DNA of 64,000 nucleotides, taken from positions 124,001-188,000 of the forward strand of contig DUCM01000013.1 of NCBI GenBank assembly GCA_012959785.1, read 5' to 3'. Of the stretch, positions 1 through 64,000 are shown in pieces. Position 1 is the stretch's first letter; each line of letters begins with the position of its first letter. A program made the position numbers and the translations under genes. This DNA is from Planctomycetota bacterium. Lineage in GTDB: Bacteria > Planctomycetota > UBA1135 > GCA-002686595. The notes below the pieces were generated by a model. It made no database searches and was not told the origin of the DNA. It saw only the letters and a program-made list of their open reading frames with translations.

Positions 1-1079
1 ACGCCGTGGTGCACTTCGTAACGCTCCTTCAAGCCACGCAGGATGGCAATTGTATCCTCCACGCTGGGTTCGTCGATGGTCACGGGCATGAAGCGCCGTT
101 CGAGGGCTGCGTCCTTTTCGATGTACTTGCGGTACTCATCGATGGTAGTGGCCCCGATACAGCGCAACTCGCCCCGGGCCAGGGCCGGCTTTAGCATGTT
201 GGCAGCGTCGAGGGAGCCTTCGCCGGCGCCGGCACCCACCATGGTGTGCAACTCGTCGATGAACAGCACGACCTCGCCGTCAGACTCGGCGACCTCTTCA
301 AGGACGGCCTTCAGTCGTTCTTCGAACTCGCCGCGATACTTGGCGCCAGCGAGGAGCGATCCGAGGTCGAGGGCCATGATGCGTTTCTCGCGCAGGCTCT
401 CGGGCACATCACCTTCCACGATGCGCAGGGCCAGGCCCTCCACGATGGCGGTCTTGCCCACGCCCGGATCGCCGATCAGGACGGGATTGTTTTTGCGCCT
501 ACGAGCGAGTACTTGGGTAGCGCGGCGAATTTCGTCGTCGCGGCCAATGACCGGATCGAGTTTGCCGGCTTCGGCTTCGGCGGTCAGATCGCGGGCGTAC
601 TTCTCCAGGGCTTCGAAGGTGGCCTCGGGGTTGGGGCTTTTCACCTTGCGATTGCCGCGCACCTCCTTGAGTGCGGCTTCCACCCTTTCGGCGCTGACGC
701 CGCGGGCCTGGAAGAGCCCTTGCACCTCGGGCCCGCCGCTTTTTGCGAGGGCCAGCAAGAGGTGTTCGGTGGAGATATATTCGTCGCCCATGGCCTGAGC
801 CACGGCGCCAGCTTCGGTCAAGGTGGCGGCGAGGGCGCTGGCCATGCGGGACTCTCCGCCGCTGGCCTGGGGCAGCTTGCCACAGGCTTCGACAAGCTCG
901 GCAGCGAGGGCTCGCGGCTCAACTTCGAGGCGGCCCAGAATGGCCGAGAAGACGCCCTCGGGTTCCTTGAGGAGCGCCACGGCCAGGTGCAGAGGCGTGA
1001 TTTCGGGATGCCCCGAGGCCTGGGCCAGACTTTGGGCTTCCTGGAGGGAGTTCTGGGTCTTGTGGGTTGATTGTTGCAT
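1..1079 (-). CDS. clpB: ATP-dependent chaperone ClpB, N-terminal part (cut by window edge)
   Basis: ClpB is a cytosolic Hsp100 disaggregase that works with DnaK to resolubilise aggregated protein. Reading leftward from ATG 1077-1079 gives 359 residues with no stop before the edge. The first ~150 residues match the double Clp N-domain ([25 protein letters not shown]). The first AAA+ module follows, with sensor-region text [12 protein letters not shown], Walker A GDPGVGKT, pore-side [13 protein letters not shown], Walker B VVLFIDEL and [15 protein letters not shown]. The segment ends as the middle coiled-coil domain approaches. A Shine-Dalgarno-like CAGGAG lies ~8 nt before the ATG, unlike many neighbours. 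ClpA or ClpC is the alternative; the N-domain/AAA spacing and the [10 protein letters not shown] motif fit ClpB better. No CIRCE-type palindrome is seen upstream. Confidence 0.93.
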
Positions 1080-1376
1080 CTTGCAATAACTCCTGTGGAG
1101 GGGGGCTAGGGGCGCAGGATGGCGCTCAGAGGCCCGACGGGTTTCCTAGAGCAAGGCCTGTACCAGCCACAAAAACGACCCTGAAGGGGTCAGGATGGAC
1201 TTCAGGAGGGCTGAAGGTGCCAAAACGGCATACCTGGCTGCCACAATGGCGCGATATTGTCATCGGTCCTGCCAGGGTTCCTCCTGCCAAGGAAAGCAGC
1301 GCCCGCGGCGATCTTGGCTCCAGCCCCTGGGGTACGCTCACGCCGCTTCCAAGGCAAACCCTCTGAGCCCATACCC

Positions 1377-2888
1377 GTGACCGCCCCCCGCCCCGACATT
1401 CTCTTCATCGTGCTCGACGCGGCTCGTGCCGAAAACTTCTCGCTCTACGGCTACGAGCGTCGCACCACGCCGCACCTTGAGCGTCTTGCGGAGAGCCTCG
1501 CTTGGTACGAGAACTGCACCTCGGCGGCCACCTGGACTCTGCCCTCCACCGCCAGCCTGTTCACCGGGACCTACAATTCTCATCACCGCCTGGTGATGGA
1601 CGGCGATCGACTCGCCGAGGATTACGCCAGCTTGCCCGAGATCTTGCAGAGCGCGGGCTACTCGACATCCAAGGTCACCTCCGTCGTGCCCTACGTCTCC
1701 GACTTTAGCGGACTCGACCGCGGCTTTGCCTTCAACTGGGAGCCGCCGCCGCCCCGCTGGCGGACCTTGCTCAAGCGCGTGCGTGGCTCGGCGCCGCCCC
1801 AGGCCCAGGCAGACTGTTCGTCCATGGAGCGTATCGACCATGACCTGTCCGTAGAGGCCGAGGCTCAACTGCACGCGCGCTCCAGCTTACGCGGCAAGCT
1901 TTCGTTTTACGCATCGGGTTTCTACGACGATGGCGGTGCCGCCTGTTTCCGGCGCGTGCGCGAGCTCTGGCGCGAGCCCCATGATGCGCCTCGCTTTGTC
2001 TACATGCACCTACAAGAGACCCACGGCGAGTATCGGCCACCCCATCGCTATCGCAAGCGCTTCGTGCCTCGCGAACTGCACAAGAAGAGTTTTGCCGCCA
2101 TCAATCAGCGCCCAAATCCCCATGCGGTGGGCCTGGTGGACATGACCGAGGAGGATTTCGAGGTCCTGCGCGGGCTCTATGATGGCGCCATTGCCTACAT
2201 GGACGAACAGCTCGGCGCGCTCCTCGACGATCTCGCCAGCCAGCCCGGTTGGGATGACACACTGGTCATCATCACGGCCGATCACGGCGACTGCGTCGGT
2301 CGCCACGGAGTCCTGGGCCACCAATTCGTGTGCTACGAGGAGCTCCTGCGCATCCCCTGGATCGTGAAATGGCCCCGTTCGGTGGGCATTCTCGGGGCCC
2401 AGTCCCAGTTGATCCAAAATGTCGATCTCCTGCCGACCCTGTGCGGGCTCTTGGGGCTGGAACGGCCTGCTCAGGTGGAGTCCATCGATTATCTCCGCGA
2501 GCAGCGCGAATTCGCCTACGCCGAGTTGCTCAAACCCTTTGGCGTCACCGCCGTCAAACAGGGCCTGCACGAGCTTGCGCCGCACTACAACCGCGCCGTG
2601 CTCGCCGTGCGCTCCCAGCGCTACAAGTGGCACACCTTTTCCAACCACCAACGCGACGAGCTGTACGATCTCCATAGCGATCCTCTGGAAGAGCAGAATC
2701 TCATGGGCTACGGCTCAAAGTTCCAGCTCGACGCCGAGGCACGATCCCTCGAGGCCGCCATGGAAGCCTGGAAGCCGCGCTGGAAGTCGGCCGCCGATGA
2801 TATAGAGGCGCGGGTCTTCTCTGGCGAATCAGCTGCAGTCTCCTCTGATGTCGAGGCCAAGCTGCGCGCCCTGGGTTACCTGGATTGA
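1377..2888 (+). CDS. Sulfatase-superfamily hydrolase with a Thr at the nucleophile position
   Basis: This is an alkaline-phosphatase/sulfatase fold enzyme of 503 residues from GTG 1377, the last good start before the first strand (PDILFIVLDAARAENFSLYG). An in-frame TTG at 1257 would add 40 low-complexity residues. Metal ligands are visible in LDAARAE near the N-terminus and in VIITADHGD...GHQ near residue 300. The active-site motif reads TWTLPSTASLFTG. The position that is Cys or Ser (later formylglycine) in true sulfatases is Thr54, and the usual following Arg is Thr58. The C-terminus ends in LRALGYL, common in this family. There is no signal peptide, so it is probably cytosolic. The substrate could be a sulfate, phosphate or phosphonate ester, or a transferred phospho-group. 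It stands alone between clpB and the FG-GAP gene. Confidence 0.85.
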   Translation: MTAPRPDILFIVLDAARAENFSLYGYERRTTPHLERLAESLAWYENCTSAATWTLPSTASLFTGTYNSHHRLVMDGDRLAEDYASLPEILQSAGYSTSKVTSVVPYVSDFSGLDRGFAFNWEPPPPRWRTLLKRVRGSAPPQAQADCSSMERIDHDLSVEAEAQLHARSSLRGKLSFYASGFYDDGGAACFRRVRELWREPHDAPRFVYMHLQETHGEYRPPHRYRKRFVPRELHKKSFAAINQRPNPHAVGLVDMTEEDFEVLRGLYDGAIAYMDEQLGALLDDLASQPGWDDTLVIITADHGDCVGRHGVLGHQFVCYEELLRIPWIVKWPRSVGILGAQSQLIQNVDLLPTLCGLLGLERPAQVESIDYLREQREFAYAELLKPFGVTAVKQGLHELAPHYNRAVLAVRSQRYKWHTFSNHQRDELYDLHSDPLEEQNLMGYGSKFQLDAEARSLEAAMEAWKPRWKSAADDIEARVFSGESAAVSSDVEAKLRALGYLD

Positions 2889-3136
2889 CCGCGCCATAGG
2901 CACTTCCCCGGCGGAAACCTTTTCCAAGGGGGGGGGCAGGGAGGGTCTGGGGTGGGGGTGTGAGCCTTATATGGGTGGGAGGTAGGCGTGCGTTGCCGCC
3001 GGGGTCAGGAGCCTGGGATACGGTTTGCCGTGGGCTTCGTCGTGCGCCGCGCTCGAGCGCTTGGGTCCACGCACCGCCGCCTTTTGTTTTTGTATCTGAA
3101 TCGTTCTCGATGACGAGGACTGCCCCGGCCACGACT

Positions 3137-4822
3137 ATGAACAAGACCTCCGCTATCGGTTTCGCTCTCGCCACCCTCGCCTTGCCCTCCTTCGCCCAGG
3201 AGGATATTTTTTCCCAGGGTGGACGCAGCGCTGGAGGGCGCTTCGGCTCGAGTATCGCCGGAGGCTTTGATGTCGATGGAGACGGCTTGGCGGATTTCGT
3301 GGTGGGGGAACCCTATGAAAATCGACTGGGGCCCATGACTGGAGCCGTGCGTGTGGTTTCGGGAGCCAATGGTGCGGACATTTACCTTCGCGGCGGCAAC
3401 TCGGCCTATGACCTCTTCGGTGCCAGCGTGGCCCTTGGCGACCTCGATGGCGATGGCCGGGCCGAGTTCATCGTGGGCGCCTACGGCGACGACTCCAATG
3501 GTACGGACAGTGGTACGGTGTTCGTCTACTCCGGAGCCAGTGGCAACCTCTTGTATACGTTGACCGGCGACGAAGGCGACCACTTCGGTTTTTCGATTTC
3601 CTTCGTGCCAGATACAAATGGCGATGGTCGCGGCGATTTCGTGGTGGGCGCCCGCGCGGCAGACACGAACGGCAACAATTCCGGGGCGGCGCTGCTCTTC
3701 TCAGGTCTCGATGGCACCCTACTGCACGAGTTTGGCGGAGAGGCGGCCTTTGACCTCTTCGGCAGCGCGGTGGCGGGCTGTGTCGATCTCGACGGCGATG
3801 GGCTGGGCGACTTGATTTGTGGCGCGTACTTGAATGACGCCCAGGGCTCCGGTGCTGGGAGGGCCTATGTCTACTCCGGAGCGAGTGGCAGTTTACTCTT
3901 CACCTTGCAAGGCACTGGGGTTGGCGACGCCTTTGGCTATGCGGTGGACGATGCAGGCGATGTGAACGGTGATGGCGCCAGCGACCTGATCGTGGGTGCG
4001 CCGAGCAACGACACTAGCTTCCAAAATGCCGGTCAGGCCAGCGTGTACTCAGGCGTTGATGGCACGCTGTTAATGGTTGTGAACGGCGACGCTCCCGGCG
4101 ACAACTTTGGTTCGACCGTGGCGGGCTCCCTGCGCATCGACGGCGATGGGTTGGACGACTTCATGGTGGGAACAATCGCCAGCGACGCTAACGGCGTGAG
4201 CTCGGGCATGGTGCGACTCTTCGCCGGTCTGGATGGGTCAGAGCTGGCAACCCTGCTGGGCTCGAGTCCGGGAGCGCGCCTCGGTTCCGCCCTGTGCAGC
4301 GCCGGAGACATGGACCTCGATGACAACACGGAGCTCTTGATCGGCGCCTGGGGCGAAGACGGTGGCGCGGGGGCCTTCAGCGGTGTCGTTCACTTGGTTG
4401 CTTTCGCGGCACCCTCGACGCTCTTCAATAGCTACTGCAATTCCAATCTCAACTCCTTGGGAGTGGCGGCCACGATCTCCGCTGTGGGCAGCAATAGCCT
4501 GGCCTCCGGCGATCTCGAGCTTGTAGCTGATGGCCTGCTCGCCAACCAGACAGGGCTCTTCTTCCACGGTTCGAATCAGGTGCAGTTTCCCTTTGGGGAT
4601 GGTTTCCTGTGTGTCGCAGGTCAGTTATTCCGCTACGGGATCGTCGCTGCGGACGCCGTGGGGCAGGCGCGGCTGCTCGTGGATTATGCGGCTCCCCCGG
4701 TCGCCGCGAACCAGATCACAGCCGGTAGTCAGTGGAACTTTCAGTTCTGGTACCGCGACAACCACAGCAGCAACGCGGGATTCAATCTGACCGATGCCAT
4801 GGCGCTGACCTTCGCCCCCTGA
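3137..4822 (+). CDS. Secreted FG-GAP repeat protein with shared C-terminal module
   Basis: A 561-residue exported protein. A signal peptide is seen in MNKTSAIGFALATLALPSFA followed by QED. ATG 3137 is chosen because it starts directly at the signal peptide; ATG 3110 would add nine residues. Seven integrin-like FG-GAP blades follow, each with a Ca-binding loop, for example DVDGDGLADFVVG, DLDGDGRAEFIVG, DTNGDGRGDFVVG, DVNGDGASDLIVG and RIDGDGLDDFMVG; the last, DMDLDDNTELLIG, is degenerate. They should form a beta-propeller. From about nt 4425 comes a separate ~130-residue module (YCNSNLNSLG, GLFFHGSNQVQFPFG, FLCVAG, WNFQFWYRD, FNLTDAM) that recurs in the metalloprotease at 45607-46986. The propeller is probably extracellular and used in adhesion or matrix binding. 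No enzymatic residues are seen. Confidence 0.88.
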   Translation: MNKTSAIGFALATLALPSFAQEDIFSQGGRSAGGRFGSSIAGGFDVDGDGLADFVVGEPYENRLGPMTGAVRVVSGANGADIYLRGGNSAYDLFGASVALGDLDGDGRAEFIVGAYGDDSNGTDSGTVFVYSGASGNLLYTLTGDEGDHFGFSISFVPDTNGDGRGDFVVGARAADTNGNNSGAALLFSGLDGTLLHEFGGEAAFDLFGSAVAGCVDLDGDGLGDLICGAYLNDAQGSGAGRAYVYSGASGSLLFTLQGTGVGDAFGYAVDDAGDVNGDGASDLIVGAPSNDTSFQNAGQASVYSGVDGTLLMVVNGDAPGDNFGSTVAGSLRIDGDGLDDFMVGTIASDANGVSSGMVRLFAGLDGSELATLLGSSPGARLGSALCSAGDMDLDDNTELLIGAWGEDGGAGAFSGVVHLVAFAAPSTLFNSYCNSNLNSLGVAATISAVGSNSLASGDLELVADGLLANQTGLFFHGSNQVQFPFGDGFLCVAGQLFRYGIVAADAVGQARLLVDYAAPPVAANQITAGSQWNFQFWYRDNHSSNAGFNLTDAMALTFAP

Positions 4823-4839
4823 ATCGGGGCCGGGGGATC

Positions 4840-5748
4840 TCAATCCGTGACGACAGCTTCCAGGTCGATCAGCGCGGGCGAGGTTTCCATGAGTTCGAAC
4901 AGGCGCGCGCGATCGGCGGATAGCATGGGAGCCAGAGGTGCTCGTACATCGGCGCCGATGAGACCCATCTTGGCCAGGGCCGTTTTGATTGGCACCGGGT
5001 TCACATCCAGGGCGAGACCTTCGGTCAAGGAATCGAGTTCGTGCTGGAGCAACTTGGCCGAGATTGGATCATTGCCGCCGGTGCCATGGCGCATGATGCC
5101 TGCAACATGCATCGGCGCGAGGTTGGCCACCACGCTCACCGAGCCCAGCGCTCCCGCCGCATAGGATTCCGCCAGGTGCTGGTCATCGCCGCACAGGACG
5201 GCCAGGTTTGTGGTGGCCACCAATTCGGCCACTCGTTTGGTTGAGCCCGAGGCGTCCTTGATTGCCACCACGCTGGGATGCCGGCGTCCGATCTCGGCCA
5301 CCAGATCCGGTTTCAGGTCGAGCCCCGTGCGCCCCGGGACATTGTAGAGCACCAAGGGCGTGCTGGTGGCTTCGGCGATCTGGCCGTAGTGCAACAAGAT
5401 GCCTCGGCGACCGGGCCGGTTGTAGTAGGGCGTGACCGCCATCAAGGAGTCGACTCCGCTGGAAGCGGCAAAGCGCGCGAGCTCGACCGAAGTGCGCGTG
5501 CAGTTTGTGCCGATGCCTGCCATGAGACTCATGCGTCCGCGATTGAAGTCCACCGCAGCGTGAATCAGGCTGCGATGCTCGTAGTCGTTGAGGGTCGAAA
5601 CCTCGCCTGTGGTGCCTGCGATCAAGAGGCCATCGACGGGGAAGCAGGCCAGACGGTCGATCAGGCCCTCGAGGGCTTCCAAGTCCAGGCGGCCTGCAGA
5701 GAAAGGCGTGGGCAGGGCGACGAAACTTCCGCGGATCGGTTGATGCAT
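4840..5748 (-). CDS. dapA: 4-hydroxy-tetrahydrodipicolinate synthase
   Basis: DapA condenses pyruvate with aspartate semialdehyde at the branch point of lysine and diaminopimelate synthesis; it is a cytosolic TIM-barrel tetramer. The 302-residue length is typical. Hallmarks are GTTGE (45-49), the tyrosines in VTPYYNRP (108-109) and LYNVPGRTG (Tyr135), and the Schiff-base lysine in AIKDASG (Lys164). It lies 30 bp downstream of pdxJ on the same strand and is probably co-transcribed with it. It converges on the FG-GAP gene with 17 bp between the stop codons. Other N-acetylneuraminate lyase-family activities are possible, but the active-site set fits DapA. Confidence 0.93.
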   Translation of the reverse strand: MHQPIRGSFVALPTPFSAGRLDLEALEGLIDRLACFPVDGLLIAGTTGEVSTLNDYEHRSLIHAAVDFNRGRMSLMAGIGTNCTRTSVELARFAASSGVDSLMAVTPYYNRPGRRGILLHYGQIAEATSTPLVLYNVPGRTGLDLKPDLVAEIGRRHPSVVAIKDASGSTKRVAELVATTNLAVLCGDDQHLAESYAAGALGSVSVVANLAPMHVAGIMRHGTGGNDPISAKLLQHELDSLTEGLALDVNPVPIKTALAKMGLIGADVRAPLAPMLSADRARLFELMETSPALIDLEAVVTD

Positions 5749-5778
5749 GGAATAGGTGCTTGGCAGGTTTGTGCCGAG

Positions 5779-6501
5779 TCAGGGGCGAGCGGTTTGGATC
5801 AGTTCGTGCATGTTCTCTACGGCGCGTTCCACGCCGACAAAAAGCGATCGCGCCACGATGGCGAAACCGATATTCAATTCCTCGACGTGTGGCAGGAGCG
5901 CGGTGGGTGCGACATTGTCGTAGTCGAGGCCGTGACCGGCGTTGACGCGCAGACCGAGAGCGTGGGACAGTTCAGCGCCGGCACGCAGGCGCTCGAGTTC
6001 CGCGGCGCGATCTGTTCCCGAGAGATTCGCGTAGCGGCCGGTGTGTAGTTCGACGAAGGCCGCACCGACTTCGGCGCTGGCTTCGATCTGCGCGGGGTCG
6101 GGGTCGATAAAGAGGCTCACCTCGGCGCCACCTTGAGCGAGACGCGGGATGATCTCGTGCAGTCGGCCGCGTTCAGCGAGCACATCGAGCCCGCCCTCGG
6201 TGGTGACCTCCGCCCGGTTTTCTGGCACCAGGCAAAATGCTTCGGCGCCGGAGTGCCGAGCGATCTCGATCATTTCCGGCGCGAGGGAGAGTTCCAGGTT
6301 GAGCTTGGTGGTGATGCGCTCGCGTAGGGCCGCGAGATCAGCATCCTGGATGTGCCGGCGATCCTCACGCAGGTGGCAGGTGATGCCCAGGGCTCCGGCG
6401 CGCTCGGCGGCCAGGGCCCACTCGATGGGGTCTGGAAAGCGGTCGCGGCGCGCTTCTCGCACCGTGGCAATGTGATCGACATTGACATGCAGACGAACCA
6501 T
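5779..6501 (-). CDS. pdxJ: Pyridoxine 5'-phosphate synthase
   Basis: PdxJ condenses 1-deoxy-D-xylulose 5-phosphate with 3-amino-1-hydroxyacetone phosphate, the last ring-closing step of the DXP-dependent vitamin B6 pathway. The 240-residue TIM-barrel protein has the family N-terminus VRLHVNVDHIATVREAR, plus GITCHLREDRRHIQD, the glutamate of LNLELSLAPEM, and VNAGHGLDY near the C-terminus. The ATG at 6499-6501 is preceded by TAGAAT six nt away and by TTGGAG 18 nt further up, so the mRNA probably begins at or next to the start codon. dapA follows 30 bp downstream. The gene is divergent from rsmD. Confidence 0.95.
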   Translation of the reverse strand: MVRLHVNVDHIATVREARRDRFPDPIEWALAAERAGALGITCHLREDRRHIQDADLAALRERITTKLNLELSLAPEMIEIARHSGAEAFCLVPENRAEVTTEGGLDVLAERGRLHEIIPRLAQGGAEVSLFIDPDPAQIEASAEVGAAFVELHTGRYANLSGTDRAAELERLRAGAELSHALGLRVNAGHGLDYDNVAPTALLPHVEELNIGFAIVARSLFVGVERAVENMHELIQTARP

Positions 6502-6507
6502 GGTCCG

Positions 6508-6537
6508 ATTCTATCCCTGGCGTGGTGACCGCTCCAA
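6508..6537 (-). promoter_or_regulatory. pdxJ promoter, leaderless type
   Basis: On the minus strand TTGGAG (6532-6537), an 18-nt spacer, TAGAAT (6508-6513), then six nt to the pdxJ ATG. No Shine-Dalgarno sequence can fit. It is the clearest two-box example of the leaderless pattern in this window. Confidence 0.6.
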
Positions 6538-6605
6538 GCTCCAGAATGAACCTTTGTGACGAGACCCTGTTTCCAAGAAGAGCCCACTCAGCCGCCGGGA
6601 TCGAG

Positions 6606-6611
6606 TAGCCT
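6606..6611 (+). promoter_or_regulatory. rsmD -10 element, leaderless type
   Basis: TAGCCT lies seven nt before the rsmD ATG at 6619. No -35 match or ribosome binding site is seen. Confidence 0.45.
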
Positions 6612-6618
6612 CAGGCCC

Positions 6619-7227
6619 ATGCGCATCATTTCCGGCGAGTTCCGCGGCCGCATCCTCAAGGCCCCCCCTGGCCTGGGCACGCGGCCCATGTTGGACCGCG
6701 TACGCGAGGCCATGTTTTCGACCCTGGGGCCGGGCATCGAGGGGGCCCGGGTCCTCGATCTCTTTGCTGGCAGCGGCAGCCTGGGCCTCGAGGCCCTCAG
6801 CCGCGGCGCTGAAGGCGTGCGCTTCGTCGAGACCGAAACCGCCGTGGTTCAGATTCTCAAGGCCAACGCCGAGGCCCTGGGGGCCAGCGAGCGGGTTGAG
6901 ATCCTGCGCGGCAGCGCCCTGGCGCGCTCCTCCTGGCAACCGCCAGAGGGCCAGCCCCAACGCTGGGCCGACCTGGTGCTCTTCGACCCGCCCTACCCCT
7001 GGCTCTCGAATGAGCGCCGTGGGCCACTCTTGGAGGCTGTCAGCACCCTGCTGAGCGAGGTCCTCGCGCCCGGCGGCCTGTTCGTCTTCCACACCCCCAA
7101 GCGGGGTGTGCAGGCGAGCGACTTCGAGGTTCGTTTTGAGCCCGACGCCAGAAAATACGGTTCGAGCGCCCTGTGGTACCTGCGCGCCCCAAAAGAGCAG
7201 CCCGCCTCCAGCGAGGATCCGGCGTGA
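6619..7227 (+). CDS. rsmD: 16S rRNA (guanine966-N2)-methyltransferase
   Basis: RsmD methylates G966 of 16S rRNA in the small-subunit head, using SAM. The 202-residue protein begins MRIISGEFRGR, the usual family start. It carries RPMLDRVREAMFSTL, the SAM-binding LDLFAGSGSLGLEAL (46-60) and the catalytic DPPY (123-126). The last ~10 residues (KEQPASSEDPA) look like a dispensable tail. The stop codon overlaps the GTG start of nagA as GTGA, so the two genes are translationally coupled. Confidence 0.93.
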   Translation: MRIISGEFRGRILKAPPGLGTRPMLDRVREAMFSTLGPGIEGARVLDLFAGSGSLGLEALSRGAEGVRFVETETAVVQILKANAEALGASERVEILRGSALARSSWQPPEGQPQRWADLVLFDPPYPWLSNERRGPLLEAVSTLLSEVLAPGGLFVFHTPKRGVQASDFEVRFEPDARKYGSSALWYLRAPKEQPASSEDPA

Positions 7228-8375
7228 CCGAACTCCGCGGGCTCTTGCTCTTGGCGGGCGAGTTGGTGCCCGGCGTGCTGAGTTTGGAGGCAGGCCGCAT
7301 CAAGGCCGTTCAGCCCGGTGCCCTCGACCCGGATGAGGAACCCTGCATCATCGCACCGGGGCTGATTGACCTGCACATCCACGGCTTTGGCCTGCGCGAG
7401 CCCTTGAGCGATCTCGCCGGCATGGCCCAGGCCCTCGCCCGGGCCGGCACGACCGCGTTTCAGCCCACCCTGTTCCCTGCGGCCCCGAGCCGCCTGGGCG
7501 AGGACTGCGAAGCGGTTTGGTCAGCCCGCGGCAAGTTGCCCGGCGATGCCGCCGATCCCGTGGGCCTGCACCTCGAAGGGCCCTTCGTCAATCCCGATGC
7601 CGCCGGTGCTTTGCCCCGCGGCGACCTCGCCTTGCCTTCGCTGAGGGCCTTGGGCGAGATCCTCGGCTCAGCGACTGGCGACGCGAGGGGTGTGCGCACC
7701 GTGACCGTTGCGCCCGAGTTGGCCGGTGCCGATCTTCTGATCGCCGAGCTGGTGCGCCTGGGCGTGCGGGTTTCCCTCGGCCACAGCCGCGCCCTCGCCA
7801 TCGAAGCCCGCGCCGCAACTCGCGCAGGCGCCTCGGGCGTGACGCACCTCTACAACGCCATGGGCGGCGCGACCCACCGGCGAGCGGGGTTGGCTGGTTT
7901 GGCGCTAACCGAAGATGTGCTCTTCGCCGAGATCATCGGCGACCTGGTGCATGTGGAGCGCGAGGCCTTCGACTTGGCTCTGCGCGCCCGCGGTCCCGAG
8001 GGCTTGTGCCTGGTGAGCGACGCCCTCGCCGGCGCCGGTACGGGCTGCGAGCGCTTCGAAGCCTGCGGCCGCGAACACATCATCCAGGACGGCGCCGCCT
8101 ATTACCCCGTGGGGCCCGAGCGCGCCGAACCCCAACTCGCCGGTTCGGCATTGGCGCAGCTCGAGATGGTGCAACGGCTCGTGGCCCAAGGAGTGCTCAG
8201 TTTGCCCGAAGCCCTGACCATGGCCAGCGCCACCCCGGCCCGGGCCCTGGGCCTGGAGGGCGAGCGCGGTTCCCTCGCCGCGGGCCTGCGTGCCGACCTG
8301 ATTGTCCTGGAGCCGGAAAGCCTGGTCTTGCGCGAGGTTTGGTTGGCCGGGAAGGCGCTCGGGACGGCCTCCTGA
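7224..8375 (+). CDS. nagA: N-acetylglucosamine-6-phosphate deacetylase
   Basis: NagA deacetylates GlcNAc-6-phosphate to glucosamine-6-phosphate in amino-sugar catabolism and cell-wall recycling. The 383-residue amidohydrolase starts at GTG 7224, overlapping the rsmD stop. Metal and active-site motifs are APGLIDLHIHG (His51, His53), HLEGPFVNP, the histidine of SLGHSRA, THLYNAMG, and the general-base Asp in LVSDALAGAG. C-terminal AGLRADLIVLE is typical of the amidohydrolase small domain. No nagB or PTS gene is adjacent, so the source of substrate is not shown by context. Confidence 0.9.
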   Translation: MTELRGLLLLAGELVPGVLSLEAGRIKAVQPGALDPDEEPCIIAPGLIDLHIHGFGLREPLSDLAGMAQALARAGTTAFQPTLFPAAPSRLGEDCEAVWSARGKLPGDAADPVGLHLEGPFVNPDAAGALPRGDLALPSLRALGEILGSATGDARGVRTVTVAPELAGADLLIAELVRLGVRVSLGHSRALAIEARAATRAGASGVTHLYNAMGGATHRRAGLAGLALTEDVLFAEIIGDLVHVEREAFDLALRARGPEGLCLVSDALAGAGTGCERFEACGREHIIQDGAAYYPVGPERAEPQLAGSALAQLEMVQRLVAQGVLSLPEALTMASATPARALGLEGERGSLAAGLRADLIVLEPESLVLREVWLAGKALGTAS

Positions 8376-8461
8376 GCGAACCTCTTTGAGGGCAATCTCT
8401 TGAGGCCAAGCGCCCTTCAGGCCTGCCGCAAAGGTGTCGATAAATCGATACTGGACCGTCC

Positions 8462-9112
8462 ATGCGCCCTTTCCTCCCGAATTCCGCTGCCCTCAAGTAC
8501 GCCCTGGCGCCCTTTATTGCCCTGGGGCTGGCCTGGTCCGGCGCGAGTGTTCAGGACTCGGCGGTACAGAAGATATCAGCGGCCGCGCAGGAGATCTTGC
8601 TGGCGAGTCCCGAAGAGCTTCTGGCGCACCCGGACCGCTTCCTCGGAAACCGTGTGCAGATCACGGTCCAGATGCACTCTTACCAAGAGTCTTGGAACCC
8701 GTTTCTCACGCGCTTCGGCCCGCGGGAATTCGTCTGCTTGCGAGGTTGGAGCGATGCACAGTTCCCCTGGTTGCGAGGGGACTTCGAGCAACCCTTGATG
8801 CGCGTCTTCGCCCGCCGCGGCAGCGCTGCTGAATGGGCTCTCGCGGATGCGAAGCGTTACCAACGCTTCGAACTCACGTGCGCAGTTCGCGCCGTGTTCG
8901 GCGGTCAGCCATGGCTGGAGGTGAGCGCGGTTAAGCCCCTCGCGCGCAACCTAGGCACTGGCTGCGTGTTGCACGCGGCCCGCGGCTTGGAATTCATGGA
9001 GAAAGGACTTTGGCAGGCCGCTCGCCTTGAGTTTGAACGGGCCACGGCTGGCGCTTTGCCCCGCGTAGCCCGCGAGGAATTGCAGCGCCTGATTGCCCTG
9101 GCGACTCGTTGA
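8462..9112 (+). CDS. Secreted protein of unknown function
   Basis: A 216-residue protein with a hydrophobic N-terminal export segment (LAPFIALGLAWSGASV), suggesting a periplasmic location. No family is recognised. The middle contains LLAHPDRFLGNRVQITVQMHSYQ and later WLEVSAVKPL, reminiscent of small beta-barrel OB-like proteins. The last 45 residues look helical (FMEKGLWQAARLEFERATAG) and could be one TPR-like hairpin. A weak -10-like GATACT lies nine nt before the ATG. It converges on the SRPBCC gene with nine bp between the stops. Confidence 0.7.
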   Translation: MRPFLPNSAALKYALAPFIALGLAWSGASVQDSAVQKISAAAQEILLASPEELLAHPDRFLGNRVQITVQMHSYQESWNPFLTRFGPREFVCLRGWSDAQFPWLRGDFEQPLMRVFARRGSAAEWALADAKRYQRFELTCAVRAVFGGQPWLEVSAVKPLARNLGTGCVLHAARGLEFMEKGLWQAARLEFERATAGALPRVAREELQRLIALATR

Positions 9113-9121
9113 AGAGCGCGC

Positions 9122-9655
9122 CTACAGGTCTGCTTCGAGGCGCGCCTTGAGGCCCTGGAGGCCTTCCTCGAACATGCCTCCGATCATGCCGTCGAGGAGC
9201 GGGATGATCAGTTTCCAGGGGCCACTAAGTTCCCCCGCAGCGCTCCAGCGGACTCGCACGCCACCCTCCACAGCACTGATCAAAAAGGTGCCGCGCATAA
9301 TCTGGGCACCGTCTTCCATGACGAGATAGTAGGACACTTGCGAGGGCGGGATGCAGTCACGCAGGGTTATCTTGCCGCGGCCGAGCTCTGGACCCGCCCA
9401 GGTCCAGGTGGCGCCATTGCCCGTGGCCGCGCCGCCAAACTCCCAGGTTGCATCGGGATCCATCTCGTCGTTCCAGACGCTCCACTCGGGCCACGAGGAG
9501 AGGTCAGAAACGGCGGCGTAGACAACTTCGGGGCTGGCTTGCATATCGAGTTCGCGCTCGACCAGGTAGTCATTGGGCATGAGTAGCACTCCGGCCCCAG
9601 CCGCGATCAACAGTAAAAGCAGCAGGGCTCCACACCCGAGCAGGAGTTTCTTCAT
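9122..9655 (-). CDS. Membrane-anchored SRPBCC (START-like) protein
   Basis: A 177-residue protein: MKKLLLGCGALLLLLLIAAGAG is a signal anchor or lipoprotein-like leader, followed by a polyketide-cyclase/START-like ligand-binding fold. Family marks are ASPEVVYAAVSDLSSWPEWSVWN, WTWAGPELGRGKI and VRVRWSAAGELSGPW. Such proteins bind hydrophobic ligands; the ligand is unknown. Its leaderless-type -10 (TAGACT) is six nt from the ATG, and the -35 region is overlain by a 12-bp palindrome shared with the divergent pentapeptide gene. Confidence 0.8.
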   Translation of the reverse strand: MKKLLLGCGALLLLLLIAAGAGVLLMPNDYLVERELDMQASPEVVYAAVSDLSSWPEWSVWNDEMDPDATWEFGGAATGNGATWTWAGPELGRGKITLRDCIPPSQVSYYLVMEDGAQIMRGTFLISAVEGGVRVRWSAAGELSGPWKLIIPLLDGMIGGMFEEGLQGLKARLEADL

Positions 9656-9661
9656 GGAAGG

Positions 9662-9667
9662 AGTCTA
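9662..9667 (-). promoter_or_regulatory. SRPBCC gene -10 element, leaderless type
   Basis: TAGACT on the minus strand, six nt before the ATG at 9653-9655. The six intervening bases are CCTTCC, so there is no ribosome binding site. Confidence 0.45.
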
Positions 9668-9673
9668 ACAAGC

Positions 9674-9714
9674 GGCCCCCTTGGAGGGCTTTCAGCGGTC
9701 GTTCCAAGGGGGCC
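9674..9714. promoter_or_regulatory. 12-bp perfect inverted repeat between divergent genes
   Basis: GGCCCCCTTGGA (9674-9685) and TCCAAGGGGGCC (9703-9714) are perfect complements separated by 17 nt. The left arm lies at the -35 side of the SRPBCC promoter. The right arm lies just before TAGTAT (9719-9724), a possible -10 of the pentapeptide gene. A dimeric operator is the most natural reading; a transcript hairpin is less likely because both genes point away from it. Confidence 0.5.
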
Positions 9715-9725
9715 GGGTTAGTATC

Positions 9726-10424
9726 ATGACCAGCACCATGCAAGCCTCCACAAGCAGCACCCTCTCTGTCCTCGTGAATCTCCTGATACCTGCCCTGTGT
9801 GCCCTGTTGTTTGCCTCTTGTGCCACAAACGCAGGTCCCAAAGCGCCCGCCGAGGCGCTCGATTTTCAGGGAGCCGACCTGCGCAGTGCGGACTTCGAGG
9901 GCCGCGACTTTTCGGGCCTGAGCTTCCGGGACGCGCAACTCGACGGGGCCAACCTGCGCGGCGCGCGCCTCGATGGTTGCGACTTGCAGGGGGCCTCACT
10001 CGCCGGCTGCGACCTGCGCGGAGCCATTCTCGACGGCGCCCAGCTTGGCCCGGCGGATTTGACTCAAACGCTACTGCGCGGCGCCAGCCTGCGCGGGGCG
10101 GACCTCAGAGGTGCGCGGCTTTCGCGGCTCTTGCTCGTGGCGGTGGATTTCAGCGATGCCTTACTCGAGTCGGCCGACTTGTCCTGGGCTTCCCTCGACC
10201 TGGCCTGTCTCGAAGGAGCTCGGTGCAAGGACGCCAACATGTTCCGCACCACCTTCTCAGGGGCTCAAATGTCCGGCGCCGACATGCGCGTGGTTCCCAA
10301 TGTAACCGCCAACCAGCTCGGAGCAGCAGCATCTTGGGATGCTGACACCCGCTGGCCCGAAGGCCTAAACGTAAAGCCCGAGGTCAAGCGCGCCGCGCCG
10401 CGGGCCGAGGGTTATTCACAGTAG
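9726..10424 (+). CDS. Pentapeptide-repeat lipoprotein
   Basis: A 232-residue protein with a hydrophobic leader ending in LFASC-ATN, an approximate lipobox, so probably lipidated and envelope-bound. From about residue 40 to 185 it has continuous A(D/N)LXX repeats (GADLRSADFEG, GANLRGARLDG, GASLRGADLRGARL), which build a right-handed quadrilateral beta-helix. The C-terminal ~45 residues are outside the helix. Function is unknown; these helices often act as scaffolds or DNA mimics. If TAGTAT (9719-9724) is the -10, the true start would be ATG 9738 rather than 9726. Confidence 0.85.
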   Translation: MTSTMQASTSSTLSVLVNLLIPALCALLFASCATNAGPKAPAEALDFQGADLRSADFEGRDFSGLSFRDAQLDGANLRGARLDGCDLQGASLAGCDLRGAILDGAQLGPADLTQTLLRGASLRGADLRGARLSRLLLVAVDFSDALLESADLSWASLDLACLEGARCKDANMFRTTFSGAQMSGADMRVVPNVTANQLGAAASWDADTRWPEGLNVKPEVKRAAPRAEGYSQ

Positions 10425-10435
10425 ATGCGGCGCGA

Positions 10436-12355
10436 CTAATCCGTGCAAGGCAAGCCGAGCTGGGTTGTCGCTCCGCTGGCTACGGTGAACTCGATTGAGT
10501 CCTGGCCCGGATCATCCTGCACAGTCAAGGTGTATTGGCCGGAGGCGAGCGTTACTTCGATGGGCAACTCCACGCGGCCGTCATGGACGATGTAAGCAAA
10601 GTCGGGAGCGATATTCGGGCGCTGCAACACCAAGCGCAGTTCGCGGCACTCGCTATTGCGGCTCGGGACGCTGGGCGCGAGGGCGAGCCAGCCAAAAGCC
10701 GGCAAGCTCAGTGAGCCGATGTCGAGTAGTTCGCCGGCTCCCACCCGGTAGCGCACATCGGGAATCCAGCCGCGGCCATGGTTGGGGAAAATCAGGACGT
10801 ATTCCCCAGGCGGTAGGGGCGGGGTCCTGAACGAAGCGTCCACGAGGTCGGTGGTCAGAGACAGGTTGTGGCCTGTGCCGAGGAGGTGAACCAGGAATGT
10901 CACGCCCACCGCCGGTCGGCCGCTGGCTTCGCGCAGGCGTCCCCGCAGCGGCGTCGCATGCTCCTCGTCCTGATTGAGACGGATTTCGTCCTCGCGGCTT
11001 CTGGGATCTTGCAAGACGCGAGTCGGTAGGCTGCCCGCAGCCAGGGGGTGGTAAAGATAGAGTTGCGCTGCACGCCCCGCTTGAGAGTCGGGCAATACAT
11101 AACGCCCATCCTCGTCAGTTCGCGTGACATGCAGCGGTTCTTGAGCGGCGTCCTCGAGCTGGAGCTCGACGCGCCAACCGACGAGTGGCAGACCTTCGGC
11201 GTTGAGCAGTGTTCCCGCTAAGACTTCGACCGGTTCGAGCAAGGCGTTCCAGATGCCGAGTTCGCCGGGCTCGAGGACCATCTCGGCCGTCGATTGATGG
11301 GTGATCTGACCCTTGTCGCGACAGACTGCGTGCAGGCTGATGCGGCCTGCGGGGAGGTTGCGCAGGAAGAACTCGCCCCTTGCGTTGGAGCCGGTCTCCA
11401 CCACGGAATCAGGATCATCGCCCATTCCCGTGATGCGGGCACAGGAAACATCATGGCCGTCGGTGCGGGTCAGACGGCCTTCGATGGAGCTCGCATGCTG
11501 CATGCGCAGGCGTCGTTGCGTGGACTCGCCGGCCACGAGGCGCAGGGTGGTTGAGCGCGGACAGAAGCCTTGGGCGGAGAGTTGAACCCGGGCCTGACCC
11601 GGTTCGAGCCCCCGCAGCACCGCTTCGCCCCAACCATTGGTGAGCACCGCGGGCGCTCGGGTAACAGGGCCTTTTCCCTCGGCCTTGGCGAAACCTGTTG
11701 CGTCTCTGGTGACGGCCGTGGTCACGCGCAGCTCAGCTCCGGGTACAGCCAGGCCAGAGTCGTCGACCACCTGTACTACTAACACGGCTCCACGACCACG
11801 CAGGCGCAAGACGAGTCGTTCTTGGCTTGGACCGCTCCAAGTTGCTCGTGTGGAAGGAGCGTGGAACTCATGGCGCGCGCCCACATGGATCATGGCGCCG
11901 GTCCGCCAACGGGCGCGGGCACTCGGGCCGTCAAGTTCCAGGGCGAAGAGCCCCTTGCCGTTGGTGGTTCCGTGGGACTTGTACTCGCCGTCATTCACCC
12001 AGATCACGGCTCCCGCCACGGGCTGGTTGTCCTCGTCCATGACCAGGCACTCGAGGGTCAGAGTCTCCGAGCGAGCTTGTTCGGGGAGCACAATACCTCG
12101 CCGCAGGGAAGCGGGAGCGGCCGCTGGCAGCAGGGCGACTTCGAGGTTGGCGACGCGCGTTGGCTGGCGCAGAGGTCTCTCGGTGTCGGAGGCGTGAACA
12201 ACCCGCGACCCGTTCTTGCCGCTGTCCTCTCGGGGGTAGAGCGTGAAGGCTGTGACCACCAGCGACAGGCATGCAGCAAACAGCGCCCAGCTGACCGGTT
12301 GGAGTGATGCGCCTTGCAGGGAGCGCGGACCCAGGCGCAGAGAGTTGTTAGGCAT
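10436..12355 (-). CDS. Membrane-anchored multi-domain carboxypeptidase-regulatory-like protein
   Basis: A 639-residue protein with an N-terminal transmembrane helix (VSWALFAACLSLVVTAFTLY) after a short cytosolic stretch. The rest is exported and built of several Ig-like CarboxypepD_reg or SdrD-B-like beta domains. Typical strands are LECLVMDEDNQPVAGAVIWV, VVQVVDDSGLAVPGAELRV, GRLREASGRPAVGVTFLVH and LPPGEYVLIFPN. ATG 12355 is chosen because it directly precedes the membrane segment; upstream codons give low-quality sequence. No catalytic site is visible. It could be a surface scaffold. It is divergent from manA. Confidence 0.78.
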   Translation of the reverse strand: MPNNSLRLGPRSLQGASLQPVSWALFAACLSLVVTAFTLYPREDSGKNGSRVVHASDTERPLRQPTRVANLEVALLPAAAPASLRRGIVLPEQARSETLTLECLVMDEDNQPVAGAVIWVNDGEYKSHGTTNGKGLFALELDGPSARARWRTGAMIHVGARHEFHAPSTRATWSGPSQERLVLRLRGRGAVLVVQVVDDSGLAVPGAELRVTTAVTRDATGFAKAEGKGPVTRAPAVLTNGWGEAVLRGLEPGQARVQLSAQGFCPRSTTLRLVAGESTQRRLRMQHASSIEGRLTRTDGHDVSCARITGMGDDPDSVVETGSNARGEFFLRNLPAGRISLHAVCRDKGQITHQSTAEMVLEPGELGIWNALLEPVEVLAGTLLNAEGLPLVGWRVELQLEDAAQEPLHVTRTDEDGRYVLPDSQAGRAAQLYLYHPLAAGSLPTRVLQDPRSREDEIRLNQDEEHATPLRGRLREASGRPAVGVTFLVHLLGTGHNLSLTTDLVDASFRTPPLPPGEYVLIFPNHGRGWIPDVRYRVGAGELLDIGSLSLPAFGWLALAPSVPSRNSECRELRLVLQRPNIAPDFAYIVHDGRVELPIEVTLASGQYTLTVQDDPGQDSIEFTVASGATTQLGLPCTD

Positions 12356-12586
12356 GAGGATTGGGGCTGGACCGTTTGGATCCCGCAGGGCAACTGCCCT
12401 GACACCGTGGCCCTTGCATCGCGGGCCCCTTCCTGATGACCCCAGTTTCCGATTCGGAATAGGTAAGAACCGGGATTTGTTTGCTCCTTTCGTTGTGCTC
12501 TTCAGGCTCGGCAGCCCTGTAGCCCCCCCCCTGGAGGGCACAATTTCTCCCCTCCTGCCGTGGAGACGCTATTCTTGTCGCCCCCC

Positions 12587-13618
12587 ATGCCCCCCTCTGA
12601 CCCCCAAGAAGCGGCTCCGAGCACCCTCGATGAGCCCCTGTTGTTTGAGCGCATCTGCCTGCCGCGGGTCTGGGGCGGGCGTGCGCTCGAAGAGACTCCC
12701 GGCATCGTCCTCGACATCGAGGGACCGGTGGGGGAGACCTGGGAGCTGTCGGACCGCCCCGACCACCGCTCGCTGGTGAAGAACGGGCTACACGCCGGAC
12801 GCAGTTTGCACAAGCTCCTCGGCGAACATCGCGAGGATTTGCTCGGTACCACCCCGGCCACCGAGGACGATCGCTTTCCACTCCTGGTCAAGTACCTCTC
12901 GGCCGATAAGCCGCTCTCCGTTCAAGTCCATCCTGATGATCGCACCGCCAAGCGCCTGCACGGCGGCGACTGCGGCAAGGACGAGGCTTGGTACATCCTG
13001 GCCGCCCAACCGGACAGCTTGATTTACCTCGGCCTGCGCCCCGAAGTCGATGCCACCACCTTCGCCGCCTTGGCCCAAGGTGAGGGTCTCGTGGAGGCGC
13101 TCCAAGCCTGGCCCGTGTGTGCGGGCCAGGTGGTGAATGTCCCCGCCGGCACTCCCCACGCCCTGGGTGAGGGCATCATCCTGGCCGAAGTGCAACAGAG
13201 CAGTGACCTTACCTACAGGCTCTATGACTGGGGACGCATGGGCCTCGATGGCAAGCCGCGCGAGACCCATGTGGAAGAGGCGCTTCTCGCCATCGACTAC
13301 GAAACACCCGTGCTGGGTCCCCTTGATCCGGAGTTTACAGACCATGAGAGCGGTCGCTATGCGCTCAACTTGATCGCGAATTCGTCCTTTGCACTCTCCC
13401 TGCTCGAACTTACTGGCGGCATCGATGCCGACACCGAGGGCTGCGCCCTGATCTACATCGTTGTAGAAGGCGCCGCCCGCCTGGAATCTTCCACACGCCT
13501 GTCGAGTTGGGAACTCGTCACCGGCGACACCTGGCTCTTGCCCGCGGCTCTTGGCGCTCATCGCCTCGAAGCCACAAAAGAACGAGCCAAACTCATCGTC
13601 GTGACGACGAGGAAATAA
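12587..13618 (+). CDS. manA: Mannose-6-phosphate isomerase, class I
   Basis: ManA interconverts mannose-6-phosphate and fructose-6-phosphate, supplying mannose for glycans or taking mannose into glycolysis. The 343-residue cupin protein has the family signature LLVKYLSADKPLSVQVHPDD, with zinc ligands in VQVHPDD and KDEAWYIL, then VPAGTPHALGEGIILAEVQQ and TYRLYDWGR. ATG 12587 is preferred to an in-frame GTG at 12560. TATTCT lies 11 nt before the ATG and could be a short-leader -10. The pseudouridine synthase gene starts six bp after the stop, opening a four-gene run. Confidence 0.93.
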   Translation: MPPSDPQEAAPSTLDEPLLFERICLPRVWGGRALEETPGIVLDIEGPVGETWELSDRPDHRSLVKNGLHAGRSLHKLLGEHREDLLGTTPATEDDRFPLLVKYLSADKPLSVQVHPDDRTAKRLHGGDCGKDEAWYILAAQPDSLIYLGLRPEVDATTFAALAQGEGLVEALQAWPVCAGQVVNVPAGTPHALGEGIILAEVQQSSDLTYRLYDWGRMGLDGKPRETHVEEALLAIDYETPVLGPLDPEFTDHESGRYALNLIANSSFALSLLELTGGIDADTEGCALIYIVVEGAARLESSTRLSSWELVTGDTWLLPAALGAHRLEATKERAKLIVVTTRK

Positions 13619-13624
13619 TCAAGC

Positions 13625-14569
13625 ATGCCTTACGGAAAGAGAAATGTCACCGGCCAGCACAGCCAGAGCGCTCGGCAAACCACCCGACAAAAACGCGTCC
13701 ACCCAAAACGCACCCACCCAAAACGCACCGTGCAGTCCGTCGAAGGCGGTGTGCGTCTGAACAAGTACCTCGCCGACCACGGTGTGGCTTCGCGGCGCGC
13801 TGCCGACGAACTGATCCGCGAGGGACACCTGCAAGTCGATGGCGTACGCGTGGAAGAGCTCGGCTTGCGAGTTGATCCCTCGAGCCAATTGATCGAACTC
13901 GACGGCGCGCCCCTCGAAGTGGGCAAGACCGAGCGCAAGCAGTACTACCTGCTCAACAAGCCCGGCGGCGTGGTCTGCACGAACGAGCGCCGCGAGACGC
14001 GGCCGCGTGCTGTGGACCTCATCACAGATCGCAACAAGGGCCGCATCTACACCGTCGGACGCCTTGATGAACAGAGCAAGGGACTGATCCTGCTCACCAA
14101 CGACGGCGAGTTTGCCAATCGGATCATGCACCCGAAGTACGGCGTGACCAAGACCTACATGGTCAAGGTGCGCGGCCGCATATCAGAGGAAGCCGTACAA
14201 AAGGTACGCGAGGGTGCCTACCTCTCCGAGGGCCGCGTGGCGGGAGCGCGGGTCGTGATCCAAAAACGCAGCCGCGAGTACACCCATTTGTGCGTGACTC
14301 TGCGCGAGGGCAAGAACCGCGAGATCCGGCGCGTGTTTCACAGTGTGGGCTTCAAGGTCGTCGAGTTGAAACGATCGCGCATCGGTTGCTTGAACGATCG
14401 AGGCCTCAAGATTGGCTATTGGCGCCACTTGGCTCCGGCCGAGATTTCTGAGTTGATCGCGATCTCCGATGGCGAGGAAGTCGCCGGCGCGCCCAAGGGA
14501 CCGGCATCTCGTCGCGGCCGTGGTCGGCGCCCGATCCGGCGTGCGGTGCGCTCGCGAGGCCGCCGTTGA
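13625..14569 (+). CDS. rRNA pseudouridine synthase, RluB/RsuA family
   Basis: A 314-residue enzyme that isomerises uridine to pseudouridine in rRNA. After a basic 40-residue extension it has an S4 RNA-binding domain (VRLNKYLADHGVASRRAADE) and the RsuA/RluB/RluE catalytic domain. The latter has YYLLNKPGGVVCTN, the catalytic aspartate in VGRLDEQSKGLIL, and LREGKNREIRRVF. The length and S4 domain favour RluB (23S U2605) over RsuA or RluE. The C-terminus is an Arg/Gly-rich tail. A perfect 15-bp tandem duplication (13700-13729) encodes the HPKRTHPKRT part of the N-terminal extension. The stop overlaps the TTG start of the next gene. Confidence 0.88.
   Translation: MPYGKRNVTGQHSQSARQTTRQKRVHPKRTHPKRTVQSVEGGVRLNKYLADHGVASRRAADELIREGHLQVDGVRVEELGLRVDPSSQLIELDGAPLEVGKTERKQYYLLNKPGGVVCTNERRETRPRAVDLITDRNKGRIYTVGRLDEQSKGLILLTNDGEFANRIMHPKYGVTKTYMVKVRGRISEEAVQKVREGAYLSEGRVAGARVVIQKRSREYTHLCVTLREGKNREIRRVFHSVGFKVVELKRSRIGCLNDRGLKIGYWRHLAPAEISELIAISDGEEVAGAPKGPASRRGRGRRPIRRAVRSRGRR
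13700..13729 (+). repeat. Perfect 15-bp tandem duplication
   Basis: CACCCAAAACGCACC occurs twice head-to-tail inside the N-terminal extension of the pseudouridine synthase gene, adding five residues in frame. It probably arose by slippage and lies outside the S4 domain. Confidence 0.85.
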
Positions 14570-15858
14570 CCGCCCGCAAGACGGGCACGAAAGCGGGCGC
14601 GAAAATCTCCGAGAAGCACCTCGGAAACGGTCTGCGCGTGCTCTTGGTTGAACGCCATGCGGCGCCGGTAGTGGCTGTCTTGCTGCTATACGGCGTGGGC
14701 TCACGGGATGAGCACGAGCACGAGTCCGGCTTGAGCCACTTCCTTGAGCACATGATGTTCAAGGGCACCGCGGCCTACCCCAAGGGCCAAATAGACCTCG
14801 TGACCACGGCTCTTGGAGGCAACAACAACGCCTTCACGACCTACGACCACACCGGCTACTGGTTTGAATTCGCCGCGGATCGCTGGGAGCAGGCCCTCGA
14901 GATCGAGGCCGACCGCATGGGCGGGTTGCTCCTCGACGAAGACGAATTCCGCGCCGAGAAGGCGGTGGTGCTCGAAGAGTTGTCCATGGGCGAGGACGAT
15001 CCCTGGCGCCGGCTGTCGCGGGAGGTGCAGCGTTGCCTGTTCCCCCGGCACCCCTACGGTCGGCCGGTCATCGGTTACCCGGACACCCTGGAGGCCATGG
15101 ATGTCGACGACATGCGCGACTTCTATCGCCGCCACTACCACCCCGGCAACGCGACCCTGGTGGTCTGTGGCGATATCGCTCCGCGCAGGGCTCTGGAGTC
15201 CGTTCGGCTCCACTTTGGCGGTGTACCGGCGCTGCCAGAAGCCAACGCTGATCACCCGCGGCGCCCTCCCCTTGGCGATCTGAGCGCCCAAGTACGGCTT
15301 CTGTGCCATTGGGATGACTCGTCGCGGCGCCTGTGCATGGCCTGGCCCACGGCGACGCTGGCCAGCGATGCGGACTACGCCTTGGATCTACTCACCGTGC
15401 TCCTGACCACGGGCCGCTTATCGCGGCTCTATCGGCGCCTGATTCAGGAGGAGGGCCTGGCCACCAGCGTTTCGGCGAGCAATGACATGCGCACCGATGG
15501 CGGTGCTTTTTGGATCTTCGCCGAGTGCGCCGAAGGCGTCGAGCCCCGCGCCCTTGAGGCCGCCATCGACGAGGAGATTGCGCGACTCGCCACAGAACTA
15601 GTGCCCAAGCGCGATCTGAACCGTGCGCGCCAGATCCTGGCGGCCTCCGCTGCCCATGAGAGCGAGACCGTCAGCGATCTCGCCGATGACCTCGGTGGGT
15701 GGGCAGTGGACTACGACTGGCGCGAGTCTCTCCGCGCCGAGGAACGCTTGGCGCGCATCACGCCCAGCTTTTTGCGCCAAACCGCGGGGCGCTATCTCAT
15801 GCCTTCCAGGCGCGTCTTGGGCTGGTCCTTGCCGGAAGGTGAGGAGGACTTGTCGTGA
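14566..15858 (+). CDS. M16 family zinc metallopeptidase, catalytic
   Basis: A 430-residue insulinase/processing-peptidase family protein. The inverted zinc motif is HFLEH (HXXEH, in SGLSHFLEHMMFKGT), with the distal glutamate supplied by EKAVVLEELSM. GNNNAFTTYDHTGYWFE and HYHPGNATLVVCGDI are conserved M16 marks. It starts at TTG 14566, overlapping the upstream stop as TTGA, and its own stop overlaps the next GTG, so the two M16 genes are coupled. No clear signal peptide is seen. The two half-proteins probably form a heterodimeric clamp like bacterial homologues of mitochondrial processing peptidase. Confidence 0.92.
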   Translation: MTARKTGTKAGAKISEKHLGNGLRVLLVERHAAPVVAVLLLYGVGSRDEHEHESGLSHFLEHMMFKGTAAYPKGQIDLVTTALGGNNNAFTTYDHTGYWFEFAADRWEQALEIEADRMGGLLLDEDEFRAEKAVVLEELSMGEDDPWRRLSREVQRCLFPRHPYGRPVIGYPDTLEAMDVDDMRDFYRRHYHPGNATLVVCGDIAPRRALESVRLHFGGVPALPEANADHPRRPPLGDLSAQVRLLCHWDDSSRRLCMAWPTATLASDADYALDLLTVLLTTGRLSRLYRRLIQEEGLATSVSASNDMRTDGGAFWIFAECAEGVEPRALEAAIDEEIARLATELVPKRDLNRARQILAASAAHESETVSDLADDLGGWAVDYDWRESLRAEERLARITPSFLRQTAGRYLMPSRRVLGWSLPEGEEDLS

Positions 15859-17156
15859 GTTCGTCGCGCAGCGCCCTGCCCTTGCAGAATATCTCTGCCC
15901 AGCGTTTCGAGCTCTCCTCGGGGGCCTTGCTCCTGGTCGATCGCACGCCAGGTGCGCCCATCGTGGCTATCGAGGCCCACTTGCGCGGTGGGCCTTCCCT
16001 CGACCGGGCTGGCCTCGAAGGTTGCGCCGCACTCGTGGGTGGGCTTGCCACCGAAGGTACGGCCTCGCACGATGCGACCGAACTCGCAGCGCTCCTCGAG
16101 CCGGCGGGCGGCCAGATTTTCGGCGGCTCCGGCGGCTTGAGCGGCAGTACCAAGGCGAGCGAGTGGAAGCTGCTCGTCAAACTCATGGGCGAGGTTCTGC
16201 GCACCCCGAGCTACCCCGCCAAACAGGTCAATCGCCAGAAACAGCGCATCTTGCAGCGCCTACAAGCCGAGGAGTTCGACCCGCGCCAGATGGGCGCGAA
16301 GCGTTTCTTGCAGATGGTCTACGGCGATGTGTGGTTGGGCCGGTCGGCCAGTGGCAGCTCACAGAGCGTGGCGCGTATAGAGCCACGCCACCTGCGCGCT
16401 CACCACAAACTCAATTGGGTGGCCAGCCGCGCCGTAATCGCCGTCTCTGGCGATGTAAACCCCCGCGAGGTGTGCCGCGCCTTCGAGCGCAGCCTCAAAG
16501 GTTGGGCCCCCGGCAAGCTCCTCAAGCGGCGCGAACTGGAATTTCCCGCTCCCTGCTTCCGAGTCGAGGTGATCGAAGCCCAGCGCGAGCAGGTGCACCT
16601 GTTCCTCGGGCACTTGGGAGTCCGTCGCAGCAATCCCGATTACCCGGCGCTGGTCGTGCTCGACCATGTTCTGGGCCAGGGACCGGGCTTCACCAACCGC
16701 GTGGCGCGGATCCTGCGCGACGAATTGGGCTTGGCCTATACGGTCAGCGCAGGCATCAGCTCCTCCGCGGGCCTCTCGCGGGGCACCTTCACGGCCTACA
16801 TCGGTACTTCGCCATCCCAGGTGACCCGCGCCCTCAAGGGTTTCTTGCACGAGATGCGCCGCATCCAGGGCGAGCCCGTGCCCGCCAACGAACTCGAGGT
16901 GGCCAGGAATTATCTCGTCGGCTCCTTTGCCATGGGTTTCGAGCGCGCCTCCCAGCGTGCCAGCTATCTCGTCTCGGCAGAAATCCACGGCCACCCGCCT
17001 GACCACTTGGAGCGGCTGCCGCGTGCTTTCGCCGCGGTCACCGCCGCCGACATCCAGCGCGTGGCCCAGGCGCACCTCATGCCCGGCAAATGCTGCCTCG
17101 TCGCGGCTGGCCCCGTGGGAGCCCAGGACCTAGGGCGCGTGCTCGCTGGCTCCTGA
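15855..17156 (+). CDS. M16 family non-catalytic partner
   Basis: A 433-residue M16 paralogue whose zinc site is lost. The segment matching HXXEH reads GLEGCAALVGGLATEG. It keeps the fold and the M16 C-terminal features: a glycine-rich substrate loop (GGQIFGGSGGLSGST), VILGH-like VHLFLGHLGVRRSNPDY, and RDELGLAYTVSAGIS. It overlaps the catalytic M16 gene by four bases, the usual arrangement for active/inactive pairs. It probably completes the peptide-binding chamber rather than cutting substrate. It ends about 80 bp before a bidirectional terminator. Confidence 0.9.
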   Translation: MSSSRSALPLQNISAQRFELSSGALLLVDRTPGAPIVAIEAHLRGGPSLDRAGLEGCAALVGGLATEGTASHDATELAALLEPAGGQIFGGSGGLSGSTKASEWKLLVKLMGEVLRTPSYPAKQVNRQKQRILQRLQAEEFDPRQMGAKRFLQMVYGDVWLGRSASGSSQSVARIEPRHLRAHHKLNWVASRAVIAVSGDVNPREVCRAFERSLKGWAPGKLLKRRELEFPAPCFRVEVIEAQREQVHLFLGHLGVRRSNPDYPALVVLDHVLGQGPGFTNRVARILRDELGLAYTVSAGISSSAGLSRGTFTAYIGTSPSQVTRALKGFLHEMRRIQGEPVPANELEVARNYLVGSFAMGFERASQRASYLVSAEIHGHPPDHLERLPRAFAAVTAADIQRVAQAHLMPGKCCLVAAGPVGAQDLGRVLAGS

Positions 17157-17237
17157 GGGCCTCTCATAAGGGCGTCTCTTGGAGACGCGGCTGTCCAGGA
17201 TTGCCGCGCCGAGAGCGGAGCTTCTCAAAAAACGAAA

Positions 17238-17275
17238 GCGGGCCGCGCACCCAGGGTCTAGGGTGCGCGGCCCGC
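17238..17275. terminator. Intrinsic terminator between M16 pair and groEL
   Basis: A perfect 15-bp stem (17238-17252 with 17261-17275) and 8-nt loop. On the minus strand it is followed by TTTCGTTTTTT, making a strong Rho-independent terminator for groEL. It also lies downstream of the M16 genes. The stem core GCGGGCCGC...ACCC recurs in the terminator at 36081-36111. Confidence 0.85.
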
Positions 17276-17303
17276 ATGGCTTGCAAGGATTCGCAGGAGG
17301 AAT

Positions 17304-18917
17304 CTAGTGCGCGTGGGCGTGGCCGCCAGCGGCGGGCTCGTCCTCTTTCATTTCGCTGACCAGGGCGTCGGTGGTGAGCAGCAGACTAGCCACTGAAGCG
17401 GCGTTTTGCAGCGCAACGCGGACGACCTTCTTGGGGTCGATCACACCGGCTTTGACCAGGTCTTCGTAGGTGTCGGTGGCAGCGTTGTAGCCGTATGTCT
17501 TCGACTTGTTGTTGCGCACATTCTGCACGATTACCGAGCCGTCTTGGCCTGCGTTGGTAGCGATCTGGCGCAAAGGCGACTCCAGGGCGCGGCGGATGAT
17601 GCTGGCACCAACGCGCTCGTCGCCCTCGAGTTTGAGGGCCTCGACCACATCGATAGCGTTGATCAAGCTGGTGGCGCCGCCGGGGATGATGCCCTCTTCG
17701 ACGGCGGCACGGGTTGCGTGCAGGGCGTCTTCAACGCGGGCTTTCTTTTCCTTCATCTCCGCTTCGGTGGCAGCACCGACATTGATCTGGGCCACGCCAC
17801 CCGACAACTTGGCGAGACGCTCCTGGAGCTTCTCGACATCGTAGTCGGATTTGGTGTTTTCGATCTCAGCGCGGATTTGGCCGATGCGACCTTGAATGGT
17901 TTTCTTGGTGCCAGCGCCTTCGATGATCAGGGTCTCATCCTTCGAGATGATGATCTTCTTGGCACGGCCCAGATCGGCCAGGGTCGTTCCCTCGAGGGTC
18001 GCGCCGGTGGCTTCGATCACCGGGTTGGCACCGGTCAGGATCGCGATGTCTTCCATCATGGCCTTGCGGCGATCGCCGAAGCCGGGGGCTTTGACGGCGC
18101 AGCAGGGAAACGAACCGCGCAGGCGGTTGACCACCAGGGTAGCCAGGGCTTCGCCCTCGATGTCCTCGGCGATGATCAGGATCGGCTTGCCCTTCTGGGC
18201 GATTTCCTCGAGCAGCGGGATCATGTCCTTGATCGAGGTGATCTTCTTCTCGTGGACCAGGATGTAGGCATCCTCGAGCACGCATTCCATGGCTGTGGCA
18301 TCGCTGATGAAGTGCGGCGACAGGAAGCCCTTGTCGAACTGCATGCCTTCGACCCACTCAACATCGGTTTCGAGGGTTTTGCCCTCTTCCACCGTGATAA
18401 CGCCGTCCTTGCCCACGCGCTCCATGGCCTGGGCGATCATGTCGCCCACCTCGGAGTCGTTGTTGCCGGCAATCATGCCGACTTGGGTGATTTCGTCACT
18501 GGTCTTGACCGGTTTGGCGGCCTGGTCCAGGGAACCGATGACGGCGGTCACCGCGGCGTCAATGCCGCGCTTGAGCGCCACCGGGTTGGCACCGGCGGTA
18601 ATGTTCTTGAGGCCTTCGAGGAAGATGGCCTCGGCCAGCACGGTGGCGGTGGTGGTGCCGTCGCCGGCCTGGTCGTTGGTTTGCTGTGCAACCTGCTTGA
18701 CCAGTTGGGCGCCCATGTTCTCGTAGGGATCTTCGAGTTCGATTTCCTTGCTGACAGTCACGCCGTCCTTGGTGACGGTGGGGCTGCCGAAGGACTTTTC
18801 GATGATGACATTACGGCCACGGGGGCCGAGAGTGATTTTGACGGCGCGAGCGAGTTTGCTCACTCCGTTCTTGATGTGCTCGCGCGCTGAGGCGTCGTAG
18901 CTGATTTGCTTGGCCAT
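17304..18917 (-). CDS. groEL: Chaperonin GroEL, Hsp60
   Basis: A 537-residue group I chaperonin subunit; fourteen form the double-ring folding chamber with GroES. Conserved blocks include [16 protein letters not shown], the ATP-site DGTTTAT (87-93), AGDGTT, and the apical and equatorial motifs [17 protein letters not shown] and [13 protein letters not shown]. The C-terminus is unusual: the common GGM-rich flexible tail is replaced by AAGGHAHAH, a short His-rich end. It lies 52 bp downstream of groES, and the hairpin at 17238 ends the unit. No CIRCE element is recognised. Confidence 0.97.
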
Positions 18918-18969
18918 GGAAGTATGGGGGCTTTGGGGTCTGTGCGGATGAACGAGGGCGAGACCGAGC

Positions 18970-19302
18970 TCAGCCTTCGATGACGCCGAGGATGTCGCGC
19001 TCTTCCATGATCAAGTACTCCTCGCCGTTGTACTTGACTTCGGTGCCGCCGTAGGAGGTGAAGAGGACGCGGTCGCCCGCCTTTACATTCCATTCGGCAC
19101 GATCGCCGTTGTCGAGCAGGCGGCCATCGCCGAGGGAGATGATGGTGCCCTCCTTGGGCTTTTCCTTGGCGCTCTCGGGCAGCAGAATGCCGCCGGCGGT
19201 TTTGGCTTCAGCCTCGATGCGTTGCACGAGGATGCGATCGCCGAGGGGACGGATGCCGATATTTTTCTTGGACTTGGGTGCGCTCTTGGTCTTGGTGGCC
19301 AT
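18970..19302 (-). CDS. groES: Co-chaperonin GroES, Hsp10
   Basis: A 110-residue co-chaperonin that caps GroEL. It has [19 protein letters not shown], the mobile loop around [28 protein letters not shown] and the terminal [12 protein letters not shown] basic N-terminal extension of ~13 residues ([13 protein letters not shown]) precedes the usual start, which makes it longer than the ~95-residue standard. The ATG is preceded by AAAGAAG, a possible weak ribosome binding site. groEL follows on the same strand. Confidence 0.95.
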
Positions 19303-19398
19303 GACTTCTTTTTAGCGGTTGAAGTGGAAATTGATGAGGTTCGGGAGATGAATCAGGCCCGCGCGTGGGCGAGGGCTGGAAGGTTGCTAGCTGGCTAG

Positions 19399-19815
19399 CT
19401 AGCTGTCGAGGGGCCGCGGGTTGCTGCCGGGCATGCGCGGATCTGACGAGAAAGTCAGGGCGCGGATGACCTCTTGTTTGAGCGCGGCGGGCTTGACGGG
19501 CTTGGTCAAGACCGCAAAGGCGCCAGCGCGGCGGGCCAGAATGCCGACATCGCCGGCAGCGTCCGCCGAGCACAGGATGGCGGGCACCCCCAGGAGCTCG
19601 GCGCGGATGGTCTCGAGGATTTCGAGGCCGGTGGGACCGGGCATCTTGTGGTCGAGCAGGGCGAGGTGCAGGCGACCGCTGCGCACCAGGTCCAGGGCCT
19701 GCACACCAGTCTCGGCTTGCAGGATCTCGACCCCCAGGAAACTCAATAGCTCAGCCATGCCCAGGCGGATTTCCTGGTCATCGTCGGCAATGAGAATGCG
19801 GCGGTCGTGGGACAT
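19399..19815 (-). CDS. Stand-alone receiver-domain response regulator
   Basis: A 138-residue CheY-like receiver with no output domain. It has the acidic pair in ILIADDDQE, the phospho-acceptor aspartate in LLDHKMPG, and the conserved lysine in LTKPVKP. It lies 96 bp upstream of groES in the same orientation, with no visible terminator between. TATTCC lies six nt before ATG 19815, a weaker match to the leaderless pattern. The partner kinase is not in this window. Three CTAG tetramers cluster at its stop codon. Confidence 0.88.
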   Translation of the reverse strand: MSHDRRILIADDDQEIRLGMAELLSFLGVEILQAETGVQALDLVRSGRLHLALLDHKMPGPTGLEILETIRAELLGVPAILCSADAAGDVGILARRAGAFAVLTKPVKPAALKQEVIRALTFSSDPRMPGSNPRPLDS

Positions 19816-20085
19816 GGTCGCGGAATAGGGTGGCAGAGGGCTGCTGAGGTCAGCGGAAAGCAAACCCCGTGCCGCCACCACCCAAGGGCCCCCCAGGGGG
19901 GCCTAGCCCGGTTTGGACCCCGAGAATTCACGGCAAGGGGCCCTCGGGGGCGTCGGCAGCCCCGTTTCCGGCCCCCGCTGGCTGCCACTCTGGCAGCCCC
20001 CCTGGAGTGCTCTGGCCCCGCCTGTCAGCTTGACAGGCCAGCTTTCCGCCTTCCCGGGCGCGTGGGGTGCTCCCGCGCCGCGGTG
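19816..20085. other. Divergent intergenic region without a gene
   Basis: About 270 bp between the response regulator and the dipeptidase. It is very GC-rich, with short G/C palindromes such as GGCCCCCC/GGGGGGCC near 19888, but I see no credible coding sequence or RNA gene. Confidence 0.5.
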
Positions 20086-20091
20086 TACGAT
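20086..20091 (+). promoter_or_regulatory. Dipeptidase gene -10 element, leaderless type
   Basis: TACGAT lies eight nt before ATG 20100. No ribosome binding site and no clear -35 are seen. Confidence 0.4.
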
Positions 20092-20099
20092 ACCAGGCC

Positions 20100-21218
20100 A
20101 TGCCGGTGCCCTTCATCTTCGACGCCCATGTGGACTCCCTACAGCTGGCCCTGGACCTCGGCCGCGACCTTGGCCAGGAGGGCCCCGGGCAGCTCGACCT
20201 GGTCCGCGCCCGCCGTGGCGGGGTCGGCGCCCTGGTGCTCACGGCGTGGGTGGATCCAGCCTTTTGCCAGCGTCCCGGCGGAGCCAGGGCTCGGGTCCTG
20301 GCGCTCTTCGACGCCTTCGATCAACTCATGGCGGCGCACCCCGCGGCCGTGGCCCATACGAGAGACGGCGCGGCCCTCCGCGCCGCTCAGCATTCGGGCA
20401 AGATCGCCGCCATCCTGGGCATCGAGGGCGGCCATGCCATCGAAAACAGTCTTGATGTCCTCGAAGAGTATGGGTCGCGCGGTCTGCGCGTCATGACCTT
20501 GGTCTGGAACAACCATCTTTCGTGGGTGCGTTCTTCGGCGCCGCTTGCGAGCGGTTCCGCCGATGCAAACGACAGCTCCGTGCCACGAGGCTTGAGCGCA
20601 TTCGGTGTTCAGGTGGTGGAGCGTATGAACGAACTAGGCATCCTTGTCGATCTCTCGCACACCTCGGAGAGGGCCTTTCATGACGCTGTGTCCGCCAGCG
20701 CCGCGCCTACCATGGCCAGCCACTCAGGTTGTAAGGCGCTGCACGACCATCCACGCAACTTGAGCGATGCGCAGCTCAAACACATCGCCGAGCGGGGCGG
20801 CGTGGTGGGCTTGCCCTTCCTGCCTTCCTTCCTCGATGCCGAAGCTGCACAGGCTGCGGAGGCCATTCGCAAGGAGAGTGGCTACCGCGCCCTTTGCGGC
20901 AAGAACGACACGGCCTTGGGCTTGTTGCAAACCGAGTACTTGCGCGGCCGTGTGGCGCCTCTTGGGATGGAACGACTGGTGGACCACATCGTGCATGTGG
21001 CCGAAGTCGCCGGCCCCGGACATGTGGCCCTCGGTTCGGACTTCGACGGCATCGTGGTCATGGTGGATGGCCTCGAGGATGCCGCATGCTATCCCCACTT
21101 GCTGGAACCCCTCGAGGGCCGCGGCTTCAGCTCCCTCGAAATCGAGGGCATTCTGGGCGGCAACATGGCGCGGGTCTTCGGCGAGGCCACAGCATCCGTC
21201 GCCACCAGCCGGATCTGA
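20100..21218 (+). CDS. Membrane-dipeptidase-like (M19) peptidase
   Basis: A 372-residue zinc dipeptidase of the renal dipeptidase family. The metal-binding start is FIFDAHVDSL (HXD), followed by GIEGGHAIE (bridging glutamate), VDLSHTS, PTMASHSGCKALHDHPRN and GSDFDGI. ATG 20100 directly precedes the first motif and fits the -10 at 20086; no signal peptide is present, so the enzyme is probably cytosolic. The family hydrolyses L,L- or L,D/D,L-dipeptides, and recycling of peptide or peptidoglycan fragments is a reasonable role. No partner gene is adjacent. Confidence 0.9.
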   Translation: MPVPFIFDAHVDSLQLALDLGRDLGQEGPGQLDLVRARRGGVGALVLTAWVDPAFCQRPGGARARVLALFDAFDQLMAAHPAAVAHTRDGAALRAAQHSGKIAAILGIEGGHAIENSLDVLEEYGSRGLRVMTLVWNNHLSWVRSSAPLASGSADANDSSVPRGLSAFGVQVVERMNELGILVDLSHTSERAFHDAVSASAAPTMASHSGCKALHDHPRNLSDAQLKHIAERGGVVGLPFLPSFLDAEAAQAAEAIRKESGYRALCGKNDTALGLLQTEYLRGRVAPLGMERLVDHIVHVAEVAGPGHVALGSDFDGIVVMVDGLEDAACYPHLLEPLEGRGFSSLEIEGILGGNMARVFGEATASVATSRI

Positions 21219-21433
21219 GCAGAGGGTTCTGGCATTGGATGGGGACCAGCCATCCGAGAGGTCCAGCCGGCAGGGCGGGCCAGCATGAGGAACGGGGGGG
21301 AGGCGATGCGTTCTGCTTTTTTTTGAAGATCCCTCGGGAGAAGTTTTCTGGAACTTGGGCGCGACCGCTCCGGGGACTCGGCGTCTTTTTCGCACACACC
21401 GTTCAGTCCCTAAACCCAACCCAAAAGATTCTC

Positions 21434-21958
21434 ATGAAGTACGACTTCACCGGCACCCAGGACACCAGCGACTTCGTCAACCTCGACCCCGGCTGGTACA
21501 CCGTTTCCGTGCAGGAAGTGCGCGAATCGAGCACCCGCGATGGCGATACCCGCTGGGGAATGCTTCTACGCGTGGTCGAAGGCGAGTTCAGCGGCCGGTT
21601 TGCCGCCTGGGACGGCCTGGTCTGGAGTGACCGCGGAGCCCCGCGGGCCAAGACCGTGCTGGGTGCCCTGGGCTTTGACGCCAGCGGCTCCGTCGAGCTA
21701 GTCCCTGCGGATCTGATTGGCCGCCAGGCCGATGTCGAGCTTCTGCCCGAAGAATACGAGCACCCCGTCACTGGCCGCCGCCAGCGGCGCAACCGCGTCT
21801 CCTACGAGGGATTTGCGGCTCCCGGCAGCATGTGTTCAGCGGGGCTACAGCCGGTTCCTGCCACCGATAGTAGCCAAGCGGTTGACTCTTGGGGTGCCGG
21901 CGGAGAATCATGCGCCCATGAAAACGCCACCGAAGGCACCGAATCTCAGCCCTTCTGA
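21434..21958 (+). CDS. DUF669-like protein with a doubtful C-terminus
   Basis: A 174-residue reading frame. Residues 1-130 (YDFTGTQDTSDF, PGWYTVSVQEVRES, GMLLRVVEGEFSGR, VLGALGFD, ADLIGRQADVELL) resemble DUF669, a beta-rich family seen in phages and bacteria and suspected of nucleic-acid-related roles. The last ~40 residues after YEGFAAPG look non-coding in composition and overlap the start of cdd by 41 bp. The original stop may have been lost. The resemblance to DUF669 is from pattern memory. The next gene, cdd, has its own promoter-like boxes inside this frame. Confidence 0.6.
   Translation: MKYDFTGTQDTSDFVNLDPGWYTVSVQEVRESSTRDGDTRWGMLLRVVEGEFSGRFAAWDGLVWSDRGAPRAKTVLGALGFDASGSVELVPADLIGRQADVELLPEEYEHPVTGRRQRRNRVSYEGFAAPGSMCSAGLQPVPATDSSQAVDSWGAGGESCAHENATEGTESQPF
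21882..21910 (+). promoter_or_regulatory. Putative cdd promoter
   Basis: TTGACT (21882-21887), a 17-nt spacer and GAATCA (21905-21910), then seven nt to the cdd ATG at 21918. The -35 is strong and the -10 weak. The geometry again places the transcription start at the start codon. Confidence 0.4.
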
Positions 21959-22358
21959 CGCTCCCCTGGACGAGCGCGCGCTGCTCGCCGCGGCGCGCGC
22001 CGCCTTGGAGCACGCCCACAGTCCCTACTCCGGCGTGCGCGTGGGCGCTGCCTTGCTCGACACGGCTGGTCGCGTACATGCGGGCTGCAATGTGGAGAAC
22101 GCCAGCTACGGACTGACGATCTGCGCCGAGCGCAACGCCCTGGCGCGGGCCGTGGCCGATGGCTCAGCCGAGTTTGTAGCCATCGCCATCGCCACCAACC
22201 GTGCCAGCTGTCTCGCGCCCTGCGGCGCCTGCCGTCAGGTGCTCTCCGAGTTCGCGCCCAATTTGCGCGTGCTCTCGGTGGGCACGGGCGCAGCTTGCGA
22301 GTCGTGGTCCCTGACCGAGCTTCTGCCCATGGCCTTTCGCCCCAGCGATCTTCACTGA
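21918..22358 (+). CDS. cdd: Cytidine deaminase
   Basis: Cdd hydrolyses cytidine and deoxycytidine to the uridine forms in pyrimidine salvage. The 146-residue protein is of normal size for the homotetrameric class. It shows AHSPYSGVRVGAALLD, substrate-binding GCNVENASYGLTICAERNAL with one zinc cysteine and the proton-shuttle glutamate, and PCGACRQVLSEF with the other two zinc cysteines. ligA starts 11 bp after its stop and is probably co-transcribed. Confidence 0.95.
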   Translation: MKTPPKAPNLSPSDAPLDERALLAAARAALEHAHSPYSGVRVGAALLDTAGRVHAGCNVENASYGLTICAERNALARAVADGSAEFVAIAIATNRASCLAPCGACRQVLSEFAPNLRVLSVGTGAACESWSLTELLPMAFRPSDLH

Positions 22359-22369
22359 GCCGACCTTCC

Positions 22370-24523
22370 ATGGCTCCGTCCAAGAACAAACGCGCCGACC
22401 CGGCCTCCGCCGCCCGGGCAGGTGAACTGCGCCGCGCTCTCAGTCGCCACAGCGAGCTTTATTACACCAAGAGCGCGCCGGAGATCAGCGACGCCGACTA
22501 CGACGCCCTGTTCCTGGAACTTTCCAGGCTGGAGGAGCGCTTTCCTGATCTACTCGTGCCCGACAGCCCCACCCAACGGGTGGGTGCGCCCCTGCCCGAT
22601 GGGACGAGTTTCGAGAAGGTGCCCCATGCGGTGCCCATGCTTTCCATCGACAGCCTCTTCAGTGCCGACGAAGTACGCGAGTTCGAGGAGCGCATTTTGC
22701 GCTTCGTGGGCCTCGAGAGCGGCGACGCACTCGAGTGGTCGGTGGAGCCCAAATTTGACGGCGTGAGCGCGGCGCTGATCTACGCAGAGGGCCGCCTGGT
22801 GCGCGGCATCACCCGCGGCGATGGACGGGTTGGGGAGGATGTTACCCTCAACCTGAAGACCGTGGGCAACATCCCCCTGGTCCTCGATTCGAAGCTGCGG
22901 CCGGTACCCGAACTCCTGGAAGTGCGCGGTGAAGTGCTGATCGGGATCGAGAACTTTCGAAGCTTCAATGAAGGTCGTCTCGCGCGCGGCAGCGAGCCCC
23001 TGGCCAACCCGCGCAACGCGACCTCCGGTGCCCTGCGTCGCAACGACCCGGCCGAAGTGGCGCGCTATCCCCTGGAATTTCACGCCTACTCCGCCGTGCG
23101 GGTCGAAGGCGGTGAGTTTGCCACCGGCACGGACCTCTACGCGGCCCTTGAGGAGTGGGGCATTCCTTTTTCAGGCCACCAGCGCCTGGTGACCGGGCTC
23201 GCTGCCTGCCTGGAGTACCACGACAACCTCGAAGCCCAGCGCGCGAGTTTGCCCTTCGAGGTCGACGGCGTGGTCTGCAAGTTGAACGACCTGGCGCTGC
23301 GCGAACGCCTGGGGCGTACCGCGCGCGCCATGCGCTGGCAGTTCGCCCATAAATTCGCGCCCATCGAAGTCTCCACTCGCCTCTGTGCCATCGAACTGTC
23401 GGTGGGAGCCAACGGTCGCCTGACGCCCAGGGCGCACCTCGCTGCCGTGGAGGTTGGCGGGGTCACCGTGCGCCACACGACCCTTCACAATGCCGAGCAC
23501 CTCGCCAACCTGGGGCTGAGGGTGGGGGATCTCGTGTTTCTGCACCGCGCCGGCGATGTCATCCCTCAGATCACCGGCGTGGCCCAGGCCGCCAGCGGCC
23601 GCGCTCCCGCTGGTTGGGGAGAGTCGCTCTCAGGCGAGCTCTTGGAAGACGGGTCCGCGGAGGGCGAAGCCGTGCCCCGAATGGGAGTGGCCTGGCGTTT
23701 CGGCGAGGCGTTCGAGATGCCTGCCGGTTGCCCCGCATGCGGCACGCCGCCGATTCTCGAGGGCAAGTTGTGGCATTGCCCGAACAGCGCCGGGTGCAGG
23801 CCCCAGGTCATCGGCCGCAGCGCGCGCCTGGCGGGGCGGGGTGCCTTTGAAATCGACTCCCTGGGAGAAAAACAGATCGCCCAACTGCTCGACGAGAGCT
23901 TGATTGAAGGCCCTGCCGACCTCTTTCACCTCGACCGCGAGCCCGGCCGCCGCGAGGCTCTGATCGAGCTCAAGGGCTGGGGCGAGAAGAGCGTCGAGAA
24001 ACTCTTCACGCAACTCGAGGAGCGCCGCAGGCTGCCCTTTGCTCGCTTCCTCGCGGGGCTCTCGATTCCCCAGGTGGGACCTCAGACTGCGCGGCTCCTG
24101 GCCGGGAATTTTGCCAATCTCGACGAGTTGCGAGGCGCGGACGAGGAGAGCCTGTGCGCCATCGACCAACTCGGCCCCGATGTGGTCGAGGGGCTCTTGA
24201 ATTGGTTCAAGACGGAGCGCAATCAGGCTCTGCTCGAGCGCCTGCGCACAGGCGGCGTGACGCCCATCGCGTCCGAACCCACCGCAAGCGAGGGCGCCTT
24301 TGGGGGCAAGACGGTGGTCTTCACCGGCAGCCTCGAGGGCATGACCCGCGCCGAGGCCAAACAAGCCATCGAAACCCAGGGTGGCCGAGTGGCCTCCAGC
24401 GTGTCCGCCAGGACCGATTTTCTGATCGTGGGGGGCAAGCCGGGCAGCAAGGCTCGCAAGGCCAAGGATCTGGGAGTTTGCGTTATGCTGGAGCCCGAGT
24501 TCCTGGACCGCCTCGGCAGCTGA
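22370..24523 (+). CDS. ligA: NAD-dependent DNA ligase
   Basis: LigA seals nicks in DNA replication and repair using NAD. The 717-residue protein has every domain in order: Ia helices (YYTKSAPEISDADYD), nucleotidyltransferase with adenylated lysine in EPKFDGVSA (Lys128), the NPRNATSGALRR motif, OB fold, a four-cysteine zinc finger (CPACG...CPNSAGC), the HhH region (LKGWGEKSVEKL, SIPQVGPQTARLL) and a C-terminal BRCT domain (GKTVVFTGSLEGMTR). Motif VDGVVCKLND is intact. ATG 22370 follows cdd closely; an upstream in-frame start would overlap cdd. Confidence 0.97.
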   Translation: MAPSKNKRADPASAARAGELRRALSRHSELYYTKSAPEISDADYDALFLELSRLEERFPDLLVPDSPTQRVGAPLPDGTSFEKVPHAVPMLSIDSLFSADEVREFEERILRFVGLESGDALEWSVEPKFDGVSAALIYAEGRLVRGITRGDGRVGEDVTLNLKTVGNIPLVLDSKLRPVPELLEVRGEVLIGIENFRSFNEGRLARGSEPLANPRNATSGALRRNDPAEVARYPLEFHAYSAVRVEGGEFATGTDLYAALEEWGIPFSGHQRLVTGLAACLEYHDNLEAQRASLPFEVDGVVCKLNDLALRERLGRTARAMRWQFAHKFAPIEVSTRLCAIELSVGANGRLTPRAHLAAVEVGGVTVRHTTLHNAEHLANLGLRVGDLVFLHRAGDVIPQITGVAQAASGRAPAGWGESLSGELLEDGSAEGEAVPRMGVAWRFGEAFEMPAGCPACGTPPILEGKLWHCPNSAGCRPQVIGRSARLAGRGAFEIDSLGEKQIAQLLDESLIEGPADLFHLDREPGRREALIELKGWGEKSVEKLFTQLEERRRLPFARFLAGLSIPQVGPQTARLLAGNFANLDELRGADEESLCAIDQLGPDVVEGLLNWFKTERNQALLERLRTGGVTPIASEPTASEGAFGGKTVVFTGSLEGMTRAEAKQAIETQGGRVASSVSARTDFLIVGGKPGSKARKAKDLGVCVMLEPEFLDRLGS

Positions 24524-24562
24524 CCCCTGGCAACCAGGGCCGCCCGCGATTTTCCCCCAGCC

Positions 24563-25270
24563 ATGAGCATTCCCAAAGCCGACGAAGATAGCCCGCCGCT
24601 TCACACCCAGGAAGTCGAAGCTCTCGTTGAGCGTGCCCAGGCCGGTGATGCCGAGGCCTTGAACGAGTTGTTCTCGCGTCACTACCAGACCATGTTGACC
24701 GTGGCGCGCATGCGACTCGGCGCGCGCCTGCGTAGCAAGGAAGAACCCGACGACCTGGCCCAGACAGCTTTCCGCGAAGCGACCCGCGACTTCTCCAAGT
24801 ACACCTATCAAGGCGAAGGCAGCCTCTTGAACTGGCTGATCCAGATCCTGCAAAACAAGATTCGCGACCGGGCCGAGTTCTACTCGGCGGGTAAGCGCGA
24901 CCTTTCGAAGGAGCGTTCGATGGACGCCACTGCGCCAGGCGCCGATGGTCGCTTGAACAGTTTCTTCGAGTTACCCAGCGATGACCTGACCGTCACGCGC
25001 CAGTTCCAACGCGGCGAGGAGATCCACTTGGTCCAGCGCGCGATCACCGAGCTCTCCAAAGATCACCGCCAGGCGATCACCCTGGTGTTCTTCCAGGGCA
25101 AATCCTTGCGCGAGGCCGGGGAGATCATGGACGGCCGCAGCGAGGACGCCGTGCGCATGCTACTGCGCCGGGCCGAGGTCCGCTTGGGTACGATTCTAAG
25201 AAGCACCCTGAAGCCTGACGAACCGCACGAGGAAGGGGTCTCCGAGGCCCCCGATGATTCCGAGGGCTAG
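24563..25270 (+). CDS. ECF-type RNA polymerase sigma factor
   Basis: A 235-residue group 4 sigma factor. Region 2 has FSRHYQTMLTVARMRLG and the DDLAQTAFREA core-binding helix; region 4 has LSKDHRQAITLVFFQGKSLREAGEIM and SEDAVRMLLRRAE as the helix-turn-helix. An acidic 25-residue tail follows. No anti-sigma gene is next to it; ligA lies 39 bp upstream and a tRNA downstream. The insert between regions 2 and 4 (SMDATAPGADGRLN) resembles planctomycete-enriched ECF groups, so control may be through a kinase or other unlinked partner. The target promoters are unknown. Confidence 0.9.
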   Translation: MSIPKADEDSPPLHTQEVEALVERAQAGDAEALNELFSRHYQTMLTVARMRLGARLRSKEEPDDLAQTAFREATRDFSKYTYQGEGSLLNWLIQILQNKIRDRAEFYSAGKRDLSKERSMDATAPGADGRLNSFFELPSDDLTVTRQFQRGEEIHLVQRAITELSKDHRQAITLVFFQGKSLREAGEIMDGRSEDAVRMLLRRAEVRLGTILRSTLKPDEPHEEGVSEAPDDSEG

Positions 25271-25366
25271 ACCGAGAGCTGCCCCCCCCGGGCGTCGGCG
25301 AGCATTCCCCGCCCTCCAGTCTTGCTCCCAGCCGTATCCCTCCCTACACTTCCCGGCCCTTCAAGC

Positions 25367-25442
25367 GGGCGATTAACTCAATTGGTAGAGTGCCATGTTC
25401 ACAGCGTGGAGGTTACTGGTTCAAGTCCAGTATCGCCCACCA
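25367..25442 (+). tRNA. tRNA-Val (anticodon CAC)
   Basis: A 76-nt cloverleaf with encoded 3' CCA. The acceptor stem pairs GGGCGAT with ATCGCCC; the D arm is ACTC-AATTGGTA-GAGT. The anticodon stem pairs CCATG with CGTGG around loop TTCACAG, giving CAC, which reads GUG. The T arm is ACTGG-TTCAAGT-CCAGT. Confidence 0.95.
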
Positions 25443-25569
25443 GCCGCCCCTGCTCCCAAGTGCGAGCGGGCTTCTCGATGGGTAGCGCTGCTAGCGCCGT
25501 CTCTAGCCAGAGAGGCGCTGGTGTTTTCCGGAAGCGTTGGTCTCCTCGCGCTCCTGGCCTCTGAAGCGG

Positions 25570-26379
25570 ATGCACACAACGGCGATGATTTCTTCTTTGA
25601 CCTGGTTCGAGCAGCTCGCGGCCCTGCGCGAAGAGCAGCAGCCCTGCGTCTTGATCGTGGTCAGCGCCGCAAGGGGTTCGGCGCCGCGGGAAGTTGGCGC
25701 GCGCTTGATCGTGGCCGAGGATCGCATTGTCTGGGGCACGATTGGGGGTGGCAAGCTTGAGCACTTGGCCCTGGAACAGGCCCGCGAGTTGTCCGCCACG
25801 GGGCGCGCGCTCTCCCAGAGTCGCGACTATCCCTTGGCCGAAGCCGCCGGCCAGTGTTGCGGCGGCTCGGTGACCTTGTTCTTCGAGGCCTTCAACTGGA
25901 CACCCAAGCGCGTGGTGATCTTCGGTGCCGGCCATGTGGCCCAGGCCCTGGCCGGTCTCTCAGGCTATCTGGGGGCCGAACTCGAGCTGATCGATCCCCG
26001 TCAGGAATCCGAGTTGCAACCTGTGCCGCCGGCCCAGCGACCGTGGACCTTGACCTTGGTGGATGCTCCTGAAGGCGAGGTCGAGCGCCTGGCGAAAGAT
26101 AGCCTGGTCCTGGTGATGACCCACGACCACAGCCTGGACCAGACGATCCTCGAAGAGCTTCTGCGCCGTGATGCTTTTGCCTACATCGGCTTGATCGGCT
26201 CCGAGCGCAAGTGGGCGCGCTTTCGTAAGCGCCTGGCGGCTCGCGGTTTCAGCGCGGAGGCGATTCTGCGCGTGCGCTCGCCCATCGGCATTAGCAAGGG
26301 TTCCAAACAGCCCACGGCTATCGCCATATCCGTGGCGGCCGAGCTGCTCGAGGTCATGGCGGCCTCAAGCCAGGTCTGA
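25570..26379 (+). CDS. XdhC/CoxI family molybdenum-cofactor insertion protein
   Basis: A 269-residue XdhC-like protein. Family members bind and sulfurate molybdenum cofactor and insert it into xanthine dehydrogenase-type enzymes. Visible features are the N-terminal XdhC/CoxF segment (PCVLIVVSAARGSAPREVGARLIV, quoted here only as PCVLIVVSAARGSAPR), WGTIGGGKLE, the cysteine pair in AAGQCCGGSVTLF, and a C-terminal Rossmann domain (VVIFGAGHVAQALAGL, YIGLIGSERKWARF). No molybdoenzyme gene is in the window, so it is an orphan here. The start could also be ATG 25585, five codons later. It converges on yceH, and the 3' ends overlap by 15 bp. Confidence 0.85.
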   Translation: MHTTAMISSLTWFEQLAALREEQQPCVLIVVSAARGSAPREVGARLIVAEDRIVWGTIGGGKLEHLALEQARELSATGRALSQSRDYPLAEAAGQCCGGSVTLFFEAFNWTPKRVVIFGAGHVAQALAGLSGYLGAELELIDPRQESELQPVPPAQRPWTLTLVDAPEGEVERLAKDSLVLVMTHDHSLDQTILEELLRRDAFAYIGLIGSERKWARFRKRLAARGFSAEAILRVRSPIGISKGSKQPTAIAISVAAELLEVMAASSQV

Positions 26380-27039
26380 TTCCGACTCTTCGAGGGTCAC
26401 GCCCAGCTCCAGGGCGAGTTGTGCCAGTTGGCTTTCGAGGCGTTCGACCCGGGCTTCGAGGCCCTGGTCGTCGGGCGCTTGCGGGGGCGAGGAAGCAGTC
26501 GGCGCTGCGGCCAGCGGCGGGCTCGTGCTTTCCGCGGCGGCTGCGTCAGGAGCGAGAGTTTGAGCCACGCGCTCGGTGCGCGAGCCCATGCCGGCGGGCA
26601 GGCGTTTCAGCAAACCGCGCCGCAGAAGTTGTTCGAGGTGGCTGCTAAAAACGGCCTCGGTCTCCATGGGGGACATACGCTCGCTGCGCTTGCGCAGGGC
26701 CTTGAAGCTCTGCGGCCCGCGCAGCAGCAACTCGGCCAGGATGGCCAATTGGGGCTCCTGACAATCGAGCATCTCGCCCCCGTTGTGGCGGTAGTGCTCC
26801 ACCCGACTGCCCGCCGCTTGCACTCGACCCACCAGGCCGCGGATGACCAGTTTGTCGATCAGCATGCCCACCGCCATGGTCGAGAGATCCATATGTGGCT
26901 CGCGGTTCGACTTCTGGTTGCAGCCGTTGGTCAGGGAGTTGAGCGAGAGCGGATAGTGCTCGGGCGTCGCCAGGGACTTCTCGATCAAGACGCCAAAGAC
27001 CCGCGCTTCCTGTACCTCAAGTTCCAAGCCCTCTTGCAT
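26365..27039 (-). CDS. yceH: YceH family (DUF480) protein
   Basis: A 224-residue DUF480 protein built of two winged-helix domains. Family text is clear: LEARVFGVLIEKSLATPE-like VQEARVFGVLIEKSLATPEH, YPLSLNSLTNGCNQKSNR and LLLRGPQSFKALRKRSERM. The C-terminus has an Ala/Pro-rich linker and a short coiled coil (LEARVERLESQLAQLALELG). Molecular function is not established. The start ATG overlaps the etfA stop as TAATG, so it is translationally coupled to the ETF genes. Confidence 0.9.
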   Translation of the reverse strand: MQEGLELEVQEARVFGVLIEKSLATPEHYPLSLNSLTNGCNQKSNREPHMDLSTMAVGMLIDKLVIRGLVGRVQAAGSRVEHYRHNGGEMLDCQEPQLAILAELLLRGPQSFKALRKRSERMSPMETEAVFSSHLEQLLRRGLLKRLPAGMGSRTERVAQTLAPDAAAAESTSPPLAAAPTASSPPQAPDDQGLEARVERLESQLAQLALELGVTLEESESDLA

Positions 27040-27989
27040 TAGCCCTGGGCTTTGAGCGCGGAGACCGCTGCGGTTAGTGCCGGGATGACTTCAAAGGCGT
27101 CGCCCACGATGCCGAAATCGGCCAGTTTGAAGATCGGGGCGTCGGCGTCCTTGTTGATGGCAACGATGGTGCCCGAGGTCTTCATGCCGGCGACATGTTG
27201 GATGGCGCCAGAGATGCCCACGGCGATGTAGAGCTCGGGAGAGACAACCTTGCCGGTTTGGCCGACCTGGTCGCCGTGGGGTCGCCAACCGGCGTCGACC
27301 ACGGCGCGGCTGGCTCCCACCGCGGCCTCGCCAAAGGCCTTGGCCAGCTCTTCGAGGATGGCAAAGCTCTCGGGGTCTTTCATGCCCCGGCCACCGGAGA
27401 TGACCACCGGAGCCTCGGACACATCGAGGGCGGTGCCTTCCTTGGGAGCGAGGCTTGTTACACGCGCCTTGCCATCGGTGCTGGCGGCGCGTTCGGAGAT
27501 CTCGCTGGCGCCAGCGGTCTCGCAGGGCGAGAAGCAGTTGACCCGAGTAGTGGCGCAGAAGACCGGACCGGAAGAGGTGCAGTGAGCGATGGCCTTGCCA
27601 GCCAGCCAGGGGCGCGTGGCCTGGTAGCTGTCGCCTTCGGCGGCGAGGTCGGTGCAGTCGCTGAAGAGCACCGAATCGAGGTGTGCCGCGACCCTCGGAG
27701 CCAGGTCGTTGCCCGTGGCGGTGGCTGCGCACAGAAAGACCTGGGCCCCCAGGTCTCCGGCGATGGCGGCCAGACAGCTGGCGGTGGCGTCGGGGCTGTA
27801 GGGTTCGGCACCGCTGAGCACGATGGCGCGCCCTGCACCCTGGGCCTGGGCGGCGGCGTCGGTAGCTCCCGGGCCGGTGAGTACGGCAACCACATCACCG
27901 CCCAATGCGGCAGCGGCCCCCAGGCATTCGAGGGCGGCGCGCCGGCAGGAACCAGAGTTCTGTTCGACGAAGACGAGGATGGTGGACAT
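27039..27989 (-). CDS. etfA: Electron transfer flavoprotein, alpha subunit
   Basis: EtfA binds the FAD that carries electrons from acyl-CoA and other dehydrogenases to the quinone pool. The 316-residue protein starts [10 protein letters not shown] and has the ETF alpha FAD domain: [22 protein letters not shown], the ETF signature around [27 protein letters not shown] and [14 protein letters not shown]. It lies 12 bp downstream of etfB and overlaps yceH. No ETF-quinone oxidoreductase or acyl-CoA dehydrogenase is adjacent. Confidence 0.96.
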
Positions 27990-28001
27990 GCTGCGTGGGG
28001 G

Positions 28002-28754
28002 TTAGAGGACCTTGGCCTCGTTGCGGAGAGCGTCGATCAGGGCGGGTACGGCGTCAGCGCCTTCACCCACGATGCGTCCCGCGGAGCGCGGAGCGGGCAG
28101 CTCGAGGCGGGTCACCTGGGCTTGGTTGGGAGTCGAGTCGACCGGGATTTCCAGAAGCGGTTTTTTCTTGGCGGCCATGATGCCCTTGAGCCCAGCGTAG
28201 CGCGGTTCGTTGAGGCCCTTGTCGCAGGTGATGATGGCTGGCAGGGAAAACTCTACAGTCTCCATGCCGTTTTCGGTTTCGCGCTTGGCGGTTCCGCCAT
28301 CGGCTTTGATATCGAGCTCGACCACTGAGGTCACGCAAGCCCAACCCATGAGCGTGGCCACCATGGGGCCCACCGCGCCATTGTCTCGGTCGGTGGCGAC
28401 CTTGCCGAAGAAGGCCAGTTCGGCACCCATGGAAGTGAGTTGCGCAGCGAGGGTCTTGGCTGTGGAGAGCGCATCGCGGCTAGCCCATTCGGGGTCGACG
28501 AGGATCACGCCACCGTCGGCGCCCTTGGCGATGCACTCGCGCACTTCCTTCGAGACTTCGGAGGGACCGATGGTCAAGACAGTCACTTCGCCCTCGAGGG
28601 CTTCCTTGGTCAAGATGGCCTGCTCCACGGCGATCTCGTCGTAGAAGCTCGTCATGTATTGAAAGCCTGCGGCGTCCAGGCTCTGACCATCGGGCGTGAT
28701 TTTGGCTTGGGCGTCGGTGGTCGGGACGCGCTTGATGCAGGCGATGATCTTCAT
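28002..28754 (-). CDS. etfB: Electron transfer flavoprotein, beta subunit
   Basis: EtfB, 250 residues, pairs with EtfA and binds AMP. It starts MKIIACIKRVP and has the beta motif region MTSFYDEIAVEQAILTKE, VLTIGPSEVSKEVRECIAKG, ATDRDNGAVGPMVATLMG and LPAIITCDKGLNEPRY. It is the first gene of etfB-etfA-yceH. A -10-like TATCTT on the minus strand lies roughly 50 nt upstream of the ATG, so this unit seems to have an ordinary short leader rather than a leaderless mRNA. Confidence 0.96.
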   Translation of the reverse strand: MKIIACIKRVPTTDAQAKITPDGQSLDAAGFQYMTSFYDEIAVEQAILTKEALEGEVTVLTIGPSEVSKEVRECIAKGADGGVILVDPEWASRDALSTAKTLAAQLTSMGAELAFFGKVATDRDNGAVGPMVATLMGWACVTSVVELDIKADGGTAKRETENGMETVEFSLPAIITCDKGLNEPRYAGLKGIMAAKKKPLLEIPVDSTPNQAQVTRLELPAPRSAGRIVGEGADAVPALIDALRNEAKVL

Positions 28755-28863
28755 GGACTAGAGGAGGGCGGCGAAACGGCTTGGGCGTGGTTTGCGCGCG
28801 GCAAAGATAGCCGCGCCGGGGTGGGGTTCGCAATGGGCCAATATTCGGGGCTGGGCCGGGCTC

Positions 28864-29664
28864 TCAGGCTTCGAACATGCCGGCCTCTTCGGCGCTAGTG
28901 ATTTTGCCCATGGGCGCGTCAAAATTGTCGCCCAGATAGACTCGGCGCACCTCGGGGTCGGAGACCAGAACCTCGGCGCTGCCTTCTTTTAGAATCACAC
29001 CCTCGTGGATGATGTAGGTGCGATCGGTACTCTGGAGCGTCTCACGGACATTGTGGTCGGTGATCAGAATGCCGATGTTCTGTTCGCGCAGCTTGTTCAC
29101 CAGGAGCTGGATCTCCTGCACATTGATCGGATCGACCCCGGCGAAGGGCTCGTCGAGGAGTAGCACCGCTGGCCGCGTGGCCAGGGCCCGGGCCAACTCA
29201 AGCCGCCGGCGTTCGCCCCCCGAGAGGGTGTCGGCGAGGTTCTTGTGCAGATGGCCCAATTCCAGGTCGTCGAGCAGGCGCTGGGCCTCCCGCCGCCGCT
29301 CTGCGCGGGTGAGGGACATGGTTTCGAGCACCGCGATCAGGTTGTCCTCCACCGAGAGGCGCCGGAAAATGCTGGCATCCTGGGGCAGGTAGCCCATGCC
29401 CAGGCGGGCCCGGCGGTACATGGGCAGGTGGGCGCAGTCGCGGCCACGCAATTCAACCGTGCCTTCGTCGGGTCGCACGAGGCCCACCACCATGCGAAAG
29501 CTCGTGCTTTTTCCGGCTCCATTGGGCCCCAGGAGACCGACGATCTCGCCGGCGTGAACCTCGAATTCGACTTGGTCCACCACCCGGCGGCCGCGATAGG
29601 CCTTCACCAGGTTTCTCGCGCGCAGCAGCAGATCGCCTCGTTCGGGGGCCTTTGGGGTCGTCAT
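28864..29664 (-). CDS. lptB: LPS export ABC transporter ATP-binding protein
   Basis: LptB powers extraction of lipopolysaccharide from the inner membrane with LptFG. The 266-residue ATPase has Walker A GLLGPNGAGKST, Q-loop GYLPQDASIFRRLSVEDNL (the LptB-typical form), signature TLSGGERRRLE, Walker B VLLLDEPFAGVDPI and ITDHNVRETL. ATG 29664 is chosen because TAGAAT lies seven nt upstream; ATG 29673 would overlap that -10. No lptA, lptC, lptF or lptG is adjacent. Its presence argues for an LPS-type outer membrane. Confidence 0.93.
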   Translation of the reverse strand: MTTPKAPERGDLLLRARNLVKAYRGRRVVDQVEFEVHAGEIVGLLGPNGAGKSTSFRMVVGLVRPDEGTVELRGRDCAHLPMYRRARLGMGYLPQDASIFRRLSVEDNLIAVLETMSLTRAERRREAQRLLDDLELGHLHKNLADTLSGGERRRLELARALATRPAVLLLDEPFAGVDPINVQEIQLLVNKLREQNIGILITDHNVRETLQSTDRTYIIHEGVILKEGSAEVLVSDPEVRRVYLGDNFDAPMGKITSAEEAGMFEA

Positions 29665-29671
29665 GGGGAGC

Positions 29672-29677
29672 ATTCTA
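29672..29677 (-). promoter_or_regulatory. lptB -10 element, leaderless type
   Basis: TAGAAT on the minus strand, seven nt before the lptB ATG. No ribosome binding site and no good -35 are seen. Confidence 0.45.
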
Positions 29678-30238
29678 CGGCCTTGGATCCGGTGCCCTAA
29701 GCCCCAACCAGGAAGAGACTTGGGGCGCCGGCCAGGGGCCGGGCTGGGACCGGTTACGCGGGGCTTCCTGGGGTCCGGTGAGGGGGCTTTGGGAGGCGGA
29801 TCGAGGTCCTGCGAGAACAATACTTTGGTGTCCCGCAAGCTCGGACTGAGTTTTTTTCACTGTGGATAAGCTGGGGAAAGAATGCAGCGTGCGAGTCGCG
29901 GGCCAGCTCCTTGCAAGTGCCCATGTTTGGAGGGGTTAGGAGGGTGCCCCTCGGAGTCGCAATCGGCAACAAGTGTAAGTACTGATTTGAAAAGAGTTTG
30001 TGATAGCAAGTGGCAAATTGGCTTGCGGGCCAGCCAGCAGCCGGCTCACATACATATTCTGGGCTTCGAGGCTTGACAGCAGATCGCAAGCGCTCAAATC
30101 GGCCCCCGCAGAGTGTGGAGAACAGTTGCCGAGGTGCTCGACGGCCTCGATCGGCCTGATTCCCGAAGTCAGGCTCTGGCAGGGACTTCCGTGCGCGCTT
30201 GACCCAGAATGGAGCCACTCGAAAGCCAGCCGCCGACC
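29678..30238. other. 561-bp gap with no credible gene
   Basis: Between lptB and lepB. Open frames here have poor composition. The stretch 29840-30090 is clearly less GC-rich than its surroundings. It contains a perfect DnaA-box sequence TGTGGATAA (29861-29869) and a one-mismatch copy, TGTGGAGAA, near 30114. No replication gene is nearby, so an origin is unlikely. A small RNA cannot be excluded. Confidence 0.5.
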
Positions 30239-31657
30239 TCAGTGCACCCACTCCAGACGCCACAGGCCGAAGGACAGCTTGAATGGCCAGAAGACCAGCA
30301 CGGCCCGGCCCGTAACGAGTTCACGGGGGACCAGGGAGACGGCCATGGGAGTCAGGCGCTCGGTTTCGGCCGCTGGCCAGTGGTGCAGCTCGCCAAACTC
30401 GTCGCGGAACCACAGCACCGTCCCCTCGGGACCGCCCTGGACCCTGCGCGGGTTGATGTTGTGGGTGCGCAGGTTGCCGCGGTAAATCGTGCCGCCCTCG
30501 CCGCGGGGGTAGCGGATGCGCTCCAGCATCCACTCGCGGGCGTCGGACGAGTCCTGGGTGTTGTCCCCGAGCATCACGAAGTGGTCCGCGGGGATGTCCC
30601 ACTCCGCGCGCTTTACGCTGTCGGAGAGGTAGTAGATGTCGCGGTAGACCATCAGGTCCTCGAGTTCAGCGCCGGCGCCTTTGAGGTGCAGGAAGACGCA
30701 TGACATCTGGTCGCTGGCGGCGGGGATTTCGAGCTCGAGCACGATCTCCCCGTCGACTTCGAGCTGTAGCACATCGTCCAGGTTCTGCACGGCGAAACTC
30801 GTGGTGTCGCCCGCACCGAGACGCCAGGCATCGCTGGCCACGGTCTCGCAGCCCGCACCGAGGGCCGAGGAGGAGGTCCGCACCGCTTCCTTGGCCGAGA
30901 TGCCCAGGCGCGCCTGCTGGTCCGCCCCAGGTCCGGGGAACTCGAAGCGATAGCGTCGTGAGCCCTCGCGCAATTCGACAGTCACGGACTCGCAACCCGC
31001 GCGGGCCGTGATCTCGCCGGTCACTCGCAGATCGCCTACCGGGTGCCGCGCTGACAAACGGTTCGAGCGGATCTCCTTGCGCACGGCCAGGGGGTAGCCA
31101 TCGCGGTAGTTGTCCATCACCGAGCCCGAGGGCGGAAAGCGCAAGGAGCCCGTGCCGCTGGCGTCGATAGAGTCTTCGAGTGTGCTCCAAGAGCTGGCGC
31201 CGCCCAGGGCCTTCCAACCCGGGAGGCCGCCCATACCCGGGTGCAGTTCCTTCCAGGTCTCCAATTGTACGGGTCGCGGCTTGCGCAAGACCTGCCAGGG
31301 TTGCGTGCCGTCGGGCCGATTCCAGAGGTCCCCGTTCTCGATTTTTAGCTGTTCGGGCCCCACGCCCACCATGCGCTTGATGAAGTTCTTTGACAGGTCG
31401 AGGGGGTACTTGAAGACCGTCACTTCAAAGCGCTTGGGCTTGCGGAAGTGATAGGAGAACTTGTCCACCAGGATGCGGTCCTTGATGTTCGTCTCGTCAT
31501 TGCCCATGAGCGTGGGCTGCATCGATCCGGTAGGGATCTTGTAGGCCTCTACGATGAAGTACTTGAGCATCACGGCCATCACGATGGCCATGGTGATGGC
31601 TTCGATATTCTCGCGCCAGGGATGCCGCGGGGCTTGTTTCTCCGGCTTTTCTGACAT
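30239..31657 (-). CDS. lepB: Signal peptidase I with a very large insertion
   Basis: LepB removes signal peptides from exported proteins at the outer face of the inner membrane. The 472-residue protein has one N-terminal membrane helix (ITMAIVMAVMLKYFIVEAY), the catalytic serine in IPTGSMQPTL (Ser45) and a box-D region RKPKRFEVTVFKYP with Lys75 as likely general base. The usual RGD of that box is changed to RFE. Box E is MLGDNTQDSSDAREW. Between boxes D and E lie about 260 extra residues, including a beta-rich part with a carbohydrate-binding-like look (FAVQNLDDVLQLEVDG). It is last in the run rph-rdgB-lepA-lepB, 11 bp after lepA. Confidence 0.92.
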   Translation of the reverse strand: MSEKPEKQAPRHPWRENIEAITMAIVMAVMLKYFIVEAYKIPTGSMQPTLMGNDETNIKDRILVDKFSYHFRKPKRFEVTVFKYPLDLSKNFIKRMVGVGPEQLKIENGDLWNRPDGTQPWQVLRKPRPVQLETWKELHPGMGGLPGWKALGGASSWSTLEDSIDASGTGSLRFPPSGSVMDNYRDGYPLAVRKEIRSNRLSARHPVGDLRVTGEITARAGCESVTVELREGSRRYRFEFPGPGADQQARLGISAKEAVRTSSSALGAGCETVASDAWRLGAGDTTSFAVQNLDDVLQLEVDGEIVLELEIPAASDQMSCVFLHLKGAGAELEDLMVYRDIYYLSDSVKRAEWDIPADHFVMLGDNTQDSSDAREWMLERIRYPRGEGGTIYRGNLRTHNINPRRVQGGPEGTVLWFRDEFGELHHWPAAETERLTPMAVSLVPRELVTGRAVLVFWPFKLSFGLWRLEWVH

Positions 31658-31668
31658 GGCTGGCCTGG

Positions 31669-33468
<1,800 letters not shown>

Positions 33469-33476
33469 GGTGGTGT

Positions 33477-34097
33477 TCAGGTGATCGCTGTGACCAGAGT
33501 AGGGAGCAGGCTGGCGAGTTTCCTCAGTGCCCGGCCACGGTGGCTGACGGCGGTTTTTTCAAGAGGCGTGAGGCTGGCGAAGCTCTTTCCAGAAGCTGCG
33601 TGGCCGGGTTCGGTGAAGAGGAAGAGGGGGTCGTAGCCAAAGTCGCCAGATCCCCGAGGCTCCTCGAGAATGAGACCTCGGGCGCTGCCCTCGATTTCCG
33701 CTGCGAGAGTACCGTCTGGCCGGGCCAGTGCGAGGGCGCAGATGAAACGGGCGCCGCGTTGTTCGGTGGGTAGGCCATGCAGTTTCTCAAGCAGCAGGCG
33801 GTTGTTGGCCGCATCGTCGCCGTGTTGGCCGGCGAACCGCGCCGAGAGCACGCCTGGCGCTCCGTCCAGGGCATCAACCTCAAGCCCCGAATCGTCCGCC
33901 AGGGTCCACATGCCAGTGGCCAGGGCCGCTTCGCTGGCCTTCTTCGCGGCGTTGCCCGCGAAGTCGGGACGGTCCTCAACGGTTTGCGCCAGGCCTCCCA
34001 AATCTCCGGGTGTCAGAATCGTGATCCCCAACTCTTCGATCAACTCGCGCAACTCGCGCAGTTTCTTGGCGTTGCCGCTGGCGAGCAGAAGTTCCAC
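33477..34097 (-). CDS. rdgB: dITP/XTP pyrophosphatase (Ham1/RdgB)
   Basis: RdgB hydrolyses ITP, dITP and XTP to monophosphates, keeping deaminated purines out of nucleic acids. From GTG 34097 the protein is 206 residues, the family norm, and begins VELLLASGNAKKLRELREL. It has ADDSGLEVDALDGAPGVLSAR (metal and substrate site), SGDFGYDPLF and the terminal KTAVSHRGRALRKL. An in-frame ATG at 34178 would overlap rph by over 60 bp and add a non-conserved extension. It lies 19 bp downstream of rph. Confidence 0.93.
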   Translation of the reverse strand: MELLLASGNAKKLRELRELIEELGITILTPGDLGGLAQTVEDRPDFAGNAAKKASEAALATGMWTLADDSGLEVDALDGAPGVLSARFAGQHGDDAANNRLLLEKLHGLPTEQRGARFICALALARPDGTLAAEIEGSARGLILEEPRGSGDFGYDPLFLFTEPGHAASGKSFASLTPLEKTAVSHRGRALRKLASLLPTLVTAIT

Positions 34098-34116
34098 GCT
34101 GGGTTCCGTTGCGACG

Positions 34117-34836
34117 CTAGGAAAGGCCCAGGGCCGCCTTTTGGAGGTCAAAGATGCGCCGGATAGCGGCTTCGCCAACCTCGAGCATCTCGTCCAGCGA
34201 TTGGCGCGAGAAGGGTGCGCCCTCGGCGGAGCCTTGGACCTCGATGAACTCGCCCCCGCCGGTCATGACCAAGTTGAAGTCGACTTCGGCGTTGCTGTCT
34301 TCCTTGTAGTCGAGATCGCAGATCACCGTGCCATTCACGCGACCCACCGAGACCGCACCCACCTGGCTCGTTAGGGGCCAGGCGCGTAGTACTCGCCGAC
34401 TGTCCATGTCGGTCAAGAGGTCGTGCAGCGCGACCCAGGCACCGCTGATGGCGGTGGTGCGGGTGCCCCCGTCGGCCTGGATCACATCGCAGTCGAGCCA
34501 GATGGTGCGTTCGCCAATAGGTTTGAAGTCCATCACCGCCCGCAGGGAACGGCCAATCAGGCGTTGGATTTCCACCGACCGTCCGTCCACCCGTCCGCCG
34601 CGGTCGCGGCTTTTGCGGGTGTTCGTGGACGAGGGCAGCATGGAATACTCGGCCGTCATCCATCCGCGGCCCTTGCCTTGCAGGAAATGTGGCACGCCGT
34701 CGGTAACCATGGCAGTGCACAGGACCCGGGTCTCGCCGAAGCGGGCCAGGACCGAGCCGGGGGTCTGGTTCGTGAATCCGCGCTCAAAGCGGATCTCGCG
34801 GGTGGCGCTAGTTTCGCGGCCGTCGTGGCGTGTCAT
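34117..34836 (-). CDS. rph: Ribonuclease PH
   Basis: RNase PH is a phosphorolytic 3'-5' exoribonuclease that trims tRNA precursors. The 239-residue protein has the phosphate-site arginines in STNTRKSRDRGGRVDGRS, plus GRSLRAVMDF, LDCDVIQADGGTRTTAISG, DYKEDSNAEVDFNLVM and EVQGSAEGAPFSR. ATG 34836 is chosen over an in-frame start nine codons earlier because the family start (TRHDGRE) follows at once. TATACT on the minus strand about 50 nt upstream is a plausible -10. It heads the run rph-rdgB-lepA-lepB. Confidence 0.95.
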   Translation of the reverse strand: MTRHDGRETSATREIRFERGFTNQTPGSVLARFGETRVLCTAMVTDGVPHFLQGKGRGWMTAEYSMLPSSTNTRKSRDRGGRVDGRSVEIQRLIGRSLRAVMDFKPIGERTIWLDCDVIQADGGTRTTAISGAWVALHDLLTDMDSRRVLRAWPLTSQVGAVSVGRVNGTVICDLDYKEDSNAEVDFNLVMTGGGEFIEVQGSAEGAPFSRQSLDEMLEVGEAAIRRIFDLQKAALGLS

Positions 34837-35018
34837 GAGAGGGGGGAGGGTTCCGGGCGGCATGATCTCTTCAGAAATGGCGCGAGCAGTATAGGAGGCA
34901 GCCCCGGCCGAGGGGCGTGCGAGGGCGGATATCGCCTCCGGGAAGCCAGATCCAGGGATCCTGTCTTTGTAGGCGGTGTCGCAGCTACAGGAAGTTGCAA
35001 TGACACCCAGCGAGGCCC

Positions 35019-35786
35019 TCAGTCGAGCTCGTCGCGGCTCACGGCTTGGATAAACTCCAGGGGCAGAAATTCCGAGCGCGGTCCGTTGCCCCGCAGTTCG
35101 AGGCCGGAGGAAACCGAGAGCCCCACGAGCTGGCCCACGCGCTCCTCCCCCGAACAGGTCACCCGCACCCGTTGCTCCCCCAGCCCGCTGGCCAGGAGGT
35201 AGTCATCGGCCAGTTCACGGTGGTGGCCGCGCACCTGGGCCAGTCGCCCCCCGAGCCTCCCCAGGAGAGCCTCGGTAGCCGCCGCCACGGTGACCTTGTG
35301 GCCCAGGAGGGCCAAGCTCGTCACCGCCCGTTCTGCCTTGAGCTCGGCGGGGAATTGCAGTTGGCGCACATTCATGCCTATGCCCACCACGAAGTGTGGG
35401 CGGGCCGGAGCGAGGCTCCTGCTCTCGGTCAGGATGCCGCACAACTTTGCGCCGCCCACCTGAATGTCGTTGGGCCATTTGAGCTGGGCTGCACCGTCGC
35501 CGAAGGGATCCAGCCCCAAATCACGGAGGGATTCGAGGGTAGCCAGGGCGCAGGCCATGGTGAGGGCCGTGGGGCGCAGGGCGGGCGGATCGGGCAGCAG
35601 CACGATCGAGGCGTAGAGGCCCTCGTCGGTGGGGCTCAGCCAGGTGTGCCCTTCCCGTCCACGGCCCGCGCTCTGGCCCCGAGCCAGATGCACATCGCCG
35701 TGGCGTGCGGTGCCCGCTGCGAGGTCCGCGAAGGCCCGGCTCGAGGTCGAGTCCACCAAGCCGTGCTGGATCAGGCGGTGTTCCAT
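35019..35786 (-). CDS. birA: Biotin--[acetyl-CoA-carboxylase] ligase
   Basis: BirA attaches biotin to the carboxyl-carrier lysine of acetyl-CoA carboxylase. The 255-residue protein is the short form without the N-terminal DNA-binding domain, so it should not repress transcription. It has VDSTSSRAF, the biotinyl-AMP loop GRGREGHTWLSP, KWPNDI and VVGIGMNVR, then an SH3-like C-terminal domain. ATG 35786 fits the start of the fold and the TAGGCT -10 seven nt upstream. The genes on both sides are separated by 180-350 bp gaps, so it is probably monocistronic. Confidence 0.92.
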   Translation of the reverse strand: MEHRLIQHGLVDSTSSRAFADLAAGTARHGDVHLARGQSAGRGREGHTWLSPTDEGLYASIVLLPDPPALRPTALTMACALATLESLRDLGLDPFGDGAAQLKWPNDIQVGGAKLCGILTESRSLAPARPHFVVGIGMNVRQLQFPAELKAERAVTSLALLGHKVTVAAATEALLGRLGGRLAQVRGHHRELADDYLLASGLGEQRVRVTCSGEERVGQLVGLSVSSGLELRGNGPRSEFLPLEFIQAVSRDELD

Positions 35787-35793
35787 GGTCGAG

Positions 35794-35799
35794 AGCCTA
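35794..35799 (-). promoter_or_regulatory. birA -10 element, leaderless type
   Basis: TAGGCT on the minus strand, seven nt before the birA ATG at 35786. There is no ribosome binding site between them. Confidence 0.45.
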
Positions 35800-36080
35800 C
35801 TCCACCGAAAGCCCCACAGGCAGTAGGTCCGGAGAGCCACGGGGCCCTCCAACTCAGCCAAAAACCGACAAGGGTATGGTTTTCTCCAAATAGCGCGACC
35901 AAGAACGGCTCAAGGGGCACTTCAGTCCATGAGGGGCTTTACAGGAGACCCGCTTTGGGGAGCCCCAGCAGGGCACCCCTCCGGCAGGTCACCCACAGAA
36001 AAAGCCAATCTACAGGCCTGAGATGGCGGCAAGCAGTCGACCGACGGGGCTCTGGTCCCGAGGCCCGAGGGAGAAAAAGA

Positions 36081-36111
36081 GCGGGCCGCACCCATAATGG
36101 GTGCGGCCCGC
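36081..36111. terminator. Intrinsic terminator after the FliA/WhiG-type sigma gene
   Basis: Perfect 14-bp stem (36081-36094 with 36098-36111) and TAA loop. The minus strand continues TCTTTTTCTC, and the plus strand has a T-rich CTTTGTTTTTG. It lies 27 bp past the sigma-factor stop. The rest of 35800-36138 holds no gene that I can support. Confidence 0.8.
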
Positions 36112-36138
36112 TACTTTGTTTTTGAACTCTTGTCTGCC

Positions 36139-37038
36139 CTACATCAGGAGCGTGCCTTGTTTTTGGCCCAGGAGGCTCTTCAGGCGGCCCATGACATTCG
36201 AGTGGATCTGGCACACACGGCTCTCGGTCAGAGCCAGCATCTCGCCGATCTCGCGCATGGTGTGGCCGACTTGGTAGTACTGCTCGATAATGAAGCGTTC
36301 CTTGTGGGTCAAGGAGCGCGTGATGAAGGTCAAGAGGTCCGCGCGGTTGAGCTCGAAGAATGGATCCACCGAGTCGTGGTCCTCGAGCACATCGACCTTC
36401 TCGGTGGCGTTGTCGTCGTCGTGGTCTTCCCACTTTTCCGAGAGCGAGAACATGGCCTTGGCGTTGGCCTCGCGCATTTCCTTGGAGAGCTCGGCGTGGT
36501 CCATCTCGAGGGCTTCAGCCAGCTCGGAGTGGGTGGGAGCGCGGCCGTAGGCGCCGGTCAAGCGCTGCAGGGCCTTTTCGATCTTGCCGGCTTTCAGCCG
36601 CACAAGGCGCGGCACCCAATCCTGCGAGCGCAGTTGGTCGAGAATCGAACCGCGGATGCGCGTCGAGCAGTAGGTCTTGAACTTGATGCCGCGCTCGGGA
36701 TCGAAGCCACGGATGGCGTCCATCAAGCCGAACAGCCCGGCGCTGACGAGATCGTCGAGCTCGATCGAACGGGGCAGGGTTTGCAGCAGGCGGTCGGCGA
36801 TGTAGCGCACCAGCGGCAGGTGGCGTTCCATCAGCTCGTTGCGCAGCGCTTCGAGCATGGGCTTGCCCTCCTCGCCCAACTTGCGCGTGACCTGATAAGC
36901 CGCCCAGAGGTCTTCGGCAGGTGTTTCGCTGGTGATCTCCTCAGGGGAGGTCAGCGGTTTGGAGGCTTTCTTGGCTGCGGCTTTGGCCTTTTGCGTGGCC
37001 TTGGACTGCTTGGCAGCGGTGAACTTCTTGGTGCTCAT
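36139..37038 (-). CDS. FliA/WhiG-type RNA polymerase sigma factor
   Basis: A 299-residue group 3 sigma factor. A Lys/Ala-rich N-terminal segment (~30 residues) precedes region 2 (PLVRYIADRL, LDDLVSAGLFGLMDAIRGFD, GIKFKTYCSTRIRGSILDQL), the region 3 WVPRLVRLKAGKIEKAL, and region 4 (TMREIGEMLALTESRVCQIH). The region 2 and 3 wording is that of FliA/WhiG rather than RpoD. An acidic insertion (KWEDHDDDNATEKVD) sits between regions 3 and 4. No flagellar genes are nearby. TACCGT lies 11 nt before the ATG. apt ends 30 bp upstream on the same strand. It could be motility-related or a general alternative sigma factor. Confidence 0.88.
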   Translation of the reverse strand: MSTKKFTAAKQSKATQKAKAAAKKASKPLTSPEEITSETPAEDLWAAYQVTRKLGEEGKPMLEALRNELMERHLPLVRYIADRLLQTLPRSIELDDLVSAGLFGLMDAIRGFDPERGIKFKTYCSTRIRGSILDQLRSQDWVPRLVRLKAGKIEKALQRLTGAYGRAPTHSELAEALEMDHAELSKEMREANAKAMFSLSEKWEDHDDDNATEKVDVLEDHDSVDPFFELNRADLLTFITRSLTHKERFIIEQYYQVGHTMREIGEMLALTESRVCQIHSNVMGRLKSLLGQKQGTLLM

Positions 37039-37068
37039 AGAGGCAGGTGACGGTAGATCGTTACTAAA

Positions 37069-37617
37069 CTAATAGGTCAGAAGCGCGTGGATAGGTACAT
37101 CGCCCAGTTTTTCTCGCCCGGGCAGGAACCCGAGTTCGATCACGAAGGCGCAGGCCACGGGCGTGGCGCCGATACGGTGCACGAGAGTCAGAGCCGCTGA
37201 CATTGTGCCGCCTGTGGCCAGGAGATCATCGACCATCAGGAAGCGATCGCCCTGCTCCGCAGCATCCACATGGATTTCGAGCGTGTCCGAGCCATATTCT
37301 AGTTGATATGACTCCGACTCGGTTTTCCAGGGCAGCTTTCCCGGCTTGCGGATGGGCACGAAGCCCTTGCCGAGTTCGAGGGCCAGGGCGGTGCCAAAAA
37401 TGAATCCGCGGGATTCGATGCCGCAAACCGTGTCGTAGGTGTCCGGATCCACCGCGTCGGCGAGACCCTGGATCGACTTTCGCAAGCCCTCTGCGCTTTG
37501 CAAGAGGGGCGTGATGTCCTTGAACAGAATCCCTTCCTTGGGGAAGTCCGGCACATCTCGAATGTAACTGTCAACCAAAGGTATCTCCAGGTGGGTTCGG
37601 TGCGCTTTCACACCCAT
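37069..37617 (-). CDS. apt: Adenine phosphoribosyltransferase
   Basis: Apt converts adenine plus PRPP to AMP in purine salvage. The 182-residue protein has SYIRDVPDFPKEGILFKDIT, the flexible region GFVPIRKPGKLPWKT and the PRPP-binding MVDDLLATGGTM. ATG 37617 gives the normal family length; an upstream in-frame start at 37740 would add 41 unconserved residues. It lies between argS and the sigma-factor gene, 30 bp before the latter, and may be transcribed with it. Confidence 0.94.
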   Translation of the reverse strand: MGVKAHRTHLEIPLVDSYIRDVPDFPKEGILFKDITPLLQSAEGLRKSIQGLADAVDPDTYDTVCGIESRGFIFGTALALELGKGFVPIRKPGKLPWKTESESYQLEYGSDTLEIHVDAAEQGDRFLMVDDLLATGGTMSAALTLVHRIGATPVACAFVIELGFLPGREKLGDVPIHALLTY

Positions 37618-37746
37618 GCTTGAGTCACATCTCCCACGCGGGGGAGCGGTGAGGCCGGGCTGAGAGGCGAAGTGCGCGCCATCACTAAGGATCGGTATTC
37701 TGGGATGAGAGCCTTTAGGGGAAAAAAAAGAAACATCCATCTTGGC

Positions 37747-39450
37747 TTACATCTGATCGGGAGCGGCAAGGCCCAGGAGGCCCAGGGCACTATGGATCGT
37801 GCTGCGGGAGGCTTTCACCAACTGCAGCCGTGCCGCGCTGAGTTCGGGGGCCTGGCCCAAGACGCGATGGCCAGCGTACCAGTTGTTCAGTTCGCGGCAG
37901 AGGCCCAGGACCCAAGTGGCGAGTTCCGAGGGCTCGGCGTGGGTGCCAGCCGAGCGCAGGACATCGGGATAGCGCCCCAGAGTGAGCAAAACCTGGTCCG
38001 CATCGGCCAGGGCTGCCCAGTCGGGCTCGGCTCCGCCTTCCCCGGCCTCGGCAGCCTTGCGTTCGATGGAGGTCAGGCGCGCGTGGGTGTACTGCACATA
38101 GGGACCGGTGTCTCCCTCGAAGCTGACCACTTCGCTCCAGACGAACTCGATGTCCTTGATGCGCTCGCGCTTGAGGTCATTGAAAACCACCGCGCCCACG
38201 CCCACCTGTTCGGCGACGCCGCGTGCGTCTTTCAGATCGGGATTCTTCTCGGCGATGATCTTGAAGGCCTCGTCGCGGGCACGATCGAGCACATCTTCGA
38301 GGAACACCACGCGGCCTTTGCGCGAACTCATCTTGCCCTCGGGTAGGCGCATCATCCCGAAGGCGATGTGTTCGATGCGATCGGCCCAGTCGAGGCCCAT
38401 GCGTTGACAAACGCCACGCAGTTGACGGAAGTGCAGTTTTTGATCCGAGCCCACGACATACAGGCAGCGCGCGAACTCGAATTGTTCCCAGCGATGGAAG
38501 ACCGCCGCCAGGTCACGGGTGGCGTAGAGGGTCGTGCCGTCGGTCTTGCGCAGAAGGCAGGGCGGCATGTTCTTTTCGAGAGTCGAGAGGTCCACGATCT
38601 CGGCGCCCTGGCTCATCTCGGTGATGCCGGTGGCTTCGATGCGCTCGATGGTGGGGCCGAGGTAGGGCTCATAGAAGGCCTCGCCGCGCACTTGGCTGAA
38701 GTTCACCCCCAAGCGGTCGTAGATCTTCTGGAACTCCGCCAGGGACAACTCCGTCAATCGCCTCCAGGTGGCGCGTACGGGCCCTTCCTCACCGCTCTCG
38801 AGTTCCTGGAAGTTCTGCTGAGCCTCTTCTTCCAGGGAAGTGTCGCCGGCTTCGGCTTCGGTGTGGAAGCGCACATAGAGGGACAGGAGCGCGCGGATCG
38901 GGTCGCTCTCCAGGTCGGAGTCTGCGCCCCAGCGGTCGATGGCGGCCACCAATTTACCGAACTGGATACCCCAATCGCCGATGTGGTTGATGCCCACCGT
39001 GGCGTAACCCTGGCTGGCCAGGATGCGTTCGATGGCCGCGCCGATCACCGTCGAGCGCAGGTGTCCCACCGACATGGGCTTGGCGATGTTGGGCGAGGAG
39101 AGGTCGATGACGATCGTTTGCCCGGCCCCCGATGTGTTGTGCCCGTAGTTCGCCCCCGCGGCCGCGACTTCTCCGATGATCGTGCGCGCCAGCAGGGCGC
39201 GCTCCACGCGGAAGTTGATGTAGGGTCCGGTGGCCACGGCCTCGATGCCCTCAAGGTCGGCGCCCAGCTTGTCAGCCAGCTCAGCCGCGATCTTGGGCGG
39301 CGCCTGCTTCATGCTCTTCGCCAGGCCGAAGCACGGAAAGGCGAAGTCGCCCAGCGATGGGTCGCGGGGCGTCTCGATCTTGAGCGCCGAGCTCTTGAGC
39401 CCGCTTTGCGCCGCGAGTGCGCTGCGGATGGCGTCGGTGAACTGTTGCAT
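37747..39450 (-). CDS. argS: Arginyl-tRNA synthetase
   Basis: ArgS charges tRNA-Arg. The 567-residue class I synthetase has the Add-1 domain (GDFAFPCFGLAKSM), the HIGH-type motif in SPNIAKPMSVGHLRST, DWGIQFGKL, the KMSK-type motif KMSSRKGRVVFLED, and the C-terminal DALR anticodon domain ending LLGLAAPDQM. TATCCT lies eight nt before the ATG, the leaderless pattern. apt follows 129 bp downstream. Confidence 0.97.
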   Translation of the reverse strand: MQQFTDAIRSALAAQSGLKSSALKIETPRDPSLGDFAFPCFGLAKSMKQAPPKIAAELADKLGADLEGIEAVATGPYINFRVERALLARTIIGEVAAAGANYGHNTSGAGQTIVIDLSSPNIAKPMSVGHLRSTVIGAAIERILASQGYATVGINHIGDWGIQFGKLVAAIDRWGADSDLESDPIRALLSLYVRFHTEAEAGDTSLEEEAQQNFQELESGEEGPVRATWRRLTELSLAEFQKIYDRLGVNFSQVRGEAFYEPYLGPTIERIEATGITEMSQGAEIVDLSTLEKNMPPCLLRKTDGTTLYATRDLAAVFHRWEQFEFARCLYVVGSDQKLHFRQLRGVCQRMGLDWADRIEHIAFGMMRLPEGKMSSRKGRVVFLEDVLDRARDEAFKIIAEKNPDLKDARGVAEQVGVGAVVFNDLKRERIKDIEFVWSEVVSFEGDTGPYVQYTHARLTSIERKAAEAGEGGAEPDWAALADADQVLLTLGRYPDVLRSAGTHAEPSELATWVLGLCRELNNWYAGHRVLGQAPELSAARLQLVKASRSTIHSALGLLGLAAPDQM

Positions 39451-39458
39451 GGCCGCAC

Positions 39459-39464
39459 AGGATA
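39459..39464 (-). promoter_or_regulatory. argS -10 element, leaderless type
   Basis: TATCCT on the minus strand, eight nt before the argS ATG at 39450. No ribosome binding site is seen. Confidence 0.45.
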
Positions 39465-39515
39465 GGGCCCGAGCCCATTCGATGCGCTGACTGTCCCGCG
39501 AAACCCAAACGGGGC

Positions 39516-41450
39516 TCAGCCCCAGTTACTCCAGGTTTCGTTGGCGTCTTCCAGTTCGGCCTCGATCTCGGCGATTTCGAACTGCACCTCGCGGGCCTTG
39601 GCGGCGTCGCGGTAGACCTCCTCGCGGGTCAGGTCCCGATTCAGGCGCTCGAGCCGTTCTTCGAGCTTCATGATGCGCTCCTCGAGTTGCTTGAACTTGT
39701 AGGGGTTGCGCACCTGGCCGCTGCCCTGGCCTTTGCCCTGGCCCTGGCCCTGCGGCTTGGGCGCGGCTGCGGCCCCGGCCTTTTTCTTGGCCTCAGCCTT
39801 GCGATCGGCGGTCTTTTTGTTGGCCCTGGTCTGGGCCTCGGCAGTCTCAGCGGCCTTGACCGCGCGCCAGTGTGTGTAGTTGCCCACGAATTCGCGCAGA
39901 CCGCCTGCGTCGACCTCGATGATCTTGGTGCACAAATCGTCGAGCAGTTGGCGGTCGTGGCTGATGAGCACCAGGGCGCCTTGAAATTCGGCCAGCATCT
40001 CCTCCAGGGCCGTGCGCCCGGCCAGGTCGAGGTGGTTGGTTGGCTCGTCCATGGCCAGCCAAGAGGGCTTCTCCATGACCAGGAGCGCCAGGGCTAGACG
40101 CGCGCGTTCGCCTCCCGAGAGGGCCGGCACAGGTTTGTCGGTCTCTGATTCGCCGCGGAACAGGAACAGTGCCAGGTGCGAGCGGATCTGGCCGTCTGTC
40201 AAGGCCGGATAGCGTCGTCGCACTTCGCTCAAGGGCGTGCCGTCGTCTAGAAAATCGCCTGTCTCCTGGTCGTAGTAACCGCATTCGGCGCCGTGGCCGC
40301 GAAGCACGGCACCCGAAGTAGGCTTGGTCAGGCCCGCCAGGATGCGCAACAGCGATGTCTTGCCCGCGCCGTTTCTGCCCACCAGTCCGATGCGATCACC
40401 GCGTCCGATCCGCAGGTTGACGCCGCTCCAAATCGTGCGCTCGCCGAAGCTCATGCTGATGTCCTCGGCTTCCAGGACCTTCTCGCCACCGCGCTTGGCT
40501 CTTGGAGCGCGGATGATCGGCCGGCGCACATCGTGGAAGGGCCGTTCGATGCGCTCGATGTTGCGCAGCTTCTTCAGGCGGCCCTTGGCTTCGGCGGTGC
40601 GTTGGGAGCCCATGTGTTTCTTGATGAAGGACTCTTCCTTGCGCAGGAACTCCTGCTGATTCTTCCAGGCTCGTTCCTCCGACTCGTAGCGCTCCTCCTT
40701 GAGTTGGATGTACTTGGTGTAGTTGCCCGAATAACGCACGAGTTTTCCTCGCTCAAGTTCGAGCACGGAATCGACGGCATTCTCGAGCAGTCGTCGGTCG
40801 TGGCTGATGACCAGCACCGCGCAGCGCTCTTCGCGGATGTACTCTTCGAGCCACTCGATGCCGGGGAGATCGAGGTGGTTGGTGGGTTCATCGAGGAGCA
40901 GGAGGTCGTGGCCGCCGGCGAGGGCGCGGGCCATGGCGGTGCGTCCTTTTTCGCCTCCTGAAAGAGTGCGCGCCTCTCGGTCCCAAAGGCCCTCGTCGAG
41001 GCCGATACCGCCCAGGACCCTCTCGATGCGCCTTTCAATGTCCCAGCCGCCGAGGGCCTCCACCCGCGCCGAGAGGTTGCCGTGTTCTTCCATCAAGGTA
41101 TCGAGTGTCTTGCCTTGGGCTTCGGCCATTGCGAGGGCCACGGCCTCGAGGCGCTGAAGGGCTTGTTGGGCGTGCTGCATGCCGGCTTCGACGAAGGTTC
41201 GCACGGTCACGCCGGGCTCAAAACTGGGGCGTTGGGCGACGAAGCCAAGGTCGGTGTCGCGGCGTACCACGATGCGCCCCCAATCGGGTTGGTCGAGGCC
41301 TTCGATCAGGCGAAAAAGCGTCGACTTGCCGCCACCGTTGCGGCCCACGATGCCGATCTTCTCACCCGGATCGAGTTTAAAGCTGGCGCCCGAGAGCACT
41401 TCCTGGGCGGCATAGTGCTTCTTGACATCTTCCAGACTGAGCAGGCTCAC
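39516..41450 (-). CDS. ABC-F family ATPase (Uup/YdiF-like)
   Basis: A 644-residue soluble ABC-F protein with two ATPase domains and no membrane domain; the family acts on the ribosome, near the E site. Walker A sequences are GRNGGGKST and GRNGAGKTS; signatures are LSGGEKGR and LSGGERAR; each domain has a DEPTNHLDL Walker B region. The linker between domains is highly charged (EERAWKNQQEFLRKEESFIK), as in ABC-F. A Gly/Gln-rich hinge (GQGQGKGQGSGQ) and C-terminal coiled coil (EERIMKLEERLERLNRDL) follow, as in Uup. The start is GTG, 27 bp downstream of the HIT gene. Confidence 0.93.
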   Translation of the reverse strand: MSLLSLEDVKKHYAAQEVLSGASFKLDPGEKIGIVGRNGGGKSTLFRLIEGLDQPDWGRIVVRRDTDLGFVAQRPSFEPGVTVRTFVEAGMQHAQQALQRLEAVALAMAEAQGKTLDTLMEEHGNLSARVEALGGWDIERRIERVLGGIGLDEGLWDREARTLSGGEKGRTAMARALAGGHDLLLLDEPTNHLDLPGIEWLEEYIREERCAVLVISHDRRLLENAVDSVLELERGKLVRYSGNYTKYIQLKEERYESEERAWKNQQEFLRKEESFIKKHMGSQRTAEAKGRLKKLRNIERIERPFHDVRRPIIRAPRAKRGGEKVLEAEDISMSFGERTIWSGVNLRIGRGDRIGLVGRNGAGKTSLLRILAGLTKPTSGAVLRGHGAECGYYDQETGDFLDDGTPLSEVRRRYPALTDGQIRSHLALFLFRGESETDKPVPALSGGERARLALALLVMEKPSWLAMDEPTNHLDLAGRTALEEMLAEFQGALVLISHDRQLLDDLCTKIIEVDAGGLREFVGNYTHWRAVKAAETAEAQTRANKKTADRKAEAKKKAGAAAAPKPQGQGQGKGQGSGQVRNPYKFKQLEERIMKLEERLERLNRDLTREEVYRDAAKAREVQFEIAEIEAELEDANETWSNWG

Positions 41451-41477
41451 GGCGCTTTTCCAGGTCCTCGATTGAGG

Positions 41478-41861
41478 CTAAATACAGAGCAAGGCTTGAA
41501 TCTGGGCTTCTTCTTCCGTGCTCAAGGTGGCCGCCGGCGGCATGCCCACATCCCGGATTGAGTTGGTCGGGATCAGATGCACATGCACATGAGGAACCTC
41601 CCAGCCGATCACCGTGACCACGACCCGTTCACAGCCGAGTTGTCGGCTGAGCTTGGCTTCGACCGTGCGCGCGGCGCTCCACAGGGCAGCGTACTCGTGT
41701 TCCTCAAGGTCGAAGAGATAGCTCACTTCGCGCTTGGGGATCACCAGGGTGTGGCCGGGCTGCACCGGGCGGATGTCGAGGAAGGCGAGGTGCTGGTCGT
41801 CTTCCCAGACTTTCTTGCAGGGAATTTCTCCAGCGATGATCTTGGTGAACAGGGAGGCCAT
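41478..41861 (-). CDS. HIT family nucleotide-binding protein
   Basis: A 127-residue histidine-triad protein of the Hint/HinT type. It begins LFTKIIAGEIPCKKVWEDD and has the triad VPHVHVHLIP. Hint proteins hydrolyse nucleoside phosphoramidates such as lysyl-AMP. The C-terminal strand after the triad is longer than in E. coli HinT. TACCCT lies six nt before the ATG. It is divergent from pyrK and 27 bp upstream of the ABC-F gene. Confidence 0.93.
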   Translation of the reverse strand: MASLFTKIIAGEIPCKKVWEDDQHLAFLDIRPVQPGHTLVIPKREVSYLFDLEEHEYAALWSAARTVEAKLSRQLGCERVVVTVIGWEVPHVHVHLIPTNSIRDVGMPPAATLSTEEEAQIQALLCI

Positions 41862-41867
41862 GGGCAG

Positions 41868-41873
41868 AGGGTA
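41868..41873 (-). promoter_or_regulatory. HIT gene -10 element, leaderless type
   Basis: TACCCT on the minus strand, six nt before the HIT-protein ATG at 41861. No ribosome binding site fits. Confidence 0.45.
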
Positions 41874-41921
41874 GCGACTGGCGTCAAGACTGGGAACCGT
41901 TGCCTGCGTGGGATAAACTCC

Positions 41922-41944
41922 AGCCGCGGCCCAGAGCCGCGGCT
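41922..41944 (+). promoter_or_regulatory. Hairpin immediately before the pyrK start codon
   Basis: AGCCGCGGC (41922-41930) and GCCGCGGCT (41936-41944) form a perfect 9-bp stem with 5-nt loop, ending four nt before ATG 41949. There is no exposed Shine-Dalgarno sequence. Such a structure would hold the initiation region closed and could give translational control. Confidence 0.5.
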
Positions 41945-41948
41945 CAGC

Positions 41949-42782
41949 ATGCCCCGTCCCCCCGAAGATTCACGCTCCCAGACCGCCGAAGTGATCTCGG
42001 TCGAGTCCCTTGGCGCCGATGGCGTGTTGCTGAGAGTGCGGCCGCAAGAGCCCCTGCCTCGGCTACGAGGTGCGCGCTTTTTCATGCTGCGCCGCGAAGA
42101 CAGACTCTCGCCCGCCATTCCGCGGCCCTTCTCACTCTACGACCAAGCAGGCGACGAACTCGTCTTCCTGATCAAACTCCTGGGCCGCGGCACCCGCGCC
42201 TTGGGCGATATGCAACCCGGCGCGCGCCTGCGCCTGATCGGCCCATTGGGCAACGGCTGGCCGACCTTCACTCCCGCTCAGCCGCTAGTCATGCTCGCCG
42301 GGGGCATAGGATCGGTGCCCTTCCTGGTGGGTATTGCCGATGCCCTGCGCGAAGGCGTCGCCGCCGAGGACATGACCATGATTTACGGCGCCGCGACAGC
42401 CGCCCAGCTCTTTGAATTCGAGCGCTTCGCGGCCCTTGGCGTACGGGTCCTGGCCGCCACCGACGATGGTTCCCGGGGCTTTGCTGGCCATGCCCTTGAG
42501 TGTCTCGCAGTCGAGCAGGAAGAGGGCCGCATCCCCCCCGATGCGTGGCTTTACGCCTGCGGCCCTGGCCCCATGTTGGCTGCGGTCGAGCGCCTGTCAC
42601 GGAACACGGGTGTCCCCGCCTGGCTCAGCTTGGAAGAGCTCATGGGGTGTGGCGTGGGCATCTGCAACGGCTGCCCCGTGCCCACCCGGCCCGAGGGTCC
42701 CCTGGGTGCCTGGAACAACGCCAAGTGCTGCGTCGAGGGCCCCGTTTTTTCTACCGATGCAATTCAGATCGCTGAGAACTGA
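41949..42782 (+). CDS. pyrK: Dihydroorotate dehydrogenase electron-transfer subunit
   Basis: PyrK carries FAD and a [2Fe-2S] cluster and passes electrons from class 1B dihydroorotate dehydrogenase to NAD. The 277-residue protein has the ferredoxin-reductase FAD site (IPRPFSLYD), GPLGNGW, the NAD-domain LAGGIGSVPFLVGIAD and YACGPGPMLAAV. The cluster cysteines are in EELMGCGVGICNGCPVP and NAKCCVEGPVF. pyrD is not adjacent. A hairpin sits just before the ATG. It converges on the TMTC-like gene with eight bp between the stops. A related ferredoxin-NADP reductase subunit is the main alternative; the C-terminal cysteine pattern favours PyrK. Confidence 0.9.
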   Translation: MPRPPEDSRSQTAEVISVESLGADGVLLRVRPQEPLPRLRGARFFMLRREDRLSPAIPRPFSLYDQAGDELVFLIKLLGRGTRALGDMQPGARLRLIGPLGNGWPTFTPAQPLVMLAGGIGSVPFLVGIADALREGVAAEDMTMIYGAATAAQLFEFERFAALGVRVLAATDDGSRGFAGHALECLAVEQEEGRIPPDAWLYACGPGPMLAAVERLSRNTGVPAWLSLEELMGCGVGICNGCPVPTRPEGPLGAWNNAKCCVEGPVFSTDAIQIAEN

Positions 42783-42790
42783 GGCGCGCT

Positions 42791-45442
42791 CTATTGATCG
42801 CTCGGAGGCGGCGGCGGGCCGCTTGCCTTGAGCGCCACGATGGACTCAAGGGCCTGCTCGATTGCGGCTCTGGCCTTCTCTCGCAACTTGGGCTGCATCT
42901 CAATCTGACCCGGCAAGAGGCCCAGGGCGCGCCGAAAGTATGGTTCCGCGGCGATCTCCTGTTTCGTTTCCAGGAGGATTTCGGCGAACTCCATCTGGGC
43001 CTGGTAGGAATCGGTCAACTGGTTGGCAGCCGAGTGCAAGAGGTCGTAGGCCTCGACGAATTCTTCGCGCTGCTTGAGCAACAGGCCCAGGATGAACTGG
43101 GAAGGGCCGTGGTCGCCGTCGATCTCAAGGGCCTGGCGCGCCCAGCGCTCGGCAAGAGCCGAGTCGCCGCGGTCGGCGTCGATGGTGGCGAGCAGCGCGA
43201 GGATGTGAGGCTTCTTGCGGTGCAGCTCCTCCGCCGCGCTGGTCAAGCGTGAATCGAATTCTCCCTTGGGCCGCAAACTGTAGGCGCTGAGGAAAGCTGG
43301 CATCGCCGACTCGGGTTGCTCCGAGCCGAGCAGTACAACCATCAGGTTGTACTGTGCTTCGAACTGTCGCGGATCGAGTTCACAGGAGCGCTGGAAGGCC
43401 CTGGCCGCAGCCGGCATCTGGCCCAGGGCGCTAAGGGACTTGCCCCGGTACAGATGGGCGGCGGCGTAGGAGTCGCGCAGGCTGAGAGCTCGGTCAAACC
43501 AGGAAATAGCGATGGCGTGGTCGCTGCGTTTGGCCGCCGCGATGCCTATCACGATCATGGGATCGGCCTGGTCCGGGAAGCGTTTCAGGGTGCGCTTGGC
43601 GAGTTCCAGAGCTTCGGTGTTCTGCTCCGCTTCCAGGAGCGCGCGGGCCAGGTAGATTTGGTCTTCAAAGCTCGCGTTGCGCAACTCCGAGCTGCGCGTG
43701 AATTCCTTTACGGCCAGGTCCCACTCCTCGATGCGCATGGCCAGGAGCCCCATGTTGAAGTGCGCCTCGGGGGAACGCTCGTTGAGCTGAATGGCCCGTC
43801 TCAGGGCTTCGCTGGCTTGATTGGGGTCGCCCATTTCGAGCCAGGCCAAACCCGCTCCGATCCAGCCCCGTTCGCTGGTAGGGCTGTACTCCTTGACCCT
43901 CTCGAAGACAGCGAGGGCAGTCTTGTAGTCGTGGAAGGGATCGAGATTGGCCTCGTAGAGCAGAGCCCAACCCAGCCCCAGGTTGGTCTGCAGGTGATCG
44001 TCGTGGGTGGCGTAGATGTCCGAATTAGGCTTCAGCGCCTCCTCGAGCAGATCCATGGAGCTATCGAAACTCGCGCGGGCCTCGTGCAGGCTGGCGACCT
44101 CGCCCGTCTTGCGATAGTCGTTCAAGAGCACACGCCCCAGACCCCAGAAGACATTGGGATTGCGTGGGTTCTGTTCGATGGCCGCGCGAAAGAGGGCTTC
44201 TTCCGACTGCCAGCTCGGGAGCTGGGCGCCTATCTTGAGGCCGTAAGCGAGGCACAGGGCCGCGATGGCGCCCAGGGCCAGTTTTTTTGGCAGAAAGCGC
44301 TGGATGAGCCAGGCCACGAGGCCCGCGAAGCCCAGCACAGGCACGAACAGGAAGCGGTCGGAGAGCGGAAAGGTGCCCAGGGCCTCGACCGACAAGAGCA
44401 CCGGCGCCAGGGCCGCGGGGATCAAGAGCAGGAGGGCCAGGGCGGGTTGCCCTCTTCGCCAGGCAGCCCAACCCACCAGAGCCAAGCCGGCGAGGCTGCC
44501 CACGATGCCCGTGATGAGCGAGGCCGAGCCCGCTGGCAAGTTGGGCTGAAAGGGACGGAAGAGGTTTAGTTCGGCCGGCCACACGAAGAGCCAGGCCGCT
44601 CCGCCCAGGAGTTCCAGGCGCAGGAGCATGAGCCGCCCAAAGCCCACGCCAAAGTCCGTGGTGGTGTGGTCAAAGCCCGCCAGAGCATCGCCAAAGACCG
44701 CCACGCGCAGGAGATAGTAGATACTAAAGGCAGCCGCGAAGGGCACCCAGGCTCGCACGGAGCGCTTGACTTCAAGGCCCTGGCCCAGGACCAGCACCAA
44801 GGCGATGGGCACCAGGGCCAGGGCGGCATCCTTGGCGAGCAGCGCTAACAAGAACAGCGCCCCCGCGCGCCAGGGCAGTCCCTTCTGGGTGTCGCGGTCG
44901 CGTTCAGCGTGCCACCACTTGAGCCATTCATTCAAGGCCAAGAAGCCGAGCAGGGCGAAGAGCGCATCGTGCAGGGAAGAAATCCAGGCGACGCTCTCCA
45001 CATGCAAGGGGTGCAGGGTAAACAAGAGCGCGCCGCCAAAGCCCACGGCCTCGCTCTCGGTGATGCGCGTCAAAAGTCGCCAGGCTGCCAGACAGGCCAG
45101 GCTGTAGACCAGCAGGCTCAGCCCATGGAAGGCGAGCGGTGCGCCGCCACCCAGGGCGTAGGCCACTGTGAACAGCACCATGGTGAGGGGCCGGTAGTAG
45201 CCCACATGGGATGCCTCCGCGGGGTCGAGGAAGTCCCAGTACGAGCTGCCGAACAATTGCGGCAGGTTCGCGAGGCTGGTGATGGCCGGGTTGCGCTCGA
45301 TGATCAACAGGTCGTCGTAGACGAACTCGCCGGTCAGGCAGGGCCAGTAGGTCGCGAGGACTACGAGGCAGAGCAGCGCCACCTTGAGCGGGGTCTGGCG
45401 CGACGGGGCGTTGTGGGTTGCGTCTGTGGGAACCGATTCCAT
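42791..45442 (-). CDS. TMTC-like polytopic glycosyltransferase with TPR repeats
   Basis: An 883-residue membrane protein. The first ~410 residues hold about nine to ten transmembrane helices with a GT-C-like first loop (LTGEFVYDDLLIIERNPAI) carrying an acidic pair, and the TMTC hallmark TLHPLHVESVAWISSLHDAL. The remainder is a series of TPRs (NVFWGLGRVLL, AHFNMGLLAMRIEEWDLAVKE, YNLMVVLLGSEQPESA). Eukaryotic TMTC proteins are O-mannosyltransferases using dolichyl-phosphate mannose. The bacterial donor and acceptor are not shown here. A terminator lies upstream of it, after the metalloprotease gene. It might instead be a glycosyltransferase-derived scaffold. Confidence 0.82.
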   Translation of the reverse strand: MESVPTDATHNAPSRQTPLKVALLCLVVLATYWPCLTGEFVYDDLLIIERNPAITSLANLPQLFGSSYWDFLDPAEASHVGYYRPLTMVLFTVAYALGGGAPLAFHGLSLLVYSLACLAAWRLLTRITESEAVGFGGALLFTLHPLHVESVAWISSLHDALFALLGFLALNEWLKWWHAERDRDTQKGLPWRAGALFLLALLAKDAALALVPIALVLVLGQGLEVKRSVRAWVPFAAAFSIYYLLRVAVFGDALAGFDHTTTDFGVGFGRLMLLRLELLGGAAWLFVWPAELNLFRPFQPNLPAGSASLITGIVGSLAGLALVGWAAWRRGQPALALLLLIPAALAPVLLSVEALGTFPLSDRFLFVPVLGFAGLVAWLIQRFLPKKLALGAIAALCLAYGLKIGAQLPSWQSEEALFRAAIEQNPRNPNVFWGLGRVLLNDYRKTGEVASLHEARASFDSSMDLLEEALKPNSDIYATHDDHLQTNLGLGWALLYEANLDPFHDYKTALAVFERVKEYSPTSERGWIGAGLAWLEMGDPNQASEALRRAIQLNERSPEAHFNMGLLAMRIEEWDLAVKEFTRSSELRNASFEDQIYLARALLEAEQNTEALELAKRTLKRFPDQADPMIVIGIAAAKRSDHAIAISWFDRALSLRDSYAAAHLYRGKSLSALGQMPAAARAFQRSCELDPRQFEAQYNLMVVLLGSEQPESAMPAFLSAYSLRPKGEFDSRLTSAAEELHRKKPHILALLATIDADRGDSALAERWARQALEIDGDHGPSQFILGLLLKQREEFVEAYDLLHSAANQLTDSYQAQMEFAEILLETKQEIAAEPYFRRALGLLPGQIEMQPKLREKARAAIEQALESIVALKASGPPPPPSDQ

Positions 45443-45523
45443 GACCCACCTACTACGGGCATGGAGTTGGTCGCGCTACCATTCGTCCGGGGAAAGTGCC
45501 CCTCAATGGCCCAAAAAGACACG

Positions 45524-45559
45524 CAAGAGGCCGCAGCGCCTGTGCGCTGCGGCCTCTTG
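45524..45559. terminator. Intrinsic terminator after the metalloprotease gene
   Basis: A perfect 16-bp stem (45524-45539 with 45544-45559) and CTGT loop; the minus strand then reads CGTGTCTTTTTGG. It separates the metalloprotease from the downstream TMTC-like gene. Confidence 0.75.
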
Positions 45560-45571
45560 TGAGTTTCTTCA

Positions 45572-45594
45572 GTTGAGCGGAAGACCCGCTCAAC
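45572..45594. terminator. Second hairpin next to the metalloprotease stop
   Basis: Stem GTTGAGCGG (45572-45580) with CCGCTCAAC (45586-45594), 5-nt loop. It lies between the metalloprotease stop and the larger hairpin, forming a tandem termination or 3'-stabilising region. Confidence 0.5.
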
Positions 45595-45606
45595 CGTTCT
45601 CTCGCC

Positions 45607-46986
45607 CTACGGGCAGACCGTGAATTTCAGGCCGTTGGAGAGGTTGAAGTTCGAGCCCCCGCCCGCCGGATCGCGGTACCAGAACTGCATGTACCATTCA
45701 GAGTTCACGGTCCAAGTGCCGGGTCCAGAGCCGAAGGGCGCAAGGTTGTAGTTGACATTCATGGTGACATCGCCCACGAAGTCCGCCTGAATCGGCGGGG
45801 TGCGCACAATGCCTGAGCTGCCGCCCGCGACACACAAAACACCTTCACCGAACAGCGAGGCTGATTCCGCCGAGCCGTAGAAGAAGATGCCAAACTGATT
45901 CGGGGGCAAGCCAAAGCAGGCCACGGTCAAGTTGTTGGCGGCGAGGCTGGTGGAGCCCGAGTAATCGAACAGGGCGCCGTTGCCCACCGAGTTGGTGGAT
46001 GTGGCGCAGAAGGGGATCGGATCCACGCAGCCGCCGTTAGGTTGCACATCGGTGGGGAACGCGTTCGACAGGTCGTTGTGACCGGTCTGGTTGTTGCGCA
46101 CCATGATGTCGCCCGGGCCAGCGTTACTGGGAATCGAGCAGGTGATGGATGAGCCATTCGAGGCCAGGTTGGTGACCTTGATCGGCACCCCACTCCCGCC
46201 GCTGCCGGATTGTGTGAACCAAACCTGGTTGCTACTACCGGCAAAGTTGGATCCGTTCACGGTCAGAGTCGTACCGACGATGACGATGTCGGAAATGTGC
46301 GGCTTGTTGCTTGAGGCCACGCCGTAGATGGACTGCACGCCGGCCGAATCGTCGGAGCCAATCGAGCGTTGCGCGACACCCGAGCCGGTGATCGAGGCCA
46401 GCATCGTCGAGCCGCTCACCGAAGTGTGGCCGAGGCCCAGGGCGTGGCCGTACTCATGGCAGGCGACGCCTTGTAGGTCGATGCCGCCGCCGATGTTGGT
46501 GGTCGGGCCGTCTTGCCAGGTCCAGCTTTCGTAGTAGCGGATGCGCCAGCCATTCGAGATCGGAGTCTCGGTGAAGGCCAAGACGCCGCCGCTGCCGCCG
46601 CTTAGCTCGGAGTGCACATTCTCGTTGGTGGAGCCGATGCTGTTGGCTTCACCCTGGAAGCTGGCATCGAAGTTCCCTCCACCGGAGCCGAGGCTGCCAT
46701 TCTGGTGCGGGTCGCCGGTGCCGTCGCCGTGGATTTCGCTGCCCCATTCGACCGACGCTTTCCAGATGGCCATGACCGCGCCGGTATAACCGGGGAACTG
46801 GTCGTCGGCCGCGGTGTTGTTGTTCGCCTGGGAGTCGGTGAAGTTGTTGAAGGTTCGGAAGTCGCGCTGCGACTGGCTCAGGTCACCACCGATGGTGGTG
46901 AAAGCTCCCGCATCTTGGGCGGGGACCAAAAGCAGGGTGCCAAGGCCAAGGGCCGCTGTGGGCAGGATTAGGTTTTTGTAATTCAT
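45607..46986 (-). CDS. Secreted matrixin-like zinc metalloprotease with shared C-terminal module
   Basis: A 459-residue exported protease. A signal peptide (LILPTAALGLGTLLLVPAQDAGA) is present. The zinc site HEYGHALGLGH (starting at residue 177) and a following methionine in SGSTMLAS make it a metzincin of the M10/matrixin type. After the protease domain there is an IPT/TIG-like Ig domain (ISDIVIVGTTLTVNGSNFAG). From about residue 325 to the end is the same C-terminal module as in the FG-GAP protein (NSVGNG, GLPPNQFGIFFYGSA, GVLCVAGG, WYMQFWYRDPAG, FNLSNGLKF). No propeptide cysteine switch is seen. It lies 12 bp downstream of a small secreted protein gene; the pair is probably one transcript. 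Confidence 0.87.
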   Translation of the reverse strand: MNYKNLILPTAALGLGTLLLVPAQDAGAFTTIGGDLSQSQRDFRTFNNFTDSQANNNTAADDQFPGYTGAVMAIWKASVEWGSEIHGDGTGDPHQNGSLGSGGGNFDASFQGEANSIGSTNENVHSELSGGSGGVLAFTETPISNGWRIRYYESWTWQDGPTTNIGGGIDLQGVACHEYGHALGLGHTSVSGSTMLASITGSGVAQRSIGSDDSAGVQSIYGVASSNKPHISDIVIVGTTLTVNGSNFAGSSNQVWFTQSGSGGSGVPIKVTNLASNGSSITCSIPSNAGPGDIMVRNNQTGHNDLSNAFPTDVQPNGGCVDPIPFCATSTNSVGNGALFDYSGSTSLAANNLTVACFGLPPNQFGIFFYGSAESASLFGEGVLCVAGGSSGIVRTPPIQADFVGDVTMNVNYNLAPFGSGPGTWTVNSEWYMQFWYRDPAGGGSNFNLSNGLKFTVCP

Positions 46987-46998
46987 GGCTGGGGACCT

Positions 46999-47568
46999 TT
47001 ACTTGTTCTGCTCGTTCTTGAGGGCGTCGTGGATCTGGGTGATGCTCTCGTCGAGCGATTCGACCAGGGTGTTGTGTGCGATGGCGTAACCATCACCACG
47101 GCCCAGGACGACGAGGCCGTTCTTGCCCCGCGCGGTGCGGAACAGGCCTCCGTGGGATGCGTAGAGGGCGTCGGCTTCGAGGTCGCCGCCCATGTTCTCG
47201 CAGTGCTTGAAGAACACCACGACTTGGTTGCCGAGTTTGGTGTCCTCGCTCGAGGGAGCCTCTGAGTTCCAGACGCCGTGCTCGTCGTCCATGAACCCGC
47301 CGGGGAAGGTCACGATGGCGGTGTGCTCTTCGCCTGTGACCAGCGAGCGTCCCTTGACCGTAAGGTGGGTGTAGTACAGTTCGGGGCCATCGACTTCGTG
47401 GTCGATGCGGATGACTTTCTTGGCGGTGATCTTGCCGAGGACAGAATTGTCCGTCTTGGCGACCATCTGCTCGAGGGTCAGGCGCTCGATTTGAGCGTTG
47501 CTGAATGTTCCGGCAGCAAGCAGCGCAATAGCTGCGAGGCCGAGGTGGCGAAGGTTGAAGCGGCTCAT
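46999..47568 (-). CDS. Small secreted protein paired with the metalloprotease
   Basis: A 189-residue protein with a signal peptide (LRHLGLAAIALLAAGTFSNA). The mature part is predicted all-beta, with LTLEQMVAKTDNSVLGKITA, LTVKGRSLVTGEEHTAIVTFPGG (first part) and GNQVVVFFKH. I recall a recurring bacterial family with the pattern L..lv..aD.vv.G.v.......T...v.v...l.G......PGG, often next to metalloproteases; this gene fits it. Its role is not known to me; protease partner, inhibitor or cargo are all possible. It is the upstream gene of the metalloprotease pair. Confidence 0.72.
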   Translation of the reverse strand: MSRFNLRHLGLAAIALLAAGTFSNAQIERLTLEQMVAKTDNSVLGKITAKKVIRIDHEVDGPELYYTHLTVKGRSLVTGEEHTAIVTFPGGFMDDEHGVWNSEAPSSEDTKLGNQVVVFFKHCENMGGDLEADALYASHGGLFRTARGKNGLVVLGRGDGYAIAHNTLVESLDESITQIHDALKNEQNK

Positions 47569-48045
47569 GGAATCAGTCGTGGATAAAAGGGGTGTCGAGG
47601 ATCGTTGTGAGAAGGCGGGTCGGAGGGTGGCCGCCGGGCAGCTCGCGGGCTGCGGGGGCACCCGTGTCGGTGCTACCCCTCTTCAGGGCTTGAGTTGCCC
47701 AGGGATCGAACAGATGTTGGCGTACCGGGCGTCGGCGTACGGGCGCATCTTCGGGCCTAGCTGGCGTCTCGTTGGATTAGGAGGGCTTGGAAGGGGCTTG
47801 GGTTCCAGTAAACTGGGGCGAAGTCACGCTTGGCGCACCAGTCCGAGGCGCCGGGCGGCTCGCCGATCGCTGAGTCATCGCTTGCGGGCTCTTGGAGTGG
47901 GATTTGGCGCCCTTGCGGCACGAGGGATCCCCTGAAACCCGGTGAAGGCTAAAGGATACACCATACGCCAGTCATGGCTACGATAAGGAGTTTGCAATTA
48001 TGCGGATTGCAGGCTCCAGGGGCGTAACACCCCGGCAAGAGCCCC
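47569..48045. other. 477-bp gap with no supported gene
   Basis: Between the metalloprotease pair and the 886-residue membrane protein. I find only low-quality open frames. A 30-codon frame at 48000-48092 has a good AAGGAG nine nt upstream but runs antisense into the neighbouring gene, so it is not called. Confidence 0.5.
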
Positions 48046-50706
48046 TCAATGACCGTGAGAGTGCGTCCCCAGGGGATGATAACCGGGCTTGACGGGCTCC
48101 CAGGGGCCGCCAAAGCGGTAGGCGGCGAGCTCCTCGTCCTCGGGGTCCTCCCTGGTAACCTCCTCCAGAGCTGCCGGGCCCCGGGGGTCGCCAGCTCGCA
48201 CCAGGGCGATGGCCAGGCGGCGCTCGAGGGGGTGGTAGGCGGGCGAGCGGGCCAGGGCCTGGTCCAGACTCAGCACGGCGGCTTCATCCTGGCCGAGCTG
48301 CTGTTCGGCTTCGGCGCGCATGGCCCAGGCTTCCGCGGAGCCCGGCCAGGTGTCCAAGAGGGCCATGAGCCTATCCAGGGCGCCTGCCGGATCGAGCAGT
48401 TCGAGGTCGGCTTGGGCGAGGGCCAGGTCGAGTTCGGGCCATGGCGAGTGGCGTGTCGCCGCGGCTTCGAAGCTTTGGTAGATGGCGTCGATGCGTCGCT
48501 TGCCGCGCAGGATGCGCGCCAGGGATTCGATGACTTCCACGGCCAGGGCATCGGGTGCGCGACCGGAGGCGGCGTGGGCGAAGAGCTCTGCCGCCCTGGA
48601 GTCGATTTCGATGGCGTCCTGCCAGGTGTCGAAGGGCGAGTCGTGCTGTTGGGCTTCGAAGTGCAGGGCCAGGCCGCTGGCCAGACCCGGCGCTAGTTCG
48701 GCCTGCGCCAGGCGTCTTGCCATGGCGGCGCGGTTTTGGCGCTCGCGGGCGGTTACCCGTGTTCGCAGGGTTGCGAGGGTTGCCGGGTTCCTCCTGGCAT
48801 CACCGGCGGCGTAGAAGCGCAGGGCGCCAAAACTCTCCCGAGCCCGTGCAGCGGCGAGGCCCGGCCCTCTGGCGAGGCCCACGCACAACTCGTGCAGCTT
48901 TGGCGAACTGACCAAAATCTCGCGCCCCAACTCCAATTCCTCCAGCCCCCCCGCGGCCATGAGCCAAACCACTACAGTGGTTTCCGGCGGCGAGGCCAGG
49001 TTGCGCGTGGTTGGCACCTCGCCTGGCACTGGTGGTACGAGAACAAGGTCGTACTCGCCGGCGCCCAGCTTGGCGCGAGCCTTGGCGGGGGAGAGGATCT
49101 GCCCTGCGAAGGCTGGCGCGCCGCCATCCCCGAGTTCGCCCTCGAAGAACGCCATGGCTCGGTACCAGGCTGCGCTGCGGTCCACGCTGTGGGCGCCGAG
49201 GTTTTCCAGGACCCGGGTGCGGGCGGCGTTCAGTTGTCCAATCAGGAGCACCCGCGGATCGCGGGCGCCCTCGGGCATAAGCGACCAGGCCTGTCGCAGG
49301 CGCTCACCATCCAGCGCCGATTCTCCCGCGGGCGGCGCCAGGGCCTGGCCGTTCAAGCAGGCAACGAGGCCCGCGCCAGTCCTCTCCAGGGTCAATACTC
49401 CCTCGGGTGCGTCGATGTGCAGCACGACCTCCGGCGGCCGCAGTTCCCACGGACGACTAAACTCGAGTCCCCGCGACTCGCCAGCAGTGAACCAAGCAGC
49501 GCAGGCCACCAGGGTTCCGGCCAGGCCCAGAGAGAGGCGCAGGCGCGGCGCCAGGGCGGAACTCAAGGCTGCGCAAAGTCCCGCGCCCAGGGCCGCCGTG
49601 CCCGCTCCCATCCAGGCCAAGGCAGCCGAGTGCTGCTGTGCCCAGCCCGCGGCCAACTCGACCGACAAGGAGTTTCCGTCGTACGCGAGTTGGTTGGGAA
49701 CCAGCACCAGGCCAGCTCCAGCGCCCAGACAGAGGCTGACAAGATCGCGGGGCTTGCGGGCCAGGGCAACGATCGTGCCCACCACGAAGGCTGGTGCCAC
49801 CAGGGCGGGCGCCGCGATGGCGGCGTCGTAACTCGCCATGCCCCTCTGCGAAAGGTCCAGGCCAAAGCTGCGCACCAAGCGGTCGATGCCGCGCACGCTG
49901 CTGATGTTCTCGAGCACCCCCGTGGCTGCCAGGGCCGCCAGGGGGCTGGCCATGCAGAGCAGGGCACGGCCGATCTCCACTCTTTTCGTTTTTTCAAACA
50001 GGCGCCCGAAGGCCAGTGCTCCGAAGGTCGCGAGGAAAAGGAAGACCAGGGCGAAGACGAACTCGTCGCTGGCCTGACCCGCGCCCAGTTGGCGCAAGGG
50101 TCGCGCCACGCCTTCGCACAGGATCGCCAGCCCTGCGCCGCTGACTACCAAGGCAGCGCTGCGTCCGCCTTGCGTTTTGCCTGTGGCCGAGTCGTTCTCT
50201 CTCTGCTCTTGCTGCGGGGCAGCCAGCCGGCCTACCAGAGCCACGCTGGCGCAGCCTGTCACCGCAGTCAGAACCGCGGCCGCGTGGCTCGCCGGTGCGC
50301 CGTACTCCATCAAGCCCCAGCCCATTCCCGCAGAGAGCGCTGCCAGCAAGAGGCGCGACTTCTTGGGCCGCGTCTCCGTTCCGCCGCGGTGGCTGGCGGC
50401 GATGACGAGCACCAGCAAGACGCCAAAGGCGAGGCCTACCGACAATTCCGCGGGGAGATCGCCGTAGGTCCCATGGACTCCAAACCCCACGGTGACTCCC
50501 GCCAGGAGCGTGGTGGAGGAATAGCCCTTCGCCGCTGGCGCCAGACCGATCAGCGCGCCCACGGCAACCGCCAGCAGAGCCGCCCCGCGATACCCCATGG
50601 CCGCACCCGGATCCCGGGCGACAACTTGCAGCAACTCCAGCCCCAGCGGTGCGCGCAGCGCCGCCAGCAGGAACCCCGCGTACAAGCCGACCAGGAAGCT
50701 TCGCAT
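48046..50706 (-). CDS. Polytopic membrane protein with spermidine-synthase-like and TPR regions
   Basis: An 886-residue protein. The first ~415 residues are hydrophobic, with about ten or more transmembrane helices (LVGLYAGFLLAALRAPLGLE onward). A soluble part then resembles a degraded SpeE/Rossmann domain: VVLHIDAPEGVLTLERTGAG, DPRVLLIGQLNAARTRVLEN, YDLVLVPPVPGEVPTT. The last ~180 residues contain TPR-like helices (WPELDLALAQADLELLDPAG, SAEAWAMRAEAEQQLG) and a His-rich end (GTHSHGH). Known relatives are fused membrane/SpeE-like proteins of unknown role; the SAM-binding GXGXG is not preserved, so aminopropyltransfer is doubtful. TATCCT lies eight nt before the ATG. Confidence 0.78.
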   Translation of the reverse strand: MRSFLVGLYAGFLLAALRAPLGLELLQVVARDPGAAMGYRGAALLAVAVGALIGLAPAAKGYSSTTLLAGVTVGFGVHGTYGDLPAELSVGLAFGVLLVLVIAASHRGGTETRPKKSRLLLAALSAGMGWGLMEYGAPASHAAAVLTAVTGCASVALVGRLAAPQQEQRENDSATGKTQGGRSAALVVSGAGLAILCEGVARPLRQLGAGQASDEFVFALVFLFLATFGALAFGRLFEKTKRVEIGRALLCMASPLAALAATGVLENISSVRGIDRLVRSFGLDLSQRGMASYDAAIAAPALVAPAFVVGTIVALARKPRDLVSLCLGAGAGLVLVPNQLAYDGNSLSVELAAGWAQQHSAALAWMGAGTAALGAGLCAALSSALAPRLRLSLGLAGTLVACAAWFTAGESRGLEFSRPWELRPPEVVLHIDAPEGVLTLERTGAGLVACLNGQALAPPAGESALDGERLRQAWSLMPEGARDPRVLLIGQLNAARTRVLENLGAHSVDRSAAWYRAMAFFEGELGDGGAPAFAGQILSPAKARAKLGAGEYDLVLVPPVPGEVPTTRNLASPPETTVVVWLMAAGGLEELELGREILVSSPKLHELCVGLARGPGLAAARARESFGALRFYAAGDARRNPATLATLRTRVTARERQNRAAMARRLAQAELAPGLASGLALHFEAQQHDSPFDTWQDAIEIDSRAAELFAHAASGRAPDALAVEVIESLARILRGKRRIDAIYQSFEAAATRHSPWPELDLALAQADLELLDPAGALDRLMALLDTWPGSAEAWAMRAEAEQQLGQDEAAVLSLDQALARSPAYHPLERRLAIALVRAGDPRGPAALEEVTREDPEDEELAAYRFGGPWEPVKPGYHPLGTHSHGH

Positions 50707-50714
50707 GGATGCAG

Positions 50715-50720
50715 AGGATA
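50715..50720 (-). promoter_or_regulatory. 886-residue protein gene -10 element, leaderless type
   Basis: TATCCT on the minus strand, eight nt before the ATG at 50706. No ribosome binding site is seen. Confidence 0.45.
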
Positions 50721-50802
50721 GGCTCGCGGGAGCCCGGAGTCTCCTGCTAGCAGTTCAGGTTTCTTTCCTGCTCCCGCCCACACTCTCTCTCCCCTGGCCG
50801 CC

Positions 50803-51400
50803 ATGCCCCTGCGCAAACTCCTCCTCGCGGTTCTTTTGTGCTCTCTCTTGCTCGCGGCGGCGGTCTTCAGCCTGCGCTCGCGGGCCGGTTTCTCCGAGGT
50901 GCGCTGGCGGGCCTCGAACTCGAGTGGAGCGAGTTGCAGGCTTGGGCCCAGATACCCTCAGCGGTCGCGGCCATCCATCAGCGCCTTGGGCGCCGATTGG
51001 CGGGCTGCACTCGAAGGCGGCTCTGATGGCGGGCCGCAGTTTGCTCCACGCCTCGCGGCGCTAAAGGACGGCCGCTTTCGTCTGGACGATCGAGGGACCA
51101 AAGCTCCTCTCAACCTGTTTCACCTGGCAGGCAGGTTGCTCGAAGCGGACGGCTTGAGTGGCGAGCGCGTGGGTCTTGTCTCGGGCCTCGCGCGACGCCT
51201 GCAGCGGGATGGGGCCACTTGATGCGAGCTTCCTTCGTGCAGCGCGCCTGGCCCTACGAGCCCCTTCGCGAGCATCCCGAGCGCGTTGGACGCATCCCGT
51301 TCTCCGCCGTCAGGGTCCTCCAGGAGAAGAGAGCTTCGCAGGCTGGTGGATGGGTGTCGCCCAATCTGGAAGCCTATGCCCCGACTCCGTACCCTGTAAG
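50803..51400 (+). pseudogene. Probable decayed gene for a membrane-anchored protein
   Basis: The segment opens with a good signal-anchor (MPLRKLLLAVLLCSLLLAAA). Protein-like sequence then moves between frames. Around 50895-51010 a second frame carries LAGLELEWSELQAWAQIPSA and AAIHQRLGRRLAG. From about 51055 to 51220 the first frame resumes (FRLDDRGTKAPLNLFHLAGR). From 51222 the second frame again looks coding (FVQRAWPYEPLREHPERVGR). High third-position GC follows the same jumps. A single 139-residue frame (50803-51222) is formally open, so a short real protein cannot be excluded. The family is not recognised. It lies just upstream of the SGNH hydrolase gene. Confidence 0.45.
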
Positions 51401-51512
51401 AAAACCCCAGTGTCCACGCAACCGGGGGAGATCACATCCGCGCAATTTGGGAATCCACTTTTTCGGGGGAAGGTCAAACCCCTTTCGACGGCCTACCCTC
51501 CAGAATCGCTTC

Positions 51513-52445
51513 GTGCTCCATCGCCCCCTACGAATCCTCGGTCTGCTCCTCACGAGTAGCCTTGTGGCTGTGATAGCCGGCGAGCTTGTCTATCGAGGCG
51601 TGAGGACGGGGCGCTTGGGTCCGACGACGAATCCGACATATGTGGTGCATGATGCCGAGTTTGGTTGGGGCTATCGCGCAGGAGCGCAGGTGCGACATCG
51701 CTCAGCGGAGTTCGACGTGGCCGTTACAATCAACGCCGAGGGTTTTCGTGACCGCAAGTGGCCTGAGAGGGATCCAGAGCGTCAGCTTCTGTTGGTTCTT
51801 GGCGACTCCTTTGCCTTTGGCTGGGGTGTGGAGGAGACCGAGCGAGTCAGCTCCATCCTGCGCGTAGCCCTGCCGGAGTGGGATGTGCGCAACGCAGCGG
51901 TTAGTGGGTACGGGACGGATCAACAGCTGCTGTTGCTGCGCAAACTGCAGAAGGATCTGCAGCCCGATGCTGTGCTGCTGATGTTCTGTCCCAATGACTT
52001 GGACGAGTCGGCGTCGGCCGTGGCCTACGGCCATCGCAAGCCCTGGTTTGAATTACAGATCGATGGGGCTCTGAGCTTACATGGCCAACCCGTGCAACAG
52101 CCTTGGATCGAGCGGGTGAGTCACCTGGCGCAGGCCATTCACAAGCAGATTACCGAGCGCACCTCTGCGGGTCGCCCCTATGATAGTGCTGCGCAATGGT
52201 CCCTCGTGCGGGCACTGCTCACGCAGATGGCCAGCATGGACCGTGACTCTCCTCTGCTGCTCCTCTCCGAAACCCACGAACTCGCAGCCTTCGCACAGGG
52301 CCAAGTAGGAGTCCGTCATGTGGACCCGACTCAAGCCCTACAGGCCCTCGGTTCAAGGGCGTTTTTCAGCGTGGACGGCCACTGGACCGCAGCCGCCCAC
52401 GCGGCTGTGGCCGAGACCCTTCTGCCCGTGTTGCAGGGCCTGTGA
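51513..52445 (+). CDS. Membrane-anchored SGNH/GDSL-type hydrolase-like protein
   Basis: A 310-residue protein with an N-terminal membrane helix (LRILGLLLTSSLVAVIAGEL) and an SGNH domain. Block I is LLLVLGDSFAFGWGVEETER, block III is MFCPNDLDES, and block V is VDGHWTAAAHA (Asp and His). Family members are esterases or O-acetyl-transferring and deacetylating enzymes of surface glycans. GTG 51513 is chosen because it starts at the membrane helix; TACCCT lies 13 nt upstream. The same frame stays open upstream to 51222 but that part looks like remnant sequence. mutY follows. Confidence 0.82.
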   Translation: MLHRPLRILGLLLTSSLVAVIAGELVYRGVRTGRLGPTTNPTYVVHDAEFGWGYRAGAQVRHRSAEFDVAVTINAEGFRDRKWPERDPERQLLLVLGDSFAFGWGVEETERVSSILRVALPEWDVRNAAVSGYGTDQQLLLLRKLQKDLQPDAVLLMFCPNDLDESASAVAYGHRKPWFELQIDGALSLHGQPVQQPWIERVSHLAQAIHKQITERTSAGRPYDSAAQWSLVRALLTQMASMDRDSPLLLLSETHELAAFAQGQVGVRHVDPTQALQALGSRAFFSVDGHWTAAAHAAVAETLLPVLQGL

Positions 52446-52552
52446 TCTGTGGCTTCGCGGATTCCCCGCCCACCCAGGACAAGGCGGGACCAGGCTTTTC
52501 GTCGCCGGTCATTCAGCGAGCCCTACCGGGGCCATTCTCCGGGCGCTGCGGG

Positions 52553-52558
52553 TAGGCT
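52553..52558 (+). promoter_or_regulatory. mutY -10 element, leaderless type
   Basis: TAGGCT lies seven nt before the mutY GTG at 52566 and is the main support for that start. No ribosome binding site is present. Confidence 0.45.
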
Positions 52559-52565
52559 AGGGCGC

Positions 52566-53627
52566 GTGTTCAACGAGGTCCATCTACAGGCTCCGACGGG
52601 GCAGGAGTTACGAGCACAACTCCTGCCCTGGTATCGGGAGGTGGCGAGGCCCTTGCCCTGGCGGGAGAGTCGGGATGCGTATGGGATCTGGATCAGCGAG
52701 ACCATGCTGCAACAGACTCGGGTCGAGACGGTGGTGGATTATTGGCTACGCTTTATGGCCGAGCTTCCCACGGTGCAAGCTCTGGCGGCTGCGGAGGTCG
52801 AGCATGTGCTCAGTTTGTGGAGCGGGTTGGGGTACTACTCCCGGGCGAGAAGGCTCAGAGCTGCGGCGCTGGCCATCGTGGGCGACCACGGCGGTGAGTT
52901 TCCACGCACCCGAGCCGGGGCGCGGGCGCTTCCCGGCGTGGGGCCCTACACCGCCGGAGCCGTGCTCTCCATGGCCTACGATCTTCCCGAGGCCCTGGTG
53001 GACGGCAATGTGGCCCGGGTCTTCTCGCGGCTGTTTGCCCTGGAAGAGCAGCCCGCCTCAACCGCGGGCCAGCGCGAACTCTGGCGCCTGGCCTGGGAGT
53101 GCCTGCCCGAGCAGGGGGCCGGCGAATGGAATCAAGCCCTGATGGAGCTTGGCGCCACCGTCTGCACGGCGCGAGCCGTGCGCTGCGGCGAATGCCCCCT
53201 GGCCACGGTCTGCCGCGCCCGCGCCACCGATCGCGTGGCCGAATTGCCGCGCTTGGCCCGGCCCACGCCGCCGGTCTCCGTGAGCCTTGAGATCGCCTGG
53301 GCTCGACGCGGGCCCCTCGTGCTCCTCGAAAAACGCCCGCCGCAAGGTCGCCTGGCCGGACTGTGGGAGCCGCCCACCCGCGAAGTGGAAAACGGCGCGG
53401 GCCAAAAGAGCGGCCTTTGGCCCCCGGAGTTCCGCGCGCAAAAAACCCTGCGCCTCGGCGGCACCCTCGCCCGCCTGAGCCACTCCATCACCCGCCACGC
53501 GATTCGCGCCGAGGTCCGCGAGGCCGCTGTAGAGGGCAGCCTGCCCACCGCCTGGCACTGGGTTGGGCCTGGCGACCTTTGGCGCATGGCCTTGACCGGG
53601 ATGGCCAAGAAGGTACTTCGGCTCTGA
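52566..53627 (+). CDS. mutY: A/G-specific adenine DNA glycosylase
   Basis: MutY removes adenine mispaired with 8-oxoguanine. The 353-residue protein has WISETMLQQTRVETV with the catalytic glutamate, the HhH motif LPGVGPYTAGAVLSM, the aspartate in VDGNVARVFSR and the [4Fe-4S] cysteines in CTARAVRCGECPLATVC. A C-terminal NUDIX-like 8-oxoG recognition domain ends in LARLSHSITRHAIRAEV. GTG 52566 is supported by the domain start and the TAGGCT -10; an earlier in-frame start adds 39 Arg/Pro-rich residues. Confidence 0.94.
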   Translation: MFNEVHLQAPTGQELRAQLLPWYREVARPLPWRESRDAYGIWISETMLQQTRVETVVDYWLRFMAELPTVQALAAAEVEHVLSLWSGLGYYSRARRLRAAALAIVGDHGGEFPRTRAGARALPGVGPYTAGAVLSMAYDLPEALVDGNVARVFSRLFALEEQPASTAGQRELWRLAWECLPEQGAGEWNQALMELGATVCTARAVRCGECPLATVCRARATDRVAELPRLARPTPPVSVSLEIAWARRGPLVLLEKRPPQGRLAGLWEPPTREVENGAGQKSGLWPPEFRAQKTLRLGGTLARLSHSITRHAIRAEVREAAVEGSLPTAWHWVGPGDLWRMALTGMAKKVLRL

Positions 53628-54601
53628 GGGCGGCCTGGGATAGACTCGGTCCGTCGCGTACCCCTCGCCTGCCCCCGCCACGAACCGCCATCGAATCCGA
53701 GATCCCAGCCACCCCACGCTACTCGTCGAGCGGCGTCACCATCCTCGTTCCGGCCTACAACGAAGAGAGCGCGGTGGAGGGCGTTGTCGAGAGGCTCTGT
53801 GGGTTGGAGTTGGGCGTGCCCCTGACGGTGCTCGTGGTCAACGATGGTTCGACCGACGGCACGGGCGCCAAGTTGAAGGAACTCAGCGGGCGCTTTGAGG
53901 CCCTCAAAGTCATCGACCACCCGCGCAACATGGGCTACGGCGCCGCGCTCAAGACGGGCTTCGGCCGGGCCGCCACCGATGTGGTGGTCATCACCGATGC
54001 CGACGGCACCTACCCCGAGGATCGTATCATCGATCTGTTGGCCTGCATTGACGGCGGAGCGGACATGGCCATCGGAGCGCGCACCGGCGCCGATGTGCAC
54101 ATTCCCCTCATCCGCCGCCCGGCCAAGGCAGCCCTGCGCCACCTGGCCTCGTTTCTAGCGGGTGCGACCATTCCCGATCTGAACTCCGGCCTGCGCGCCT
54201 TCCGGCGCGCCTTCGTGATGCAATACCGGCCGATTCTGCCCGACGGTTTCAGCTTCACCACAACCATCACCCTGGCGGCCATGACCACGGGCCACCCGGT
54301 GGACTACATCACGATCAACTACGCCCACCGCGCGGGATCTTCCAAGATCCGCCCAATTCGCGACACCCTGGGCTTCACGGCGCTGATTATCCGCACCGTG
54401 CTCTATTTCAATCCGCTCAAGGTCTTCTATCCCCTGGCCCTCTTGCTCCTCGGGATGCTCTTGGGATTCTTGAGCTACGACCTCTTCTGGTTGGACGAGC
54501 CCAACCTCGGCGACAAGACCGTGTTCATGTTTGTGGCCTTTGTACAGGTCCTGAGCGTTGGACTGCTCGCGGACCTGATCGAGAAGAAGTCGCGGCTGTA
54601 G
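53579..54601 (+). CDS. DPM1-like family 2 glycosyltransferase with C-terminal membrane helices
   Basis: A GT2 enzyme like polyprenyl-phosphate mannose/glucose synthases. It has TILVPAYNEESAVEGVVERL, VVNDGSTDGT, GYGAALKTGF, the DXD-type VITDADGTYPEDRI and LNSGLRAFRR, then two transmembrane helices near the C-terminus (VFYPLALLLLGMLLGFLSY, VFMFVAFVQVLSVGLLADLI). The start is uncertain. The only canonical codon that keeps the whole domain is TTG 53579, which overlaps mutY by 49 bp. A -10-like TAGACT (53641-53646) would instead start the mRNA near 53653, leaving only CTG 53669 or ATC 53690. It probably makes a lipid-linked sugar donor for an envelope glycosyltransferase. Confidence 0.85.
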   Translation: MAHGLDRDGQEGTSALRAAWDRLGPSRTPRLPPPRTAIESEIPATPRYSSSGVTILVPAYNEESAVEGVVERLCGLELGVPLTVLVVNDGSTDGTGAKLKELSGRFEALKVIDHPRNMGYGAALKTGFGRAATDVVVITDADGTYPEDRIIDLLACIDGGADMAIGARTGADVHIPLIRRPAKAALRHLASFLAGATIPDLNSGLRAFRRAFVMQYRPILPDGFSFTTTITLAAMTTGHPVDYITINYAHRAGSSKIRPIRDTLGFTALIIRTVLYFNPLKVFYPLALLLLGMLLGFLSYDLFWLDEPNLGDKTVFMFVAFVQVLSVGLLADLIEKKSRL

Positions 54602-54613
54602 CCGAACCCCAGT

Positions 54614-55036
54614 CTAGCCGGCCTGGGCAAAGGCGGCGCGCACGATGCGCCGCAGGAAGTGCTCGACAGTGCGGGTGTTGGAGTTCCTGAGTCGCAAGCG
54701 TGCGCCTAGTTCCGGGGCACTCAAGCGGCCCAGGCCATCGGTGGCGAGTTGCACACCCAGGGCCACTCGCGCATTTTCGGTCGTTGCGCTCGAGAGCTGA
54801 ATGTCGAGGTTGGTCTCGTTGCAGTAGATTTCGAGCAGGCGCTCAACACCTGCGGAATCTCGCACCGAATAGCGCACCCCCCGTTCCACCGGGGCATCCA
54901 CCGAAAGGCAACCCACGACGAGGACCCGCGAGCCCTTGCCCACATCGATGCCACAGGGGCCGAGATTGAGGTCGCGGAAACTGCGCAACAGCTGGCGCGC
55001 TTGTCTGTCGGTGGCTGAGCCAGCGGGGCGAATCAT
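54614..55036 (-). CDS. Small protein of unknown function
   Basis: A 140-residue reading frame from ATG 55036 (a TTG at 55054 is also possible). No family is recognised. It has a central beta-looking part (SRVLVVGCLSVDAPVERGVR, LLEIYCNETNLDIQLSSATT) and a basic C-terminus (LRNSNTRTVEHFLRRIVRAA). There is no signal peptide or membrane helix. It converges on the glycosyltransferase gene and is divergent from the HEAT-vWA gene. Codon use is consistent with a real gene but support is moderate. Confidence 0.55.
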   Translation of the reverse strand: MIRPAGSATDRQARQLLRSFRDLNLGPCGIDVGKGSRVLVVGCLSVDAPVERGVRYSVRDSAGVERLLEIYCNETNLDIQLSSATTENARVALGVQLATDGLGRLSAPELGARLRLRNSNTRTVEHFLRRIVRAAFAQAG

Positions 55037-55200
55037 GGGTTTTCCGAACTCCAATACGGTGTTGATACGGTTGGCCAGGGTCGGGGTCGAGGGGGGGGGT
55101 ATCGACCATCTCAGCTGCCGAGTTGACAGTTGGGCGCGTTCCCAGTGTCATTTGGGGGGCTGCTGCTGGTCCCCCCTCTTCCTTTTTCGCGCCAACCGCC

Positions 55201-57384
55201 ATGATCCGTCTCTATACCGCTCTCGCTTGCTTGGTCTTTTTCCTCGGAGCCCTCTCCCCCGCGCCCGCGCTCCCCCCGGCTCCCGATGCGGTCGAGGATC
55301 TCAAGAGCGAGATCGCCAAGAAGCGCGACACCGTCGATCTCGAGAAGATCACTGCCCTGGCCGAGATCAAGACTCTCAAAGCCGCCGAGGCCATCAGCGA
55401 CCTGTTCGACTCCATGGGCAGCATCTACATGCGCCTGGAACTACTCAAGAGATTGGAGGTTTTCGATGGCGTGGGCGAGGCCGAGCAGAGCGCCTTGCAG
55501 AAGCTGATGGACATCGCCACCGCGTCCAGGGAACGCGAGCTGCGCAGCGCGGCTCTCGACGCCATCGGCCGCTGCCGACATTTGGGCCAGAGCTTTCTGG
55601 AGATGATCGTTGAGTCCCCCGCGGAGGATGACATTCGCGAAAAGGCCATGGACTTGCACGTTGCTCACGGCTCCGAGGCCGACCACACCTGGTACAGGGA
55701 AATCTACGAGCGTGAGAAAAAAGAAAACGCCAAGCCCAAGAAGAAGGCCGACCGCAAGAAGAAGCGCGACGCCGAGAAAGAGCCCGAAGCCAAGGTCTAC
55801 AAGCTCCAATCTCTGCGCGAAAAGGCTCTGGCGGCGATCATCTCCAAGATGGAGGGCGCCGACCTCGACAAGGCCCTGAATGCCAGCACGTGGGGCGTGC
55901 GCTATCAGGCGCTTGAAGAGCTCTCTCGCCGCGACGCCAAGAAGGCGCTCGTTTATGCCGAGGGTTTCTACTCACACCTCGAGGGTCGCGTGGAATTGCG
56001 CGCCTTGTCGGCCAGGCTGCTGGCTGCCGACGATGGACCGCGCATCGCCGCGCGCTTCATCAAGGATGCGCGTAAGTTCATCTGTCCACACGCTCTACGC
56101 ATGGATCTGGCCGACATCCTGGCGGGCTTCAAGGACCCCAAGGTCGATTCCAAGCTCAAGAAGATCGTGGGCAAGGGCAAGGTCTTCGAAAAGCTGTTTT
56201 CCCTGCGTGCCGTGCGATTTATCGAGGATGAAAAGCTCGACAAGAAGATCTGGAAGCTGCTCAAGGACAAGGACGACGGCGTGCGTATTGCCGCTGCGCG
56301 GGTGGTTGGTCAACGCGGTAACCGGGAAGCACGCAAGCTGCTGCAAAAGATGATCGACAAGTCCAAGAACTCGGTGGTTATCGGCGAGGGCATCGACGCC
56401 ATGGGCAAGCTCCTGGGCAACGACCCCGAATGGGACGCCACCCTGGTCGAGTATGCCGGCAGCGAGGACCAGGAGATTCGCAATGCCGCTGTCTTGCAGA
56501 TCGGCAAGGATGGCCGCGAAGCGCACTTCGATGTGCTAGGAGACGCTCTTCAGCACGCCACCTGGTCCACCCGTTTCGCAGCTCTGCGTGGAATGGGGGA
56601 GATGCGTGACAAGCGCGCCATTCCCTTGCTCATCGCCCAGATGAAGAACGAGAATGGACGCCTCTTGGTGGAGTTTGCCGATGTGCTTTTCAGTCTGACT
56701 GGCAAGCCCTACCGCAAGGCTGTGCATTCCTGGGAGGCCTGGTGGAAGGCCGAGGGCGCCGGCTTCGACGTGATCAGCCTGGCGGAGCTGGAAGAGGCCA
56801 CCGATGCCGAGGAAATCCGCCGGCTCAAGCAGATCACCAATGTCAAATTCTTCGGCATCCGCATCGTCAGCCAGCGCGTGATCTTCATCATCGATGTCTC
56901 GGGTTCAATGCTCGAAACCATGCGCACCCAATATGTGGGCGGCAAGAGCTCGACGCGCATCGATGTGGCCAAGGAGGAGCTAGCCAAGTGCATAGACGGT
57001 CTGGATCGCGGGGCCCTTTTCAACATCATCACCTTTTCTAGCGGCGTCGAGACCTGGCTCGAGGACGGAGTCGCTGGCTCCAACGAGGCGAGTCGCGACG
57101 AAGCCCGCGACTACATCGGGCGCCTGGGAGCCGGCGGAGCCACCAACCTCTACGATTCCCTGGAAATGGCCTTCCAGGATCCTGAAGTGGACACAATCTT
57201 CGTGCTCTCCGACGGCGAGCCTACAGCTGGCGCAGAAACCGACATCGGCACCATCCGCGCCCACACAAGCGCCTGGAATGAGCGCCGTGGCATTCAGATC
57301 AACACCATCGGCATTGGCGGCGACTTTCAGGTTCTCGAGTGGCTCGCCGAGGATTCCGGTGGCACCCACATCAAACTCCGGTAG
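55201..57384 (+). CDS. Secreted HEAT-repeat protein with von Willebrand factor A domain
   Basis: A 727-residue exported protein. A signal peptide (LYTALACLVFFLGALSPAPA) follows ATG 55201. A Lys/Glu-rich helical part (KKENAKPKKKADRKKKRDAE) and then a string of HEAT-like repeats run to about residue 520 (LEELSRRDAKKALVYAE, DDGVRIAAARVVGQRGNREA, DQEIRNAAVLQIGKDG). The C-terminal ~190 residues are a vWA domain with intact MIDAS (IIDVSGSMLE, the threonine region GAGGATNLYDSL, VLSDGEPTAG). The combination suggests a periplasmic or surface scaffold that binds a metal-dependent ligand. Similar architectures are common in planctomycetes, from memory. It overlaps no neighbour; the flippase-like gene starts nine bp after its stop. 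Confidence 0.87.
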   Translation: MIRLYTALACLVFFLGALSPAPALPPAPDAVEDLKSEIAKKRDTVDLEKITALAEIKTLKAAEAISDLFDSMGSIYMRLELLKRLEVFDGVGEAEQSALQKLMDIATASRERELRSAALDAIGRCRHLGQSFLEMIVESPAEDDIREKAMDLHVAHGSEADHTWYREIYEREKKENAKPKKKADRKKKRDAEKEPEAKVYKLQSLREKALAAIISKMEGADLDKALNASTWGVRYQALEELSRRDAKKALVYAEGFYSHLEGRVELRALSARLLAADDGPRIAARFIKDARKFICPHALRMDLADILAGFKDPKVDSKLKKIVGKGKVFEKLFSLRAVRFIEDEKLDKKIWKLLKDKDDGVRIAAARVVGQRGNREARKLLQKMIDKSKNSVVIGEGIDAMGKLLGNDPEWDATLVEYAGSEDQEIRNAAVLQIGKDGREAHFDVLGDALQHATWSTRFAALRGMGEMRDKRAIPLLIAQMKNENGRLLVEFADVLFSLTGKPYRKAVHSWEAWWKAEGAGFDVISLAELEEATDAEEIRRLKQITNVKFFGIRIVSQRVIFIIDVSGSMLETMRTQYVGGKSSTRIDVAKEELAKCIDGLDRGALFNIITFSSGVETWLEDGVAGSNEASRDEARDYIGRLGAGGATNLYDSLEMAFQDPEVDTIFVLSDGEPTAGAETDIGTIRAHTSAWNERRGIQINTIGIGGDFQVLEWLAEDSGGTHIKLR

Positions 57385-57393
57385 CCCCGGCGA

Positions 57394-58452
57394 GTGCCGA
57401 CACGGCATGAGCGAATTGGTGTGCTGAGGGGTATCTTCGGGGCCGTGCCGAGGCTCCTTCGATTGACCCTTTCCGTGGCAATGGCCGCGGGGCTGTTGTG
57501 GCTGCTGATTTCGTGGAGCGATGTCAGTGCCCAGGATTTGTGGACGCGCTGGCGCAGCCTCTCGCTGACCGTTTGGGCCGGAGCCCTTGCCTTGCACGGG
57601 GGCATCTATTGTTTGCGTTCCCTGCGCTTTGGCGTGCTGCTCTCTGGAGAGGGCCAGCCGGGGCGCGGGCGTTTGTTGGCGATTTCGGCGGCCCATAATT
57701 TGGCGGCGCTCATGTTGCCGGCCAAGACTGGAGAGGCGGCTCTGCCGCTCTACCTCAAACGCTACTGCGCCGTGCCCATCAGCGCCGGCCTGGCGAGCTT
57801 GGTGGTCAGCCGCCTGCTCGACCTGGCCCTCTTGTGCACGATCCTCGCCGGCAGCTCTTTGTGGATGAGCCAAAGTGTGGACCAGGCACCGGCCTGGATG
57901 CTGCCGCTCTCCCTGGCCTTGTGCGCCGCGGCGGCTTTTGGCTTTGCGGTTTCGGCCCGCGCCGATTGGTTGCTCGCGATCTTCGACCGTGCCTCGCGCA
58001 TCCTCGGACTGCGCGGCACGCGCGTCGGAGCCCGCCTCGATGACCTCTCGCGGAAGACCGCGGAGAGCTTGCGCACAGCCGGCGGCAGCGGACGGCTCTG
58101 GCGCGCAACGGCCCTGTCCGTGCCCCTCTGGTTGGGTGTGTTCGCCTTTCTCGGAGTATTGGCGACGGGCTTTGGCCTGGAGCATGCCCACGGCCTGCCT
58201 GGCGACACCTTTGGAGCGGCCTGGTCGCTTCTGGCCCAGATGCTGCCGATCAATGTCTTCGCCGGCGCGGGCACCCAGGAACTCGGCTGGGTGGTGGGCT
58301 TTGGCCTCCTGGGCGTGCCCGAGGACCTGGCCCTCGAAACCGGCCTCGGCGTCTACACCGTCTACCGCCTGAATGTGCTCCTGCTAGGCGTCCTGGGGCA
58401 CCTCGCCATGGCGCTCTTCGGCAAGACGCCCGCAGAGCACCCGGGCGCTTGA
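57394..58452 (+). CDS. Lysylphosphatidylglycerol synthase TM-region family (UPF0104) protein
   Basis: A 352-residue polytopic protein of about eight membrane helices from the LPG_synthase_TM/AglD group, whose members are proposed lipid or polyprenol-linked sugar transporters or synthase membrane halves. The family text is NLAALMLPAKTGEAALPLYL, corresponding to the conserved P.r.GE motif, plus VVSRLLDLALLC and a C-terminal INVFAGAGTQELGWV. There is no C-terminal aminoacyltransferase domain. The start is GTG 57394, nine bp after the HEAT-vWA gene, so the two may be co-transcribed. With the upstream DPM1-like gene, a role in moving a lipid-linked glycan is plausible. Confidence 0.82.
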   Translation: MPTRHERIGVLRGIFGAVPRLLRLTLSVAMAAGLLWLLISWSDVSAQDLWTRWRSLSLTVWAGALALHGGIYCLRSLRFGVLLSGEGQPGRGRLLAISAAHNLAALMLPAKTGEAALPLYLKRYCAVPISAGLASLVVSRLLDLALLCTILAGSSLWMSQSVDQAPAWMLPLSLALCAAAAFGFAVSARADWLLAIFDRASRILGLRGTRVGARLDDLSRKTAESLRTAGGSGRLWRATALSVPLWLGVFAFLGVLATGFGLEHAHGLPGDTFGAAWSLLAQMLPINVFAGAGTQELGWVVGFGLLGVPEDLALETGLGVYTVYRLNVLLLGVLGHLAMALFGKTPAEHPGA

Positions 58453-58462
58453 ACTCGCCCGA

Positions 58463-59995
58463 TCAAGTCCGCCCGCCCGGCAGGCGCAGGAGGATCTCTT
58501 CGCGCAGGTCGAGGAAGCGGTCGTCGCGGTAGACGAAGAGCACCCAGATGGCGCTGTATAGGGCCACGGTAGCGACGCCCGCCCCGACCAGGCCCGCGAA
58601 ACTCGAGACGCCCAAACCGTACTCGAACCACAAGAGCAAGCCGATGGGTGGCAGGCTGCCGAGCGTGGCCCGGCCGCCTACATAGCGCAGCCAACTGCCC
58701 ACGGGCACCTGAAGATGGGTGCAGGTGATTTTCAGGAGATAGGCGGCGTAGAAGACCTGCGGGATGGCTGTACCCAGGGCCACGCCCACGATGCCGTAGC
58801 CGGCTTGAACCAAGCCTATCGAGAGGGACAGGTTCACAATGCTCATGGCCAGAAAGACCGTCGCGGCGCGTCCTGGCCGGCTGGTTCCGAGCAGAATCGG
58901 CAGGGCTACCGCGCGCACCGGCAAGTAGAGCAGAAAGGAAGGTGCCAGGATGCGCGTCACTGGACCCGAGAGTTCGCGGTACTCAGGTTTGACCCAGGCG
59001 CCCAGAAAAGCTGGTCCCAAGACGATCAGAAACAAGCACACGGGCAGAATCACAGAGAGGGACACCTTGGACCACTTGAGGAATACTTGACCGAGGGCCT
59101 GATCTTTGCCTGCGGCCTTGAGAGCCGTGGAGGTCGGCATAACCACCGCGCCCAGGCCGAACATCAAGCCGCAAAGAGGTAGGAAGAACTTGTTGCCGAT
59201 CTCAAACTCGGTGATTGGCCCCGGCCCGATGAAGTAGCCGATCACCAGGGTGTCGAGCTGGTAAGCGACGAGAGAACCGACATTTAGTAGGGCGGCGAAG
59301 ATGCCAAAGCCCATCAGCTCGCGTACCAGCTTGGAATCGAAGTCTCCAAGGCCAAAGCGAATACCCTCGAAGCGCCGGCCGATCCAATAGCGCAGGCCAA
59401 GGAAGAGGACCAGGGCATCCACGGCGAAGATGCAGGCCAAGCCCTCGAGGGAAGGCGCTGTCTTGAGCAGCACGATCACCGCCACCGTGCGCAGCAGAAC
59501 GCTGACCCCCAGGACTGCGTTCTTGGTGACAAAGTCGCGGTGCGCGTCAAAGACCGCGGTAGGAAAACGCAGGGCCAGGCTGGCGGCGACGCGCAGGGCC
59601 GTGATGGCGTAGGCGAGTTGCGCGCCGGCGAGCATTTCGGGCGTCGTGCCAGCCCAGTGCTCGCTTTCGAGCAACTCGCTCTGAAAAGGCCAGAAGAGCA
59701 GGGCGCCGAGGGCTGCTCCCAAGACTCCCAGACCCATGGTGACCCCCAGGCCCGTGGCGATCACCCGGTTGGTAAGGTCCTGGTCGTCGGCGGCCAGGGC
59801 TTCCGATACATGCCGCACTGCGGCCATGGGCACTCCCAGGGCCAAGAGTTCCAAGAATCCCGTGGCGGCAATGATCGCCACCCAGATGCCATAGCCATCC
59901 TTGCCCAATTCTTCCTCGAGCAGCGGCACCAACACCAACATGATCACGATCTGCAAGATGTGCAGGGACCAGTTGGAAGCGATGTGTTTGAACAC
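58463..59995 (-). CDS. Wzx-like polysaccharide flippase (MOP/MATE superfamily)
   Basis: A 510-residue membrane protein with about 14 helices. It begins at GTG 59995 with HIASNWSLHILQIVIMLVLV, the usual Wzx/RfbX N-terminus, and has GYGIWVAIIAATGFLELLAL and ADDQDLTNRVIATGL. Members flip undecaprenyl-linked oligosaccharides across the inner membrane. The start codon lies only six bp from the end of a 200-bp inverted-repeat element, so its original promoter has been replaced or separated. It converges on the LPG-synthase-TM gene with 10 bp between the stops. Confidence 0.87.
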   Translation of the reverse strand: MFKHIASNWSLHILQIVIMLVLVPLLEEELGKDGYGIWVAIIAATGFLELLALGVPMAAVRHVSEALAADDQDLTNRVIATGLGVTMGLGVLGAALGALLFWPFQSELLESEHWAGTTPEMLAGAQLAYAITALRVAASLALRFPTAVFDAHRDFVTKNAVLGVSVLLRTVAVIVLLKTAPSLEGLACIFAVDALVLFLGLRYWIGRRFEGIRFGLGDFDSKLVRELMGFGIFAALLNVGSLVAYQLDTLVIGYFIGPGPITEFEIGNKFFLPLCGLMFGLGAVVMPTSTALKAAGKDQALGQVFLKWSKVSLSVILPVCLFLIVLGPAFLGAWVKPEYRELSGPVTRILAPSFLLYLPVRAVALPILLGTSRPGRAATVFLAMSIVNLSLSIGLVQAGYGIVGVALGTAIPQVFYAAYLLKITCTHLQVPVGSWLRYVGGRATLGSLPPIGLLLWFEYGLGVSSFAGLVGAGVATVALYSAIWVLFVYRDDRFLDLREEILLRLPGGRT

Positions 59996-60001
59996 GGGAA
60001 C

Positions 60002-60201
60002 TAGCCCAGGTTATTCATGCAAGCGGGCTCCAAACACAGCAACTCGCTTCCTGGCGGTGCTTTGCGAATGATGACACCGGAGGCGACTCTGTAGGGCCGC
60101 CCTGGACGGCAGAATTCGAAAAGTGCCGCCAGGGGATGAGAGGCCGCCGCAGGCGGCCGTTTGCGAACTTTGGTGCGCGTTTGCATGAATGACCCGGGCT
60201 A
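60002..60201. mobile_element. MITE-like nested inverted-repeat element, ~200 bp
   Basis: Terminal repeats of 21 bp, TAGCCCAGGTTATTCATGCA(A) at 60002-60022 and its complement at 60181-60201, match at 19 of 21 positions, and partial matching continues inward about 13 more. Inside is a second inverted pair of 20 bp (60050-60069 and 60114-60133; 17 of 20 match) and a perfect GGCCGCC/GGCGGCC hairpin (60142-60158). There is no transposase frame. TA at both outer edges could be a target duplication. The ends loosely resemble those of known transposons, but I cannot assign a family. Confidence 0.7.
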
Positions 60202-60352
60202 AAGGAGGGTAGCGGGAAAAGTAGCGTGCCGGACGAGGGTACGCTCAGAGGAAGGGGAAATCGAACACTCGCGGCACGATTCGCTGCACCCCTCGCCGGT
60301 GCCTGGGGCTACACTTCCAAGCGCGCCTGACCTGATGCAGCGCGAGTTCTCC

Positions 60353-61114
60353 ATGACCCAGACCAACGCCCAGGCGCAGATCGAGCTGCACAAGACCCTG
60401 GCGCCGCGCTATGCGCTGCGTTACTCGTATCCGTTCTCGCGGCTATTCCAGGAAGATTGGCACGCTGAGATGATCAGCCATGTGCCCGAGGGCACCCGGC
60501 ACATCCTGGACCTCGGCTGTGGCACGGGATTCTTCCTGGCCGAGCTTGAGGCTCGCCATCCCGGCTCTGTCGGTCTCGACATCAGCCACGAAATGCTCAA
60601 GGTCTCCGATCAGTATGTGCCCGGCGTGCGACTCGTCACCGGCGACGCGGAGAAGTTGCCCTTCCTGCCCGGTGCCTTTGATGTGGTCTTCTGCAAGGGC
60701 AGCCTGCACCACACCCGCGACCATGTGGGCTTCTTGACTCACTGCAAGAAGGCCCTCGGCTCGAACGGTTGCTTGATCATGAGTGAGCCCTGCAACGACA
60801 ACCCGCTGATCTCTCTGGCGCGCAAGATCCTCTACAACAAGAGTCCGCACTTTGACATTGGAGACCAGGGCTTCACCAAGCGCGGCATCATCGAACTCAC
60901 CGAGCGTGCCGGCTTCGAGGTGACCCTGGCCAGGCGTTACGGAGTCTTCGCCTATGTCTTCGCCGGTTTCCCCGACCATGTGGGCATCCTGCGCCACATC
61001 CCCGGCAACGCGGCGCTGACGCGCCTGTTCATCGGGCTCGATCGCCTGATCTGCAAGATCCCCGGGCTTTCACTGATGGGTTTTCACATCGTGATCGTGG
61101 CCCGTCCGCGCTGA
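60353..61114 (+). CDS. Class I SAM-dependent methyltransferase
   Basis: A 253-residue Methyltransf_11-type protein. SAM motif I is ILDLGCGTGFFLAELEARHP, followed by VGLDISHEMLKVSD, TGDAEKLPFLPGAFDVVFC and a post-II CLIMSEPCNDNPL. The C-terminus has a hydrophobic stretch (GFHIVIVARPR). Substrate is unknown; relatives act on quinones, sterol-like lipids or glycans. ATG 60353 is preferred over 60335 by the start of homology. TACACT at 60308 may be its -10. It is divergent from the Wzx-like gene across the MITE-like element. Confidence 0.85.
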   Translation: MTQTNAQAQIELHKTLAPRYALRYSYPFSRLFQEDWHAEMISHVPEGTRHILDLGCGTGFFLAELEARHPGSVGLDISHEMLKVSDQYVPGVRLVTGDAEKLPFLPGAFDVVFCKGSLHHTRDHVGFLTHCKKALGSNGCLIMSEPCNDNPLISLARKILYNKSPHFDIGDQGFTKRGIIELTERAGFEVTLARRYGVFAYVFAGFPDHVGILRHIPGNAALTRLFIGLDRLICKIPGLSLMGFHIVIVARPR

Positions 61115-61156
61115 TCCGCGCCCTCGCCAGAGAGCCTCTGGCTGGATGACCGGCTG

Positions 61157-61633
61157 TCAGCTCTGTTTGGCTTTGCCGATGCCTTCCATGCCCACGACTT
61201 CGATGCCTTCGCGGGCGAGCAGGCAAGCGGTGACGCCCGGGCCGCTCACGGCGCGGCCAGCTACATGGGTGGTCCTCACTCCACACGAAGGCGAGCGTTC
61301 CTTGAGGTAGGCCCGTTCGATGCCACGGGCGCGGCACTTGGCCGCAGCCATGCGCGCGCCGCGCAGGAAGGCGTCGGTCAGATCGAGATCGTCGCTGGCG
61401 ACCACGCGATCCTCTCCGCCCAGCACGGCCTCTGCGCTTTGCGCCTCGATCCAGGCTGGCGGTCGCGGCGTGGCGAGGCCGCCTTCCTCTTCGGGACAGA
61501 AGGGCACGGCCTCTTCGCCGCGTTGGCTGAGCAAATCGGCCAGTTCTGGATCGAGGCTGTGGCGGCCATCGTAACGGCAATTGCACCCCACGAGGCAGGC
61601 GCTGACGAGGACCTTGGTGGGGGCATCGGACAT
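61157..61633 (-). CDS. DUF523 (YbbK-like) protein
   Basis: A 158-residue DUF523 protein. It starts KVLVSACLVGCNCRYDGRHS and has CPEEEGGLATPRPPAW, LKERSPSCGV and a C-terminal ACLLAREGIEVVGME, the conserved cysteine pattern of the family. Related domains (TudS) desulfurate thiouracil using an iron-sulfur cluster; three conserved cysteines are present here (VSACLVGC, PFCPEEEG, SPSCGV), so a similar role is possible. TACCCT lies six nt before the ATG. It is divergent from the DJ-1/PfpI gene. Confidence 0.9.
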   Translation of the reverse strand: MSDAPTKVLVSACLVGCNCRYDGRHSLDPELADLLSQRGEEAVPFCPEEEGGLATPRPPAWIEAQSAEAVLGGEDRVVASDDLDLTDAFLRGARMAAAKCRARGIERAYLKERSPSCGVRTTHVAGRAVSGPGVTACLLAREGIEVVGMEGIGKAKQS

Positions 61634-61639
61634 ACTCAC

Positions 61640-61645
61640 AGGGTA
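61640..61645 (-). promoter_or_regulatory. DUF523 gene -10 element, leaderless type
   Basis: TACCCT on the minus strand, six nt before the DUF523 ATG at 61633. No ribosome binding site fits. Confidence 0.45.
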
Positions 61646-61750
61646 CTCTGCGCGTCCGTTCCATGTTCGTTTGCTTGGAGAGCTAGCGCTGGCCTTCGCC
61701 CGGGCAGCACCTGCCCCTCTTCCTCCTCTGCCCCCCGCGGTTTCTAACTC

Positions 61751-62299
61751 ATGACGGTCCCGCCCAAGATCCTGGTACCCCTCGCCGACGGCTTCGAAGA
61801 ACTCGAGGCCGTGGCCCTCGTCGATGTCCTGCGGCGCGGGGACCTCGAGGTCACCAGCGCGGCCCTCACATCTTCGCCCGTGACCGGCTCCCACGGTATC
61901 TCGGTCACGGCCGACGCTCTCATCGCCGACCTCGATCTCGATGCTTTCGGTGCCATCGTCCTGCCCGGCGGGATGCCCGGCACTCGCCACCTGGCGGCTG
62001 ATGAGCGGGTTTTGGGTCTGGTCCGGCGCCTCATGGGCCAGGGCCAGACAGTTGCCGCGATCTGCGCCGCGCCCCTGGTGCTCGCCGCCGCCGGCGTTCT
62101 CGATGGCCACGCCTACACCTCGCACCCCTCCGTGGGGGCTCAGCTCCCCGGATGCGCCAGCAGCGAGCGTGTGGTGCGCTCCCGAAACCTCTTCACCAGC
62201 CGCGGCCCGGGAACGGCGCTCGAGTTTGCTCTCGCACTGGTGGCCCACTTCCGCGGGCCCGCTGTCGCCCACCAACTCGAGACGGCGATGCTGGCCTGA
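61751..62299 (+). CDS. DJ-1/PfpI family protein
   Basis: A 182-residue DJ-1/ThiJ/PfpI protein of the YajL/DJ-1 branch. It has VPLADGFEELEAVALVDVLR with the conserved glutamate and AICAAPLVLAAAGVL with the nucleophilic cysteine, then SRGPGTALEFALALV. Members act as glyoxalase III, protein or nucleotide deglycases, or oxidative-stress chaperones; which applies here is not shown. It stands between the divergent DUF523 gene and the TPR protein gene. Confidence 0.93.
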   Translation: MTVPPKILVPLADGFEELEAVALVDVLRRGDLEVTSAALTSSPVTGSHGISVTADALIADLDLDAFGAIVLPGGMPGTRHLAADERVLGLVRRLMGQGQTVAAICAAPLVLAAAGVLDGHAYTSHPSVGAQLPGCASSERVVRSRNLFTSRGPGTALEFALALVAHFRGPAVAHQLETAMLA

Positions 62300-62329
62300 C
62301 CCGGGTTTCTGGCCCAGGGGTGCCTCCGA

Positions 62330-62359
62330 TTGACAGCCCGCAGGGGGGCCTCGTATCTT
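62330..62359 (+). promoter_or_regulatory. Sigma-70-like promoter upstream of the TPR protein gene
   Basis: TTGACA (62330-62335), 18-nt spacer, TATCTT (62354-62359). It is the best -35/-10 pair in the window. It lies about 100 bp before ATG 62459, so this gene has a leader, unlike many neighbours. Confidence 0.55.
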
Positions 62360-62458
62360 ATTTGCCCCCTGTAACCCTCCCGGACAGCTCCGGTAGCGAG
62401 GGGGCTGGGGCCTCACTAGGGGGCCTTGCCTCTCCCGGATCCCCAAGAAAAGCGTCTC

Positions 62459-63559
62459 ATGATCTCGACCGCCCCCCGCCTCGCCCTGGGCATGGCCGCC
62501 CTGGCCACCTGTGCCCTCACCGGCTCCGCCGACACCATCTTCCTGCTCAATGGCAAGGTCATCGAGGATGTCTCGGTGCGCAGCGAGACCTTCCACGAGA
62601 TCGGATTCAAGGACGGCTCGAAGAAGCGCACGATCAAGACCGACGATGTCCTGCGCATCACCTTTGACGCCAAGAGTAAGTTGGTGGACCGCGCCGATGT
62701 CGCCATCGACGAGGGTCAGCTCTTCGACGCGCTCTCCGATTTGGAGACCTTTGTCGACGGCCTGATCGCCAGCGGCAAGAAACCGCGCTACTCCTGGGAA
62801 CCGGCTTACGCCATGCGCCGGCTGATCGAGCTGAACGCCATGATCGGTGATGCTCCGGGCCTGATCGCGGCGGCGGACAAGTTGATCGCCAACGCCCCCG
62901 AGTCGCGCTTCAGCCCTCAAGCCTTCTTGCTGAAAGCCGAGACCCAGCACCTTACTGGCGAGGGCGCCGCGGCCAACGCGACCCTCAAGAGTTTCTTGAA
63001 TCTGATCCAGGGCCAGCGCCTCTCCCGCCGCTGGACCCTCGAACACAAGCTCGCCAGTGCGCTCTACGACAAGGACCTGAGCGGCAAGAACCTACGCCAG
63101 ATACTCAAGAGCATCGCATCCGAGGCTGGCGGCGGGTATCCCCAGGTCAATAACGCAGCCCAGGTGGCGCTGGGCGAGTCCCTGCTCGAGGGCAGCAAGT
63201 TCTCCGAGGCCGAGCCGGTTTTCAAGCGCATCACGGACAACCCCAAGGCCAGCACCGCCACCCTGGCGGCGGCCTACACGGGCCTCGGAGATTGCCTCTT
63301 CAAGCGTGCCACCCAGAGCACTGGCGACGACCGCGACAAGCTCATGCGCCTGGCCAAGCTGGCCTACATGCGGGTCGTGGTGGTCTACAAGGATCAGGTG
63401 CGCTATGTGCCCAAGGCCATGTTCTGGGCCGGCCGCGTCTATGACGAGTCGAACGACGAGGACGACAAGGAAAAGGCCCAGAAGCTCTACACCAAGGTCG
63501 CCCGCGAATACGCCGGGAGCAAGTGGGCCAGCGAAGCGGGAGGCTTCCGAAAACGCTGA
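62459..63559 (+). CDS. Secreted TPR protein
   Basis: A 366-residue exported protein. The signal peptide (LALGMAALATCALTGSA) is followed by a small beta domain with a planctomycete-type start (IFLLNGKVIEDVSVRSETFH, TIKTDDVLRITFD). TPR-like helices follow (FDALSDLETFVDGLI, FSPQAFLLKAETQHLTGEGA, AAAYTGLGDCLFKRA, PKAMFWAGRVYDES). It resembles the cell-division and envelope coordinator CpoB/YbgF and other Tol-Pal-linked TPR proteins in form only. ATG 62459 begins the signal peptide; an in-frame start at 62426 is less likely. A canonical -35/-10 lies about 100 bp upstream. Confidence 0.83.
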   Translation: MISTAPRLALGMAALATCALTGSADTIFLLNGKVIEDVSVRSETFHEIGFKDGSKKRTIKTDDVLRITFDAKSKLVDRADVAIDEGQLFDALSDLETFVDGLIASGKKPRYSWEPAYAMRRLIELNAMIGDAPGLIAAADKLIANAPESRFSPQAFLLKAETQHLTGEGAAANATLKSFLNLIQGQRLSRRWTLEHKLASALYDKDLSGKNLRQILKSIASEAGGGYPQVNNAAQVALGESLLEGSKFSEAEPVFKRITDNPKASTATLAAAYTGLGDCLFKRATQSTGDDRDKLMRLAKLAYMRVVVVYKDQVRYVPKAMFWAGRVYDESNDEDDKEKAQKLYTKVAREYAGSKWASEAGGFRKR

Positions 63560-63917
63560 TTCTTCGGGCTGAATCCTCGCCCTGAAACCTCGGCGATGCC
63601 CTGCGGGCATTCGCCGTCCGAATTCTAGAAGGCGACATGATTCCGGGGGATTTGCTTTCCTCCAGGCGGGCGTTCCTCGATGCGAGGGGCGCCCGCCTGG
63701 CGTAGAACCCCTCCACGGCACTCCAGAACTGGTTCCAGCCGGGCCAGCGGTCTGCCTTGAGGGAGGAATTCCCCACTTTGCCTAGCCCTGAATTGGTTCA
63801 GCATGGTTCACAAGCGCGGTGCGTTGCCGCTGCCCCACACAAAGAGCGTCTCTTCCGGTGTCGGCTTAGAAAAAAGCGGGGCCATGGTGGTCCCGGCCGG
63901 CCAAGAGGAAGAACACG
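63560..63917. other. 358-bp gap holding a long hairpin
   Basis: No supported gene. A two-part stem-loop lies at 63662-63700: CCAGGCGGGCG pairs with CGCCCGCCTGG, and inside it CCTCG pairs with CGAGG around ATG. There is no T-run on either side, so it may be a transcript-stabilising or attenuating structure rather than a simple intrinsic terminator. Confidence 0.5.
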
Positions 63918-64000
63918 ATGTCAAAAGCAACTCTGACCTGTTGTGATTGGGCTGGACTCGAGGAACTGCGTGGTGATGTGGAGCACACCCTGCGCTACAG
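63918..64000 (+). CDS. Start of a gene cut by the window edge
   Basis: ATG 63918 is preceded by GAGGAAG at good spacing, and the frame is open to the window end, giving 27 complete residues beginning MSKATLTCCDWAGLEELRGD. The segment is too short to assign. The helix-like text after DWAGLEELR resembles the first helix of some ECF sigma factors, but this is only a guess. Confidence 0.45.
   Translation, partial: MSKATLTCCDWAGLEELRGDVEHTLRY

Follow-up and report, generated by a model that had tools for sequence, protein, structure and literature searches.

Two exported proteins with a common C-terminal module

The stretch of DNA analysed here (the window, 64,000 nucleotides) belongs to a planctomycete genome of 3.67 Mb (G000) and holds two genes whose products end in the same domain. 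The first gene (3110..4822, + strand), whose start is most likely ATG 3110 or ATG 3137 rather than the listed GTG 2960, encodes a Sec-type signal peptide (3110..3196, with approximate cleavage between LPSFA and QED by a heuristic and by reading of the sequence), six stretches of FG-GAP repeats at about 3242..4400 (Pfam PF01839, E = 1.6e-40) and a terminal module (4427..4819; hmmsearch with profile A2, E = 2e-44, and AlphaFold), directly followed by the stop codon TGA at 4820-4822. The second gene lies on the - strand (45607..46986) and combines a Sec-type signal peptide (approximately 46903..46986, assigned in the same way) with a matrixin-like metalloprotease, its Peptidase_M10 region (46321..46602, residues 129-222; Pfam PF00413, E = 3.4e-14) and a second copy of the module (45610..46029; profile A2, E = 3e-42) next to the stop codon at 45607-45609. 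The two N-termini, MNKTSAIGFALATLALPSFAQ and MNYKNLILPTAALGLGTLLLVPAQDAGA, are both of Sec type, and the signal peptides and the FG-GAP and matrixin-like cores are in agreement with the preliminary description of this DNA.

In a whole-protein BLASTP of the two hosts, significance is confined to the last ~134 residues, where 50 of 134 positions are identical (37%) at E = 9e-22, a value that refers to this single pairwise comparison. The local alignment of the two modules scores 222, and 2000 shuffles gave a mean of 32.7 (SD 5.9) and a maximum of 66. The earlier claim that the last ~130 residues of the two proteins are alike and the rest is not is therefore borne out, and all of the shared landmarks then listed are present in the module alignment; judged from their sequences, the two C-termini are homologous. 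A profile search found the module in these two window ORFs and in no other. A 710-residue ORF at 10439-12568 (- strand), in which a membrane or signal segment and carboxypeptidase-regulatory-like repeats were recognized by eye, is likewise without it.

Copy number, position and cargo in the genome

A profile made from the two window copies matched the 3.67 Mb genome 81 times (E <= 0.01), and 53 genomic regions around these matches yielded 80 module ORFs. Profile A2, made from 73 sequences, gave 84 matches at E <= 1e-5. The original observation was confirmed and had been understated, as the search with the two copies revealed a real homologous domain present some 80 times and not unrelated low-complexity ends. 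In 77 of the 80 ORFs no more than 0-2 residues separate the end of the module from the stop codon; two exceptions have extra domains after it, L043_8448 (FGE-sulfatase) and L072_3294 (hydrolase), where it comes next to the signal peptide, and the third is a partial match. The same position is seen in other genomes, where 124 of 127 module proteins stop no more than two residues after the module. Internal or N-terminal modules do occur in small number (the two exceptions named and L110), so that the extreme C-terminus is not absolutely required.

Within the genome, six module proteins stand in a row on one strand (L085, G000:C2:73400-89900), a local expansion in which at least one protein has galactose-binding-like GBD_T9SS_assoc repeats (PF23759). 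Tandem DCNLNG.PDDCE repeats occur shortly upstream of the module at L077:1047-2066 (- strand), and PDEC stretches resembling them precede it in several other hosts.

Signal-peptide-like starts were scored by a simple Sec-signal heuristic, not by SignalP, and on this basis they are found in 65 of 76 module proteins and in 10 of 34 other long window ORFs, among which there may be non-genes (Fisher p = 1.3e-8). In other genomes the corresponding counts are 94 of 108 module proteins vs 79 of 229 others (p = 1e-20), and several of the proteins that fail the heuristic have a visible hydrophobic start rejected by its charge rule. A mainly cytosolic set of hosts, which had been named as an outcome that would speak against a sorting role, is thus not what was encountered. 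The exported proteins are otherwise very unlike: clustering of 75 N-terminal parts gives 48 unrelated groups, as recounted after trimming of FCFGDGSGTxCPCGN, a part of the module that had linked 47 proteins. The cores include FG-GAP, beta-helix, M10, M43 and reprolysin-like proteases, amidase, endonuclease I and glucose/sorbosone dehydrogenase, together with metallophosphatase, arylsulfotransferase, plastocyanin-like, LVIVD and GBD_T9SS_assoc domains. Among module pairs at least 50% identical, 330 of 355 sit on cores without detectable similarity, from which it follows that the module moves independently of its cargo.

Distribution and subtypes in Planctomycetota

In the 19 genomes of family f1, profile A2 finds 64 to at least 135 copies in 13 and 1-13 in the other six, the counts for large genomes being lower bounds here and below. 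Copies from other families are divergent from the window-like subtype, and a profile made from divergent copies (A6) recovers 24 to at least 150 copies in 20 of 22 genomes, including 31-120 in f1 genomes that A2 had scored low. Across 246 sampled Planctomycetota genomes, 51 have any copy by A6; the module, tentatively put down to the phylum in the preliminary description, thus belongs to only some of its families and not to Planctomycetota as a whole. A scan of named genomes, queried with the window-like subtype only, returned 404 relatives, the best 79 of which are in Planctomycetota MAGs save for several with no more than 'bacterium' or 'uncultured bacterium' as their title and one whose title names Deltaproteobacteria (L160, SP3084), which is either a case of transfer or a mislabelled genome.

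Throughout the superfamily a central G-x-G after PF or F, the motif [ST]-[ND]-[GA] before the last strand and an invariant Q in the penultimate strand, with D four or five residues later, are kept. Two subtypes occur in the window's genome and are set apart by a Cys-rich insert, YC....NS in the window-like form vs [FY]CFGDGSGTxCPCGN.G..G.GCANS in the other; the structural models, of low confidence over the insert, suggest that it is placed between the first two strands.

Predicted structure and database comparisons

The module had been described as long and beta-rich, and this is matched by AlphaFold2, which from the window copy (4409-4819) and 77 relatives predicts with confidence a compact all-beta domain of ten strands (pLDDT 90.5, pTM 0.86); the model of the second subtype has a pLDDT of 80. 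Foldseek returned nothing at E <= 1e-3 for the window copy among solved structures or viral models, and no significant match for the second subtype among solved structures. The nearest structural neighbours are Ig-like and adhesin repeat domains, at a level that is not significant (best E 5.6e-3, TM ~0.3-0.5). Ester-bond adhesin repeats and Ig-like domains thus have a weak overall resemblance of fold to the module, but they are internal repeats whereas the module is a single terminal domain.

Pfam gave no match in 73 modules of the window's genome and 24 divergent ones, NCBIfam has no model for the module (T9SS models included in the search), and PHROGs has no match to it. Several candidate relatives were rejected. 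A PDB profile search pointed to antibody light chains (E 7.5e-5 at best, over ~40 residues and in many near-identical chains), a local strand-motif match to which the structure search gives no support; Pfam CatAgl_D2 (E 0.058) is under its cut-off; weak matches to MXAN_2677/2678 span only the metalloprotease active-site region; and the GldK/GldJ matches of L043_8448 come from its FGE-sulfatase domain and not from T9SS. A literature search that covered the module motifs as well as sorting domains in planctomycetes brought up no relevant work and no experiments.

Exchange with dockerins on choice-of-anchor B proteins

The strongest functional clue comes from the choice-of-anchor B family (TIGR04312 of NCBIfam), which presumably owes its name to its varying terminal anchors. 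It is present in 51 genomes, and in the window's genome both of its members (core E 6e-95 and 1e-93) end in the module. Among 30 members examined, 10 (families f1, f47 and f27) have the module as their C-terminus, followed by 0-1 residues, and one more gives a weak match, 13 (f10 and f23) end in dockerin-like repeats, two (f49) end at the core and four are unassigned. Pfam recognizes Dockerin_1 on all three of the f10/f23 members tested (E 2e-7, 6e-8 and 3e-6). Families f10 and f23 are without the module in the 246-genome count, and genomes from them (e.g., G045 and G201) hold 20-53 dockerins each vs 0-4 in 18 module-bearing genomes. These f10/f23 genomes were picked, not blindly, for the absence of the module from their choice-of-anchor B proteins, and dockerins are few in most of the other module-less genomes tested; the pattern is therefore to be read as an exchange between lineages and not as a universal either/or. 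No Dockerin_1 match was found by Pfam in the modules, and no dockerin in the window's genome. The type I dockerin (PF00404) therefore shares with the module its C-terminal place on choice-of-anchor B cores in related planctomycetes, but it is a calcium-binding helical repeat, whereas the module is all-beta and not homologous to it, and in this sample the two are largely exclusive by genome.

Known sorting systems and candidate machinery

PEP-CTERM/exosortase and other short C-terminal signals resemble the module in that one C-terminal signal is found on many different exported proteins. The module differs from PEP-CTERM in lacking a short motif, a hydrophobic helix and a basic tail; its C-termini end in a beta strand (...FNLSNGLxVxFCP), in keeping with the earlier remark that there is no short hydrophobic tail. 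The preliminary description had also proposed to look for a co-occurring secretion or anchoring gene, and the genes searched for yielded no receptor, translocon or processing enzyme. No exosortase was found in the window's genome or in 10 of 14 module-rich genomes tested, it is present in the remaining four (G005, G015, G018 and G131), and it was rejected as a partner as its presence does not track the module. Secretins were present in each of the 20 genomes tested, whether or not these carry the module, and number six in the window's genome. They are therefore not discriminating: a type II-like route would be at hand, though nothing points to it specifically. SprA was found in 0 of 17 genomes, in a search whose control genomes likewise gave no match and which thus has no positive control.

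A proposed address tag and its alternatives

Sec export, the use of one terminal domain on many cargoes, its extreme C-terminal position and its lineage-specific replacement together lead to the proposal, which we consider rather probable, that the module serves at the C-terminus as an address or anchor and is read by a shared envelope factor after export. As related bacteria carry a different end-domain and the databases searched do not hold the module, it is probably a mailing label for cell-surface proteins. Proteins would be carried across the inner membrane by Sec, after which the tag would fold in the periplasm into its compact beta structure. In this folded state it would be recognized by the shared factor, either an outer-membrane translocon or a surface scaffold, so that the protein would be delivered outside or held at the surface. 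The near-invariant Q-x-W-[YF]-R-D, FG-x-G and R are candidate positions for such reading. The common receptor, the reading of the fold and the crossing of, or residence on, the outer membrane by the cargo are inferred. The idea of a sorting domain put forward in the preliminary description is thus partly supported, namely as regards usage (one tag, many cargoes, extreme C-terminus, exchange in relatives). In a broader version, for which we would put the chances below even, planctomycetes would have an undescribed system for secretion or surface attachment that has no relation to those of T9SS and exosortase. The module would mark its cargo, ~80-150 proteins per genome across several families, and a dockerin-based system would take its place in other planctomycetes.

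It has to be counted against the address tag that most of these genomic features would also be expected of a binding or scaffold domain not involved in transport. Such an accessory domain, carbohydrate-binding or dockerin-like, would keep proteins that are already secreted attached to matrix, to particles or to a scaffold. It would fit the exchange with dockerins, which are known to function in docking, as well as the few internal copies and the Ig-like and adhesin-repeat folds that come nearest in structure, though not significantly. We nevertheless regard it as unlikely, albeit the most serious of the alternatives, because the near-absolute C-terminal position and cargoes as different as amidase, plastocyanin-like and FG-GAP proteins would be unusual for substrate binding, and because ~80 proteins of one genome have a single tag in common. 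It is more doubtful still that the module is a cap for folding or stability, spread by duplication and domain shuffling and with no role in targeting; the six consecutive copies on contig C2 (L085) and the free shuffling between cores are what such a cap would lead one to expect, but its enrichment on exported proteins and the lineage-specific replacement by dockerins point to a shared extracytoplasmic task.

The closest parallel in usage is the T9SS C-terminal domain of Bacteroidota (Por secretion tail), which is all-beta, forms the very end of many unrelated proteins exported by Sec and overlaps with the module in cargo types. The same can be said of the module, a beta domain by prediction whose extreme C-terminal place is on proteins exported by Sec according to the heuristic, and some of its cores (GBD_T9SS_assoc and choice-of-anchor B) are, partly to judge by their names, also found in T9SS taxa. 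That it is a divergent sorting domain of a true type IX secretion system is very improbable all the same: the lack of any Pfam match in the 73 and 24 modules includes the T9SS tail model, no T9SS domain is among the best structure matches, and SprA was not found in the 17 genomes, though in a search with no positive control. With ~130 residues, motifs of its own and no sequence or significant structural match, the module appears comparable in use to the T9SS domain by analogy, while not being detectably related to it.

Implications for planctomycete biology

To our knowledge, the sorting of planctomycete proteins to the cell surface is poorly known. The address tag proposed here is carried by an estimated ~2-3% of genes (from ~80-84 copies in 3.67 Mb) and would provide a handle in the search for its putative receptor. 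Thousands of proteins whose present annotation covers only the N-terminal part, or reads hypothetical, would gain a family name. Through the exchange between module and dockerin it can be tested directly whether dockerins of planctomycetes, here for example on choice-of-anchor B proteins, serve surface display, and the tag would mark much of the surface proteome in many uncultured lineages at once.
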